From a virus, in IMG/VR virus record IMGVR_UViG_3300021142_000068, positions 1-42,276 of that record: a stretch of DNA of 42,276 bases; one strand, written 5' to 3'. Shown here piece after piece: positions 1 through 42,276 of this stretch. The notes beneath the pieces are model-generated. The model searched no databases. It had not been told where the DNA came from and saw only the letters and a program-made list of their open reading frames with translations. Position numbers and translations under genes: made by a program. Within the stretch, counting starts at the first letter, position 1. Each line of letters opens with the position of its first letter.

Positions 1-1286
1 TCACTCTTGCAAGCAACAACACAACGCCAATCTATGCCCATTCTAACTCAGGCTGGATCTGGACTGGCATTTGTGAAGGTCCTAACGCCATCTACGCTTC
101 TGGCTATGTGGGCGATGTATCAAGCGTGTATCGCCTTGTCCTCGATACAACCGGTGCTGTCCCACTATTGAATAAGGCTGTTACCGCAGCTGATATGCCA
201 CGCGGCGAAATTGTCTTGGCACTTGGATCATATGTTGGTAAGTACATGGTCTTTGGTACAAACCGCGGGGTGCGTGTAGGTCAGATCGATACATCAGGTT
301 ATCTATCTTCAGGCTACATCACCTACGGTCCAATGACTGTTATCACGCAAGGTTATGACCCAGCCACAGGCACATACCGCACCCCTGCGGGAACCGATGG
401 TTGGGTCAACTACGTGACATTTAACGATCGTTTTGCTTACTGCACCATCACCAACTATATCGACAATGGCGATGGCACATACTCATCAGGCTTGGTCAAG
501 CTAGATCTTGGCAAGGAAATTACAACCAACCAGGTTGCTTGGGCTACCCACCTTCGTGCGCCAGCAGGCATTACTGCTACTGCACAAGACGCTGCCGTCT
601 ATGGCAAGTCCAACCGCTTAATGTTCTCGATCCAAGGTCATGGCATTTACATCCAGACCGACCCAACAAACTCCAACTCTAGTGGCAAGCTCTGCACCAG
701 TGGCTACCTACAGACTGGTCAGATCCGCTACTTGACCTTGGAAGATAAGCACTTCAAACTTATCAAGGCTCGCGTTACTGCTCCTATCAACGGCGTAGTC
801 AATGTATCTTCCGTTGATCCGCAGATGAATGTCATCAGCCTTATCAACATCACATCTAACTTTGATATTACCAATGACATTTCCACTGGTATATCTGCAC
901 CGCTTGAGTCAGTAGGTTTTAGATTTACCCTGTACTCAGATGCGGCAACAAACCTTACCGCTACCACATTCAACGGCTATCAACTCAAGGCACTTCCAGC
1001 CGTCGCCCGTGAGCGTGAAATTACTGTACCGGTGATGATCTACGACTTTGACAAAGATCGTTACAACATGGAAATTGGTTACGAAGGATGGGCGTACGAA
1101 CGACTATCTGCTCTTGAATCTATTGAGTCGAACGGAGATGTAGTTGTTCTGCAAGATTTTACAACCGGTGAGCAAGTCCAAGGAGTTATCGAAGCTCTCT
1201 CCTTTTCTCGCATGCAGGCACCTGACCGCCGCTTCAGAGGATTTGGCGGTCTATGCCAAATCATGTTCCGCACCGTCAACTCATAA
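1..1286 (+). CDS. Tail/host-recognition protein, C-terminal part (gene continues from the right end)
   Basis: Bases 1-1286 are the 3' part of a gene that begins with GTG at 41147. Joined across the circle it has 762 codons (761 aa). The segment is rich in Gly, Thr, Ser and Asn and predicted to be mostly beta, as expected of an extended virion surface protein. It ends in a more compact domain of about 100 residues with charged and aromatic residues (around the motif FGGLCQIMF). It sits directly before the lysis cassette and after the tail-fibre-like genes, which suggests a tail or receptor-binding role. I see no enzymatic motif, and the assignment rests on position and composition. An in-frame GTG at 108 is only an artefact of where the circle was cut. 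Confidence 0.55.
   Translation, partial: TLASNNTTPIYAHSNSGWIWTGICEGPNAIYASGYVGDVSSVYRLVLDTTGAVPLLNKAVTAADMPRGEIVLALGSYVGKYMVFGTNRGVRVGQIDTSGYLSSGYITYGPMTVITQGYDPATGTYRTPAGTDGWVNYVTFNDRFAYCTITNYIDNGDGTYSSGLVKLDLGKEITTNQVAWATHLRAPAGITATAQDAAVYGKSNRLMFSIQGHGIYIQTDPTNSNSSGKLCTSGYLQTGQIRYLTLEDKHFKLIKARVTAPINGVVNVSSVDPQMNVISLINITSNFDITNDISTGISAPLESVGFRFTLYSDAATNLTATTFNGYQLKALPAVAREREITVPVMIYDFDKDRYNMEIGYEGWAYERLSALESIESNGDVVVLQDFTTGEQVQGVIEALSFSRMQAPDRRFRGFGGLCQIMFRTVNS
5..130. repeat. Terminal direct repeat, left copy
   Basis: This 126-base stretch is identical to 42151-42276. It lies inside the gene that wraps round the ends, and the two copies keep the same reading frame. Just outside the match, bases 3-4 (ac) differ from 42149-42150 (gt), changing a Thr codon to a Val codon. 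The length is close to the k-mer size short-read assemblers use, so this is most simply the overlap of a circular or circularly permuted genome rather than a packaged terminal repeat. Confidence 0.9.
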
Positions 1287-1295
1287 AGAAGCATA

Positions 1296-1598
1296 ATGAG
1301 CAGCGCAGATCTAACCACCATCCTCTACAACACCGTCTTTACGCTAGGCGCTACAGCCACAGGTGTGTGGTATGTATTCAAGCATGGCGTTAAGAATGTT
1401 ATGCGTGAAGAATTTGAGGACATTAAATCTATCAAGCATGAAGTAACGCCCAACACCGGCAGTTCACTCAATGATGCTATACGCAAGCAGGTCATCCCAA
1501 TGGTTCAGACCTTGATAGAGAAGCAGCAGAATATAGCGGTAGATGTAGCAACACTTAATGGCAAGTTTGAGCAGCACATTAGGGAGCACAATGCTTAA
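1296..1598 (+). CDS. Small membrane protein with coiled tail
   Basis: This 100-aa protein has one likely membrane segment at about residues 8-28, followed by a charged helical region. A 'GSSLNDAI' stretch near residue 55 resembles the N-x-GSSL-x-D-x-I motif in small actinophage membrane proteins next to lysis genes (DUF2746-like; recalled, not searched). The start is the first ATG, 9 bases after the preceding stop. Its 3' end overlaps the next gene's ATG by 8 nt. It may be a lysis accessory or a second holin-like protein, but the function is not established. Confidence 0.7.
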   Translation: MSSADLTTILYNTVFTLGATATGVWYVFKHGVKNVMREEFEDIKSIKHEVTPNTGSSLNDAIRKQVIPMVQTLIEKQQNIAVDVATLNGKFEQHIREHNA

Positions 1599-1944
1599 AA
1601 ATTTTTTTAAGAAAAAGTTTATCCACCCAGACACAGGCGATGTTTTAACTTTTGCCGAGCAAGCATCATGGAAAGTCCAAAGCATTATCCGCAACTGGTT
1701 CTTTGTATGCCTTTGGTCTGCTGTTACTTTCATCTGGTGGTTCCAACCAACTTGGTTTACTGATACTCATGCTTACATCAAGTGGATGAACCTAGCCTCA
1801 TGGCTAGCTGTAACAGTAGAACTTATCATCGGTATTGCCATGATCGGTCAGACCAAGCGTGATGCTCTTATCATCCGCCACATTCTCAAATTAGAGAAGC
1901 AAGAAATTGAACATCTGGAAGATTTGATCGAGGACAAGAAATGA
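1591..1944 (+). CDS. Two-span membrane protein, candidate holin/lysis protein
   Basis: I chose ATG 1591 because AGGGAG lies about 5 nt upstream; a further upstream start would run far into the previous gene. The 117-aa product has a basic N terminus (FFKKKF), two hydrophobic segments at about 36-52 and 66-86, and a charged C-terminal helix rich in Glu, Asp and Lys. The topology and the place just before two wall hydrolases fit a holin or holin partner. The better small holin candidate is at 2975, so this may instead be a regulator of lysis timing or another membrane protein. Confidence 0.65.
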   Translation: MLKNFFKKKFIHPDTGDVLTFAEQASWKVQSIIRNWFFVCLWSAVTFIWWFQPTWFTDTHAYIKWMNLASWLAVTVELIIGIAMIGQTKRDALIIRHILKLEKQEIEHLEDLIEDKK

Positions 1945-2423
1945 CCTATGAGCCACGCATCGGAGACTACGGCTGTGTCAAGACCAACGGATTTTTCGGA
2001 TGGCTCATTCGTCTCGGAACTTTTAGCCGATGGAACCACTGCTTCATTTACATTGGTAATGGAGAAATTATTGGAGCAGATCCACAAGGCGTAAAAAAAA
2101 GCCCGCTGTCTAACTACACCAATGTGGCTTGGAACCAGCACGAAGAGTTGACAGATAAGCAACGTGACGCGATCTTCTTCTACACTCATCAAGCGCTAGG
2201 CAAACCTTACAACTTCTTCACCATTGCCGATCTTGCCCTGCGTATCCTCGGGCTAAAGATCTTGGCTAATACATGGCTTGCCAAGAAGTTGGCTACAACT
2301 CAAGGCTATATCTGCTCTGAGCTTGTGTCAGAGGTTTACAAGAAGGCCGGCGTTGATCTATGCCATAAGGAAGATTACTTGGTAGTACCTGGCGATCTAG
2401 CAGAACGGTTGATCTGGCAATGA
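1941..2423 (+). CDS. NlpC/P60-superfamily (YiiX-like permuted) cysteine peptidase
   Basis: The 160-aa protein shows the circularly permuted papain-like order seen in YiiX/LRAT-type NlpC/P60 members. An N-terminal GD-x-G strand leads to the His motif NHCFIYIG (His33), and the nucleophile motif YICSELV (Cys125) comes late in the protein. Such enzymes cut amide bonds in peptidoglycan peptides or lipids. The ATG overlaps the previous stop (ATGA), and the gene in turn overlaps the amidase gene at 2420, so the two wall enzymes are translationally coupled. A role in host wall lysis is inferred from the neighbours; the substrate is unknown. Confidence 0.8.
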   Translation: MTYEPRIGDYGCVKTNGFFGWLIRLGTFSRWNHCFIYIGNGEIIGADPQGVKKSPLSNYTNVAWNQHEELTDKQRDAIFFYTHQALGKPYNFFTIADLALRILGLKILANTWLAKKLATTQGYICSELVSEVYKKAGVDLCHKEDYLVVPGDLAERLIWQ

Positions 2424-2959
2424 CCTATCCATTGGTACAAGCAAAGCATTACACATCTGGGTTAAACAAACGTGAGCCGATCCGACTCATAGTTCTACAC
2501 AGCGCAGAGAACAACGAACTGCCAGACGCAGCACACAACCTAGCCCTTTGGTTTGCAGGTCCTACTGCCCCGCAGGCTAGCGCTCACTACATGGTGGACT
2601 ACAACACCGTCGTTCAGTCTGTAAAGAACGAGGACATTGCGTGGCACTGCGATATATGGGACAGGAATGTCGAATCTATTGGCATTGAGCTGACTGGTCG
2701 GGCTGCGCAAACCCCTGCCCAGTGGGCGGACAGTTATTCAGAAGGGGTGCTCAGGCAGGCTACAAGCCTCTGTAAAGGGCTTATGGGCCAATATGGCATA
2801 CCTGCTACCCATCTGACCTATGAGCAGATCCTAGACGGCAAGACAAAGGGTTTTTGTACCCACGCCGATATTACCTATGCTCACAAGATTGCCGGTGGTC
2901 ATACTGACCCTGGCGTTAACTTTCCTATGGTAAACTTTTTGAAGGGCCTAACGGCTTAA
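2420..2959 (+). CDS. N-acetylmuramoyl-L-alanine amidase (Amidase_2/PGRP), endolysin
   Basis: The 179-aa protein has the type-2 amidase fold signature. VLHSAE gives the first zinc ligand (His27), and CTHADI (His148) with HTDPG (Asp163) give the other two. The segment 'ESIGIEL' around residue 87 is the usual central strand. The enzyme would cut the bond between muramic acid and L-alanine in host peptidoglycan. No separate wall-binding domain or signal peptide is visible, so it is expected to leave the cell through a holin. It follows the NlpC/P60-like gene with a 4-nt ATGA overlap and precedes the holin. Confidence 0.9.
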   Translation: MTYPLVQAKHYTSGLNKREPIRLIVLHSAENNELPDAAHNLALWFAGPTAPQASAHYMVDYNTVVQSVKNEDIAWHCDIWDRNVESIGIELTGRAAQTPAQWADSYSEGVLRQATSLCKGLMGQYGIPATHLTYEQILDGKTKGFCTHADITYAHKIAGGHTDPGVNFPMVNFLKGLTA

Positions 2960-2974
2960 CTTAAAGGAGAACTT

Positions 2975-3163
2975 ATGAAGATCAACAAGACAATCGTTGA
3001 GCATTACCTAGCTTCACTTGTAGTCGCATCTGTTGCCATCTGGCAGACAGGTAACCACCACCTCAAGACAGTTGCTTGGGGAGCATTGGTTGCAGTTCTT
3101 GGACCAGTTGCCGTTGGTGCGTATAACCACTTCAAGGCAGTAGCAAACACAACAACTAAGTAA
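2975..3163 (+). CDS. Holin
   Basis: This 62-aa protein starts at ATG 2975, with AAAGGAG 6-7 nt upstream. It has two predicted membrane spans (about 10-25 and 33-50) around a short polar turn containing 'QTGNHHLK', and a short polar C terminus. This matches small actinophage holins placed directly after the endolysin. Its job would be to open the inner membrane for the amidase. It is the last gene before a strong terminator. Confidence 0.82.
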   Translation: MKINKTIVEHYLASLVVASVAIWQTGNHHLKTVAWGALVAVLGPVAVGAYNHFKAVANTTTK

Positions 3164-3181
3164 AACTTAATAAGATTAAAG

Positions 3182-3216
3182 GCCCCGCTTAATTGCGGGG
3201 CTTATTTTTTTTTGCT
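3182..3216 (+). terminator. Rho-independent terminator after the lysis cassette
   Basis: GCCCCGC (3182-3188) pairs with GCGGGGC (3195-3201) across the 6-nt loop ttaatt, followed closely by a long T run at 3205-3213. It lies 18 bases after the holin stop and ends the late rightward unit. Confidence 0.95.
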
Positions 3217-3358
3217 TTTTTGCTTGTGTAATGCTCGCTATCGGCTTTGCCGCTCGCTGTCGGTGGGCGCTCTGCGCCCCAACCCTTTTACTCGCTCCCG
3301 TGCTTACGCTCGTAGTATAACCATAGGCAAAAAATTTCTGCAAAATTGAAACATTAAC
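3217..3358. other. Non-coding spacer between the lysis and replication blocks
   Basis: No convincing gene is visible. The stretch holds a repeated GCTCGCT-n-TCGG element (around 3233 and 3250), a GGGCGC-TCT-GCGCCC hairpin near 3268-3282, and the 11-mer ATAACCATAGG (3317-3327), which recurs at 17589-17599 in the other control region. It then becomes AT-rich just before the promoter at 3359. Confidence 0.6.
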
Positions 3359-3390
3359 TTGACAAGCCATACATACCCCCCTGCTATGAT
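3359..3390 (+). promoter_or_regulatory. Extended -10 promoter of the replication block, probably leaderless
   Basis: TTGACA (3359-3364) and TATGAT (3385-3390) are separated by 20 nt, longer than usual, but the -10 carries the TGn extension (TGC-TATGAT). The -10 ends exactly 6 nt before the ATG at 3397, so transcription would start at or within a base or two of that A. There is no Shine-Dalgarno sequence before this ATG, which fits leaderless translation, common in actinobacteria. Compare the same geometry at 34661-34671. Confidence 0.8.
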
Positions 3391-3396
3391 CCAGCC

Positions 3397-3600
3397 ATGA
3401 ACATAGAAACAAAAACAACAGTAGGTCACAGGTCGTTTTCCTCGTTTGCTTCATGGGTGCGATGCGGTAAAGCATGGCAACTAGAACGCCAGCTGGGTGT
3501 AACGACTGCACCAGCTTGGTGGTTTGTCGCCGGCTCTGCGTTCCACTCATCGGTCGAACGCTGGTTACTAGAATCGCTAAAGCAAAATGACCAAGCCTGA
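3397..3600 (+). CDS. Cas4/RecB-like nuclease, N-terminal piece (split gene)
   Basis: The 67-aa product matches, as I recall the family, the N terminus of actinophage Cas4-family PD-(D/E)XK exonucleases: RSFSSFASWVRCGKAW, then AWWFVAGSAFHSSVE. Cys23 (in VRCGKAW) corresponds to the first of the four Fe-S cysteines. The rest of such a protein, including the nuclease motifs and the other three cysteines, is encoded separately at 4120-4782, after three small genes. This is either a nuclease made of two polypeptides or the front of a gene broken by insertion. A strong promoter sits right on its start. It ends by overlapping the next ATG (3587) by 14 nt. Confidence 0.7.
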   Translation: MNIETKTTVGHRSFSSFASWVRCGKAWQLERQLGVTTAPAWWFVAGSAFHSSVERWLLESLKQNDQA

Positions 3601-3814
3601 GCCAACGCCTATTAAGAACCTTGTGGTTCTCAAGGGCGATAAGGCGGATTACACATCGCTTGGTCCTATCCGTATCTGCCCATGCGGGTCAGATACATGG
3701 CACTTAAAAGTTAAATTTGATGAAGACAACACGATCGGTTTGTACTTCACGGACATGCAATGCGTGTTATGCTCCAGCCTCGCACAGGCACCTACACCGA
3801 AATGGGGAGAATAA
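3587..3814 (+). CDS. Small zinc-ribbon-like protein
   Basis: This 75-aa protein contains a CPCG knuckle (near residue 33) and a later CVLC knuckle (near 60), spaced as in a small zinc ribbon. The strand between them contains 'TWHLKVKF'. It has no recognisable catalytic motif. It is the first of three small genes lying between the two nuclease pieces, overlaps the first piece by 14 nt, and its stop shares a base with the next ATG (TAATG). It is probably a nucleic-acid or protein-binding accessory; function unknown. Confidence 0.65.
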   Translation: MTKPEPTPIKNLVVLKGDKADYTSLGPIRICPCGSDTWHLKVKFDEDNTIGLYFTDMQCVLCSSLAQAPTPKWGE

Positions 3815-3939
3815 TGTTTGGCTTATGGATAAGATTTTTAACAGAAATAAATCTTTGGTCATCCCGCAAGTTGAATGAGATTTTTGAATGGGATGCAAAT
3901 GATGTTGACTGGGATGACGAATGTGAGGATTGCGCATAA
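3814..3939 (+). CDS. 41-aa acidic small protein
   Basis: The ORF starts at ATG 3814 (TAATG overlap with the gene before) and ends at 3939, where the next ATG begins (again TAATG). GGGGAG lies about 5 nt upstream of the start. The N-terminal part is hydrophobic and aromatic (FGLWIRFL) and the C terminus is strongly acidic, ending in ECEDCA. It is visibly AT-richer than its neighbours at its 5' end. Function unknown; the tight coupling on both sides makes it credible as a gene. Confidence 0.55.
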   Translation: MFGLWIRFLTEINLWSSRKLNEIFEWDANDVDWDDECEDCA

Positions 3940-4127
3940 TGGGACAGAAGCGAGCAAAGATCATTACAAAAGTAGCCTTTGAGAAGGCATTTGTAGAAGC
4001 AGAGATTATGATGCGCAAAGCTCTTGGCGACATGATTGCCAAGGAGATTTTGACAGAGACTAACCCAGCAACTATCGTTGGCCTAAAGCGAGCGCAAGAA
4101 ATAGTGATTGGCCAAAAGGTTGAGTAA
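3939..4127 (+). CDS. 62-aa basic helical protein
   Basis: I chose ATG 3939 because it overlaps the previous stop (TAATG). The product is Lys- and Ala-rich and looks all-helical. I do not recognise a family. It is the third small gene between the two nuclease pieces, and its 3' end overlaps the TTG start of the second piece by 8 nt. It could be a small DNA-binding protein or a linker subunit, but nothing in the sequence decides this. Confidence 0.55.
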   Translation: MGQKRAKIITKVAFEKAFVEAEIMMRKALGDMIAKEILTETNPATIVGLKRAQEIVIGQKVE

Positions 4128-4782
4128 TCTAAAAGAGATTTGGCAACATGCGTTCCTATCTGAGATTGGCGTTGTTGAGCAACGCACCGGCACTAACCCA
4201 GTTGACTGGCGTGTGGGCGGGCGTGCATCTAAAGCCAACCCAGATAAAGAGAACAAGGTTTGGTGGGACGAGAATGGTCTTCGCATGTTCGAGGACTTTG
4301 TTACCGCCTTTACCAACAACAAGTGGAAAGTCTGGATTGCGCCAGATGATGTACCCGGTGTTGAGATGGAATTTAATGTTTACTTTGGCGATGTGCTTAT
4401 CAAAGCCTTTGCCGATCTGATCCTTGAGAATGAGGATGGATCGCTCACAGTGGTGGACTTAAAGACCGGTGCCTACACACCAGACTCAGCCATGCAGCTG
4501 GGTGTGTACGCATCCTGCATTGAGTCTGTCTATGGCGTTCGCCCGCAGTACGGCGCATATTACAAAGCCCGTGATGCAATGCTTCAGCCTAGCCCAGGAC
4601 TTGAACTATGGACTATTCCCGTGCTGACCGAGATGTTTGCTCAGTTCGAGCGTGGTCTACAGGCAGAGATTTTTCTACCTAATATCAATATGATGTGCGG
4701 ATCTTGTGGCGTAAAGGATTATTGCCATGCTCTTGGTGGTAGTCTTGCCCATACCGTTGATCCACTGGCACAATTAAAATAA
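4120..4782 (+). CDS. Cas4/RecB-like PD-(D/E)XK nuclease, catalytic and Fe-S C-terminal piece
   Basis: From TTG 4120 the product is 220 aa; TTG 4108 is an alternative, and both are preceded by stops in frame. It carries the nuclease core: Asp99 in AFADLI, Asp113 and Lys115 in VVDLKTG, and the helix QLGVYA (Gln126). It ends with CGSCGVKDYC, the C-x2-C-x5-C part of a Cas4/AddB iron-sulfur cluster (Cys193, 196, 202). The fourth cysteine and the N-terminal helices are missing here but present in the separate product at 3397. Expected activity is 5'-3' exonuclease or end processing in recombination. It may work as a complex with that 67-aa piece. Confidence 0.8.
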   Translation: MSNLKEIWQHAFLSEIGVVEQRTGTNPVDWRVGGRASKANPDKENKVWWDENGLRMFEDFVTAFTNNKWKVWIAPDDVPGVEMEFNVYFGDVLIKAFADLILENEDGSLTVVDLKTGAYTPDSAMQLGVYASCIESVYGVRPQYGAYYKARDAMLQPSPGLELWTIPVLTEMFAQFERGLQAEIFLPNINMMCGSCGVKDYCHALGGSLAHTVDPLAQLK

Positions 4783-4819
4783 GTTTATACAACCAAACAC
4801 ACAAACAAGGAGAAAGAAA

Positions 4820-5233
4820 ATGGCAGCAAATAACAACGATACAAAGCTCCAAGTCAACTTCAAGTTGTCTGACGGAACTTTGATTAACCTCTACGCTAAC
4901 TCACAAAAGGAACTTGAAGAGCAACTTCAGTCCATTGCTGATCTAGCAAACCTTATCCTGCTTACCGGTGGCGATCTATCCAAGGGTGCAAATGTTGCAT
5001 ACGCAACCAAGTCACTTGGACTTACACCAGTAGAAGATGACGCACCAGCTTGGGCTGCTAAGTCAGCATCACCAGCACCTGCTGCTCCTGCTGGAGCAAG
5101 CAACACTTGTAAGCATGGCGAGATGATCTTCCGTCAAGGAGTAAGTGAGAAGACTGGTAAGCCTTGGAAGGGTTACTTCTGCCCTTCACCAAAGGGTACG
5201 CCAGATCAGTGCTCAGCTAACTTCGTACGATAA
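4820..5233 (+). CDS. Unknown protein with C-terminal Cys/His module
   Basis: The 137-aa protein starts at ATG 4820 behind a clear AAGGAG. It has a small beta-rich N-terminal domain, an Ala/Pro-rich linker at about residues 72-92, and a C-terminal module with CKHGEMIF, GKPWKGYFC and a final Cys, which looks zinc-binding. Similar tails are found on phage replication and recombination accessory proteins. Given its place between a nuclease and a helicase-like ATPase, a single-strand-DNA-related role is plausible but unproven. Confidence 0.6.
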   Translation: MAANNNDTKLQVNFKLSDGTLINLYANSQKELEEQLQSIADLANLILLTGGDLSKGANVAYATKSLGLTPVEDDAPAWAAKSASPAPAAPAGASNTCKHGEMIFRQGVSEKTGKPWKGYFCPSPKGTPDQCSANFVR

Positions 5234-5236
5234 CCG

Positions 5237-6055
5237 ATGTTATCGCTGTCGCAAGCGGCAGCAAAGTCAGCCTCTGACCACGCCATCTTGCCGGATCTAT
5301 TTCCAGTTCTACAGAACGAAGGAATTAGGTTCAGGCGTGGTCAACTGACAATGATTGCCGGTGCTCCTAACGCTGGTAAATCTTTGTTAGCACTTCACTT
5401 TGCTGTTAACATGAAAGTACCTACGCTCTATATCAGCGCAGATACTGATGCTTATACGACTGCGATTCGAGCTGCTGCAATGGTCAGCGGACATACAGTA
5501 GCCAACGTCGAAGAGGCGTTTGCTAGTGAAGTAGGAGTTGAGTTTTATCAGAGTGAGTTGGAAAGTATCAACCACTTGAAGTTTGACTTTGCTCCATCCC
5601 CTACCCTTGATGAAATTGATCTATCTATACAGGCTTACGCTGAAGCATATGGCGAATATCCTCACCTGCTGATCGTAGACAATGCGATGAATGTCGTGTC
5701 TATGCATGAGAATGAATGGTCGGGATTGCGTGAGATTGCTAAGGCTATGCATCACATAGCAAGAGAAACAGAAGCTGCGGTATTCCTGCTACACCACACC
5801 AGTGAAGGTGAAGGTCAGGCAGATATGCCACCGAGTCGCAAGTCCATTCAAGGCAAAATTTCCCAGTTGCCTGAAATGATTATTACTGTAGCCCTGCTGC
5901 CGTACACCGGTGAGTTTAGGATTGCAGCCGTTAAGAACCGCTTTGCCCGCAATAGTGCCAGTGGCGCACAGTATGTGTCCTTATGGACAGATGCATCGCG
6001 TATGTCTATCTGGAACTACAGGCAGAATAGTCAACAGAACTGGAGTTATGAATAG
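5237..6055 (+). CDS. RecA/DnaB-type ATPase, replicative helicase-like
   Basis: The 272-aa protein has the RecA-fold ATPase motifs in order: Walker A GAPNAGKS (42-49), Walker B LLIVDN (144-149), the FLLHHTSE segment at 183-190 (motif 3 position of DnaB/KaiC proteins), and AVKNRFARN at 231-239, like the basic motif 4 of phage DnaB-like helicases. There is no N-terminal DnaB domain, so it is a compact single-domain enzyme. It sits upstream of primase and nucleases, consistent with an unwinding or loading role at the phage fork. A RepA-like or RadA-like ATPase is the main alternative. Confidence 0.8.
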   Translation: MLSLSQAAAKSASDHAILPDLFPVLQNEGIRFRRGQLTMIAGAPNAGKSLLALHFAVNMKVPTLYISADTDAYTTAIRAAAMVSGHTVANVEEAFASEVGVEFYQSELESINHLKFDFAPSPTLDEIDLSIQAYAEAYGEYPHLLIVDNAMNVVSMHENEWSGLREIAKAMHHIARETEAAVFLLHHTSEGEGQADMPPSRKSIQGKISQLPEMIITVALLPYTGEFRIAAVKNRFARNSASGAQYVSLWTDASRMSIWNYRQNSQQNWSYE

Positions 6056-6201
6056 TGGCAAGTTTTGCAGATGTGTTTGTCGAAGGCAACAATGTCATCG
6101 AGAACATTAAGATCGTTCTTACCGAACGAGATTACGAACTAGCTCGGCGCTACTTGATTAAGCATAACGCTCAGGACTTGTTTGGTATGCTCGGCCTATG
6201 A
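6055..6201 (+). CDS. 48-aa small protein, GTG start
   Basis: This ORF begins at GTG 6055, sharing a base with the stop of the ATPase gene, and ends overlapping the next ATG (ATGA). The product looks like a short amphipathic helix pair with 'ERDYELARRYL' in the middle. It lacks recognisable motifs. The overlaps at both ends support it as a real translated gene of the replication operon; function unknown. Confidence 0.5.
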   Translation: MASFADVFVEGNNVIENIKIVLTERDYELARRYLIKHNAQDLFGMLGL

Positions 6202-6281
6202 CTTTCTTAATTGGTTACGCCATTGGCACCGCACTTGGCCTAGTTTTCCTCATCGTACGCGCTTATTGGAAAAGCGAATGA
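6198..6281 (+). CDS. 27-aa single-span membrane peptide
   Basis: The tiny ORF overlaps both neighbours by 4 nt (ATGA at each end). Residues 2-22 form a hydrophobic, Gly-containing segment (LIGYAIGTALGLVFLIV), followed by a short charged tail. Such one-span micropeptides are common in dense phage operons. There is no functional clue. Confidence 0.5.
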   Translation: MTFLIGYAIGTALGLVFLIVRAYWKSE

Positions 6282-6637
6282 GTACATACGGCAAGCGCAA
6301 AGGTTCTAAGTTTGAGACAGATGTTCTTGGGTGGTTAAGGGGAAGACTACCCAAGGCAATGACAGAAAGGCTTGCCCTCGCGGGGGCTAATGACGAGGGT
6401 GATTTAGTCCTTATCGTTGCGGGCAAGCCTTATGTCTTTGAGTTGAAGGCAAGAGCCAAGTTGGATCTGCCACAGTTCTGGCGTGAAGCGGTAGTCGAAG
6501 CACAGAACTATGCCAAAGCTCGCAACCTTACTGAAGTTCCCCCATCGTATGTGATTGTCAAGCGCAGAAACGCTGGCATTGATGACGCATGGGTCATTCA
6601 AACACTAGACCAATGGGCAAGGATCCACGATGAGTGA
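6278..6637 (+). CDS. Hjc-like Holliday junction resolvase (PD-(D/E)XK)
   Basis: ATG 6278 overlaps the previous stop and gives 119 aa. The protein has the layout of archaeal-type resolvases and related phage nucleases: GSKFE with Glu13 in the first helix, GDLVL with Asp42, then FELKAR with Glu55 and Lys57, and a following helix with 'FWREAVVEAQ'. It would resolve branched DNA during recombination or before packaging. A general PD-(D/E)XK nuclease is the fallback. Longer upstream starts run into two small genes and are not needed. Confidence 0.8.
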   Translation: MSTYGKRKGSKFETDVLGWLRGRLPKAMTERLALAGANDEGDLVLIVAGKPYVFELKARAKLDLPQFWREAVVEAQNYAKARNLTEVPPSYVIVKRRNAGIDDAWVIQTLDQWARIHDE

Positions 6638-6851
6638 GCCATTTGAAAACAAATATCGTCAAATCAGAACGGCTTTGACTGGAATGAAAGTACGATACAA
6701 CGAACTAGAAATTCGTTACAAGGCGGCAAATGCCATGTACAAAGAGTTGTATCATCAACTTAAGTTGGCAAATAGCGCGTTGATTAAAGCAGGCTACCGC
6801 AGACTAGATGATATGACATGGACGAATGAACCTTTCGATGACCAAGCCTGA
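6630..6851 (+). CDS. 73-aa coiled-coil protein
   Basis: The product looks almost entirely helical, with heptad-like spacing of Leu, Tyr and Met and many Lys, Arg and Glu residues. It overlaps the nuclease gene by 8 nt at its start and the primase zinc-finger gene by 14 nt at its end. It resembles small phage coiled-coil accessory proteins, but no family is recognised. Function unknown. Confidence 0.6.
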   Translation: MSEPFENKYRQIRTALTGMKVRYNELEIRYKAANAMYKELYHQLKLANSALIKAGYRRLDDMTWTNEPFDDQA

Positions 6852-7206
6852 TCTTGGAGCAATACTTGAAGCGTATGGATTGAATGTATCGGCGCGGTAT
6901 GGCTGGGTGCCATGCAAGTGTGTAGTGCATGACGATAGCCATGCCAGTGCCGCATATAACTTAGACAAGCAACAGTACAACTGTCTTGTTTGCCAATTAC
7001 TTGGCGATGTGTATGATCTGGTCGCCCGTAAAGAAAACTTAAAGGAGTTTACCGATGTTAAACGCAGAGCAGAAAGCCTTGCTAACGGAAGCAGCGCAAA
7101 GGTACGCGGACCACATAGAGCCGCAGGCTCTGTCCTACCTACTGGAGCGCGGAATAAGCCCGCAGGTGGCAAGTACCTACCAGCTTGGAAGCGTGGTCGA
7201 GCCTAG
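6838..7206 (+). CDS. CHC2-type primase zinc-finger protein
   Basis: From ATG 6838 the product is 122 aa. Residues 1-70 form a DnaG-like zinc-finger domain: Cys28-x2-His31 in KCVVHDD and Cys49-x2-Cys52 in CLVC, then the helix 'LGDVYDLVA'. This domain reads the template start site in primases. The last 50 codons are low-complexity, basic and Gly/Pro-rich, and lie on top of the start of the TOPRIM gene (7055) in another frame. So the zinc finger and the catalytic part of primase are two proteins, unless a +1 frameshift joins them. Confidence 0.8.
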   Translation: MTKPDLGAILEAYGLNVSARYGWVPCKCVVHDDSHASAAYNLDKQQYNCLVCQLLGDVYDLVARKENLKEFTDVKRRAESLANGSSAKVRGPHRAAGSVLPTGARNKPAGGKYLPAWKRGRA

Positions 7207-7690
7207 TGTTGGTCATGAGCATGCTGTGGGCATGCTTAGTATTCCTTATCGCACTCCTTCTGGAGTGGTTGGAATAAAGTTTCGCCGGATTGATGGCGGT
7301 ACACCGAAGTACCTATGGCCAACAGGTCAAAAGATTGGACTATTCAATGTGCAAGACTTGCATAAATCATCAGACACAATCGCTATCTGCGAGGGAGAGA
7401 TTGACACAATCATTCTTTCTGGGTGTGTTGGTATTCCTAGCGTGGGCGTGGCTGGTGTTAGCCAATGGAAAGCGCACTTTCCTAAACTCTTTGAGCCGTA
7501 TACGAAAATCTTAATCTTTGCTGATAACGACGTGAAGGAAGATGGTCGTAACCCAGGGCAAGAGCTGGCCAAGCGGATCAAGGAAGATCTGCCGGCAGCA
7601 ATTGTGGTTGGTCTTCCGGGCAATCAGGATGTTAATGATCTATACTTAGCCTATGGTAAAGACTGGTTTGATGAGAGGCTAGCAGCATGA
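7055..7690 (+). CDS. Primase TOPRIM domain protein
   Basis: The 211-aa protein starts at ATG 7055, with AAAGGAG about 8 nt upstream. It has a DnaG-like core: a 'GIKFRRI' strand leading to the catalytic ICEGEIDTI (Glu113, Glu115), then ILIFADND (Asp157, Asp159), the metal-binding pair of TOPRIM folds. It would make RNA primers together with the zinc-finger protein encoded just upstream, with which it overlaps by 152 nt. A 'GNQDVNDL' segment near the C terminus is typical of phage primase-like TOPRIM proteins. Confidence 0.85.
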   Translation: MLNAEQKALLTEAAQRYADHIEPQALSYLLERGISPQVASTYQLGSVVEPSVGHEHAVGMLSIPYRTPSGVVGIKFRRIDGGTPKYLWPTGQKIGLFNVQDLHKSSDTIAICEGEIDTIILSGCVGIPSVGVAGVSQWKAHFPKLFEPYTKILIFADNDVKEDGRNPGQELAKRIKEDLPAAIVVGLPGNQDVNDLYLAYGKDWFDERLAA

Positions 7691-8184
7691 AATTTGCATA
7701 CGCTGATCCGCCTTATTACACAATGGGTAAGAAGATGTATGGCAAACTGCATGAAGAGGCGGCGATTTGGGATGACAAACAATCGCACAGGGATTTAATA
7801 ATGCGACTTAAAACTGAATATCCCGATGGGTGGGCAATGTCTTGCAATCCGGCTAATTTGCATTGGCTTTTAGTTGACCATGATGATATTCGCATTTGCG
7901 CATGGACTAAAACTTTTCATCAAATTAGAGGAACAACCAATCAATTTGCTTGGGAAGCAGTGTTGCTGGGGGGGGGGCGAAAAGATAACAAACGCAAGCC
8001 AATGGTACGCGACTGGTTGTCTTGTCCAATAGCTATGAAAAAAGGATTACAAGGGGCAAAACCCGATAAGTTTAATGATTGGATTTTGGATTTACTTAAT
8101 TACCAAAACGGTGACACTTTGGATGACCTTTTTCCCGGCACTAATGGTATGGCCGAAGCAATTTTAAGAAGAGAGTTGACATGA
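7687..8184 (+). CDS. DNA adenine/cytosine-N4 methyltransferase-like protein
   Basis: The 165-aa protein carries the catalytic ADPPYY motif at residues 6-11 and ends with 'GDTLDDLFPGTNGM', the loop that holds S-adenosylmethionine in permuted DNA amino-methyltransferases of actinophages. It is shorter than stand-alone methylases but seems to have both halves. It would modify phage DNA, perhaps against host restriction; no partner nuclease is obvious. The gene is AT-richer than its neighbours (a 60-base count at 8041-8100 gives 19 G+C), suggesting transfer. A G10 run sits in its middle. Confidence 0.75.
   Translation: MKFAYADPPYYTMGKKMYGKLHEEAAIWDDKQSHRDLIMRLKTEYPDGWAMSCNPANLHWLLVDHDDIRICAWTKTFHQIRGTTNQFAWEAVLLGGGRKDNKRKPMVRDWLSCPIAMKKGLQGAKPDKFNDWILDLLNYQNGDTLDDLFPGTNGMAEAILRRELT
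7968..7977. repeat. G10 homopolymer inside the methyltransferase gene
   Basis: Ten consecutive G bases encode Gly-Gly-Gly after Leu in the present frame. A gain or loss of one G would truncate the protein. Such tracts slip readily during replication; a sequencing error is also possible. Confidence 0.85.
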
Positions 8185-8738
8185 CAACCGTCGTGGGCAT
8201 ACAGGGACCAACATGGGCTGTCATCGGTGGTGACAGTCGTGTTGTGGACGGCGGAAAGATAACCGACTTGCCCAAAAACGCTGGAAAAATTTTTAGAAAA
8301 AATGAATACATCGTTGCCATTGCCGGTGACTTTCGCGTGGGCCAAATCCTGCAACACGCCTTTGACTATCCCAAGCCACCGGACAATGTGAACCAAGAAG
8401 GCATGGATCGTTGGATGACTGCTGAGTTTATCCCGCTGCTCCAAGAGCATTACAAAGAAATGAACTACACAGTTGATAACGATTTGGGAAGCGAGGTTCT
8501 CATTGCAATCTCAGGAATTATTTACGCCTTGGATCAAGACTGGACTTGGGCAAGAGATAGACGAGGCATTTATGCAGCTGGTTCAGGACAGGCTTATGCC
8601 TACGGCGCACTCAGTGCTTACAATTTCCCTAAGTCTGCAAGTGATGCAACTAGCATCATCAAGCAAGCAATCAAAATCTCAGCTTCATATGATGTTAACA
8701 CAGCAGAACCAGCCATCGTCTTTAGCCAAGAGCCATGA
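8181..8738 (+). CDS. Proteasome beta/HslV-like Ntn-hydrolase
   Basis: The 185-aa protein aligns with proteasome beta subunits and HslV along its whole length. It starts MTTVVGI, so removal of Met would expose a catalytic Thr. Counting that Thr as 1, Asp17 and Arg19 fall in GGDSR exactly as in the 20S proteasome, and the lysine of KIF sits two residues later than Lys33. Later 'AAGSGQAYAYGAL' matches the conserved GSGS-A-Y-L helix start, and an Asp in 'SYDV' matches the Asp166 area. No propeptide is present, as in HslV. No ATPase partner is encoded nearby. It overlaps the methyltransferase stop by 4 nt. Confidence 0.8.
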   Translation: MTTVVGIQGPTWAVIGGDSRVVDGGKITDLPKNAGKIFRKNEYIVAIAGDFRVGQILQHAFDYPKPPDNVNQEGMDRWMTAEFIPLLQEHYKEMNYTVDNDLGSEVLIAISGIIYALDQDWTWARDRRGIYAAGSGQAYAYGALSAYNFPKSASDATSIIKQAIKISASYDVNTAEPAIVFSQEP

Positions 8739-8932
8739 CCGAGTATTATGATCCGCGCTTCATAGGCGGACCGCTAGATGGCGGGCGTGTATCTATGGCG
8801 TACTGGATCTTAGATGAAGTGCAATATGTGATGCACGACGCAGAGGGAAACAATATGTTATTCTTATACCAATTGGACGAATCGGACAAAAATTACCATT
8901 ACGTAAACCCAGCAAAGGAGCACAATGACTAA
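8735..8932 (+). CDS. 65-aa unknown protein
   Basis: The small protein begins with a 'FIGGPLDGG' segment, a motif often seen at the start of short phage proteins of unknown function. Its second half, rich in aromatic and acidic residues, looks like a few beta strands. It overlaps the previous and next genes by 4 and 8 nt. No function can be read from the sequence. Confidence 0.6.
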   Translation: MTEYYDPRFIGGPLDGGRVSMAYWILDEVQYVMHDAEGNNMLFLYQLDESDKNYHYVNPAKEHND

Positions 8933-9212
8933 AGAACGTGATTTTGCCGCAGATGTTTGGGCAATTATGGACGATCTTGGTAACCTGCTCATTAGCAAGC
9001 AAGAGGACTACGGCCCAGGTAATGTCAACAACGCCTACGGCGGACCGATCAATGGTCTACTTGTGCGCATTGGAGATAAGTTCGAGCGACTTAAGCACCT
9101 TTATGGCAATGGCATTGAGCCAAACCATGAATCGATTGAAGACTCGTTCAAGGACATGGCTAACTATGCCATCATCGCCCTGATGGTAGAACGCGGGCTT
9201 TGGCCGAAATGA
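8925..9212 (+). CDS. MazG-like/DUF1599 nucleotide pyrophosphohydrolase
   Basis: The 95-aa helical protein fits the DUF1599/MazG-like pattern: 'KQEDYGPGN' in the first helix, 'VRIGDKFERLKHL' in the second, and 'ESIEDSFKDMANYAI' in the third, with the acidic residues expected to bind magnesium. Such enzymes hydrolyse nucleoside triphosphates to monophosphates, helping to control nucleotide pools during phage replication. It starts behind an AAAGGAG sequence. Confidence 0.8.
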   Translation: MTKERDFAADVWAIMDDLGNLLISKQEDYGPGNVNNAYGGPINGLLVRIGDKFERLKHLYGNGIEPNHESIEDSFKDMANYAIIALMVERGLWPK

Positions 9213-9361
9213 GTCAGGATATTGCCAAGGCAAGGCAGAAGATTGAAGATGCTAAAACATCAGTTCCATTGGATCACAAAGATTACGAATGGATGGATGG
9301 CTTTAATCACGGACTTGACTGGGCAATTCGCATACTTGATAAAGATAAGAGCGCATCGTGA
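9209..9361 (+). CDS. 50-aa small protein
   Basis: The ATG overlaps the previous stop (ATGA), and its own stop overlaps the GTG of the next gene (GTGA). It encodes a charged helix followed by 'MDGFNHGLDWAIRIL', a short motif seen in many small phage proteins. No family is recognised. The coupling on both sides supports it being real. Confidence 0.55.
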   Translation: MSQDIAKARQKIEDAKTSVPLDHKDYEWMDGFNHGLDWAIRILDKDKSAS

Positions 9362-9648
9362 CTGCATCGTATGAGTTAAAGCGCAAACATAATTTCATGC
9401 ATCGCTATGGAATTACCATTGAAGAGTATGAAGCAATCTTTGAGCAACAGAATGGCCTATGCGCCATCTGCGAGCAACCCGAAAGCCATGGGCGTAACGG
9501 CAAGATCCACCCGCTATCGGTCGATCATAACCATGTTACCGGTCATGTGCGTGGGTTGCTATGCAATAACTGCAATACCAAACTGGGCTACTTTGAGAGC
9601 AAACATATCATCATGCGCTTGATCGCATACTTAATGAGGCAAAAATGA
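9358..9648 (+). CDS. Recombination endonuclease VII (HNH-like)
   Basis: The 96-aa protein begins at GTG 9358 and matches the endonuclease VII family. 'YGITIEEYEAIFEQQNG' leads to a CAIC zinc knuckle (Cys35, Cys38), then 'LSVDHNHVTG' with the catalytic Asp56-His57 pair, then 'VRGLLCNNCN' with the second knuckle (Cys69, Cys72). These enzymes cut branched or mismatched DNA and are common in phages, sometimes as homing-type genes. It is the second candidate junction-cutting enzyme in this operon, with the Hjc-like one at 6278. Confidence 0.9.
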   Translation: MTASYELKRKHNFMHRYGITIEEYEAIFEQQNGLCAICEQPESHGRNGKIHPLSVDHNHVTGHVRGLLCNNCNTKLGYFESKHIIMRLIAYLMRQK

Positions 9649-10112
9649 GCATTATCGTTCCCCTAAGCATTGGCGATGTAACCTACTCAACCATCGAAGC
9701 AGTTGAGCGTTACAACTTTAACCGCGACAACGGCAGTTCTTGGTCAAACATTAGCAAGTCATGGCCAGAGGCTATCGCCCGTGAGATTAACGGCGTACTG
9801 GCTGAGATTGCAGTAGCTCGTTGGATGGATCGCTACCCATTCACACTCTTTGCTGATCGCAAAGAAGGCGATGTTGGCGGACATGAAGTTCGATCAACCG
9901 CATACTCATACGGCAAGCTGCTTTTCCAGAAAAAAGATCCAGAAGATCGCAAGTATTTTTTTGTAACAATTGATGGTCATTATGAAGCAACCATTGTGGG
10001 CTGGCTATGGGGCTGGGAAGGTAAGCAGGATCATTTCTGGGACGAGAAAATGCCTGTGCCTTGCTACGCAGTACCGCAGAGCGCACTGCATGATCCAGGA
10101 GATTTGAATTGA
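9645..10112 (+). CDS. Putative PD-(D/E)XK-like nuclease
   Basis: The 155-aa protein has a restriction-endonuclease-like arrangement: a helix 'INGVLAEIAVARWM' with a conserved Glu, then 'GDVGGHEVRST', where Asp and Glu-x-Arg take the place of D...ExK, then strands 'YFFVTI' and 'IVGWLWGW'. I recall similar proteins in many phage genomes without known function. The Arg in place of the usual Lys leaves activity uncertain. It overlaps the endonuclease VII gene and the following gene by 4 nt each. Confidence 0.6.
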   Translation: MSIIVPLSIGDVTYSTIEAVERYNFNRDNGSSWSNISKSWPEAIAREINGVLAEIAVARWMDRYPFTLFADRKEGDVGGHEVRSTAYSYGKLLFQKKDPEDRKYFFVTIDGHYEATIVGWLWGWEGKQDHFWDEKMPVPCYAVPQSALHDPGDLN

Positions 10113-10732
10113 GTTGGCTTGAAGATGCGCAAGAGATTGCCGGCACAGTCGCCCGTCAAGTCCACAAGCGTTACCACACGTATTTTGACATTGCGGATGT
10201 TAAACAAGAACTTATCGTCTGGGTCTTACGGCGTGAAGGCAAGTGCAAGGAGTGGCTTGACCATGATCCAGGTACTGAAGATTACAAGTCTGGTGTTAAC
10301 CTGCTTGCCAAAACTCTGCAACGCCATGCTGACAAGTATTGTCGCAGAGCTAAGGCGCAAGCGGTAGGTTACGAAACTCGGGATGAGGCGTACTACTCAC
10401 CAGAGATGCTTGAAACTATCCTGCCATTTGTCTGGCAATCTGTCATTCCTACCAGCAACCCTGCTGGAGAGCGCGTTAGCGGGGGTGGAGCGCCTTCTGA
10501 GGGCGGTAACTACATCATCTCGGTCATTGATGTACGCAAGGGTGTAAAGCGCTTAGAACCGGACGATCAGCTGATTTTGCACATGAAGTATGTTGAGCAG
10601 ATGACCTATGAGAAGGTCGCTGAAACGCTAGAAGTATCACGCTCGTCTGCTGAGCGTAAGATCAAAGGCGCGTTGCGCCGGTTGGTAAAGGAACTAGGCG
10701 GGCAGGACCCGTGGGCAAGGAGCAAAGAGTAA
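10109..10732 (+). CDS. Sigma-70-like/HTH transcription protein
   Basis: The 207-aa protein starts at TTG 10109, overlapping the previous stop, with GGAG just upstream. Its last 45 residues form a region-4-type helix-turn-helix ('MTYEKVAETLEVSRSSAERKI', split here as MTYEKVAETL and EVSRSSAERK). The N-terminal helical part, 'ADVKQELIVWVL', resembles sigma region 2 entry sequences. The middle is a Gly/Ser linker. It is probably a phage sigma-like factor or transcription activator that redirects host polymerase, possibly to late genes; its promoter target is not visible. Confidence 0.7.
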   Translation: MSWLEDAQEIAGTVARQVHKRYHTYFDIADVKQELIVWVLRREGKCKEWLDHDPGTEDYKSGVNLLAKTLQRHADKYCRRAKAQAVGYETRDEAYYSPEMLETILPFVWQSVIPTSNPAGERVSGGGAPSEGGNYIISVIDVRKGVKRLEPDDQLILHMKYVEQMTYEKVAETLEVSRSSAERKIKGALRRLVKELGGQDPWARSKE

Positions 10733-10917
10733 TGGCTACATATGAATATCGTTGCAGTGTATGCAATATCGAGCTAGATGTTGAGCGTTCAATGTTTGAA
10801 GAAGCTATTGACCCGCAATGTTGCGGCATTGCTATGCGCCGCACCTACTCTAGCCCACCGGTGAAGTTTAACGGCTCTGGCTTTTACTCTACTGATAACG
10901 CCAACCCACGGGCATAG
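10732..10917 (+). CDS. FmdB-like zinc-ribbon protein
   Basis: The start ATG 10732 overlaps the previous stop (TAATG) and gives 61 aa. The protein starts ATYEYRCSVC, exactly the layout of FmdB/CxxC_CxxC_SSSS regulatory zinc ribbons. The second metal half is CC rather than C-x2-C (residues 30-31), followed by 'GIAMRRTYS'. These small proteins are thought to bind nucleic acid or regulate transcription, but evidence is thin. Good family match, unknown job. Confidence 0.75.
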   Translation: MATYEYRCSVCNIELDVERSMFEEAIDPQCCGIAMRRTYSSPPVKFNGSGFYSTDNANPRA

Positions 10918-10918
10918 T

Positions 10919-11599
10919 ATGCAAGTAAACGTGGTAGATGAGTCGAAGACTCTTGGCGGTAATACAACGATCATCACTCAGGCGTTAAATGTCTTTGCCC
11001 AGCAGGTAACTACTGCGTGGGGTTTGCCGAAGATGAATGTAATCCAGGGCAGCGCCCGCGTGACCAATGCGTGGAATGTCGTATTCGTCAACCAGTTTCC
11101 CAACCCAGCGGTAGGCAGTAATGTGCTTGGCTACCATGAAGTGATTAACACTTTACCTATTGCTTATGTACGTGTTGATGCATTTGGTAAGCGTAGCCCG
11201 CTTGGTACATACGTTAAGCCGCTTACTATCTTGAAAAAGCAAATCCATGCTGCCATCTGCACACCTGGCGTAGCCAGTGTTGCCATGCATGAGCTTGCTG
11301 AGATGATCGTTGACCCAAATTGCAGTCGCTATGCCACCGATAGCCAAGGGCGTAACTGGTTGATGGAAGTGTGCGACCATACAGTTGGCCAGTACAACAT
11401 CCCGCTACCAACCTATAGTGCCAATGTCATTGCACCAGACTTTACGCATCCATCGTTCTATGATCTTAAAGGCGAAGCACCGTATTCGCAGATGAACGTC
11501 CCAAGTAAGCCTTTTACACTGGTTAAAGGGGCTTATGGCTACTACAAGTCGCCCAACGGCGATTTACCTATTGCAGCTGATCAACTAGACGTAGAATAA
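10919..11599 (+). CDS. Zincin-like protein with HELAE motif
   Basis: The 226-aa protein contains 'VAMHELAEMIVDP', an H-E-x-x-E motif (His124, Glu125, Glu128) with a following Asp, and later 'LMEVCDH' (Glu150, Asp153). This resembles a family of phage and bacterial proteins of metallopeptidase type in which the second His of HExxH is replaced. No signal peptide is present. It may be a peptidase or a structural relic of one. It is the last gene of the rightward early block and is followed by a bidirectional terminator. Confidence 0.55.
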   Translation: MQVNVVDESKTLGGNTTIITQALNVFAQQVTTAWGLPKMNVIQGSARVTNAWNVVFVNQFPNPAVGSNVLGYHEVINTLPIAYVRVDAFGKRSPLGTYVKPLTILKKQIHAAICTPGVASVAMHELAEMIVDPNCSRYATDSQGRNWLMEVCDHTVGQYNIPLPTYSANVIAPDFTHPSFYDLKGEAPYSQMNVPSKPFTLVKGAYGYYKSPNGDLPIAADQLDVE

Positions 11600-11605
11600 A
11601 ATAAA

Positions 11606-11630
11606 CCCCGCGGACAGGAATGACGCGGGG
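11606..11630. terminator. Bidirectional terminator between convergent blocks
   Basis: CCCCGCG (11606-11612) pairs with CGCGGGG (11624-11630) over an 11-nt loop. It lies between the stops of the converging genes at 11599 and 11639. A-rich sequence on the left and cttat on the right give only weak U tracts. Confidence 0.8.
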
Positions 11631-11638
11631 CTTATCTG

Positions 11639-11929
11639 TTATACAGTAGGCGATGACGGGTCGCGTACCTTGGCTATTATGCCATAACTATCGTCAACTG
11701 ACAAAACATGCTTGCCGTAATCCTTACGCAAGTTATTGACAGTGTTATATGGACCGACTGCAATAGCTGTTTTAAGGCTTGGATAGATCGCTACAGCCAT
11801 CCATTGCTCGCGTTGGGCAGTCAGTTCCTCGACCAGTTCCCATACGCGCTTAGCCATATCCTCGCTTGACTCTGCATCCTCTTCAAGCAGGGCAGCCATC
11901 TTCTTAATCTCGCTTGGCTTGGCTTTCAT
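11639..11929 (-). CDS. 96-aa helical protein, last gene of the leftward block
   Basis: The product has a charged helical N-terminal half (MKAKPSEIKKMAALLEED and onward) and a C-terminal half that looks alpha/beta, with 'MAVAIYPSLKTAIAVGPY'. It overlaps the upstream gene by 4 nt. I recall similar small proteins in actinophages next to the MTHDELL pair, but no function is known. Confidence 0.65.
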   Translation of the reverse strand: MKAKPSEIKKMAALLEEDAESSEDMAKRVWELVEELTAQREQWMAVAIYPSLKTAIAVGPYNTVNNLRKDYGKHVLSVDDSYGIIAKVRDPSSPTV

Positions 11930-12156
11930 GCTAACTTTCTTTCAATAGATTGGATGGTGGGACAAGGGTAGTCGGTGCTTTCGCAATGAGAGCAGACGAT
12001 GACTGGATCATCTGTAAGCACAATTACTGGCTTATGCAATTCCACGACTGCGCGAAGGGCTAGCCAGGGAGCATTAGCCCATCGATGTTTATTACATTCA
12101 GGTTCGCAAACTTCTATTTCATCATTAATAAGTGCTAGCAATTCATCGTGGGTCAT
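11926..12156 (-). CDS. MTHDELLALI-family small Cys-rich protein, copy 2
   Basis: I chose ATG 12156 (76 aa), because it overlaps the upstream stop, has GGGAG before it, and starts with the same MTHDELLALIN as its upstream paralogue. Shared features are CEPEC near residue 20, the helix 'WLALRAVVELHKP', a C-x2-C knuckle, and a 'PCPTIQSIERKL' tail. This family of small, probably zinc-binding proteins is typical of actinophages; function unknown. It and the next entry are a tandem duplication. Confidence 0.75.
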   Translation of the reverse strand: MTHDELLALINDEIEVCEPECNKHRWANAPWLALRAVVELHKPVIVLTDDPVIVCSHCESTDYPCPTIQSIERKLA

Positions 12157-12380
12157 TTCAATCTCCCTTGAATGGCGCGGATAGTTTGGCAAGGCCAAAC
12201 AACAGTATGTTCATCTTCGTTGCAGGTGCAGGCATAGCAAAGCGGTCCAAACGGCTCATGTAGTTCCACTACTGCGCGGATGGCTAGCCACAATTTATTG
12301 GCCGGATCATGGTCGTAACAATCAGGCTCGCAATCCTCTGCGTTCTTGTTAATAAGCGCAAGCAATTCATCGTGTGTCAT
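12153..12380 (-). CDS. MTHDELLALI-family small Cys-rich protein, copy 1
   Basis: The 75-aa paralogue of the gene at 11926 shares the MTHDELLALIN start, CEPDC, 'LAIRAVVELHEP', a Cys knuckle and 'PCQTIRAIQGRL'. The two differ at many positions, so the duplication is not recent. Its ATG overlaps the stop of the upstream 46-aa gene (TGATG). Function unknown; the cysteines suggest zinc. Confidence 0.75.
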   Translation of the reverse strand: MTHDELLALINKNAEDCEPDCYDHDPANKLWLAIRAVVELHEPFGPLCYACTCNEDEHTVVWPCQTIRAIQGRLK

Positions 12381-12520
12381 CAGTAGCCACCTAAGCAGTT
12401 CTTAGACTTGGTATGCCGACGATACTGCAAGGCGTACATGGTCTTAGTTGGGGCAAATAGTTCTACCTTGCAAGCACCACAGGTACCATACCATTCATCA
12501 GCTTCAATATCGTGTGTCAT
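12380..12520 (-). CDS. 46-aa zinc-ribbon-like protein
   Basis: Reading leftward from ATG 12520, the product begins MTHDIEADEWYGTCGACKVE, with a C-x2-C knuckle and one later Cys. The first four residues match the two paralogues downstream, although the rest does not. It starts inside the end of the glycosyltransferase gene (4-nt overlap) and its stop overlaps the next ATG. A small DNA- or protein-binding role is possible. Confidence 0.6.
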   Translation of the reverse strand: MTHDIEADEWYGTCGACKVELFAPTKTMYALQYRRHTKSKNCLGGY

Positions 12521-13350
12521 TTGATTAGTTTTCCCATCCAGTATTTGCATGCACTGACATTTTCGGTAAGAGTAAGATAGCCGTAAATCTGCCGGTTATC
12601 AAGGTACTGCGGGGTTTGACTTGCCCGCCAGTTACGAGCTACGCGGACATATTCATAGTCCTGCGTACCATCGAAGTAGTTGGTGTTTGCTAGGGCGTTT
12701 GGATGGATGAGATAGGTGCAATGCACCAGATCAACCTCATTTATCCCGCGTTTAATGCCATTGAGCAGGGCAAAGTACTCATCGCTATCTTGGTAGTAGC
12801 CAGTCTTGGTTACCGGATGGTGATAGTTGCTGTACCCAGCGCGGTTCTCCTCGCCTTCTGCCACTGCATAGCGCAATAGCGGGGCAATGACGGGGCGATT
12901 AGCCTCGACCAATGCTCGAAGCGTGTTGGGTAGCAGGAAATTGTCCACATCGCAGACAAAGTAATGCGCGCCGTACTCTTTTGCCTCTTCAATGCCTTCT
13001 TGGCGTAGTTTCGCCAGCACATCAAAGCGTTCAGCGTTCCACTCATGCACATCAAAGCGTTGTACCTGCTCCGGCACATCTTCATCGTTAAACCAGATCG
13101 ATCGCCAGTTGTACAGGTGCTCGTCTGACTCATAGCCATTTGCAGCGCGGATAGGCAATTCATCTATCCAGTCTTGGATAATCTCAGCCGTATTGTCGTT
13201 ATTGTTGTTAGTTCTAAAGCTGAGAATGATCTTACTGCGCGGGTAATCAATGTTATCTAGGTTCTGTTCTAGCCAATAGGGCAACACCTTTGCCTTATCC
13301 TTAGCGAGAATGTGAAAGTAGACAACGGGTAAATCCCAATCAGTCTTCAT
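12517..13350 (-). CDS. Glycosyltransferase resembling collagen galactosyltransferase (COLGALT/GLT25D N-domain)
   Basis: The 277-aa GT-A enzyme closely follows, in order, the landmarks I recall for the first domain of animal COLGALT: 'FHILAKDKAKVLPYWL', 'LDNIDYPRSK', 'RTNNNNDNTAEIIQDW', 'AKLRQEGIEEA', the metal motif 'FVCDVDNFLLP' (Asp134-x-Asp136), 'TLRALVEANRPVIAPLL', 'YSNYHHP', a 'GYYQ..DEY' stretch, and 'VHCTYLIHP'. It should move a sugar, perhaps galactose, from a UDP-sugar to a protein or glycan. The phage also encodes a collagen-like fibre (33427), a possible substrate. It overlaps genes on both sides in the leftward block. Confidence 0.8.
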   Translation of the reverse strand: MKTDWDLPVVYFHILAKDKAKVLPYWLEQNLDNIDYPRSKIILSFRTNNNNDNTAEIIQDWIDELPIRAANGYESDEHLYNWRSIWFNDEDVPEQVQRFDVHEWNAERFDVLAKLRQEGIEEAKEYGAHYFVCDVDNFLLPNTLRALVEANRPVIAPLLRYAVAEGEENRAGYSNYHHPVTKTGYYQDSDEYFALLNGIKRGINEVDLVHCTYLIHPNALANTNYFDGTQDYEYVRVARNWRASQTPQYLDNRQIYGYLTLTENVSACKYWMGKLIK

Positions 13351-13531
13351 CAGTCACCCACTTGTACATACTGTAATAGGCAATGCGGCGTATCGTTTCC
13401 TGGCTCACGCCGTATCGCTTGGCTAGTTCAATCACATTGATAGCGGTAGCTCCACGACCTTTACTGGTCGATGCAACCTTGTACTCCTTGCGGATAGTCC
13501 GCACCGCTTCTTCATTTAGTTTTAGTACCAT
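13340..13531 (-). CDS. Small helix-turn-helix DNA-binding protein
   Basis: The 63-aa protein is basic and contains 'NVIELAKRYGVSQETIRRIAY', a clear HTH (residues about 32-52; quoted across its two helices as NVIELAKRYGV and SQETIRRIAY). A longer first helix holds 'IRKEYKVAS'. It resembles small actinophage HTH proteins. It overlaps the lysozyme-like gene upstream and the glycosyltransferase gene downstream. It is a candidate reader of the 19-bp repeats at 14522-14694, but that is only an inference from proximity. Confidence 0.75.
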   Translation of the reverse strand: MVLKLNEEAVRTIRKEYKVASTSKGRGATAINVIELAKRYGVSQETIRRIAYYSMYKWVTDED

Positions 13532-13890
13532 CCCACCCTCTTTTCATGTTTTAATGCGTTACAGGCGTTATTGTTCCAATGAGTCTTGATATAGCGCAAG
13601 CCCCAGCGGATTTGAGTTTGATAGTCATACTTGTAATCATTGCCGAATTGAGCCATCTTGTTAGCCGGCAGTGCTTGCGGAATACCCCGCGCCCCGCCGT
13701 GTTTATTGACCGCAGTTACCCGCCAATTACTTTCCATGGTCCAGAGTTTAACTAGGCAGCCCCACTGACGGGCGTTGCCACCTTGGCGCAGGTATAAAGT
13801 ATGGGCGAATTGCTTTGCGGGCGTTAAATGCTCGTTTGCAGCCTTTGTAGGGCAATTACTGACCCAGGTTGCGACCACGACTAATCCCAC
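13522..13890 (-). CDS. Secreted lysozyme/SLT-like muramidase
   Basis: The 122-aa product has a C-terminal transglycosylase-like domain: 'GCLVKLWTMESNWRVTAVNKHGGARGIPQ' read in pieces, with catalytic Glu53 in MESNW and GARGIPQ as the substrate loop, ending 'QTQIRWGLRYI'. The N terminus is hydrophobic (GLVVVATWV). The annotated start is GTG 13890, but the frame stays open upstream and encodes RRKRYIIGF, a better signal-peptide start without an ATG, GTG or TTG that I can find, so the true start is uncertain. It may weaken the wall from outside, or act in host-wall remodelling. It lies inside a regulatory operon, not the lysis cassette. Confidence 0.75.
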   Translation of the reverse strand: MGLVVVATWVSNCPTKAANEHLTPAKQFAHTLYLRQGGNARQWGCLVKLWTMESNWRVTAVNKHGGARGIPQALPANKMAQFGNDYKYDYQTQIRWGLRYIKTHWNNNACNALKHEKRVGWY

Positions 13891-14336
13891 AAATCCGATG
13901 ATGTATCTTTTACGGCGTGTAACCGATCGAGAAATTGAAATGTTGATGTTTTTGGCCTTTCCCTAGTTGTTACCTTCACTGGCAGTACGCCAGCTCGAGT
14001 AGCCTGTTGCCTAATACGGACCCATATTATTGATCGATCGTTCACGCCTTGCGGCATGCCAACCGACTTGCGCCGTTCCACCGGCAGTGTGCCACCGAAA
14101 ATGCCATAGTCAATTGTATGCGTATCTTTCATCGCATATTCAAGACATGAGTTATCTCTAAATAGGGGACATTCTTGGCAGATCTTCATTGCCAGAACCG
14201 CGTTAGCGATAGTGCGTTCTTGCTGCTCTTTCGCTGCTGGTGATGGCTTACCGCCTCGAAATGCGTGTTCTGGGAACCACCACTCTGGGTCGTATTCTTT
14301 ATTCGCGCAAGAGGGCTTAGCTCCTGGCTTAGTCAT
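13881..14336 (-). CDS. whiB: WhiB-like iron-sulfur transcription factor
   Basis: The 151-aa protein has the four WhiB cysteines (Cys10, Cys53, Cys56, Cys64) and the glycine turn 'YGIFGGT' (78-83), followed by the basic VERRK helix. DPEWWFPE after the first Cys is the usual aromatic segment. WhiB proteins bind a 4Fe-4S cluster and the main sigma factor and are confined to actinobacteria and their phages, so this gene dates the host. The last two cysteines are separated by seven residues, not the usual five. The C terminus has an extra 60 residues with basic patches. It overlaps its neighbours at both ends. Confidence 0.9.
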   Translation of the reverse strand: MTKPGAKPSCANKEYDPEWWFPEHAFRGGKPSPAAKEQQERTIANAVLAMKICQECPLFRDNSCLEYAMKDTHTIDYGIFGGTLPVERRKSVGMPQGVNDRSIIWVRIRQQATRAGVLPVKVTTRERPKTSTFQFLDRLHAVKDTSSDLWD

Positions 14337-14611
14337 TACTTATCGCTCATCTGCGCGACAGCGCGGGCGATGATCTGTACTTCAGTTTTATCACGATCAA
14401 GAGTAGATAGTGTGTCTAATCGGTTGACTAGGATCGCCAATACTTCCTCGACTGCCTTATTCCAGCCTAGTCCGTAGCCTTGCGAATGGGCTAGGTCCAA
14501 TTCATCTGATGTTGCCGTCCCTACCGCCTCTGTAGTCGGTTTAGTAGTTGCGCCGGTGATGAGTTGTCGCCACGCGTTAACTGCAAAGCTGCTTGTCTCG
14601 TATTCTGCCAT
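14336..14611 (-). CDS. 91-aa unknown protein, first gene after the inner leftward promoter
   Basis: The start at 14611 is set by the box CTAGACAGGA-N7-ATG, also found at three other starts in this block. The product is helical with a Thr/Ala-rich middle and 'GYGLGWNKAVEEVLAIL', a motif common in small actinophage proteins. One 19-bp operator-like repeat (14522-14540) lies inside the gene. Its stop is coupled to the WhiB start. Function unknown. Confidence 0.7.
   Translation of the reverse strand: MAEYETSSFAVNAWRQLITGATTKPTTEAVGTATSDELDLAHSQGYGLGWNKAVEEVLAILVNRLDTLSTLDRDKTEVQIIARAVAQMSDK
14522..14540. repeat. 19-bp operator-like repeat R1
   Basis: TACCGCCTC-tgta-GTCGGT. It is one of four copies with the pattern TACCGCCTC-N4-(G/C)(T/G)CGGT; the ends ACCG and CGGT are inverted. 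This copy lies in the coding region of the 91-aa gene. Confidence 0.7.
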
Positions 14612-14619
14612 TCTTCCGT

Positions 14620-14628
14620 CCTGTCTAG
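14620..14628 (-). promoter_or_regulatory. Start box CTAGACAGG(A), copy at gene 14611
   Basis: On the minus strand CTAGACAGGA is followed by exactly 7 nt and then ATG 14611. The AGGA core is the ribosome binding site. The conserved bases before it go beyond what ribosome binding needs. Confidence 0.7.
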
Positions 14629-14642
14629 TAGTTTGCGCTCCG

Positions 14643-14661
14643 TACCGCCTCTAGCCGCGGT
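14643..14661. repeat. 19-bp operator-like repeat R2
   Basis: TACCGCCTC-tagc-CGCGGT. It lies in the leader between the promoter at 14704-14732 and the first gene, 33 bp (about three helix turns) from R3. Confidence 0.7.
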
Positions 14662-14675
14662 AAATTGCGCCTTCA

Positions 14676-14694
14676 TACCGCCTCGGTGGTCGGT
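14676..14694. repeat. 19-bp operator-like repeat R3
   Basis: TACCGCCTC-ggtg-GTCGGT. It begins just downstream of the expected transcription start of the leftward promoter (near 14697), where a bound protein would block initiation or early elongation. Confidence 0.75.
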
Positions 14695-14703
14695 AGAGTG
14701 CTT

Positions 14704-14732
14704 AAAATAGCGATAAGGCGCGAGAGTGTCAA
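14704..14732 (-). promoter_or_regulatory. Sigma-70-type promoter, inner leftward
   Basis: On the minus strand, TTGACA (14732-14727) and TATTTT (14709-14704) are 17 nt apart. Transcription should begin near 14697 and read the 91-aa gene, WhiB and on to 11639. Two 19-bp repeats lie directly downstream in the leader, so the promoter is probably controlled. Confidence 0.85.
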
Positions 14733-14759
14733 CCCCCGCGCCCGTGTCGTGTCGCTTAG

Positions 14760-14819
14760 CTATCTTTGCCGGCAATTACACCCATCGGCAAAAGGTCGCA
14801 AGCAATCGCCGCATATCAT
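14760..14819 (-). CDS. 19-aa Cys-rich micropeptide (tentative)
   Basis: Reading leftward from ATG 14819, which overlaps the previous stop, a 19-codon frame encodes MICGDCLRPFADGCNCRQR, with C-x2-C and C-x-C. The four cysteines in so short a frame and the start-stop overlap suggest a real metal-binding micropeptide, but length alone makes this uncertain. Confidence 0.4.
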   Translation of the reverse strand: MICGDCLRPFADGCNCRQR

Positions 14820-14959
14820 ACGCCTAGCCTTTCGATTGTTTCGACAATATCGCTCTCGCTAAAGTCTAGATCGGCAAAGTCTGCCGGATCATATTGAAAA
14901 TTATCTAATAGGCAGCTTAGGGCCGCCGATATAATTAGCCGATGCTTAGTCGCATCCAT
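14816..14959 (-). CDS. 47-aa acidic small protein
   Basis: ATG 14959 sits immediately before the end of the 57-aa gene. The product has a helical start (TKHRLIISAALSCLL) and a very acidic second half (DPADFADLDFSESD). Strong negative charge in a small phage protein can point to DNA mimicry, but nothing specific supports that. The next micro-ORF overlaps its stop. Confidence 0.5.
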   Translation of the reverse strand: MDATKHRLIISAALSCLLDNFQYDPADFADLDFSESDIVETIERLGV

Positions 14960-15133
14960 TTATTCACCATCCCCGCAATCGCATAGGTGCCCACAGGTGT
15001 AGCAGACCCACATTCCTGAAAAATGCGTGAAGTATCCAAATTGAGCCACGCCATTGCGAGTTACAAAATAACGGCCGCTATCGTCCATAACTGCACCGTC
15101 TAGCTCTCGCTGCTCTTCTAGTCGTGTGCTCAT
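14960..15133 (-). CDS. 57-aa zinc-binding-type protein
   Basis: The ATG at 15133 overlaps the stop of the 149-aa gene (TAATG). The C terminus has CYTCGHLCDCGD, four closely spaced cysteines and a His that could bind zinc. The N-terminal part is charged and precedes a short beta segment, 'RYFVTRNGVAQFGYF'. Function unknown. Confidence 0.55.
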   Translation of the reverse strand: MSTRLEEQRELDGAVMDDSGRYFVTRNGVAQFGYFTHFSGMWVCYTCGHLCDCGDGE

Positions 15134-15582
15134 TAGATAGCCGCCATTTCAAGTTCTAGGGCCTTATCGTGCGCGTATTCAAGAATTAGATACGCAAGGT
15201 TATGCATCGCGCAAAATAGATAGTGAGAATTAAGGTCGGTTAGCGAAGGATTAACTTCGCCACAGAACCATTCATTCACTAGAGAATCAATCTCATCGTG
15301 CGCCCATAGGCTTAGCTCTTGCACACGGCGGTTAATGTTGCTGTAATAATCCTCAATCTCGCCATCGGCTAAGTGGATCGCTATATCGGTAGCCGTGTCG
15401 GTGTAATCCTGCTCATCGTCTAGCCAATCACTAGCGCGCTGCGACATATCTACAATTTCACCGACCCACGCGGGGCCAGCGACATAATCCGGCAACTTAT
15501 CCCAAAGGTCGCCCATCGTGCCGCTAGTCATACTTTCCGGCGTGATGGTGGCAAGTACCTGCTTAATATCTTTACCTAACAT
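15133..15582 (-). CDS. 149-aa unknown acidic protein
   Basis: The start is fixed by the box TAGACAGGA-N7-ATG. The product is rich in Asp, Glu and aromatic residues, predicted to be mostly helical, with 'GDLWDKLPDYVAG' near the N terminus and 'HYLFCAMHNLAYLILEYA' near the end. I recall no family with known function. Its acidity would allow a DNA-mimic or inhibitor role, but this is speculation. It is followed by three small coupled genes. Confidence 0.6.
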   Translation of the reverse strand: MLGKDIKQVLATITPESMTSGTMGDLWDKLPDYVAGPAWVGEIVDMSQRASDWLDDEQDYTDTATDIAIHLADGEIEDYYSNINRRVQELSLWAHDEIDSLVNEWFCGEVNPSLTDLNSHYLFCAMHNLAYLILEYAHDKALELEMAAI

Positions 15583-15588
15583 TCTTTT

Positions 15589-15599
15589 ATCCTGTCTAT
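15589..15599 (-). promoter_or_regulatory. Start box TAGACAGGATA, copy at gene 15582
   Basis: On the minus strand TAGACAGGA is followed by 7 nt and ATG 15582. It is the same arrangement as at 14611, 16320 and 16798. The 108 bases between this gene and the clamp gene otherwise hold only a partial copy (CTAGACGGG near 15619-15628). Confidence 0.7.
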
Positions 15600-15690
15600 T
15601 AGTTGTTTTATTAGGTCGGCCCGTCTAGCCGCCTACTGCCTACCCTTAACCGGTGATCGGCTAAGGATAGGCCGTAAGTATCTAACGGGT

Positions 15691-16320
15691 TTAGGCTACT
15701 TTCATCGGCATTAGCAAGAGCTGCCAGCGAATATCACCGGCAAGAGTTTCGCATAGTAGCGGCTTAAGTCGTCCGCTGGTGCGGATGATTAGCGGCACAC
15801 TCTTATCAATCGCCGGCACCTTAGCAAGATCCGCGAAATATTGCGGGTTTACACCGATTGTGTCGGATGGCTCAAAGGTGGTAGGGATAAGGTGTTCAAA
15901 AGGTGGGAAGTTACCCTGCCAGCTCAAGAATTGCACGGTGCCATCCATCGTGCTCACGGTGATCTTATCGCCATCAACCTTAAAGGTTACACGCGGGTTA
16001 AGGCTACGCTTACCGGTGAGCGGCTTGATTAGGTTGCGGATCTTTGCAATATCCTCGCGCAAGATCAACATTTCAAAGTCGGCTATATCGTCGGGGTTAT
16101 CCTGCTCAATGGTCGCGTGATCTACGCGGCCGATAAATAACCGGTAACGATCGGTCGCGGCTGCAGTGATTACACCGCCGGCACTAAATAGCTTTACGCA
16201 GGTTAGCAGCGGTAGCGATTTATCTTTACCAGCGGCGATAAGCGCACCGGTTAGTAGGTCATCAAGTAGTGGCGCGGTGATAGTGAATTGCGCGGTGGTG
16301 GTGTTTAGTGTTGTGTTCAT
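15691..16320 (-). CDS. Sliding-clamp (DNA polymerase III beta)-like protein, two-domain form
   Basis: The 209-aa protein carries two hallmarks of beta clamps: 'AAATDRYRLFIG' (A55-T-D-R-Y-R-L61, like ATDGHRLA of domain 2) and the C-terminal 'LLLMPMKVA', like VMPMRL. At 209 aa it is little more than half of a bacterial clamp (about 370 aa) and appears to lack one of the three domains. A two-domain clamp would need three subunits to make a six-domain ring, as PCNA does. It would tether polymerase to DNA and may hijack the host enzyme, as no phage polymerase is visible. Confidence 0.8.
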   Translation of the reverse strand: MNTTLNTTTAQFTITAPLLDDLLTGALIAAGKDKSLPLLTCVKLFSAGGVITAAATDRYRLFIGRVDHATIEQDNPDDIADFEMLILREDIAKIRNLIKPLTGKRSLNPRVTFKVDGDKITVSTMDGTVQFLSWQGNFPPFEHLIPTTFEPSDTIGVNPQYFADLAKVPAIDKSVPLIIRTSGRLKPLLCETLAGDIRWQLLLMPMKVA

Positions 16321-16325
16321 TACTT

Positions 16326-16340
16326 TATCCTGTCTAGTTG
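16326..16340 (-). promoter_or_regulatory. Start box CTAGACAGGATAA, copy at the clamp gene
   Basis: On the minus strand CAACTAGACAGGATAA leads to ATG 16320, again with 7 nt between AGGA and ATG. This copy matches the consensus best. Upstream lies a GATGAG/CTCATC hairpin (about 16345-16362). Confidence 0.7.
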
Positions 16341-16377
16341 TCGGATGAGATTAGGCTCATCAGCGATCGAGTCACGA

Positions 16378-16398
16378 TCGGACGGGCTTTCGCCCGTT
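16378..16398 (-). terminator. Hairpin between the small membrane genes and the clamp gene
   Basis: ACGGGC-tttc-GCCCGT forms a 6-bp stem with a tetraloop, just after the stop at 16404 in the leftward direction. No U run follows, so it is more likely a weak attenuator or processing hairpin than a full terminator. Confidence 0.5.
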
Positions 16399-16403
16399 TC
16401 GCC

Positions 16404-16562
16404 TTATTTACTTTCCGCTCTCGTAATTTCTGAAATAAGATTGTAGAAGGCGGCCGCTTTGTTAATTTCAAGTTCCTTATCTTCTTCTCTCAGCGCGAGC
16501 CAATGAGGATAAAGCACTTCTAATAAAGTCCCGCGCCACTTAGCGTCAATCTCAATTTTCAT
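16404..16562 (-). CDS. 52-aa helical small protein
   Basis: Reading leftward from ATG 16562, just after the stop of the 50-aa gene, the product is MKIEIDAKWRGTLLEV and onward, mostly amphipathic helix with many Glu and Lys residues. No motif is recognised. It is the third gene after the outer leftward promoter, and an early host-interaction role is possible by position only. Confidence 0.55.
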   Translation of the reverse strand: MKIEIDAKWRGTLLEVLYPHWLALREEDKELEINKAAAFYNLISEITRAESK

Positions 16563-16565
16563 TTC

Positions 16566-16718
16566 TTAATCCTTCCATGTTGTGCCACAAGCTACGCCGT
16601 TGGCGGTGTTGTGGCAGGTAGTAATTCTCCAATGGTGATTGAGATAGTTCACAGTTAAGAATAGGGCGGTGACGGCTAATAGCCAGACAACGACCTTTCC
16701 GCGAGTTGTGAGGCGCAT
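16566..16718 (-). CDS. 50-aa membrane protein
   Basis: ATG 16718 shares a base with the upstream stop (TAATG). The product has a basic N terminus (RLTTRGK), one hydrophobic segment at about 8-25, and a polar C-terminal domain with two cysteines (residues 35 and 44) that would lie outside the cell if the positive-inside rule holds. This could be an early superinfection-exclusion or host-envelope protein, but that is a guess from topology. Confidence 0.55.
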   Translation of the reverse strand: MRLTTRGKVVVWLLAVTALFLTVNYLNHHWRITTCHNTANGVACGTTWKD

Positions 16719-16798
16719 TAGTTAGCCGCCTTACGATCTGCAAGCGATAGCGCGGCAATAATAACCGCAAAGATTGCTACATATTGAATAAATGACAT
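16718..16798 (-). CDS. 26-aa membrane micropeptide, first gene of the outer leftward unit
   Basis: Starts at ATG 16798 behind CTAGACGGGA-N7, a variant of the start box, and 43 nt from the expected transcription start. Residues 3-19 are hydrophobic (FIQYVAIFAVIIAALSL), with a short basic tail. The promoter, ribosome site and coupled next gene all support expression. Function unknown. Confidence 0.55.
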   Translation of the reverse strand: MSFIQYVAIFAVIIAALSLADRKAAN

Positions 16799-16803
16799 TA
16801 GAT

Positions 16804-16818
16804 TATCCCGTCTAGTTA
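16804..16818 (-). promoter_or_regulatory. Start box CTAGACGGGATAA, copy at gene 16798
   Basis: On the minus strand TAACTAGACGGGATA precedes ATG 16798 with 7 nt after GGGA. It differs from the other copies by one base (G for A). Confidence 0.7.
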
Positions 16819-16847
16819 ATCGATCGGCCGTCTACCGATCTGGCACC

Positions 16848-16877
16848 AGAATAGTCGTAATTTTTGCCGCGTGTCAA
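16848..16877 (-). promoter_or_regulatory. Sigma-70-type promoter, outer leftward
   Basis: On the minus strand, TTGACA (16877-16872) and TATTCT (16853-16848) are 18 nt apart. It would start transcription near 16841 and read the small membrane genes and the clamp. The consensus quality suggests use by the host housekeeping polymerase early in infection. Confidence 0.85.
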
Positions 16878-16919
16878 TTCCTGCGCCCTTAATTTTGCAA
16901 GTGTCGCAACTGGCATGTT

Positions 16920-16936
16920 GTCTCACATATTGAGAC
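16920..16936. promoter_or_regulatory. Inverted repeat GTCTCA-N5-TGAGAC
   Basis: A perfect 6-bp inverted repeat with a 5-bp spacer (catat), about 43 bp upstream of the -35 of the outer leftward promoter. The size suits a dimeric regulator. Confidence 0.55.
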
Positions 16937-17040
16937 GAAGTGGCAGCTACTTTCTGGAAGTTTGGAGCTTGAAGTTGTCCCAGAGGCGCAACTTGCAAGG
17001 GTCAAACCTGCCGCCTTGGCGGTTTGGGTGCTGGGTTGCA

Positions 17041-17076
17041 GCTCTAAATCTGGCTCTAAATTTAGCTCTAAATCTG
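17041..17076. repeat. Three tandem 12-bp repeats (gctctaaatctg type)
   Basis: The units at 17041, 17053 and 17065 read gctctaaatctg, gctctaaattta and gctctaaatctg. Units one and three are identical. Direct repeats of about one helix turn in a non-coding region resemble iterons that bind a replication initiator. Confidence 0.75.
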
Positions 17077-17236
17077 GACCGAGTTGGTGAATCGGGCGTT
17101 CGGGTATGGACCGATAGGGTCAAAGCTACTGTCCCACCACTAACCACCAAACACCAAAGATAATCCCCTAATCCGTATATATTTATTAATAATAGGTAGC
17201 AAACCAAACCCAAACCGTGTCGAAATTGCGCAACCG

Positions 17237-17255
17237 TACCGCCTCGCAGGTCGGT
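17237..17255. repeat. 19-bp operator-like repeat R4
   Basis: TACCGCCTC-gcag-GTCGGT, with the same pattern and strand as R1-R3 some 2.5 kb away. It lies upstream of the terminase operon, so one regulator could act on both units. Confidence 0.7.
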
Positions 17256-17395
17256 GTTAGCCGTAAATCACAACCGATTGCGCGTTTAGAATAGGTTGAT
17301 CGACTCGGGGGGTTTTAAGTATTAGTAAGGTTGTATTGTATTATCCACCCAATTATTTTTTCTAAATATAGGCTCTGACCTGCGGTTTTATTTAA

Positions 17396-17411
17396 TGTGA
17401 TAAAGATCACA
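17396..17411. promoter_or_regulatory. CRP/GlxR-type operator
   Basis: TGTGAT-aaag-ATCACA is a perfect palindrome matching the TGTGA-N6-TCACA consensus of CRP-family regulators, including actinobacterial GlxR. Its centre is about 45-50 bp upstream of the -10-like TATACT at 17448, near the distance used by activators. Confidence 0.75.
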
Positions 17412-17447
17412 CACCTCAAAGCGGGAAATGTGTCTAATTTCCCACCT

Positions 17448-17458
17448 TATACTATATA
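17448..17458 (+). promoter_or_regulatory. Probable -10 region of the terminase operon
   Basis: TATACT (17448-17453) overlaps TATATA (17453-17458), followed by a G run. No good -35 lies 17-18 nt upstream, which fits an activator-dependent promoter served by the palindrome at 17396. Confidence 0.5.
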
Positions 17459-17476
17459 GGGGGTTTTGTTCGCAGA

Positions 17477-17534
17477 CGGCTGTCAGCCGGCTGCTCACCC
17501 TACCCCAACGGGGCGTAGGCTACGCCGTAGCCCC
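17477..17534 (+). other. GC hairpins in the terminase leader
   Basis: CGGCTG-t-CAGCCG (17477-17489) is followed by GGCGTA-ggc-TACGCC (17512-17526), which competes with GGGGC/GCCCC pairing at 17510-17514 and 17530-17534. The mutually exclusive pairs could form an attenuator, though no T run follows. Confidence 0.45.
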
Positions 17535-17568
17535 TTATTGCTACCCATCGGCGGCGCCCCGCGCCACC

Positions 17569-17631
17569 CATAGGATATTTACATAGGGATAACCATAGGG
17601 CGCTTAGCAGCGCCAAAAGTATCACCATAGG
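17569..17631. repeat. Four CATAGG hexamers before the terminase gene
   Basis: Copies begin at 17569, 17582, 17594 and 17626; the first three are 12-13 bp apart. The third lies within ATAACCATAGG, also at 3317-3327 in front of the replication-block promoter. Confidence 0.6.
17599..17614 (+). other. Hairpin GGCGCT-tagc-AGCGCC before the terminase start
   Basis: A 6-bp perfect stem with a 4-nt loop, ending 35 nt before the ATG at 17650. It may shield or expose the GGTGGAG ribosome site region, or act as an attenuator; only four A bases follow. Confidence 0.5.
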
Positions 17632-17649
17632 AATTAAGGCGGGTGGAGT

Positions 17650-19566
17650 ATGGCCAATGGGCCAACTGGTCGACCATCGGCCAACAAATATAAAGTCGCG
17701 CCAGAGAGCAAAGTCTCAGCCTCTCAGGCTAAGCAGACGATTATCGAGCTAGTCACTAAGGGCTACAGCATCGCAGATGCTGTCAAGGTGACGGGTAAAT
17801 CAATCAAGTCCTACGAGTATTACCGTATGTCGGACGAGGATTTTAAGTCCGCGATTGACCTTGCTCGCGCCGTCCAGCGCCGAGACGGCGTGATTAGCGA
17901 CGAAGACAAAGCGATCAGCTTTGAGGACTTTCGTGAAAAGTACCTAAACAGCAAGACCTTCAATCACCAAAGAAATATCATCTCGATGCTTGAGGAAGGT
18001 AAGCCTGCTTGGCTTCACGGCAGCATGACTTACGAAGAAGGTTTTAGCAACTATGTGCTGGTGAACATGCCACCGGAACATGCTAAGTCGATGACAGTTT
18101 CAATTGACTACATTACCTATCGGATTTGTATTGACCCAAATATCCGTATCAAGATTGTGTCCAAAACGCTTACGATGGCAAAGGACTTTCTTTATGCGGT
18201 TAAGCAGAGGCTTACCCAGCCCGCTTACGCTGAACTTCAACGGCGCTATGCGCCCGCCGATGGCTACAAAGAGTCGGCAGATAAGTGGACCCAAGATGCG
18301 ATCTACCTTGAGCGTGACTCAGGTGAAAAAGATCCAACCCTTCAAGCATTGGGTATTGGCGGTCAGATCTATGGTGCCCGCGCAGACTTAATCGTTCTTG
18401 ACGACTGCGTTACCTTGGCTAACGCCAACGAGTACGAAAAGCAGATTCGTTGGATCCAACAGGAAGTTTTGACCCGTGTTGGTCCCACAGGCAAGATCTT
18501 GGTAGTTGGCACTCGCGTAGACCCAGTGGATCTATACCGAGAGATGCGCAACCCAGATCGTTACCCTGAAGGTCGCTCACCTTGGACATATTTGGCTATG
18601 CCAGCGGTTCTTGAGTTTGCAGATGACCCAAAGGATTGGAAGACCTTGTGGCCACGCTCTGACAAGCCTTGGCTTGGAGATGACGCGAACTTAGGTGATG
18701 ATGGATTGTATTCACGCTGGGACGGTCCGAACCTTCGTAAGCGCCGCGGTGTTCTTGACCCAAAGACTTGGGCGATGGTTTACCAGCAACAGGATGTGGA
18801 CAGCGAGGCTGTCTTTGCACCTGAGTGCGTTCGCGGTTCTGTTTCAGGTATGCGTTCATTTGGTCCGTTGCTACCAGGCGCACCTGGTCATCCAGCTGTA
18901 CTCAACAGCAGTTACACAATTTGCTCTATGGACCCAGCAATGTCCGGCGATACATTCTCGATCGCCTATGCTGGCGAAAAGACAACCCAGAAGCGTTATG
19001 TGCTAGAGGCAAGCCGTATGCCTGCTCCTACACCACAGCGCATTAGAGACTTGATCTTTGAATGGACTGAGAAGTACAAGCCATCGGTCTGGGTCATTGA
19101 GAAGAACGCCTTTCAGTTGTTCTTGACAATGGACGAAGAGATTAACCGATTCTTAGCCTCACGCGGTATTCGCCTTGTTCAGCACTACACCGGTGCCAAC
19201 AAGATGGATGCTGAGTTTGGCGTAGCCTCAATGGCTCCGCTCTTTGGTACTGTCGATAAACTCGGCAACCACATGGGCAACAACTTAATAGACTTGCCAC
19301 GGTCAGACAATGAAGGCGTAAAATCGCTCATAGAGCAGCTCATTACTTGGTCCGCTGGCACCAAAAATAAACAAGACGGTTGCATGGCGCTTTGGTTCGC
19401 AGAGACTCAGATGCGCGATTACATCAACCAAGCAGGAGCCTATGGCGGCTCCTTTATCAAAAACCCATTCCAGACCCGCGATCAGCAAGCTCGTCGTCGG
19501 GTAATTAACATCGAAGAATATCAGCGTGAAAAAGAAAGATTAGCGGCTAACGGGGGTTACTTATAG
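17650..19566 (+). CDS. terL: Terminase large subunit
   Basis: The 638-aa protein has an ATPase half and a nuclease half. The Walker A-like loop is the deviant PPEHAKS (141-147), Walker B is LIVLDD (247-252), and the RNase H-like nuclease acids fall at Asp428 (SMDPAMSGD), Glu484 (VIEKNAF) and Asp576 (KQDGCMA). Residues 25-70 form a helix-turn-helix-like segment ('GYSIADAVKVTGKS'), a feature usually carried by the small terminase, which I do not find separately. The motor cuts and pumps DNA into the prohead. It starts behind GGTGGAG and is followed at once by the portal gene. Confidence 0.93.
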   Translation: MANGPTGRPSANKYKVAPESKVSASQAKQTIIELVTKGYSIADAVKVTGKSIKSYEYYRMSDEDFKSAIDLARAVQRRDGVISDEDKAISFEDFREKYLNSKTFNHQRNIISMLEEGKPAWLHGSMTYEEGFSNYVLVNMPPEHAKSMTVSIDYITYRICIDPNIRIKIVSKTLTMAKDFLYAVKQRLTQPAYAELQRRYAPADGYKESADKWTQDAIYLERDSGEKDPTLQALGIGGQIYGARADLIVLDDCVTLANANEYEKQIRWIQQEVLTRVGPTGKILVVGTRVDPVDLYREMRNPDRYPEGRSPWTYLAMPAVLEFADDPKDWKTLWPRSDKPWLGDDANLGDDGLYSRWDGPNLRKRRGVLDPKTWAMVYQQQDVDSEAVFAPECVRGSVSGMRSFGPLLPGAPGHPAVLNSSYTICSMDPAMSGDTFSIAYAGEKTTQKRYVLEASRMPAPTPQRIRDLIFEWTEKYKPSVWVIEKNAFQLFLTMDEEINRFLASRGIRLVQHYTGANKMDAEFGVASMAPLFGTVDKLGNHMGNNLIDLPRSDNEGVKSLIEQLITWSAGTKNKQDGCMALWFAETQMRDYINQAGAYGGSFIKNPFQTRDQQARRRVINIEEYQREKERLAANGGYL

Positions 19567-21350
19567 TGCTAGAGATTGACCAGATCGGAGATAAACTCCG
19601 TAAACTGCGCGCTCACTATTTCGCACGTGACTCGCGTTATGATGACCTATTGGCCATCCGTCAAGGCAAAATCGATCAAGTGTTTCCTGGCATGTTCTCA
19701 GAGGACTATCCAAAGCCAATGATCGCTAACTTCATCGATGTTGCCGCCCGCGACGTTGCTGAAGTTATTGCTCCGCTTCCTGCTTTCAACTGCATGACAA
19801 CCAACACCACTTCGGATGCTGCTCGTCGTCGTGCTGATAAGCGCACCATGATTGCCGCTGGCTACCGCGACACAGCCAACCTTCAGACCATGATGTACAC
19901 CGGTGCTGATCGTTACCTTACCTTTGGCTGGTTGCCATTCATCATTGAGCCAGACTTTGAGAACAAGCGCCCAATGATCCGCATTGATTCACCTATCGGT
20001 GCCTATCCAGAGTTTGATAGATTCTCACGCCTTGTCTCTTACTCAAAGCGTTATGTCAAGACTGTTCGTGAATTGATTAACGACTTTCCTGAGCATGAGT
20101 CTGTTATCCGTGGTCAGTATGAGAACCGCAACTCTGAGCGCATCCTTGAGATGTATCGCTATCAAGACAAAGACCAAATGGTCTTGTTCTTGCCAGAACG
20201 CAATAACTTCGTTCTTTCACGCGTTGAAAATGAACTAGGTGAAATTCCTGTAGCCATTGCGCTACGCCCAGGCGTTGACTCAGATGAGCACCAACGCGGT
20301 CAGTTCGATGACATTATGTGGGTACAGGTTGCTCGCTCACGCTTTGCTTCGCTCACACTTGAAGCAGCGCAGAAGGCAGTTCAAGCACCGTTTGCTTTGC
20401 CTTCAGATGTTAATGTGCTTGAGATTGGCCCAGATGCAACTATCCGCTCTGCCAACCCACAGCAGATCCGTCGTGTAGATCTTAACCTTCCAGCCAATAT
20501 TTTCCAAGAGAACGAGATTCTCGATCAGGAAATGCGTACTGGCTCACGCTATCCAGAAGGCCGTCTAGGTCAGCAGTCTGGTTCGATCGTTACAGGTCGT
20601 GGCGTAGAAGCATTGATGGGTGGCTTTGATACTCAAGTCAAGACAGCCCAAGGTGTATTTGCAGAAACATTCCGTGAGGTTATTCGTCTGTGCTTTATGA
20701 TGGACGAAAAGATGTTTGGCGATGTTACAAAGGAAGTTCGTGGCATTAATGCCGGTGCTCCTTATGTCGTCACCTACACACCAAAGGAAGACATTAAGGG
20801 TGACTACACCTGCGATGTGACCTATGGCATGATGGCTGGTCTTGATCCAAACCGTGCGCTTGTTTTCGGACTACAAGCCCGTGGCGACAAGCTAATCAGC
20901 CGTGACTTTTTGCGTCGCCAAATGCCTTGGGAAATGAACGTTACCCAAGAAGAAGAGCGAGTCGAAGTAGAAGAACTGCGCGATAGTTTGATGCAAGCAG
21001 TTGCATCTTATGCCAATGCTCTTCCACAAATTGCAATGCAAGGTGGCGATCCTTCAAAGGTTATTAACGCCATTGCTAAGGTTATTCAAGGTCGTCAAAA
21101 AGGCGATCCAATTGAAGAAATTGTAGCTGAAGCATTTGCTCCTGAACCAGCACCAGAACAGCCACAGGCTGCTGGTCTGCCAGGACAACCACCTCAAGCA
21201 CCTGGAGCACAACCAGGGCAACCACCGATGGCTATGCCGGCACCTCAACAAGGCCAAGGTGGCTCTGCTTTGCAACAACTACTAGCCGGCCTTTCGTCTT
21301 CTGGAGCACCGCAGTTAGCTGCGTCAGTTTCCAGAAGGTCGCCAGCCTAA
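19566..21350 (+). CDS. Portal protein
   Basis: The 594-aa product starts at GTG 19566, overlapping the terminase stop by one base. It is identified by size, place directly after terminase, a helical wing with 'YFARDSRYDDLLAIRQGK', a beta-rich centre and the long helical stem with 'GQQSGSIVTGRGVEALMGG', then a Pro/Gln/Gly-rich disordered tail of about 70 residues from 'APEPAPEQPQ'. A dodecameric ring at the capsid vertex is expected. The low-complexity tail may contact scaffold or internal proteins. Confidence 0.85.
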   Translation: MLEIDQIGDKLRKLRAHYFARDSRYDDLLAIRQGKIDQVFPGMFSEDYPKPMIANFIDVAARDVAEVIAPLPAFNCMTTNTTSDAARRRADKRTMIAAGYRDTANLQTMMYTGADRYLTFGWLPFIIEPDFENKRPMIRIDSPIGAYPEFDRFSRLVSYSKRYVKTVRELINDFPEHESVIRGQYENRNSERILEMYRYQDKDQMVLFLPERNNFVLSRVENELGEIPVAIALRPGVDSDEHQRGQFDDIMWVQVARSRFASLTLEAAQKAVQAPFALPSDVNVLEIGPDATIRSANPQQIRRVDLNLPANIFQENEILDQEMRTGSRYPEGRLGQQSGSIVTGRGVEALMGGFDTQVKTAQGVFAETFREVIRLCFMMDEKMFGDVTKEVRGINAGAPYVVTYTPKEDIKGDYTCDVTYGMMAGLDPNRALVFGLQARGDKLISRDFLRRQMPWEMNVTQEEERVEVEELRDSLMQAVASYANALPQIAMQGGDPSKVINAIAKVIQGRQKGDPIEEIVAEAFAPEPAPEQPQAAGLPGQPPQAPGAQPGQPPMAMPAPQQGQGGSALQQLLAGLSSSGAPQLAASVSRRSPA

Positions 21351-21391
21351 CGTTATTGGCGATCAACTCAATTCCCTATAGGAGAAATAAA

Positions 21392-21598
21392 ATGGCAGTA
21401 TTCAAGTCAAATCTACAATCACCACCAGTTAAGGTGAAGCTACAAGGCGGACACTCATCTTCTGACGCAACAACACAGAAGACAAAGATCCAATCTGCTC
21501 CATCTGTTAAAGCAACAGGTAAGTCAGATGTTAAGTACACAGTTCAGCCTTCAGGAACAAAAGGCACAAGCACAACTGCCGGAAAGCCAATGAAGTAA
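21392..21598 (+). CDS. 68-aa basic, Ser/Thr-rich protein
   Basis: ATG 21392 is preceded by AGGAG 8 nt upstream; an earlier in-frame start at 21356 is not supported. The protein is Lys-, Ser- and Thr-rich, without predicted hydrophobic core, so probably disordered. It lies between portal and internal virion genes and may be a minor virion or head-completion component. No family recognised. Confidence 0.65.
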   Translation: MAVFKSNLQSPPVKVKLQGGHSSSDATTQKTKIQSAPSVKATGKSDVKYTVQPSGTKGTSTTAGKPMK

Positions 21599-21601
21599 AT
21601 T

Positions 21602-21820
21602 ATGCACGAAGAAGAGAGCGATGAGTTTGATGGCGTACTTTCCGCTTGGGATATATTCGCTCTCTTTGCGCATTTATTAAAAGATTTGTTTGTAAGTTTT
21701 GCAAAGTTTTTTGATGTATTGAGCGACATGGCTCTGCATCAAGCAAATGTCGTGGAAGACCAAAAGTTGTTCCACGATGATGTTGTCCGTACCATTGAGA
21801 CTATTACAGAGGGTGAGTGA
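21602..21820 (+). CDS. 72-aa acidic helical protein
   Basis: Starts at ATG 21602 three bases after the previous stop. The acidic ends (HEEESDEFD and ETITEGE) flank a hydrophobic helix rich in Phe and Leu (WDIFALFAHLLKDLFVSFAKFF), which could be membrane-associated or pack in a helical bundle (quoted in part: LFAHLLKDLFVSF). No family recognised; position suggests a virion or assembly role. Confidence 0.6.
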   Translation: MHEEESDEFDGVLSAWDIFALFAHLLKDLFVSFAKFFDVLSDMALHQANVVEDQKLFHDDVVRTIETITEGE

Positions 21821-21822
21821 TT

Positions 21823-22308
21823 ATGGCAGGCAAAGGTGGCTATCAAGCTCCAGCACGTCCAGCTGTTCAATCAGGCCCAGGGGCTTTAAGCCAACGCACC
21901 GATGGCGGACCTGCATCTAAGCAAGCAATGCGCTATGTCAGTGGCATGCCAAACTACGGCGATGGCACAGATATGATGCAGATTCAAAGCGGTGCTCCGA
22001 TGGCTGCTACGCCATCTCCAACGCCAGTATCGCCATCACAGATGGCGCAGGCAGCACAGCAACAGCAACAACAACCACAAGGCCAACCACAAGCGCCTAT
22101 CACACCACTGACTGCTCCAACACAGCGTCCTAATGAGCCAGTTACTGCTGGCGCAGCGCTTGGCCCTGGTCCTGGACCAGAAGCACTTGGCATTATGCCA
22201 GGCATGCAACAAGGTGGTACATCAGCAAAGCAAGTAGTTCAAGCATTGGCAGCGCATCCAGACGCATCGCCAGAATTGCAGAGTCTCGCAGCAGCATTGG
22301 GGAAGTAA
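21823..22308 (+). CDS. Pro/Gln/Gly-rich disordered virion-associated protein
   Basis: ATG 21823 was chosen over the upstream GTG because GAGGGTGAG gives a ribosome site at good distance. The 161-aa product starts MAGKGGYQAPARP, has a central Pro/Gln tract with a run of Gln, and a C-terminal helix 'SAKQVVQALAAHPDASPELQSLAA' (in two parts). Similar composition to the portal tail suggests interacting head components. Function unknown. Confidence 0.65.
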   Translation: MAGKGGYQAPARPAVQSGPGALSQRTDGGPASKQAMRYVSGMPNYGDGTDMMQIQSGAPMAATPSPTPVSPSQMAQAAQQQQQQPQGQPQAPITPLTAPTQRPNEPVTAGAALGPGPGPEALGIMPGMQQGGTSAKQVVQALAAHPDASPELQSLAAALGK

Positions 22309-25300
22309 TTGTCAAACACAATGCCACTTCCACCATCAAATCAGCCTACCGTCGCGTCGGCTAACGCAGCAGCAAAAGGCTACCCAGATGCTGTACAGAA
22401 GGCACCAGTTGAAATGGCTGGCGCTATTCAGTCAGGCAACCCAGATGCTCCTGGCGCAGTAGCCGCTACAACACACGTTATTGCCACATCAAATGCTGTT
22501 GACCAACACCAACAGATGTACAACTCAAAGTCATGGTGGCAGACAGCCCTTGGCGATGTAGGTAAGGTTATTACCGCAACGCCTATCATTGGCACAGTTG
22601 CTCGCTGGGCAAACAAAGGTTTGCAAGAAGTACAAAGCGATTACAAGTTTATTCACTCAGTTTATACAGATCATGGTTTTGCACAGGGCTTGCTAGCAAC
22701 GCTAGGCGTTGGTCTTGGTGCGACCGTTGGTTCTCTTGCAGGTCCAGAAGGTACAGCGCTAGGCGCTGCTTTTGCCGCATCTTTAGAGCGTGACATTGGC
22801 GGTCAACTTATTCCGTCATATCAAAAGTCTTACCAAAAGTCTATCGATCCAAACTATCAAGTTTCTATTGGTCGTGACCTTTCCAACCTTGCCGGTGACT
22901 TGCCAGGCTTACATACTTTGAAGAATACAAACTACGGCCTTGGTCAGTTTGTATCTGGCGTAACTGATGCTGCATTTGACTTTGAAGCAGATCCGCTAGC
23001 CAACGCAGGTAAAGTTGCTGGCGCACTTAAGGCAGGCAAATACCTTGAGTACAAGCCAGCGGTTGACTCTGACGGTCAGATTATTAAGAACGCCAATGGT
23101 GATCCTAAGTTAGTTCTGGACGGCAACGGCAAGCCAATCATTCAGGCTACCATTCCTTTGGCTCGCAACTCAGAGGCTGCAACTAACTTCTTGATGAGCC
23201 TATCTTCAGGTCGTGCTTTGAGCAGCGAGATGGTGCAAGCAGCCTACGATGGTTCGCTTGTATCTAATGCACTTGGCGGTAAAGTACTTAACCCAGTCAA
23301 GCAAGCCTTTGACCATATTGCCACACTCAATAACCCAGTAGAAATTCAACTGGCTTACCCTGGCTCTAACTTTGACCAAGCCATGCTTACAAAGTTGGCT
23401 AACGCTAAGACTGGTCAAGAAGTTGCTGATGAAATTGGCAAGTCTATTTACTCAGGTGAAATGGACGAGCGGGCTATGCCTGCTACTGCAATTTCTCTAC
23501 CTACCCGTACTCTTGCTCGTCAGTTTGGCGGAACAGTACAGCAAGCAATTCTTAAGCGAGCTGGCGATACAACAGTAGCCAACGAGCGTAACTTGCTATT
23601 GCCAAAGGCTATGCCTGTGCTCGATGAGCAAGGCAATCAGGTTTACAAGACCGTTACCAAAGATGGCGTAGACACTCAAGTCCCACAAATGAAAATGCAA
23701 TGGGGCGGGTTGTATACTAAGAACGCAGATACTTGGAATGGTTGGAACGCTCTTGCTGGCAAGATCCGTACCTTTACCGGTTACAAGGCTCTGACAATCA
23801 ACAAGAAGTTGCTTGAGCAATCAGGAGAGAAGTTTAACTTTGATGACCACGGTGCTGGTACTGCTCTGTATAACATGTTCTATTACGCCATGCCACGTGA
23901 TGTTGCATTGGAAAAAGCAGCTGCAATTATGGCTGCGCCTACTGAAGGTGCAAAGCAAGCGCTTTACGCTCAAGGCGTTAAGGAAGTAATTAAGGCTGCT
24001 GGCTTGCCGGATGACAGCAACATTGTGGATCGTGTTATGTCCCACGCTCAACGCATCACCACAGGTGGCATGCGCAACAGCGGTAACTACGGCAACGACA
24101 CAGATGGCAATGTGTTAGGCACAATTGCTCCTAAACAGAACTACACTGCAGATGGCGTAGATGCTATTCCTAACGATGAATTTGAAGCAGCGTTGTGGGC
24201 ATACCAACGCGGTGCTAACGCATTTATCAACTTCAAAGAGTTGCGCAACGCTATGCGCCAGATGACAGTACACGGCATGATGTACTCAAAGGCTGACGAT
24301 TTTTGGTCTTACTACACCGACAAGATCTTTGCACCACTTAGCCTTTTCACAACAGGCTTTGGTCTTCGCGTAGCCGGTTCTGAAGCACTACACCAAGTTA
24401 TCCGTAATGGTCTTGGTTCATACATCGGTGACCGCATTGCGTTCAGCGGTGCTAAATACAAGTTTAAGAACATGTCTGCCGATGAGTTGGCTGCTGCTAG
24501 AGAGCGTCTAGCCATGAAGGGTACGCCTGCTGCGCAGGCTCTTGCCGATCATGCTGCTCAGATGTTGACAGATGAAGACCATGCTGGTCTTGTTGAAAAC
24601 CCAGATAAGGCGATCAACGAAAACTCAATTACAAAGATGATTGATGAGAAGAACGATGTAGCAGATCAGCTGCAAGCGGTTGCGGATAAAAACCCATTGG
24701 TTAAGCAGATCGCTGCTGCCCGTGGCTTGATCCGCCCATTTGGCTATATCTCAAGCAAGGTTGCTCCTTACCTTCCTAGCAACAAGCTAGATGTTATGTT
24801 GGACTGGTTGGTCCACATGCACGGTTTGAGCATCCCAGCTGGCGTTGCATCAGATCACTTGGCTCACTACTCACTCAATGCTGCAGAACGCGCATCACAG
24901 TTTGCAGAGCAATACGGTCATGGCGCTACAGGTATGGATGACATTACATCCCTTACCGGTCAAGATCCTCATTACCACATCTACTGGGCGCAGAATTTGT
25001 CCAAGTTGCGTAACGAGAAGATGGCTCAAGATATTGCAAATGATTATTTGCGCCTATCAAAAGACTCACAATTCCAAGCATTGTCTAACCAAGATAAGTG
25101 GGCGCAGGTTCAGCAACTCCATCAGGCTCGCATTGAAAATCCTAAGAACTATGCAGACCTACGCGACACAATGGTTGGTCTACGCAACGGCGATCCTGCT
25201 TCGTTCTCAAGCAACCAAGTCAAGGCTTTTGCCGGACTTGTGCAAGGTAAAGATGGAACTATCCACGACAACCTTATTCAGAACATTGCAGATGGCATGC

Positions 25301-27156
25301 CTACAAAGGCTGTCGATCTAAAGCAAATTCCTGCTATCCAAAGCCCGCTCAAGGTTCTTGGTCGTGAGCCACGCAACACTTACGACAATCCGCTACAGCG
25401 TGTTATCCAGATGGGTTATCGCACATTTATCAATCCAGTAATGGATGGCATTTCACGTGAGCCTATCTTTGGTCATTACCTATATGAAAACTACCGCAGC
25501 CTGCAACCATTGCTAGATTCTGGCAAGATTAGCAAGGCAGAGGCTTTGCAGTTTGCAGGTCAAAAGGCAGTTATCAACATGGTGCCTTTGATCCACAACC
25601 CTGCTTTGCGTAGCCAGTTCTCAGTTCTATCTCGTAACTTGCTACCGTTCTACTTTGCTCAAGAGCAGGCTATTAAGCGTTATGGTCGCTTGGCTTATCA
25701 AGCCCCACAGGCGTTCCGCGACTTTCAGATGATTAACCATGGCATTAACAACCCTGGCTTTGTTCACACCGATTCAAGCGGTAACAAATACATGGTTTAT
25801 CCGCTTATTGGCGAGTTTGGCAATGCCGCTGTACGCGGCCTAAATGCTCTTGGAGTTAGTTCATTTGATGGTTTGCCAGAGTCTGTTACCGGTAATGTCA
25901 ATTCACTTGACTCAGTTTTACCGGAAGCAAAAATGCCGGGACTTAACCCATTGGCAACCATCCCACTTGGCGCATTGTCTAATCACTTTCCATGGGCAAG
26001 CAAGATTACAAATGTAGCCACAGGCGGTTATCCTGCTAGCAACTGGCTAGATGCAATTTTGCCTAACTCAGCCATGCGTGACATTTTCAACGGCATGATG
26101 ATGGACGACAAAGAAAGCAGCGTTCACAACGCCATTCTTTCAGCCATTGCCGCTGCTTACTACCATGGCGATTTGCCAGATAACTTCTCGTCTTTGCCTG
26201 CTTCGGTTCAACAGCAGTATTTGGATCGTATCGACAGCAACGCTCGAACAAATTTGTTTATGAAGGGCATTTTGTCGTTCTTCCTACCGCTTGCTCCGAA
26301 TGTCAGCAACGACTATTACGACAAGAACTTGCAAAGCCTACGCTCTGAATTTCAAAGCCTGCAAAGCCAGATCAATCCAGATACAGGCAAGCAGTACACA
26401 TTGCCAGAGGCAACCAGCAAGTTCCTTGCTGAGCATGGTAGCCGTGCAGTTTCCTACACCGCTTACACAACCCAGACTGGCACCTCTGGTGCCGATCTGC
26501 CATTGAACGATCAGACCCTTACTTGGTTAAACCAAAACGGCGATTTGATGAACAAATACAAGTTTGGTGCCGCTTATCTCATCCCACAGACCAAAGCTGG
26601 GGCAGATGCTTTGCAGGTTGAAAATGATTTGCTGACAAAGCAACTTCGTTCAAAAGATACACCACAAGATTTTCTTGATTCTGTGTATATTCAAGCAGGT
26701 TGGGCAGAGGTGGCGCCAATGTACAACGCTTACCAGACTGCGCTTAAGCAAGCCCGTGATAGCGGCAACCGTCAGGCTGTATACCAATACACTCAAGAGT
26801 GGAATAACTACGCTTCAACGGTAGCTGCGCATAACCCAACATGGTATGCAGATTATCAAAACCCAAGCCGCAAAAATATGGCTAGCCAATCGCTAGCAGA
26901 TTTTGAGGCTATGGATAAGGCTGGCAAGTTGACTGGTCCACAGGCTCAAGGCATTAAGTCTTTGATGACCGAGTATCAGGCTTATCATCAACTTCTACTT
27001 AACAACACAATTACCGTTGGCGGTATAACAAAGCACACTGCTGAGTACTCAAATATCCAGAACGAATGGTTTAATTACCTAACCGCTCTCGAGGCAAACC
27101 CAGCAACTGCAAACTTAACAAATGTAATTAACGGCGTATTTAAGAGGGTGAGTTAA
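22309..27156 (+). CDS. Giant (1615-aa) internal virion/ejection-type protein
   Basis: The gene starts at TTG 22309 behind GGGGAAG; the first ATG is four codons later. The N terminus is followed by a Gly/Ala-rich hydrophobic segment at about 124-159 (GLLATLGVGLGATVGSLAG), which could insert into a membrane. The remainder looks helical with few recognisable motifs. Its size, placement between portal and capsid genes and lack of a separate tape-measure gene point to an injected internal protein, like the large ejection proteins of podoviruses. A tape-measure protein is the alternative. I found no lytic transglycosylase motif by eye. Confidence 0.6.
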   Translation: MSNTMPLPPSNQPTVASANAAAKGYPDAVQKAPVEMAGAIQSGNPDAPGAVAATTHVIATSNAVDQHQQMYNSKSWWQTALGDVGKVITATPIIGTVARWANKGLQEVQSDYKFIHSVYTDHGFAQGLLATLGVGLGATVGSLAGPEGTALGAAFAASLERDIGGQLIPSYQKSYQKSIDPNYQVSIGRDLSNLAGDLPGLHTLKNTNYGLGQFVSGVTDAAFDFEADPLANAGKVAGALKAGKYLEYKPAVDSDGQIIKNANGDPKLVLDGNGKPIIQATIPLARNSEAATNFLMSLSSGRALSSEMVQAAYDGSLVSNALGGKVLNPVKQAFDHIATLNNPVEIQLAYPGSNFDQAMLTKLANAKTGQEVADEIGKSIYSGEMDERAMPATAISLPTRTLARQFGGTVQQAILKRAGDTTVANERNLLLPKAMPVLDEQGNQVYKTVTKDGVDTQVPQMKMQWGGLYTKNADTWNGWNALAGKIRTFTGYKALTINKKLLEQSGEKFNFDDHGAGTALYNMFYYAMPRDVALEKAAAIMAAPTEGAKQALYAQGVKEVIKAAGLPDDSNIVDRVMSHAQRITTGGMRNSGNYGNDTDGNVLGTIAPKQNYTADGVDAIPNDEFEAALWAYQRGANAFINFKELRNAMRQMTVHGMMYSKADDFWSYYTDKIFAPLSLFTTGFGLRVAGSEALHQVIRNGLGSYIGDRIAFSGAKYKFKNMSADELAAARERLAMKGTPAAQALADHAAQMLTDEDHAGLVENPDKAINENSITKMIDEKNDVADQLQAVADKNPLVKQIAAARGLIRPFGYISSKVAPYLPSNKLDVMLDWLVHMHGLSIPAGVASDHLAHYSLNAAERASQFAEQYGHGATGMDDITSLTGQDPHYHIYWAQNLSKLRNEKMAQDIANDYLRLSKDSQFQALSNQDKWAQVQQLHQARIENPKNYADLRDTMVGLRNGDPASFSSNQVKAFAGLVQGKDGTIHDNLIQNIADGMPTKAVDLKQIPAIQSPLKVLGREPRNTYDNPLQRVIQMGYRTFINPVMDGISREPIFGHYLYENYRSLQPLLDSGKISKAEALQFAGQKAVINMVPLIHNPALRSQFSVLSRNLLPFYFAQEQAIKRYGRLAYQAPQAFRDFQMINHGINNPGFVHTDSSGNKYMVYPLIGEFGNAAVRGLNALGVSSFDGLPESVTGNVNSLDSVLPEAKMPGLNPLATIPLGALSNHFPWASKITNVATGGYPASNWLDAILPNSAMRDIFNGMMMDDKESSVHNAILSAIAAAYYHGDLPDNFSSLPASVQQQYLDRIDSNARTNLFMKGILSFFLPLAPNVSNDYYDKNLQSLRSEFQSLQSQINPDTGKQYTLPEATSKFLAEHGSRAVSYTAYTTQTGTSGADLPLNDQTLTWLNQNGDLMNKYKFGAAYLIPQTKAGADALQVENDLLTKQLRSKDTPQDFLDSVYIQAGWAEVAPMYNAYQTALKQARDSGNRQAVYQYTQEWNNYASTVAAHNPTWYADYQNPSRKNMASQSLADFEAMDKAGKLTGPQAQGIKSLMTEYQAYHQLLLNNTITVGGITKHTAEYSNIQNEWFNYLTALEANPATANLTNVINGVFKRVS

Positions 27157-27647
27157 TGTCTGGTAGCACTGGTTCAGCTGGTACATCTGGTTCTGGCAAT
27201 ACAGGAGCAACAGGTTCAGCGGCTGCTGCCTTGGCGGCATTTGATTCAAACGCCAACAGCCCTTACTTCACTCCTTCAACTTACAAAGTAAGTCAACTTA
27301 CTCAAACATCACAGCCTGACATTACTTCTCTTGTAAACAGTGCTATGCTTAACCTTGTAGGTCGTGCTGCTACACCGCAAGAAATTGCCACATATGGCAC
27401 AGAACTTCTTGCTGCCGAAAAAGCCAATACTGGGCTTGAAAGCACACAAACCACCTACCAATCTAGCGGTGCTGGATATGGCAAGAAGGGTGCAACCACT
27501 GGTCAAACATTATCAACCGGCGTTGACCCAACGGCATTTATCGAAAACTTGATCCGAGGTACAGCAGATGCTCGCGTATATCAAGCAGCAACTCAATACA
27601 TGCAAGCAATCCAAGAGTCTAATAACAAGTATAAGGGTGGGTTTTAA
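27156..27647 (+). CDS. 163-aa Gly/Ser/Thr-rich virion protein
   Basis: ATG 27156 overlaps the giant-protein stop (TAATG). The first 35 residues are a Gly/Ser/Thr-rich repeat, and then come two helical segments, 'LVNSAMLNLVGRAATPQEIATYG' in part and 'FIENLIRGTADARVYQAATQYM' in part. It belongs to a set of four adjacent low-complexity genes (27156-31046) that are probably internal or ejection proteins. No family recognised. Confidence 0.6.
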   Translation: MSGSTGSAGTSGSGNTGATGSAAAALAAFDSNANSPYFTPSTYKVSQLTQTSQPDITSLVNSAMLNLVGRAATPQEIATYGTELLAAEKANTGLESTQTTYQSSGAGYGKKGATTGQTLSTGVDPTAFIENLIRGTADARVYQAATQYMQAIQESNNKYKGGF

Positions 27648-29764
27648 TGGCTAATCAAATACCTGCTGGTTATTTAGACGCTAGAGATTTTTACATTTGG
27701 GCGCAGGAACAAGCCAAGAGGCACGGCGCAAAAAGTGAAATTTCTGAATGGAGCAGCGTAAGCAGCCCATACATCATTAAAGATTTTAACACTTGGGGCG
27801 ATGTTCTTGCTGCTGCTCAATCACAATTTGAGCCATATAAGCAATACACCGCTCAAGATCCAAAGTATGCTTCATTGGAAGCGCAGGCATTGGGTCAGAA
27901 CAACACTGGGTCAACAGGATCAACAGGTTCTGCGCAAGCCATTGACCCAAATCAACTACCTCAAACTTTGCGTCAATTGCAAAATCAATTGCTTCAAGCC
28001 AAGGGAAATGTAGACAACGCCCAGCTTGAAATGAATAACTCCACCCCAGGCTCACCTGCGTACAACAAGGCAAAATCAGATTTTGACGCAGCTGTTGCAC
28101 AGCGCGATTCTTTGCAAGCACAAATTCAAGCAGATCAAACATCTGCGCAAAACGCAGCTACTGCTAAGCAGGCTCAGGCAGACGAAGCAACCGCCAATCA
28201 GCGCGTAAAAGATTTACAGAACCAACGCCAACGCGCTCAAGATCAAGGCTTGCCTACCGCAGGCATTGATGCAGAAATTGCAGCAGAACGAGCAAAGGCT
28301 GCAGCCGCTCAAAAGGCTATTCAAGCCAATACACCAGCGCCTGCACCTACTGGACCATCTGGAGCGACAGGAGCGCCTACAGGGCCTTCTGGAGCCGCTA
28401 TAAAGCCATCTGGACCATCTGGCGCAGCAGTTAAGCCTACAGGTCCTAGCGGTGCTGCAGGTAAGCCACCAGTGGCTACTGGTGGTACAGCCCCAACTGG
28501 CGCAGGCAACAAGCCTGCTGCTACTGGTGGATCAGCAGGCGGTACTGGTGGCGGTACAGCAGGTGGTGGAACATCGGGAACTTACTCTGGCAACCGCATG
28601 CCATCAGGTGCTGTAGGTATTAACGGTGCTGGTCAATGGGTTGATGCTAACGGCAAGGTTCTTGGCACACTGCAATCTTCAAACATTTCACAGGCACCTA
28701 AAGGTGCTGTAGCAATCACCAACGGCAACTGGGTTGATGCTCAAGGCAAGATCCTTGGATCTGCTGCCGTCGTAGATGGCGCTAATGCAAACGCTTATCA
28801 GCAATTTGTTAAGCAGTATGGTTCAGAAGCAGCAATTATCAACTCCGATCCAACACTTAAGAAAATGTTTACAGATGCGATTAACGCACCTGGCGCTGCG
28901 CTTTCAACAGCAGACTTTCAAGCGCTTTACGAGAACAGCAACTATTACAAAAACTCGTACAGTTCTTACCTACAAGCTGAACAAGCCCGTCTTGCAGACC
29001 CTGGTTCATATGCCCAGCAGTACAATCAAGCATTGCAAGATATTAAGAACTATGCTGCTCAAGCCGGTATTTCTTTAGACCCAAATGCTTTGGGTCAACC
29101 GCTTGAATTAAATCCAGCAAACACAACAAACCCATTGGCTACACACGCCTTTAACGGCAATACGCCAAACCTTGTTGATGACATTTTGCACAAGTATTGG
29201 GACACAGGTTCTGGCAACCAGCAAGCAATTACCCAGTACCTTGCAACCAAAGGCACAATCGATCCAACCATCATGGGTGGTCAGGCTCAAACCGATACAC
29301 AGACCATTAAGGGCTGGATGCAGGACTACGCTCTAAGTAACCTTGGCGACACATATGTAAACAACTATGTCAAGCAGATCGAAGAAGGTGGCTTGGCTGG
29401 CGGTACGCCAATTGACCTTAACTATGTCAAGCAAGACTTGATTAACAAGGCAACCGCTTTGTACCCAACAATGGCAAAGCAACTTCAAGCTGGTCAAACA
29501 GTTACCGGTGAAGCGGGTCAGTACATTAGCGCACTTCAAAATACCCTTGAATTAACGCCAGATCAGATTGACCTTTCAGATCCTAACCCAACCAGCTACG
29601 GAGCAATGGTTCGCAACGCTGCTCAAACAGGCATGTCAATTGATGCTTTCACAAAGCAAGCCATGAACAACCCACGCTGGAACCAAACTCAAGGAGCCAA
29701 GCAGGGCTTGTCAAGTTTCGGTACATCACTATTGAACGCCTTTGGCGTAAACCCACTAGGATAA
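27647..29764 (+). CDS. 705-aa virion protein with collagen-like linker
   Basis: The protein has three parts: an N-terminal domain of about 90 residues, a long helix-rich region with many Gln and Ala (about 95-225), and a Gly/Pro/Ser/Thr linker ('TGPSGATGAPTGPSG' and similar) ending near 320. After this come two short repeats around 'SGAVGINGAGQWVDANGK' and 'KGAVAITNGNWVDAQGK', and a C-terminal helical domain of about 350 residues ending in 'NNPRWNQTQGAK'. It is probably an internal or ejection protein by context. The collagen-like stretch is short and irregular. Confidence 0.6.
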   Translation: MANQIPAGYLDARDFYIWAQEQAKRHGAKSEISEWSSVSSPYIIKDFNTWGDVLAAAQSQFEPYKQYTAQDPKYASLEAQALGQNNTGSTGSTGSAQAIDPNQLPQTLRQLQNQLLQAKGNVDNAQLEMNNSTPGSPAYNKAKSDFDAAVAQRDSLQAQIQADQTSAQNAATAKQAQADEATANQRVKDLQNQRQRAQDQGLPTAGIDAEIAAERAKAAAAQKAIQANTPAPAPTGPSGATGAPTGPSGAAIKPSGPSGAAVKPTGPSGAAGKPPVATGGTAPTGAGNKPAATGGSAGGTGGGTAGGGTSGTYSGNRMPSGAVGINGAGQWVDANGKVLGTLQSSNISQAPKGAVAITNGNWVDAQGKILGSAAVVDGANANAYQQFVKQYGSEAAIINSDPTLKKMFTDAINAPGAALSTADFQALYENSNYYKNSYSSYLQAEQARLADPGSYAQQYNQALQDIKNYAAQAGISLDPNALGQPLELNPANTTNPLATHAFNGNTPNLVDDILHKYWDTGSGNQQAITQYLATKGTIDPTIMGGQAQTDTQTIKGWMQDYALSNLGDTYVNNYVKQIEEGGLAGGTPIDLNYVKQDLINKATALYPTMAKQLQAGQTVTGEAGQYISALQNTLELTPDQIDLSDPNPTSYGAMVRNAAQTGMSIDAFTKQAMNNPRWNQTQGAKQGLSSFGTSLLNAFGVNPLG

Positions 29765-29777
29765 GGGAGAGCGATCA

Positions 29778-31046
29778 ATGGCTAAACTTTCACAAGCGCA
29801 AGTAGATTTTGCTAATGAGTTTTCATCTCAAACAACTGCACCAGCAGCGCCTGCTGCACCCGCTGCGGCAACACCAGCAGCAGCAACAAATAACACTTAC
29901 GCAACTAACCCAAACACGGGCTATGTTGAGGGCGGTTCACAACCAGCGGTAAGCGCAACCAACCCTGCCCCTGCGTCAGCAGCCGGCATTGCTGCTGAAG
30001 ATGCAGAATTAAAAAACCTACTTAACGGCTTGCAAACCCCGCAACAAGTTGCAACAGCCATTGGTGGAACGGTTGTCAATGGTCAGGTTGTAGCACCAAC
30101 AGCCGCTGCAGCGCCTACCATACCACCAGCGGTAACACCAACTGCTCAGACAGATGCAACCCTTGCGTTTATGCAACAGTTGTCACAAGGCATTACTGGC
30201 TTGCCAGCAGACTTTGGTAGCCTCGTAGCAACGCTTTACAAGAATGTGTCTACAGATCCATCGGTTATCGCTCAGTTGCTTCAAAACCCAAGCGGTTACA
30301 CCAGCAATGACCCAACGGTTACCGCTGCTTTGCAAGCAGCAAGTTCAGCATGGCAAACCCGCTTTGCGGGTAATACAGCCCGTCAAGCCGCTGGCCTTAA
30401 CCCACTTACAGTTTCACAGTACATCTCAGCAGAGCAGGCTTACAAGCAAGTTGCAGCCCGTGCTGGTCTACCAGCCAGCTTTATGACAACTGATTATCTT
30501 GGCAAGTTGATCGCCGCTGACGTTGCACCAAATGAAATGAACGATCGCGTAAACGCTGCCATGACAGCAATTACCAACACAGATCCTTTTGTTACGCAAC
30601 AGTTACAACAGAACTTTGGTCTTACCACTGGCGATATGGTTGCCCATCTGCTTGACCCTGCCACCTCTGCCGAAGTTATCCAGCAGAAGGTTAATGCGTC
30701 GCAACTACAGGGCGAAGCAGGTCGTGAGAACCTTGCCCTTAACCAGCAGAACGCCATGACTCTTGCTGCGCAAGGCGTAAGCCAAGCACAGGCTCAAGCC
30801 GCTTACCAAAACATTGGTACACAGATTGGTCAAACACAGACCTTGGCCAACATGTACGGCATGCAACCATCACAGGTAGGTAACGAACTTCTTGCCGCCC
30901 AGACTGGCGCTAACATCAATGGCATGACCGCTGCGCAAGCAACGCTCAACCTACAGCGCCTACAGCAACAAGAAGTTAATCAGTTCTCTGGTTCTTCTGG
31001 CGCATCAAAGGGCAGCCTCTACAGCGAGCAAGAAGGCGTTTCCTAA
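29778..31046 (+). CDS. 422-aa Ala/Gln-rich virion protein
   Basis: Starts at ATG 29778 with GGGAGAG about 5 nt upstream. An Ala/Pro-rich N terminus (about 20-75) is followed by a mainly helical region and a Gln/Ala-rich C-terminal region ('LAAQGVSQAQAQAAYQNIG'). It closes the run of low-complexity genes after the giant protein. I recall similar proteins next to capsid genes in environmental phages, with no known function. An internal-core or ejection role is inferred. Confidence 0.6.
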   Translation: MAKLSQAQVDFANEFSSQTTAPAAPAAPAAATPAAATNNTYATNPNTGYVEGGSQPAVSATNPAPASAAGIAAEDAELKNLLNGLQTPQQVATAIGGTVVNGQVVAPTAAAAPTIPPAVTPTAQTDATLAFMQQLSQGITGLPADFGSLVATLYKNVSTDPSVIAQLLQNPSGYTSNDPTVTAALQAASSAWQTRFAGNTARQAAGLNPLTVSQYISAEQAYKQVAARAGLPASFMTTDYLGKLIAADVAPNEMNDRVNAAMTAITNTDPFVTQQLQQNFGLTTGDMVAHLLDPATSAEVIQQKVNASQLQGEAGRENLALNQQNAMTLAAQGVSQAQAQAAYQNIGTQIGQTQTLANMYGMQPSQVGNELLAAQTGANINGMTAAQATLNLQRLQQQEVNQFSGSSGASKGSLYSEQEGVS

Positions 31047-31173
31047 CAACTAGCTTCCACACGGACTGACCAGCATCCGGCGTGTGTAACACAGACTGGT
31101 AGTAGGAGCTAACACCTCTTCCCCTGGAGAATGTTATGGCCTGCGATCAACCAAAGAGAAAAGGGAGTGCCAC
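31047..31173 (+). other. Structured spacer before the scaffold and capsid genes
   Basis: The 127-base gap holds CACACG (31058-31063) paired with CGTGTG (31081-31086) over a 17-nt loop, and other short pairings. No T run and no clear gene; tiny ATG frames near 31132 run into the scaffold gene. It may be a processing or regulatory hairpin before highly expressed genes. Confidence 0.45.
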
Positions 31174-31656
31174 ATGGCAAACCAATACGACGAAGATGAA
31201 GACGACCTAGACCTACTTGATACTAACGATCAAAATGGTCCGGCAAACCTACGCAAGGCTTTGAAAAAGGCTGAGCGTGAAAAGAAGGAACTGGCTGAAC
31301 AGCTAGCAACCATCCAGGCTGACCTTCGTGGTCGTTCTGTCAAAGAAGTGTTGGAACAGAAGGGCGTATCTAACAAGATCGCCAAGTTCATTCCTGGCGA
31401 CGTAAGTACGCCTGAACAGATTGATGCATGGCTTAGCGAGAACGCTGATGTGTTCGGCTTTGCCGTACCTGAATCTGCTCCGTCCGATGAACCATCTCCA
31501 AATGTCCGTGAAACTCAGCGTATCAATGCTGCTCTTCAAAACGCAAATACCCCGTCTCGAGATGCAGATACTGCCTCGAAACTGGCTGGCGTTAAATCCA
31601 GAGAAGAACTTGACATGCTTGTTTTTGGACAAAAGATCACTGGTCGCGGACGTTAA
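31174..31656 (+). CDS. Scaffold-like capsid assembly protein
   Basis: The 160-aa protein is acidic at the start (DEDEDDLDLLD), then has a coiled coil with many Lys and Glu residues (about 25-60), a middle domain with 'SNKIAKFIPGDVSTPEQIDAWL', and a basic C terminus (GQKITGRGR). This charge layout and place immediately before the major capsid gene are typical of phage scaffold proteins, which guide shell assembly and leave. AAAGGGAG precedes its ATG. Confidence 0.75.
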   Translation: MANQYDEDEDDLDLLDTNDQNGPANLRKALKKAEREKKELAEQLATIQADLRGRSVKEVLEQKGVSNKIAKFIPGDVSTPEQIDAWLSENADVFGFAVPESAPSDEPSPNVRETQRINAALQNANTPSRDADTASKLAGVKSREELDMLVFGQKITGRGR

Positions 31657-31701
31657 TCAAACCCATTCGCACACTAACCCTATAGAAAGTAGGTGACACA
31701 A

Positions 31702-32751
31702 ATGGCAAATCAATATACAGACTCGATCGGTTCTACCTCTGGTATTCCAGGATTAGTACAAACCGCTTATGATCGCTATGTAGAGTTTGCTCTCCGTGCT
31801 GTCCCACTTATCCGCGACGTTGCAGATAAGCGCCCAGTACAACAGGCTATGCCTGGTTCATCTGTTGTATTCCAGATCTACACAGATATGTCAGCTGTTA
31901 CTTCTTCACTCTCAGAAGACGTTGATCCAGATGCTGTAGCTCTTGGTAACACAACACCAATCACCGTTTCACTCCTTGAATACGGTAACGCTTCTCTTGC
32001 TACTCGTAAGCTCGAGTTGTTCTCACTCTCAGATGTAGACCCAGCTATTGCAGACATTATTGCCTTCAACATGGCTGACTCTCTTGACACAGTTGTTCTC
32101 AACACACTCGTTGGTGGACCAAACGCTATTGCTGAACTTACAGGTGGATCAACCGCCCCAGTTTCAACATATGCTGGCACATACACCAACGGAACAACAC
32201 AAGCATCTATCGATGGAACATCAGTCATTCGCTCACGCGACATTCGTACTGCTGTTGCTAAGCTACGTGCTAACAAGGCTGTTCCACGTCAGGGAGAATA
32301 CTACTGGTGTGGTATTCACCCAGAAGTTTCATTCGACCTTCGCTCCGAAACTGGCGCAGGCGGATGGCGTGATGACCACAAGTATGCCGAGAACGGTGCA
32401 TCTGAGTTTTGGCCAGGCACCATCGGCACATACGAAGGTGCTATGTTCGTAGAGTCACCACGTCTCTACAACACAACTGACGGTACTGGTTCAACCGGTG
32501 CTACAGGCACATTCGGAACATCTGGCTATGTCCACGCTTCTGGCGGTACTCGCGTATTCCGTACCCTCGTTGCTGGTAAGCAAGCACTTGCTGAAGCAGT
32601 TGCTGAAGAGCCACATGTCGTCTTCGGTCCAATCACCGATAAGTTGATGCGTTTCCGTCCAATCGGATGGTACGGCGTTCTAGGCTGGGCACGTTACCGT
32701 GACGCAGCATTGGTTCGTATCGAGTCATCAGCTTCGATCCACAACTCATAA
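31702..32751 (+). CDS. Major capsid protein, N4-gp56-like HK97 fold
   Basis: I chose ATG 31702 over the upstream 31693 because it leaves the expected MANQYTDSIGS start. The 349-aa protein shows the N4-gp56 family look: an early helix with 'RYVEFALRAVPLIRDVAD', a long beta-rich middle, 'HPEVSFDLRSETGAGGWRDDHKY' in part, and 'IGTYEGAMFVESPRL' towards the end. It follows the scaffold-like gene. Its codon use is strongly biased (many gtt, act, ctc, gca), fitting high expression. A hairpin follows the gene. Confidence 0.88.
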   Translation: MANQYTDSIGSTSGIPGLVQTAYDRYVEFALRAVPLIRDVADKRPVQQAMPGSSVVFQIYTDMSAVTSSLSEDVDPDAVALGNTTPITVSLLEYGNASLATRKLELFSLSDVDPAIADIIAFNMADSLDTVVLNTLVGGPNAIAELTGGSTAPVSTYAGTYTNGTTQASIDGTSVIRSRDIRTAVAKLRANKAVPRQGEYYWCGIHPEVSFDLRSETGAGGWRDDHKYAENGASEFWPGTIGTYEGAMFVESPRLYNTTDGTGSTGATGTFGTSGYVHASGGTRVFRTLVAGKQALAEAVAEEPHVVFGPITDKLMRFRPIGWYGVLGWARYRDAALVRIESSASIHNS

Positions 32752-32767
32752 TTGAGTTAGTTGTTGT

Positions 32768-32791
32768 CCTGCCCTCGCACGTGAGGGCAGG
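32768..32791 (+). other. Strong hairpin after the major capsid gene
   Basis: CCTGCCCTC (32768-32776) pairs perfectly with GAGGGCAGG (32783-32791) over gcacgt. There is no T run, so it is more likely an RNA-stabilising or partial-termination element that raises capsid mRNA relative to downstream genes. Confidence 0.75.
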
Positions 32792-32820
32792 CGGCAACGC
32801 CCTATTGAAAGGTTTAACCA

Positions 32821-33078
32821 ATGGCGTATGTTTTTAACCCACCTACAGTTGATGAAGGTCCAGCGGGTTTTGGCATACTCTTTTGGCGTTACAAGATTGC
32901 TCGCGCTAACTCGATCCTTGTCTTTGGCACAGCGGTAGTTAGTGAGCGTACCCCAGCGGTACAAGATACTCAGTCAGCAGATTATTGCTACTTGGGCGGA
33001 CATACCTATGTCCTGTCAGATGCTGAGAAAACTATTCTTACAAATGCCGGCTACGGCGCTTACATTACACAGGAGTAA
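32821..33078 (+). CDS. 85-aa small virion protein
   Basis: Starts at ATG 32821 behind GAAAGG. The protein is beta-rich with many aromatic residues (GFGILFWRYKIARANSI), without recognisable motif. It lies directly after the capsid gene, where decoration or head-completion proteins are often found. Function not established. Confidence 0.6.
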   Translation: MAYVFNPPTVDEGPAGFGILFWRYKIARANSILVFGTAVVSERTPAVQDTQSADYCYLGGHTYVLSDAEKTILTNAGYGAYITQE

Positions 33079-33079
33079 G

Positions 33080-34671
<1,592 letters not shown>

Positions 34672-34677
34672 CGCGGT

Positions 34678-35745
34678 ATGCCCAAGATTGCAGTCTATGC
34701 CATCGCACTCAACGAGATACTTCACGCTGAACGCTGGGCTAAAGCAGCAGAAGGTGCTGATTACCGAATAGTCGCAGATACAGGATCAACAGATGGCACA
34801 CAAGAGAAGCTCCGTGAAATGGGCGTTACTGTTCACGATATTAGCGTTAAGCCTTGGCGTTTTGATGTGGCGCGGAACGCGTCTCTTGCGCTCATACCGG
34901 AAGATGTAGATATTTGCGTTTTCGTGGATATGGACGAAGTTATCCACAAGAACTTTTTTAGAGAAGTGCAAAGGCAATGGGACCCAACGGCGCAAGCAGG
35001 TTGGATCACATTTGATACTGGCAACAGATGGCAGAAGGATAAGATCCACACTCGTCATGGGTGGCATTGGAAATATCCTATCCATGAGGTAGCAGTCTGG
35101 TATGGCGAAGGTACGCCAAAGTATTGCACCATTAAGAACGCTGTCATCAGCCATCAGCCAGATAACAATAAATCTCGCGGGCAGTACCTGCCCATGCTTG
35201 AAATGTGTGTTAAAGAGTTTCCCCAAGATCCACGCATGTGGACTTACATGGTTCGAGAGTATTACTTCTATCGTCGCTGGGATGATGTTATCGCAGCAGC
35301 CAACACTCGCATGGAATTGGGTGGATGGAATGTCGAGGAAGCAGCCACCTGCCGGTGGGCAGCTGAGGCTTGTCATCATCTAGGCAAGGCTGAAGAAGCT
35401 ACCCAATGGGCTGGGCGTGGTGCTCAGATTATGCCTAACGAAGGCGAACCATGGTTCTCGGTAGCGCTTGATGCTTACCGCAACAAGCGTTGGCAACAAT
35501 GTTTAGATGCTTCGATCAAGGCTATTGAGTGCCATCGAAGCGTTCACTATTGCTATGACGCATCGGTGTGGGACTGGAAAGCCTATGACCTAGCCAGCAT
35601 TGCTTCATGGGAGTTGGGCTTTATTGACGAAGCGATTACCTTCGCCAGTGCTGCAGCCAAGGCTAACGCAGAAGAGAACGATCGCATAGAACGCAACCTA
35701 TTATTTTTCAAACAAGCTAGGGAGAAACATGGCTCTCGGAGATAA
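34678..35745 (+). CDS. GT2 glycosyltransferase with C-terminal TPR-like region
   Basis: The 355-aa protein starts with a GT-A fold: 'AIALNEILHAERW', 'VADTGSTDGTQE' (33-43) and 'VFVDMDEVI' with Asp84-x-Asp86 for metal and nucleotide sugar. Residues about 190-345 are helical repeats of TPR type ('AEACHHLGKAEEATQWA', 'SVALDAYRNKRWQQCLDASIKAI'). This layout is like SunS/GT2-TPR protein glycosyltransferases. It lies right after the collagen-like fibre gene, with its own promoter, so that fibre is a likely substrate. Confidence 0.85.
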   Translation: MPKIAVYAIALNEILHAERWAKAAEGADYRIVADTGSTDGTQEKLREMGVTVHDISVKPWRFDVARNASLALIPEDVDICVFVDMDEVIHKNFFREVQRQWDPTAQAGWITFDTGNRWQKDKIHTRHGWHWKYPIHEVAVWYGEGTPKYCTIKNAVISHQPDNNKSRGQYLPMLEMCVKEFPQDPRMWTYMVREYYFYRRWDDVIAAANTRMELGGWNVEEAATCRWAAEACHHLGKAEEATQWAGRGAQIMPNEGEPWFSVALDAYRNKRWQQCLDASIKAIECHRSVHYCYDASVWDWKAYDLASIASWELGFIDEAITFASAAAKANAEENDRIERNLLFFKQAREKHGSRR

Positions 35746-36061
35746 CTGCCGTTCAGGATGTTTACTTAAAAACCACGAAACTTATGCTGAGTGCCTACAA
35801 GACGCTAGCATCCAGATCAACTCTGGTGATGCGAACAGCAACAAGACAATGACCAAGAAGCGTTGGGATGCAGAACTTAACGCCTATGACCGCGCTCGCA
35901 AGCAAGGTATTCAGCCAGCCGGTACAACCATGAAAGCAGTTGCCGAGTCACTTGAAGCAAGCGACAAATTAGGCAAACCTTTCGACGCTGGCAACATGCC
36001 AGCAGCCAAGAAAATTACCAAGCAGAGCGCAAAGGTAATGACCGAAATAGGAGCAATCTAA
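35729..36061 (+). CDS. 110-aa protein with N-terminal Cys/His motif
   Basis: Starts at ATG 35729 behind AGGGAG, overlapping the glycosyltransferase end by 17 nt. The N terminus 'DNCRSGCLLKNHETYAECLQDA' (in part) matches a motif frequent in actinophage structural operons, with three cysteines and a His that could bind a metal. The remainder is charged and helical. Function unknown. Confidence 0.65.
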   Translation: MALGDNCRSGCLLKNHETYAECLQDASIQINSGDANSNKTMTKKRWDAELNAYDRARKQGIQPAGTTMKAVAESLEASDKLGKPFDAGNMPAAKKITKQSAKVMTEIGAI

Positions 36062-36252
36062 TGGCAGCAGCAAAAAAGGGCATGGGCTTTGCGGCAGCGC
36101 AAAAGTCAATTGCTAAGAAGCAAGGTATTCCAATGAAGAACGCAGGAGCAATCCTTGCAGCTGGTGCTCGCAAGGCTAGCCCAGCGGCAGTAAAGGCAAA
36201 TCCAAACCTCAAGAAGGTAACAGGCGTTAAGGCTAAGAAGGGTGGCAAGTAA
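36061..36252 (+). CDS. 63-aa Lys/Ala-rich basic protein
   Basis: Overlaps the preceding stop (TAATG). The product is rich in Lys and Ala ('GFAAAQKSIAKKQGI', 'VKAKKGGK') and looks like a small nucleic-acid-binding or DNA-condensing peptide, possibly packaged in the virion. No family recognised. Confidence 0.6.
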   Translation: MAAAKKGMGFAAAQKSIAKKQGIPMKNAGAILAAGARKASPAAVKANPNLKKVTGVKAKKGGK

Positions 36253-36253
36253 C

Positions 36254-36382
36254 ATGTGCATGTCATGTGGATGCAACAACAACGCAGTTAAGACAACAGA
36301 GAAGCTAGACGGCAAGCCAAACCTTGATCCAAAGGGCGGTTACAAGGGCGTTGGCGGTACAGTCAAGTGGCCAAGCAAGTAA
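36254..36382 (+). CDS. 42-aa Cys-knuckle small protein
   Basis: The short ORF starts at ATG 36254 just after the previous stop, and encodes MCMSCGCNNNAVKT and onward: four-residue Cys spacing C-x2-C-x-C, then Gly/Lys-rich sequence ending 'VKWPSK'. It is typical of tiny cysteine proteins in actinophage structural operons. The next gene's GTG overlaps it by 16 nt. Function unknown. Confidence 0.55.
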   Translation: MCMSCGCNNNAVKTTEKLDGKPNLDPKGGYKGVGGTVKWPSK

Positions 36383-36609
36383 ACAGAGGCAACGCTAAAC
36401 AAGCAAAGTCAGATTCAATCATCATTGGTGGCCAGAAGCACACAGTTGTTAAAGCCACCAATGGCGATATTGTCGTAAACCATCCTGGTTCTAAAAAGAC
36501 AACATTCAAAAAAATTGATTTGACTAAAAAAGCAGATGTAAAAACTGTAGCTGCTGGCGTAGCAGCAGTAAAAAAATGGCATAAAAACCATCCAGCGAAA
36601 GGCAAGTAA
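36367..36609 (+). CDS. 80-aa Lys-rich protein, GTG start
   Basis: GTG 36367 lies inside the end of the preceding gene. The product is strongly basic: beta-like 'DSIIIGGQKHTVVKATNGDIVVNHPG' in part, then a Lys-rich helix. It may bind DNA or be a minor virion protein. No family recognised. Its second half is AT-rich. Confidence 0.6.
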   Translation: MAKQVNRGNAKQAKSDSIIIGGQKHTVVKATNGDIVVNHPGSKKTTFKKIDLTKKADVKTVAAGVAAVKKWHKNHPAKGK

Positions 36610-36894
36610 ATGGCAGTTGACGATGGCAAACCAGTTGTATGGCATTTAAACCGTTTGGCAGGAACTATCGTCAATTCAGTTCCTCAATGGGATGTTAACG
36701 GCGCTGCCGTTCAATGGGCCAATAGAGTAATTCCTGGGCACAACGCCACTCGCGGTATTGATGCTCTTAACCTTATCTATGCTTCCCGCAATGGCGGACT
36801 TAACCTGCACCTAGATACTCCAGGCATTCTTAATGCCTTGGCTGGTGTGTACGGCTATGGCGAAGCAGCGGCAGCATCGAGGATCAGTTCATGA
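36610..36894 (+). CDS. 94-aa unknown structural-operon protein
   Basis: Starts immediately after the previous stop. The protein has 'VWHLNRLAGTIVN' near the start and a Gly/Ala/Leu-rich C-terminal half ('LNLIYASRNGGLNLHLD'). Similar short proteins occur before connector genes in actinophages, but I do not know a function. It overlaps the next ATG by 4 nt. Confidence 0.6.
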   Translation: MAVDDGKPVVWHLNRLAGTIVNSVPQWDVNGAAVQWANRVIPGHNATRGIDALNLIYASRNGGLNLHLDTPGILNALAGVYGYGEAAAASRISS

Positions 36895-37781
36895 CTTTAT
36901 TTCAAGATCTTATTGACGAGACTGCGCTCGCGCTCTCTGGTTATACCAACAAGCAGGATCAGGCTACATTCCTGACTGCACCAATGGGTGCTACAGATAC
37001 AACCTTTACCGTTGCTGACGGCACAGTCCTTACACGCGGTATTGTCGAAATTGACGAAGAGTTGATCTGGGTTGACTCATTTGATCGTAACACCAACATT
37101 GCTACAGTCCCGCCTTACGGTCGTGGCTTTAGAGACACAACCGCAGTTACCCACACTGCCGGAACACGCGTCACCATTGCTCCATCATTCCCACGGGCTA
37201 TGATCCGCAAGGATGTGAACGAGGCTATCGAAGCTGTATACCCAAGCCTCTTTGGTGTGTACTACACAACCTTCCCATTCATCGCAGCGCGTACTACCTA
37301 CGCTCTGCCACAAGAAGCGATTGACGCTATTGCCGTATCTTGGCAGACCATCGGACCATCTCTTGAATGGCTACCAATTCGCCACTACCGCATTGACCGC
37401 ACAGCAAACCCATTGGTTTGGAACAGCGGTAAGACAATTTCCATCTCTGATGGAATTATCCCAGGTCGTACAGTGCAGGTTGTCTACACTAAAAAGCCTA
37501 CACAGTTGCAGTACGACACAGATGACTTTACAACCACTGGCTTGCCAGACTCAGCCCGTGAAGTAATTATCCTTGGCGCAGCCTATCGCTCAGCTGCCTA
37601 TGTTGATATGGGTCGTATCCCAGCAGTATCTGCTGAAGCAGGATCGATGGATCAGTCCAACCCAGTCGGCGCAGGAACAAACATGAGCCGTTACTTTTAT
37701 CAGATGTACCAGCAACGCCTACAGGTTGAGATGGCACGTCAAGCAGAACAATACCCACCACGCACTCACTACAGCCGATAG
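36891..37781 (+). CDS. Head-tail connector/tail-tube-like protein
   Basis: The 296-aa protein begins 'DLIDETALALSGYT', then has a beta domain ('MGATDTTFTVADGTVLTRGIVEIDEELIWV' in part), a helix with 'PRAMIRKDVNEAIEAVYPSLF' in part, and a second beta domain. The first part resembles the beta module found in gene 37790, and the whole resembles adaptor or short-tail proteins that sit under the portal. I could not decide between connector, tail tube and minor tail protein. Placement after capsid-associated genes fits all three. Confidence 0.55.
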   Translation: MTLFQDLIDETALALSGYTNKQDQATFLTAPMGATDTTFTVADGTVLTRGIVEIDEELIWVDSFDRNTNIATVPPYGRGFRDTTAVTHTAGTRVTIAPSFPRAMIRKDVNEAIEAVYPSLFGVYYTTFPFIAARTTYALPQEAIDAIAVSWQTIGPSLEWLPIRHYRIDRTANPLVWNSGKTISISDGIIPGRTVQVVYTKKPTQLQYDTDDFTTTGLPDSAREVIILGAAYRSAAYVDMGRIPAVSAEAGSMDQSNPVGAGTNMSRYFYQMYQQRLQVEMARQAEQYPPRTHYSR

Positions 37782-37789
37782 GTAGATAG

Positions 37790-38503
37790 ATGACCAGAAA
37801 CTATAGCGCTACGGCGCAAGACACTACCCTCACCAATCCACTTACCAACTCGGCAACCACAATGGTTGTGGCTGCTACCACTGGTTACCCATCAACCCCG
37901 TTTGTCCTTGCGGTTGACTACAACGCTTCAGCTGAAGAACTTGTACTGGTTACCGGCGTGTCTGGTCTAACACTTACTATCCAACGTCAATTTAACGGCA
38001 CCGCCGCTCAAGCACACGCAGTAGGCGCAGTAGTGCGCCATGTGATTACAGCGCAAGACTTAACTGATGCTGCTGCTCACCAATCTGCCTCATCTGGCGT
38101 ACACGGCGTTACCGGTTCTGTTGTAGGTACAACCGACACTCAGGTTCTTACCCACAAGGATCTAACCAGCTCAACTAACACCTTCCCATCCACCCTTGGC
38201 AATACCTTCACGGTTAACGCCCAGACTGGCACAACCTACACACTAGCCAGCACGGATGTGAACAACCTAGTAACGGCTAGCAACACTGGTGCTATTACCA
38301 TCACAATCCCTGCCAGCGTATTTACTGTAGGCCAGTCGGTCAACGTGGTACAACTTGGTGCAGGACAGGTCAGTTTTGCTGCTGGTTCTGGAGCAACTGT
38401 TTACTCAACTCCTGGTCTTAAACTTCGCGCACAATACAGCATCGCTACCGTTGCCTGTATCGCAACAAACACATTCCTACTAGTTGGAGACTTAACAGCA
38501 TAA
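37790..38503 (+). CDS. Tail-fibre-like protein with C-terminal module A
   Basis: The 237-aa protein has a short beta module at the start ('TTLTNPLTNSATTMVVAATTG'; the same kind of module as in 36891), a linker with 'HQSASSGVHGVTGS', and a C-terminal domain of about 100 residues ('NAQTGTTYTLASTDVNN', 'GAGQVSFAAGSGATVYSTPGLKLRA' in part). That domain recurs in the gene at 38817. It is probably a tail fibre or appendage component. Starts 8 nt after the previous stop. Confidence 0.65.
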   Translation: MTRNYSATAQDTTLTNPLTNSATTMVVAATTGYPSTPFVLAVDYNASAEELVLVTGVSGLTLTIQRQFNGTAAQAHAVGAVVRHVITAQDLTDAAAHQSASSGVHGVTGSVVGTTDTQVLTHKDLTSSTNTFPSTLGNTFTVNAQTGTTYTLASTDVNNLVTASNTGAITITIPASVFTVGQSVNVVQLGAGQVSFAAGSGATVYSTPGLKLRAQYSIATVACIATNTFLLVGDLTA

Positions 38504-38817
38504 TGGCTACTGCATATGTAATTCTCGGACAGGCTACGCCATCGGCTGCCTCGTCATCCACATTGGTAACAGGTTCTACCAATGGCTCAATTGTAGGATC
38601 GTTTACAGTCTGCAACCGTAGCGGATCTACAGACGCTATCCGCGTCAGCATTACCAAGTCTGGCGGATCTGCGTACTATGTTTACTATGGCTTTAACGTA
38701 CCAGCCAACTCATCAATTGTTGAAACACCAGGCTGGACATTGGCCAGCGGTGATATAATTACAGTGTATTCAACTGTCGGTAGCACCGACTTTACAGCGA
38801 CGGGAGTAACACTTTAA
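38503..38817 (+). CDS. 104-aa beta-sandwich appendage protein
   Basis: The product is Ser/Thr/Gly-rich with a compact beta pattern ('AIRVSITKSGGSAYYVYYGF', 'NSSIVETPGWTLASGDIITVYST' in part). It overlaps the neighbouring genes by one base on each side (TAATG). Such small proteins are common among phage fibre and decoration modules. No enzyme motif. Confidence 0.6.
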   Translation: MATAYVILGQATPSAASSSTLVTGSTNGSIVGSFTVCNRSGSTDAIRVSITKSGGSAYYVYYGFNVPANSSIVETPGWTLASGDIITVYSTVGSTDFTATGVTL

Positions 38818-39167
38818 TGGCCGTCTCATTACTAACCAACGCATCGGCTTACCCAACGGTAGCCTTCAATGCGCAGACAGGTACTACCTACACATTTGCA
38901 TTGACAGATGCTAACAACACAGTTGTGTCTTTGACCAATGCTTCTGCCATCACGGCAACTGTGCCACCTAACTCATCGGTGGCTTATCCAGTTGGTGCCA
39001 TCCTTCAGTTCTTTCAAGGTGGAGCAGGGCAGGTAACTGTAGCTGCTGGTAGCGGTGTGACAATCAACTACACACCAGGGCTTAAACTTCGTGCGCAAAA
39101 TTCATTTGCCACATTGATTCAAACAGCGGCTAACACATGGTTGCTTAGTGGGGATGTGACTGCATAA
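38817..39167 (+). CDS. Fibre module A paralogue
   Basis: The 116-aa protein is mainly one copy of the domain that ends gene 37790: 'NAQTGTTYTFALTDANN', 'GAGQVTVAAGSGVTINYTPGLKLRA' in part, and 'LLSGDVTA' at the end. The two copies keep most Gly, Thr and aromatic positions but differ in the middle, so it is an old duplication. A free module may trimerise with, or substitute for, the other. Confidence 0.65.
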   Translation: MAVSLLTNASAYPTVAFNAQTGTTYTFALTDANNTVVSLTNASAITATVPPNSSVAYPVGAILQFFQGGAGQVTVAAGSGVTINYTPGLKLRAQNSFATLIQTAANTWLLSGDVTA

Positions 39168-39718
39168 TGCCAGTATCATTAGCCTCTACATCAGCCAGTT
39201 CTATGCATGGCGCACTTGTGCCAATTGCATATGTGACTATGAATGCAAACACAAGTTATCAATTTGTAAATATCCCTCAAGGGTACCAAGATTTGAGGCT
39301 TGTTTATTATATGCGTAGCGCAGCGGCAACATCTATTGATGGCGCTTATATCAACTTTAATTCAGATAATTTTGGTTCAAATACAAATTACTCAAATACA
39401 ACATTGCAGGGTGACGGAAGTTCCGCAATTAGCACTCGTTCTACAAATGCAAATTCTATTCCAATTCCGCTTCCAGGAGCATCTGCAACATCAGGAATTT
39501 TTAGTTCTGTAACCGTTGATATTTTGAATTATGCAAATTCATCAACATATAAAACAACAATTGTTAGAGCATCGGTAGATCTTAATGGTTCCGGTCAAGT
39601 TCGCCTTGTTTCTGGTCTTTGGAAAAACACTGCGGCAATTTCAACAATAACCACTTTAATAAATAGTGCAAGTGGAAGCACAGTTGCCCTTTACGGCGTA
39701 AGGACGGTTAACCAGTGA
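39167..39718 (+). CDS. Receptor-binding-type beta protein B1
   Basis: First of three related proteins (39167, 39715, 40234). The shared landmarks are 'NIPQGYQDLRLVYYMRS', 'YINFNSDN', an 'NYSNTTLQGDGSS' stretch, 'VDILNYANSSTYKT' and 'SGLWKNTAAIS'. The 183-aa product is almost all beta. Base composition changes within the gene: the first ~60 bases match the upstream region, the rest is AT-rich (39361-39420 has 20 G+C of 60). That suggests the module was acquired from another source. Likely fibre or capsid decoration contacting the host. Confidence 0.6.
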   Translation: MPVSLASTSASSMHGALVPIAYVTMNANTSYQFVNIPQGYQDLRLVYYMRSAAATSIDGAYINFNSDNFGSNTNYSNTTLQGDGSSAISTRSTNANSIPIPLPGASATSGIFSSVTVDILNYANSSTYKTTIVRASVDLNGSGQVRLVSGLWKNTAAISTITTLINSASGSTVALYGVRTVNQ

Positions 39719-40224
39719 GTATGTATCCCATTGCAAGTTATACTTCTAACTCAACATTCAATGTTACTTTTTCTTCAATTCCACAAAATTTTACACATCT
39801 TCAACTGCGTATATTTTGTCGCGTAAACAATGGCTCATCAACGGGAAACATATATTTTAACTTTAATACCGATAATGGAACAAACTACGCATCTCACGAA
39901 TTGTATGGCAACGGTTCTAGTGCTTACTCAGCATCCAGCACATCAACTGCTTACCCAATTCTTGCTTATCAAGTAGCGGGAACAGGTGCTACAAACAATA
40001 TTTACTCTACATGTATTGTAGATATTCTTGACTACACAAATACAAACAAATATAAAACAATTCGTCAGCTGACAGGCAATGATCAAAACGGTTCTGGTGT
40101 TGTTACTTTAGGTTCTGGTTTGTGGCAAAATACTTCAGCAATCAATGGAATTACATTACTTCCAGATGGCAGTGCTTTTGCCGCCAACAGTGTAGTTTCC
40201 CTCTACGGCATAACAACGGCATAA
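39715..40224 (+). CDS. Receptor-binding-type beta protein B2
   Basis: Starts at GTG 39715 overlapping the previous stop; ATG 39721 is an alternative. The 169-aa protein repeats the B landmarks: 'SIPQNFTHLQLRIFCRV', 'IYFNFNTDNGTNYASHELYGNGSS' in part, 'VDILDYTNTNKYKT', 'SGLWQNTSAI'. The gene is AT-rich throughout. Divergence from B1 and B3 is high outside the landmarks, as expected for surface proteins under receptor-driven change. Confidence 0.6.
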   Translation: MSMYPIASYTSNSTFNVTFSSIPQNFTHLQLRIFCRVNNGSSTGNIYFNFNTDNGTNYASHELYGNGSSAYSASSTSTAYPILAYQVAGTGATNNIYSTCIVDILDYTNTNKYKTIRQLTGNDQNGSGVVTLGSGLWQNTSAINGITLLPDGSAFAANSVVSLYGITTA

Positions 40225-40233
40225 GGAGATAAA

Positions 40234-40749
40234 ATGAGTATTTTTCTACAACCACTCCAAACCGTTACCGTTGGTTCAGGTGGAGCATCAAGTGTTACAT
40301 TTACCAGCATACCACAAGGATATACAGATTTAGTAGTAAAAACATCCGTTCGCTCTCAAGGAACAAATGGAACTTGTGTGATGTTTTTTAATTCAGATAC
40401 AACTCAATCAAACTATTCTGTTACAAGATTGTATGGAAATAGTTCTAGTGCTGGCAGCGCTGCATATTCTGCTCCATATTTTGTATATTCAAATGAATCT
40501 AATTTTACTTCAAATACATTTACAAACGGTGAAGTTTATATTCCAAATTACACTTCATCAAACTATAAATCAGTTATTTCAGATATGGTAAACGAAAATA
40601 ACGCAACTTTGGGAGAACAGTTTTTATCTGCTGGTTTATGGAGAAATACATCTGCAATTACTTCAATAACAATTCAAGAAGCAGTTGATGCTGGCTTTGT
40701 ACAATATAGCAAGTTCTCACTCTACGGCGTACTTCGTCAAGGTATTTAA
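40234..40749 (+). CDS. Receptor-binding-type beta protein B3
   Basis: The 171-aa third paralogue begins behind AAGGAG and shows 'SIPQGYTDLVVKTSVRS', 'VMFFNSDTTQSNYSVTRLYGNSSS' in part, 'VYIPNYTSSNYKS' and 'AGLWRNTSAITS'. It is the most AT-rich of the three (40501-40560 has 15 G+C of 60). A normal base composition returns at its very end. Function as in B1. Confidence 0.6.
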   Translation: MSIFLQPLQTVTVGSGGASSVTFTSIPQGYTDLVVKTSVRSQGTNGTCVMFFNSDTTQSNYSVTRLYGNSSSAGSAAYSAPYFVYSNESNFTSNTFTNGEVYIPNYTSSNYKSVISDMVNENNATLGEQFLSAGLWRNTSAITSITIQEAVDAGFVQYSKFSLYGVLRQGI

Positions 40750-40769
40750 CAACTAACTAAGGAGATAAA

Positions 40770-41015
40770 ATGTCAGATACATCAACAGTCATCGAGGTAG
40801 ATTGCACCACAGGCGTGCAAACAGAACGACCAATGACAGCCGATGAGATTGCTGCTCAACAGGCAGCGGCTCAAGCAGCAGCAGATAAGGCAGCCGCCGA
40901 CAAGGCAGCAGCAGATGCACAAGCTGCTAAGTTGGCTGCAACCAACCAGAAGTTGATCGGTCTTGGACTTACCCAAGAAGATATTGACACACTTTTGGCA
41001 GCCGCCAAAGGCTAA
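40770..41015 (+). CDS. 81-aa Ala-rich coiled-coil protein
   Basis: Starts behind AAGGAG. After 'VDCTTGVQTERPMTADEIAAQ' (in part) comes an Ala/Lys/Asp/Gln repeat (AAADKAAADKAAADAQAAK) forming a helix, then a short C-terminal helix pair. Similar proteins sit beside fibre genes in phages and may be assembly factors. The stop overlaps a 25-aa ORF start (TAATG). Confidence 0.65.
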   Translation: MSDTSTVIEVDCTTGVQTERPMTADEIAAQQAAAQAAADKAAADKAAADAQAAKLAATNQKLIGLGLTQEDIDTLLAAAKG

Positions 41016-41092
41016 TGATTGACGAGATTGTCCCTCTGCGCCGTACAGTAGAAGACGGCGTAGAGTATTTTGAAATAAACGAATATCTGTAA
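41015..41092 (+). CDS. 25-aa micropeptide (tentative)
   Basis: ATG 41015 overlaps the previous stop. The frame encodes MIDEIVPLRRTVEDGVEYFEI plus four residues and stops just before a terminator. The position and coupling suggest translation, but the length makes this tentative. Confidence 0.4.
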   Translation: MIDEIVPLRRTVEDGVEYFEINEYL

Positions 41093-41097
41093 TACCA

Positions 41098-41122
41098 GCC
41101 CCGCCCCGTGCGGGGCTTTTTT
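41098..41122 (+). terminator. Rho-independent terminator before the wrap-around tail gene
   Basis: GCCCCGC (41098-41104) pairs with GCGGGGC (41110-41116) over the loop cccgt, followed by TTTTTT. It resembles the hairpin at 3182. No promoter is evident before the next gene, so read-through must supply the tail and lysis genes, or an unrecognised promoter exists. Confidence 0.9.
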
Positions 41123-41146
41123 ATTGGAACAAACTAAGGAGTAGAT

Positions 41147-42276
41147 GTGGCACTTGACGGTTTTCGACATATAGCCGAACGGCCAACTGATCCGATTGGT
41201 CAGCCCAATTCAGCTGGCAGTACCTTCGTAAACACATCTAATTCTTATGACTGCGCTATTGCCGGATTGCCGTTCTTCTTCGGCGTAAACGACAAGGCTC
41301 CATACAAGCGCGAAACTGCACAGTATCGTAAGCAACAGATCGATCAGCAGAAAGAGCCAGGCGAGCAGACCCTTACAGGTTGGTGGCTACGCTCACAGTC
41401 TAGCTTCCACTATGGCGCTGGTATTCGCTATGAAGAGCCAGTAGAAGGCGACTCAGTAAGCCTACGCTTTAACAAGTCTGCTGGTGTGGATGTATTTAAC
41501 ATCGGTCGCGTTGACCTGCTTCCAGATGTAGACCAGCTTTACTCAACCAGCGGCACAAACATTATGTTTGAAGGTGGCAACGACGGCACGAACGACTTTG
41601 CTCTTGTAGCCGATGGCTCAACAGTTAAGAAACTTACGCAAGGTCTTAGCCCTATTACTGTCACATGGGGCGGTTCTGGCACGATCCTGGACATTACCCA
41701 TGACGGAACTTACTATTATGTAGCCAACGCTACAGGCATTTACAAAGGTCCGCTTACCCTTGCAACCAGCGGTACGCTGGTCTTTACCCACCCAACCTCA
41801 GCCACTGGCACAGTTAATTCTGTCAAGATGAGTTGGGTCAAGCAACGCTTGATCGTAGGCGTAAACAACTACCTTTTTGAGGTAACGCCAATCACTTCTT
41901 ACAATGTCACTACAACAGTTCTTGGCGCATACAGCCAGAACAACATGAGTTACACAGGCAATGTGGCAATCATCGGCACAGGCCCTGTAGCGCACAACTT
42001 CACCATTGGTTCTCTTGTAACCGTTGCGAGTGTAGGCTCGCCATACAACGGCACATGGCAAGTCATTGATGTGCCTACTCCAACGAGCGTAGCGCTCAAC
42101 ATTCAAAATGCCAATGTGGCTCCAAACAACTCAGCCAGTGGCACAATCGTTCTTGCAAGCAACAACACAACGCCAATCTATGCCCATTCTAACTCAGGCT
42201 GGATCTGGACTGGCATTTGTGAAGGTCCTAACGCCATCTACGCTTCTGGCTATGTGGGCGATGTATCAAGCGTGTA
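41147..42276 (+). CDS. Tail/host-recognition protein, N-terminal part (continues at base 1)
   Basis: The gene starts at GTG 41147 behind AAGGAG; the overlapping ATG at 41145 meets a stop after nine codons. 376 full codons run to the end of the window, in frame with bases 1-1286, for 761 aa in total. The N-terminal part begins 'ALDGFRHIAERPTDPIGQ' and continues as a beta-rich domain ('DYIQ'-like motifs absent), with repeated short strands such as 'GDGTY' further on in the other part. It is the largest gene between fibre modules and lysis genes. It is probably a tail hub, nozzle or receptor-binding protein, based on size, context and composition only. Confidence 0.55.
   Translation, partial: MALDGFRHIAERPTDPIGQPNSAGSTFVNTSNSYDCAIAGLPFFFGVNDKAPYKRETAQYRKQQIDQQKEPGEQTLTGWWLRSQSSFHYGAGIRYEEPVEGDSVSLRFNKSAGVDVFNIGRVDLLPDVDQLYSTSGTNIMFEGGNDGTNDFALVADGSTVKKLTQGLSPITVTWGGSGTILDITHDGTYYYVANATGIYKGPLTLATSGTLVFTHPTSATGTVNSVKMSWVKQRLIVGVNNYLFEVTPITSYNVTTTVLGAYSQNNMSYTGNVAIIGTGPVAHNFTIGSLVTVASVGSPYNGTWQVIDVPTPTSVALNIQNANVAPNNSASGTIVLASNNTTPIYAHSNSGWIWTGICEGPNAIYASGYVGDVSSV
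42151..42276. repeat. Terminal direct repeat, right copy
   Basis: Identical to bases 5-130 (126 bases), in the same frame of the same gene. Together they show that the ends join. Confidence 0.9.

Follow-up and report, generated by a model that had tools for sequence, protein, structure and literature searches.

Why does a virus carry, upstream of its terminase gene, a palindrome that perfectly matches the consensus of CRP-family regulators? The locus lies in IMG/VR record IMGVR_UViG_3300021142_000068, whose 42,276 nucleotides were analysed as one stretch, here called the window; a 126-base repeat shared by its two ends makes a complete circular assembly probable. An earlier note on this DNA, made from the letters alone, had described a CRP/GlxR-type palindrome upstream of the terminase operon, followed at activator distance by a -10-like TATACT without a good -35, and had suggested that the phage may couple late or packaging transcription to the cAMP or carbon status of its host.

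A single CRP-type palindrome upstream of terL

The palindrome, TGTGATAAAGATCACA, could be read directly from the letters of the window, where it occurs once and is strand-neutral (Table 1). The longer pattern TGTGAT-N4-6-ATCACA, of which the window holds one occurrence, was present in 2 of 100 dinucleotide shuffles, and TGTGATAAAGATCACA is the sole site in the 42,276-base record with at most one mismatch to TGTGA-N6-TCACA. With up to two mismatches allowed, this motif was not enriched genome-wide in the window (13 found against 23 expected), so the case rests on the single perfect site and on its conservation. TGTGATAAAGATCACA has the features expected of a CRP/GlxR operator, combining the TGTGA-N6-TCACA palindrome with the GTG-N8-CAC core, and its conservation goes beyond neutral drift, as judged from the relatives and control scans described below. 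Two related identities were considered and rejected. NtcA is a CRP-family regulator, and TGTGATAAAGATCACA contains no GTA-N8-TAC of the cyanophage NtcA type; an FNR-type site is TTGAT-N4-ATCAA, and the arms in the window are TGTGA/TCACA rather than TTGAT.

The palindrome lies in a non-coding control region between leftward genes ending towards 16770 and a rightward block beginning at 17650. The first gene of this block is terL, confirming that a terminase gene lies downstream, and the next encodes the portal protein. The same control region holds three head-to-tail copies of AGCTCTAAATCTGG (17040-17077). The TATACT hexamer was also placed correctly by the earlier note, and it runs into a second hexamer, TATATA; a promoter scan of the window listed no promoter-like pair on the + strand near 17448-17458, hence our agreement that the terL promoter has no good -35. 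Transcription is predicted to start at about 17460-17465. Between the palindrome and the -10-like element, in the -35 region, we found an inverted repeat that the earlier note did not mention and that is likely a lineage-specific second input. The left flank of the palindrome occurs in two subtypes among relatives, the GGCTCTGACCTGCGGTTTTA type and AGTATAAAATACTGACTTTA, and may serve either as a leftward promoter element or as an AT-rich contact region.

Table 1. Features of the window discussed in the text
Feature	Position	Strand	Basis or detail
ECF-like sigma factor	10109..10732	+	Sigma70_r4; TIGR02937, 45.2 bits (cut-off 42.9)
WhiB-like protein	13881..14336	-	PF02467; phrog_472
Conserved left flank, GGCTCTGACCTGCGGTTTTA type	17370..17395	+	Aligned flanks of relatives
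CRP/GlxR-type palindrome TGTGATAAAGATCACA	17396..17411	.	Sequence and conservation in relatives
Inverted repeat GGGAAAT..ATTTCCC, -35 region	17418..17448 (arms 17418-17429 and 17437-17448)	.	Inverted-repeat search
-10-like element TATACTATATA	17448..17458	+	TATACT 17448-17453 running into TATATA 17453-17458
Untranslated leader of terL, weakly conserved	17459..17649	+	0.30 bits/column, offsets 70-129 of relatives
Terminase large subunit (terL), 638 aa, first gene downstream of the palindrome	17650..19566	+	phrog_38, E 1.2e-64
Portal protein, next gene in the rightward block with terL	19566..21350	+	phrog_104, E 9.5e-24

Two regulatory genes of the window, encoding an ECF-like sigma factor and a WhiB-like protein, recur in the argument below. 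The sigma factor is 26% identical to that of phage Immanuel3 (36197-36880) and has a counterpart in phage E7 (36477-37163); we regard it as a candidate late sigma factor and a plausible partner at the late promoter. The window also carries a gene for a proteasome/HslV-like peptidase (8181-8738, + strand; phrog_1040, PF00227). A DNA-level search of its late region against cultured phages returned no match.

Conservation among close relatives

Conservation of the palindrome in related phages was one of the checks set beforehand. For the window's own clade we took the best 80 TerL loci among the IMG/VR matches listed, at 74-100% identity. In 70 of these 80, the 450 bp upstream of terL contain the palindrome with no more than one mismatch. 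Nine of the ten relatives lacking the site have no more than 306 bp of sequence upstream of terL; the other, L026, has enough upstream sequence and yielded no site in a region that holds Ns. With the window and a further contig, L082, counted in, the 72 loci represent 47 distinct promoters. Of these, 46 share one spacing, exactly 51 bp from the start of the palindrome to a TATATATAGGGG-like -10 (TTAnTATATATAGGGG or a near variant), as against 60 in L027 and L030.

Across 27 promoters with less than 85% mutual identity, information content averages 1.88 bits in the ten arm columns, 0.96 in the inner six and 0.30 per column in the leader, with the qualification that this set holds only sites with at most one mismatch (L002, L027 and L030 left out) and that selecting promoters for having a site flatters the arms, not the -10 or the spacer contrast.

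L082 (CAIVXR010000185.1) is a 5.7 kb contig carrying the promoter module with one mismatch. We rejected it as evidence of the host: its metagenome-assembled genome, titled beta proteobacterium, has neither HTH_Crp_2 nor WhiB, and the contig is therefore probably actinophage-like sequence mis-binned into that genome.

Conservation in more distant phages

Three more distant groups were compared. In a clade at about 50% TerL identity, 55 of 80 loci offered 600 bp or more of upstream sequence and were counted; 45 of these 55 have the site, only 21 of them in exact form. The spacing to the -10 is 50-51 in 34 of 42 distinct stretches and 65-66 in seven loci, and is 65 in the four examined loci with two-mismatch sites. 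We tested whether helical phasing accounts for these outliers and found it unsupported, a shift of 14-15 bp not amounting to whole helical turns.

The Streptomyces podoviruses of the Beephvirinae (TerL identity 43-45%) have two tandem sites, 46-57 bp apart, in all ten phages examined. Their proximal site begins with CGTGA in eight of the ten, and starts 49-51 bp before a -10 of the GTATATATATA type (GTATA..TATA). Among environmental relatives of these podoviruses, the site was present in 40 of the 52 loci used; the 52 were drawn from 75 by our own choice, dropping deposited isolates, re-found loci of the window's clade and loci that were too short or partial.

The third group comprises the Planktophila phages E7 and F5 and their clade (TerL identity 47%), for which 69 of 80 loci were used and the site was found in 42 of the 56 with at least 900 bp upstream. 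E7 and F5 are described as isolated on Ca. Planktophila LanE-43 and as carrying whiB and a sigma-70 gene (PMC10202952). Both isolates have CRP-type sites upstream of terL without clear -10 geometry, and in the clade as a whole the sites lie from 240 to about 1480 bp upstream of terL with no -10 at a clear fixed distance. Control regions in this clade (L173-L252) contain several CRP-type sites each, some adjoining leftward genes. More than one promoter may be under CRP control in these phages.

At whole-genome scale, sites with at most one mismatch number one in the window, two in Immanuel3, two in E7 and four in F5, and in these four genomes they are confined to the control region on the terL side, save for one extra one-mismatch site in F5. 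Exact sites were found in five of six records of the lineage versus none of four unrelated actinophage records. Among remote TerL relatives of other actinophages, no site with at most one mismatch was found in the stretches compared, and no exact one in the whole records.

Every site counted in the four clade sets has the GTG and CAC cores unchanged, the count covering sites with at most one mismatch in hand-picked locus lists. The inverted repeat in the -35 region keeps its place and changes its sequence by clade, reading GGGAT..ATCCC or GGAAA..TTTCC, and CCTGTCCC..GGGACAGG in the Streptomyces phages. Phages that have diverged widely, some of them Streptomyces isolates, thus keep the site, its position and the -10 spacing, and sites of the same type occur in two Ca. 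Planktophila isolates. The condition that would have refuted the earlier note, a palindrome that is not conserved, therefore did not arise.

Blind tests and control scans

We also scored all 5-mer dyads with gaps of 0-12 in the DNA upstream of terL in the four clades. The set comprised 129 non-redundant regions from loci that supplied 60% or more of the desired upstream length, without L002. TGTGA-N6-TCACA was present in 80 regions, the next dyad in 28, and shuffled upstream regions gave about zero. By clade, this dyad ranked first in two sets (18 of 25 and 25 of 36), second in another (27 of 38) and only seventh in the clade at about 50% TerL identity (10 of 30).

A scan of IMG/VR for the palindrome followed by N39-43 and TATANTNGGG returned 99 stretches, against one for a control pattern with scrambled arms. 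A terL relative lies downstream in 72 of the 80 stored matches; seven of the others end within 366 bp and one, L275, is truly without. The pattern itself demands the palindrome, so the independent evidence here consists of the downstream gene and the control scan.

Tandem sites alone were rejected as a marker of the lineage: among 84 IMG/VR stretches examined, 18 had a TerL match, several of these below 40% identity, and most stretches came from other viruses. Eight of these contigs (L438, L443, L449, L476, L488, L490, L492 and L501) have two CRP-type palindromes flanking DnaA-box-like TTATCCACA/TGTGGATAA, an arrangement, in these other viral contigs, that resembles an origin of replication with a CRP site on either side. 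Another five (L440, L447, L473, L487 and L509) have tandem CRP-type sites around a CTGTAAGGTAC(A/G)CCTAACAC(G/A)AAC..TGTTCGTAC core, a recurring arrangement that is not tied to terL of the present lineage.

Predicted action at the terminase promoter

We think it likely, on the strength of sequence conservation, that the palindrome is an operator at which the host's CRP/GlxR-type cAMP receptor protein activates the terL promoter. The host dimer would sit on the palindrome about six turns upstream of the start, with its centre predicted near -61.5 if transcription begins 7 nt after the TATATA hexamer, or near -56 should TATACT be the element in use. From this position, which resembles that of a class I activator, the bound dimer would help RNA polymerase to open a rightward promoter that has no -35, leading to transcription of terL and the structural genes behind it. 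The lineage-specific inverted repeat, the ECF-like sigma factor of the phage and the WhiB protein are likely further inputs. The activator distance that had been claimed is supported by the fixed -10 spacing in relatives; the class I geometry is to be read with the start as a prediction and with a spacing of 50-51 in most loci, 60 and 65-66 in some. We infer binding by host CRP/GlxR, dependence on cAMP, activation and not repression, and late timing; the phage would in this way couple packaging to carbon status.

The strongest competing explanation, which we judge unlikely, is that host CRP serves mainly as a repressor or timer, either shutting a leftward early promoter in the left flank (17370-17395) or holding terL low until cAMP falls; one site could also turn the leftward direction off and the rightward on. 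Genes point away from the control region on both sides, on the - strand up to 16770 and on the + strand from 17650, the left flank with its two subtypes is conserved too, and E7-clade sites adjoin leftward genes. Against repression stand the fixed distance from the site to the rightward -10 in three clades, with no overlap between the two, and the rightward promoter itself, whose missing -35 makes activation the simplest reading.

Host and likely reader of the site

The WhiB gene of the window supports an actinobacterial host. The WhiB domain (PF02467) was found in three of the phages (the window, E7 and Immanuel3); of 14 control genomes, C. glutamicum alone has it. On this pattern, the window almost surely has an actinobacterial host. 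Profile searches of the window, E7, F5 and Immanuel3 detected neither a Crp-type HTH (PF13545) nor a cyclic-nucleotide domain (PF00027); the C. glutamicum genome, included as a positive control, matched the HTH_Crp_2 profile. Since the phages tested encode no CRP-family protein, the most likely reader of the site, as far as these genomes indicate, is the host's own CRP/GlxR.

The absence of both domains from four genomes also weighs against a phage-encoded DNA-binding protein reading a palindrome whose likeness to CRP sites is convergent, an explanation to which we give little credence. These phages do carry regulators (WhiB, the ECF-like sigma factor) and many small proteins without an assigned role. 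No WhiB or ECF sigma factor is known to read TGTGA-N6-TCACA, and the CRP-type core stays constant while the neighbouring inverted repeat varies by clade, which fits a constant host factor.

The published motif is given as GTG(N)8CAC for GlxR of C. glutamicum and as GTG(N)6GNCAC for Crp of S. coelicolor (PMC10033298). All counted phage sites have the GlxR core, in line with the GlxR-type match originally proposed; GTG(N)6GNCAC, on either strand, fits 34 of 43, 16 of 39, 46 of 53 and 30 of 63 sites in the four clade sets. The phage sites thus share the palindrome core of actinobacterial GlxR/Crp operators, with GTG and CAC invariant, and differ from them in standing at a terminase promoter and in that only part of them fit the longer Crp motif.

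Two further explanations fared poorly. That the palindrome is part of a packaging signal, a terminase binding or cleavage site, we hold to be very improbable: such signals often lie beside terL, the palindrome is next to terL between the early and late blocks, and the Abafar record has an exact copy at its right end, inside the terminal repeat, but the repeat of Immanuel3 ends at 275 and its sites start outside it, at 304 and 359, and a packaging signal would have no need to keep its distance from a -10 constant or to share a CRP core with host regulators. Chance, or shared descent without function, is refuted as far as sequence can do so: the relatives share ancestry and the window is not enriched in two-mismatch sites, yet the arms are fixed while the spacer and leader drift, and the scrambled and shuffled controls gave 1 against 99 and about zero.

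Discussion

Phage sites for a CRP-family regulator of the host are already known: in T4-like cyanophages, NtcA sites are predicted upstream of phage genes in 16 of 16 genomes, at 1-16 per genome (PMC3037559). The present sites are likewise predictions for a host CRP-family regulator upstream of phage genes, but the cyanophage case involves another regulator, ligand and motif (GTA-N8-TAC) and many genes, and in the actinophages a single promoter has one or two sites at a set spacing. The regulated promoter can also be set beside cellular ones. At E. coli lac, a class I CRP promoter, the CRP site is centred near -61.5. The predicted centre in the phage would coincide with this, whereas the phage promoter has no -35 box, has an extra inverted repeat in that place, would be used by an actinobacterial polymerase and has a predicted start. 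In temperate coliphages such as lambda and P22, cAMP-CRP affects lysogeny. There the cAMP state of the host steers a phage decision, as we propose for the actinophages, with the difference that the effect is on lysis versus lysogeny and in the actinophages a direct site is predicted at the terminase promoter.

As far as our literature searches reach, a CRP/GlxR site at a conserved terminase promoter of actinophages is new; searches of the open-licence literature on CRP, GlxR or cAMP at phage promoters, on Beephvirinae and on Abafar found no report of CRP sites at such promoters, and one on CRP in Planktophila yielded nothing of use. Cultured members of the lineage are at hand, namely Abafar and other Beephvirinae on Streptomyces, and E7 and F5 on Ca. 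Planktophila. Mutants of S. coelicolor in crp and cya have been made. A correction note gives S. coelicolor A3(2) as the host of Abafar (PMC12323648), which is described as virulent in a paper whose main text contains no occurrence of cAMP, Crp or promoter (PMC11536984).

That relatives with very different bacterial hosts keep the site of this virus of lake bacteria suggests a role for the host cAMP signal in helping to switch on the late genes of these viruses. Since the inverted repeat differs by clade and the CRP-type core does not, we read the terL promoter as a probable pairing of a constant host factor with a drifting phage factor. A broader and more tentative proposal, which we advance as possible rather than established, is that in a widespread actinophage lineage reaching from Streptomyces to freshwater Nanopelagicales hosts (the latter judged by the window's relatives) the terminase promoter is a three-input gate, with host cAMP-CRP/GlxR as the constant input and the phage inputs, namely the inverted repeat, the ECF-like sigma factor and perhaps WhiB, diverging from lineage to lineage.

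A constant, host-read site beside a drifting neighbour would show cleanly which elements a phage retains and which it alters on moving between hosts. If the host's carbon regulator is obligatory at the terminase promoter, burst size and latent period would follow host cAMP, which would explain in mechanistic terms how lysis in lakes and soil could depend on nutrients. If the three-input gate is real, host cAMP, a signal of carbon and energy, would license the late genes of phages in very abundant lake bacteria.
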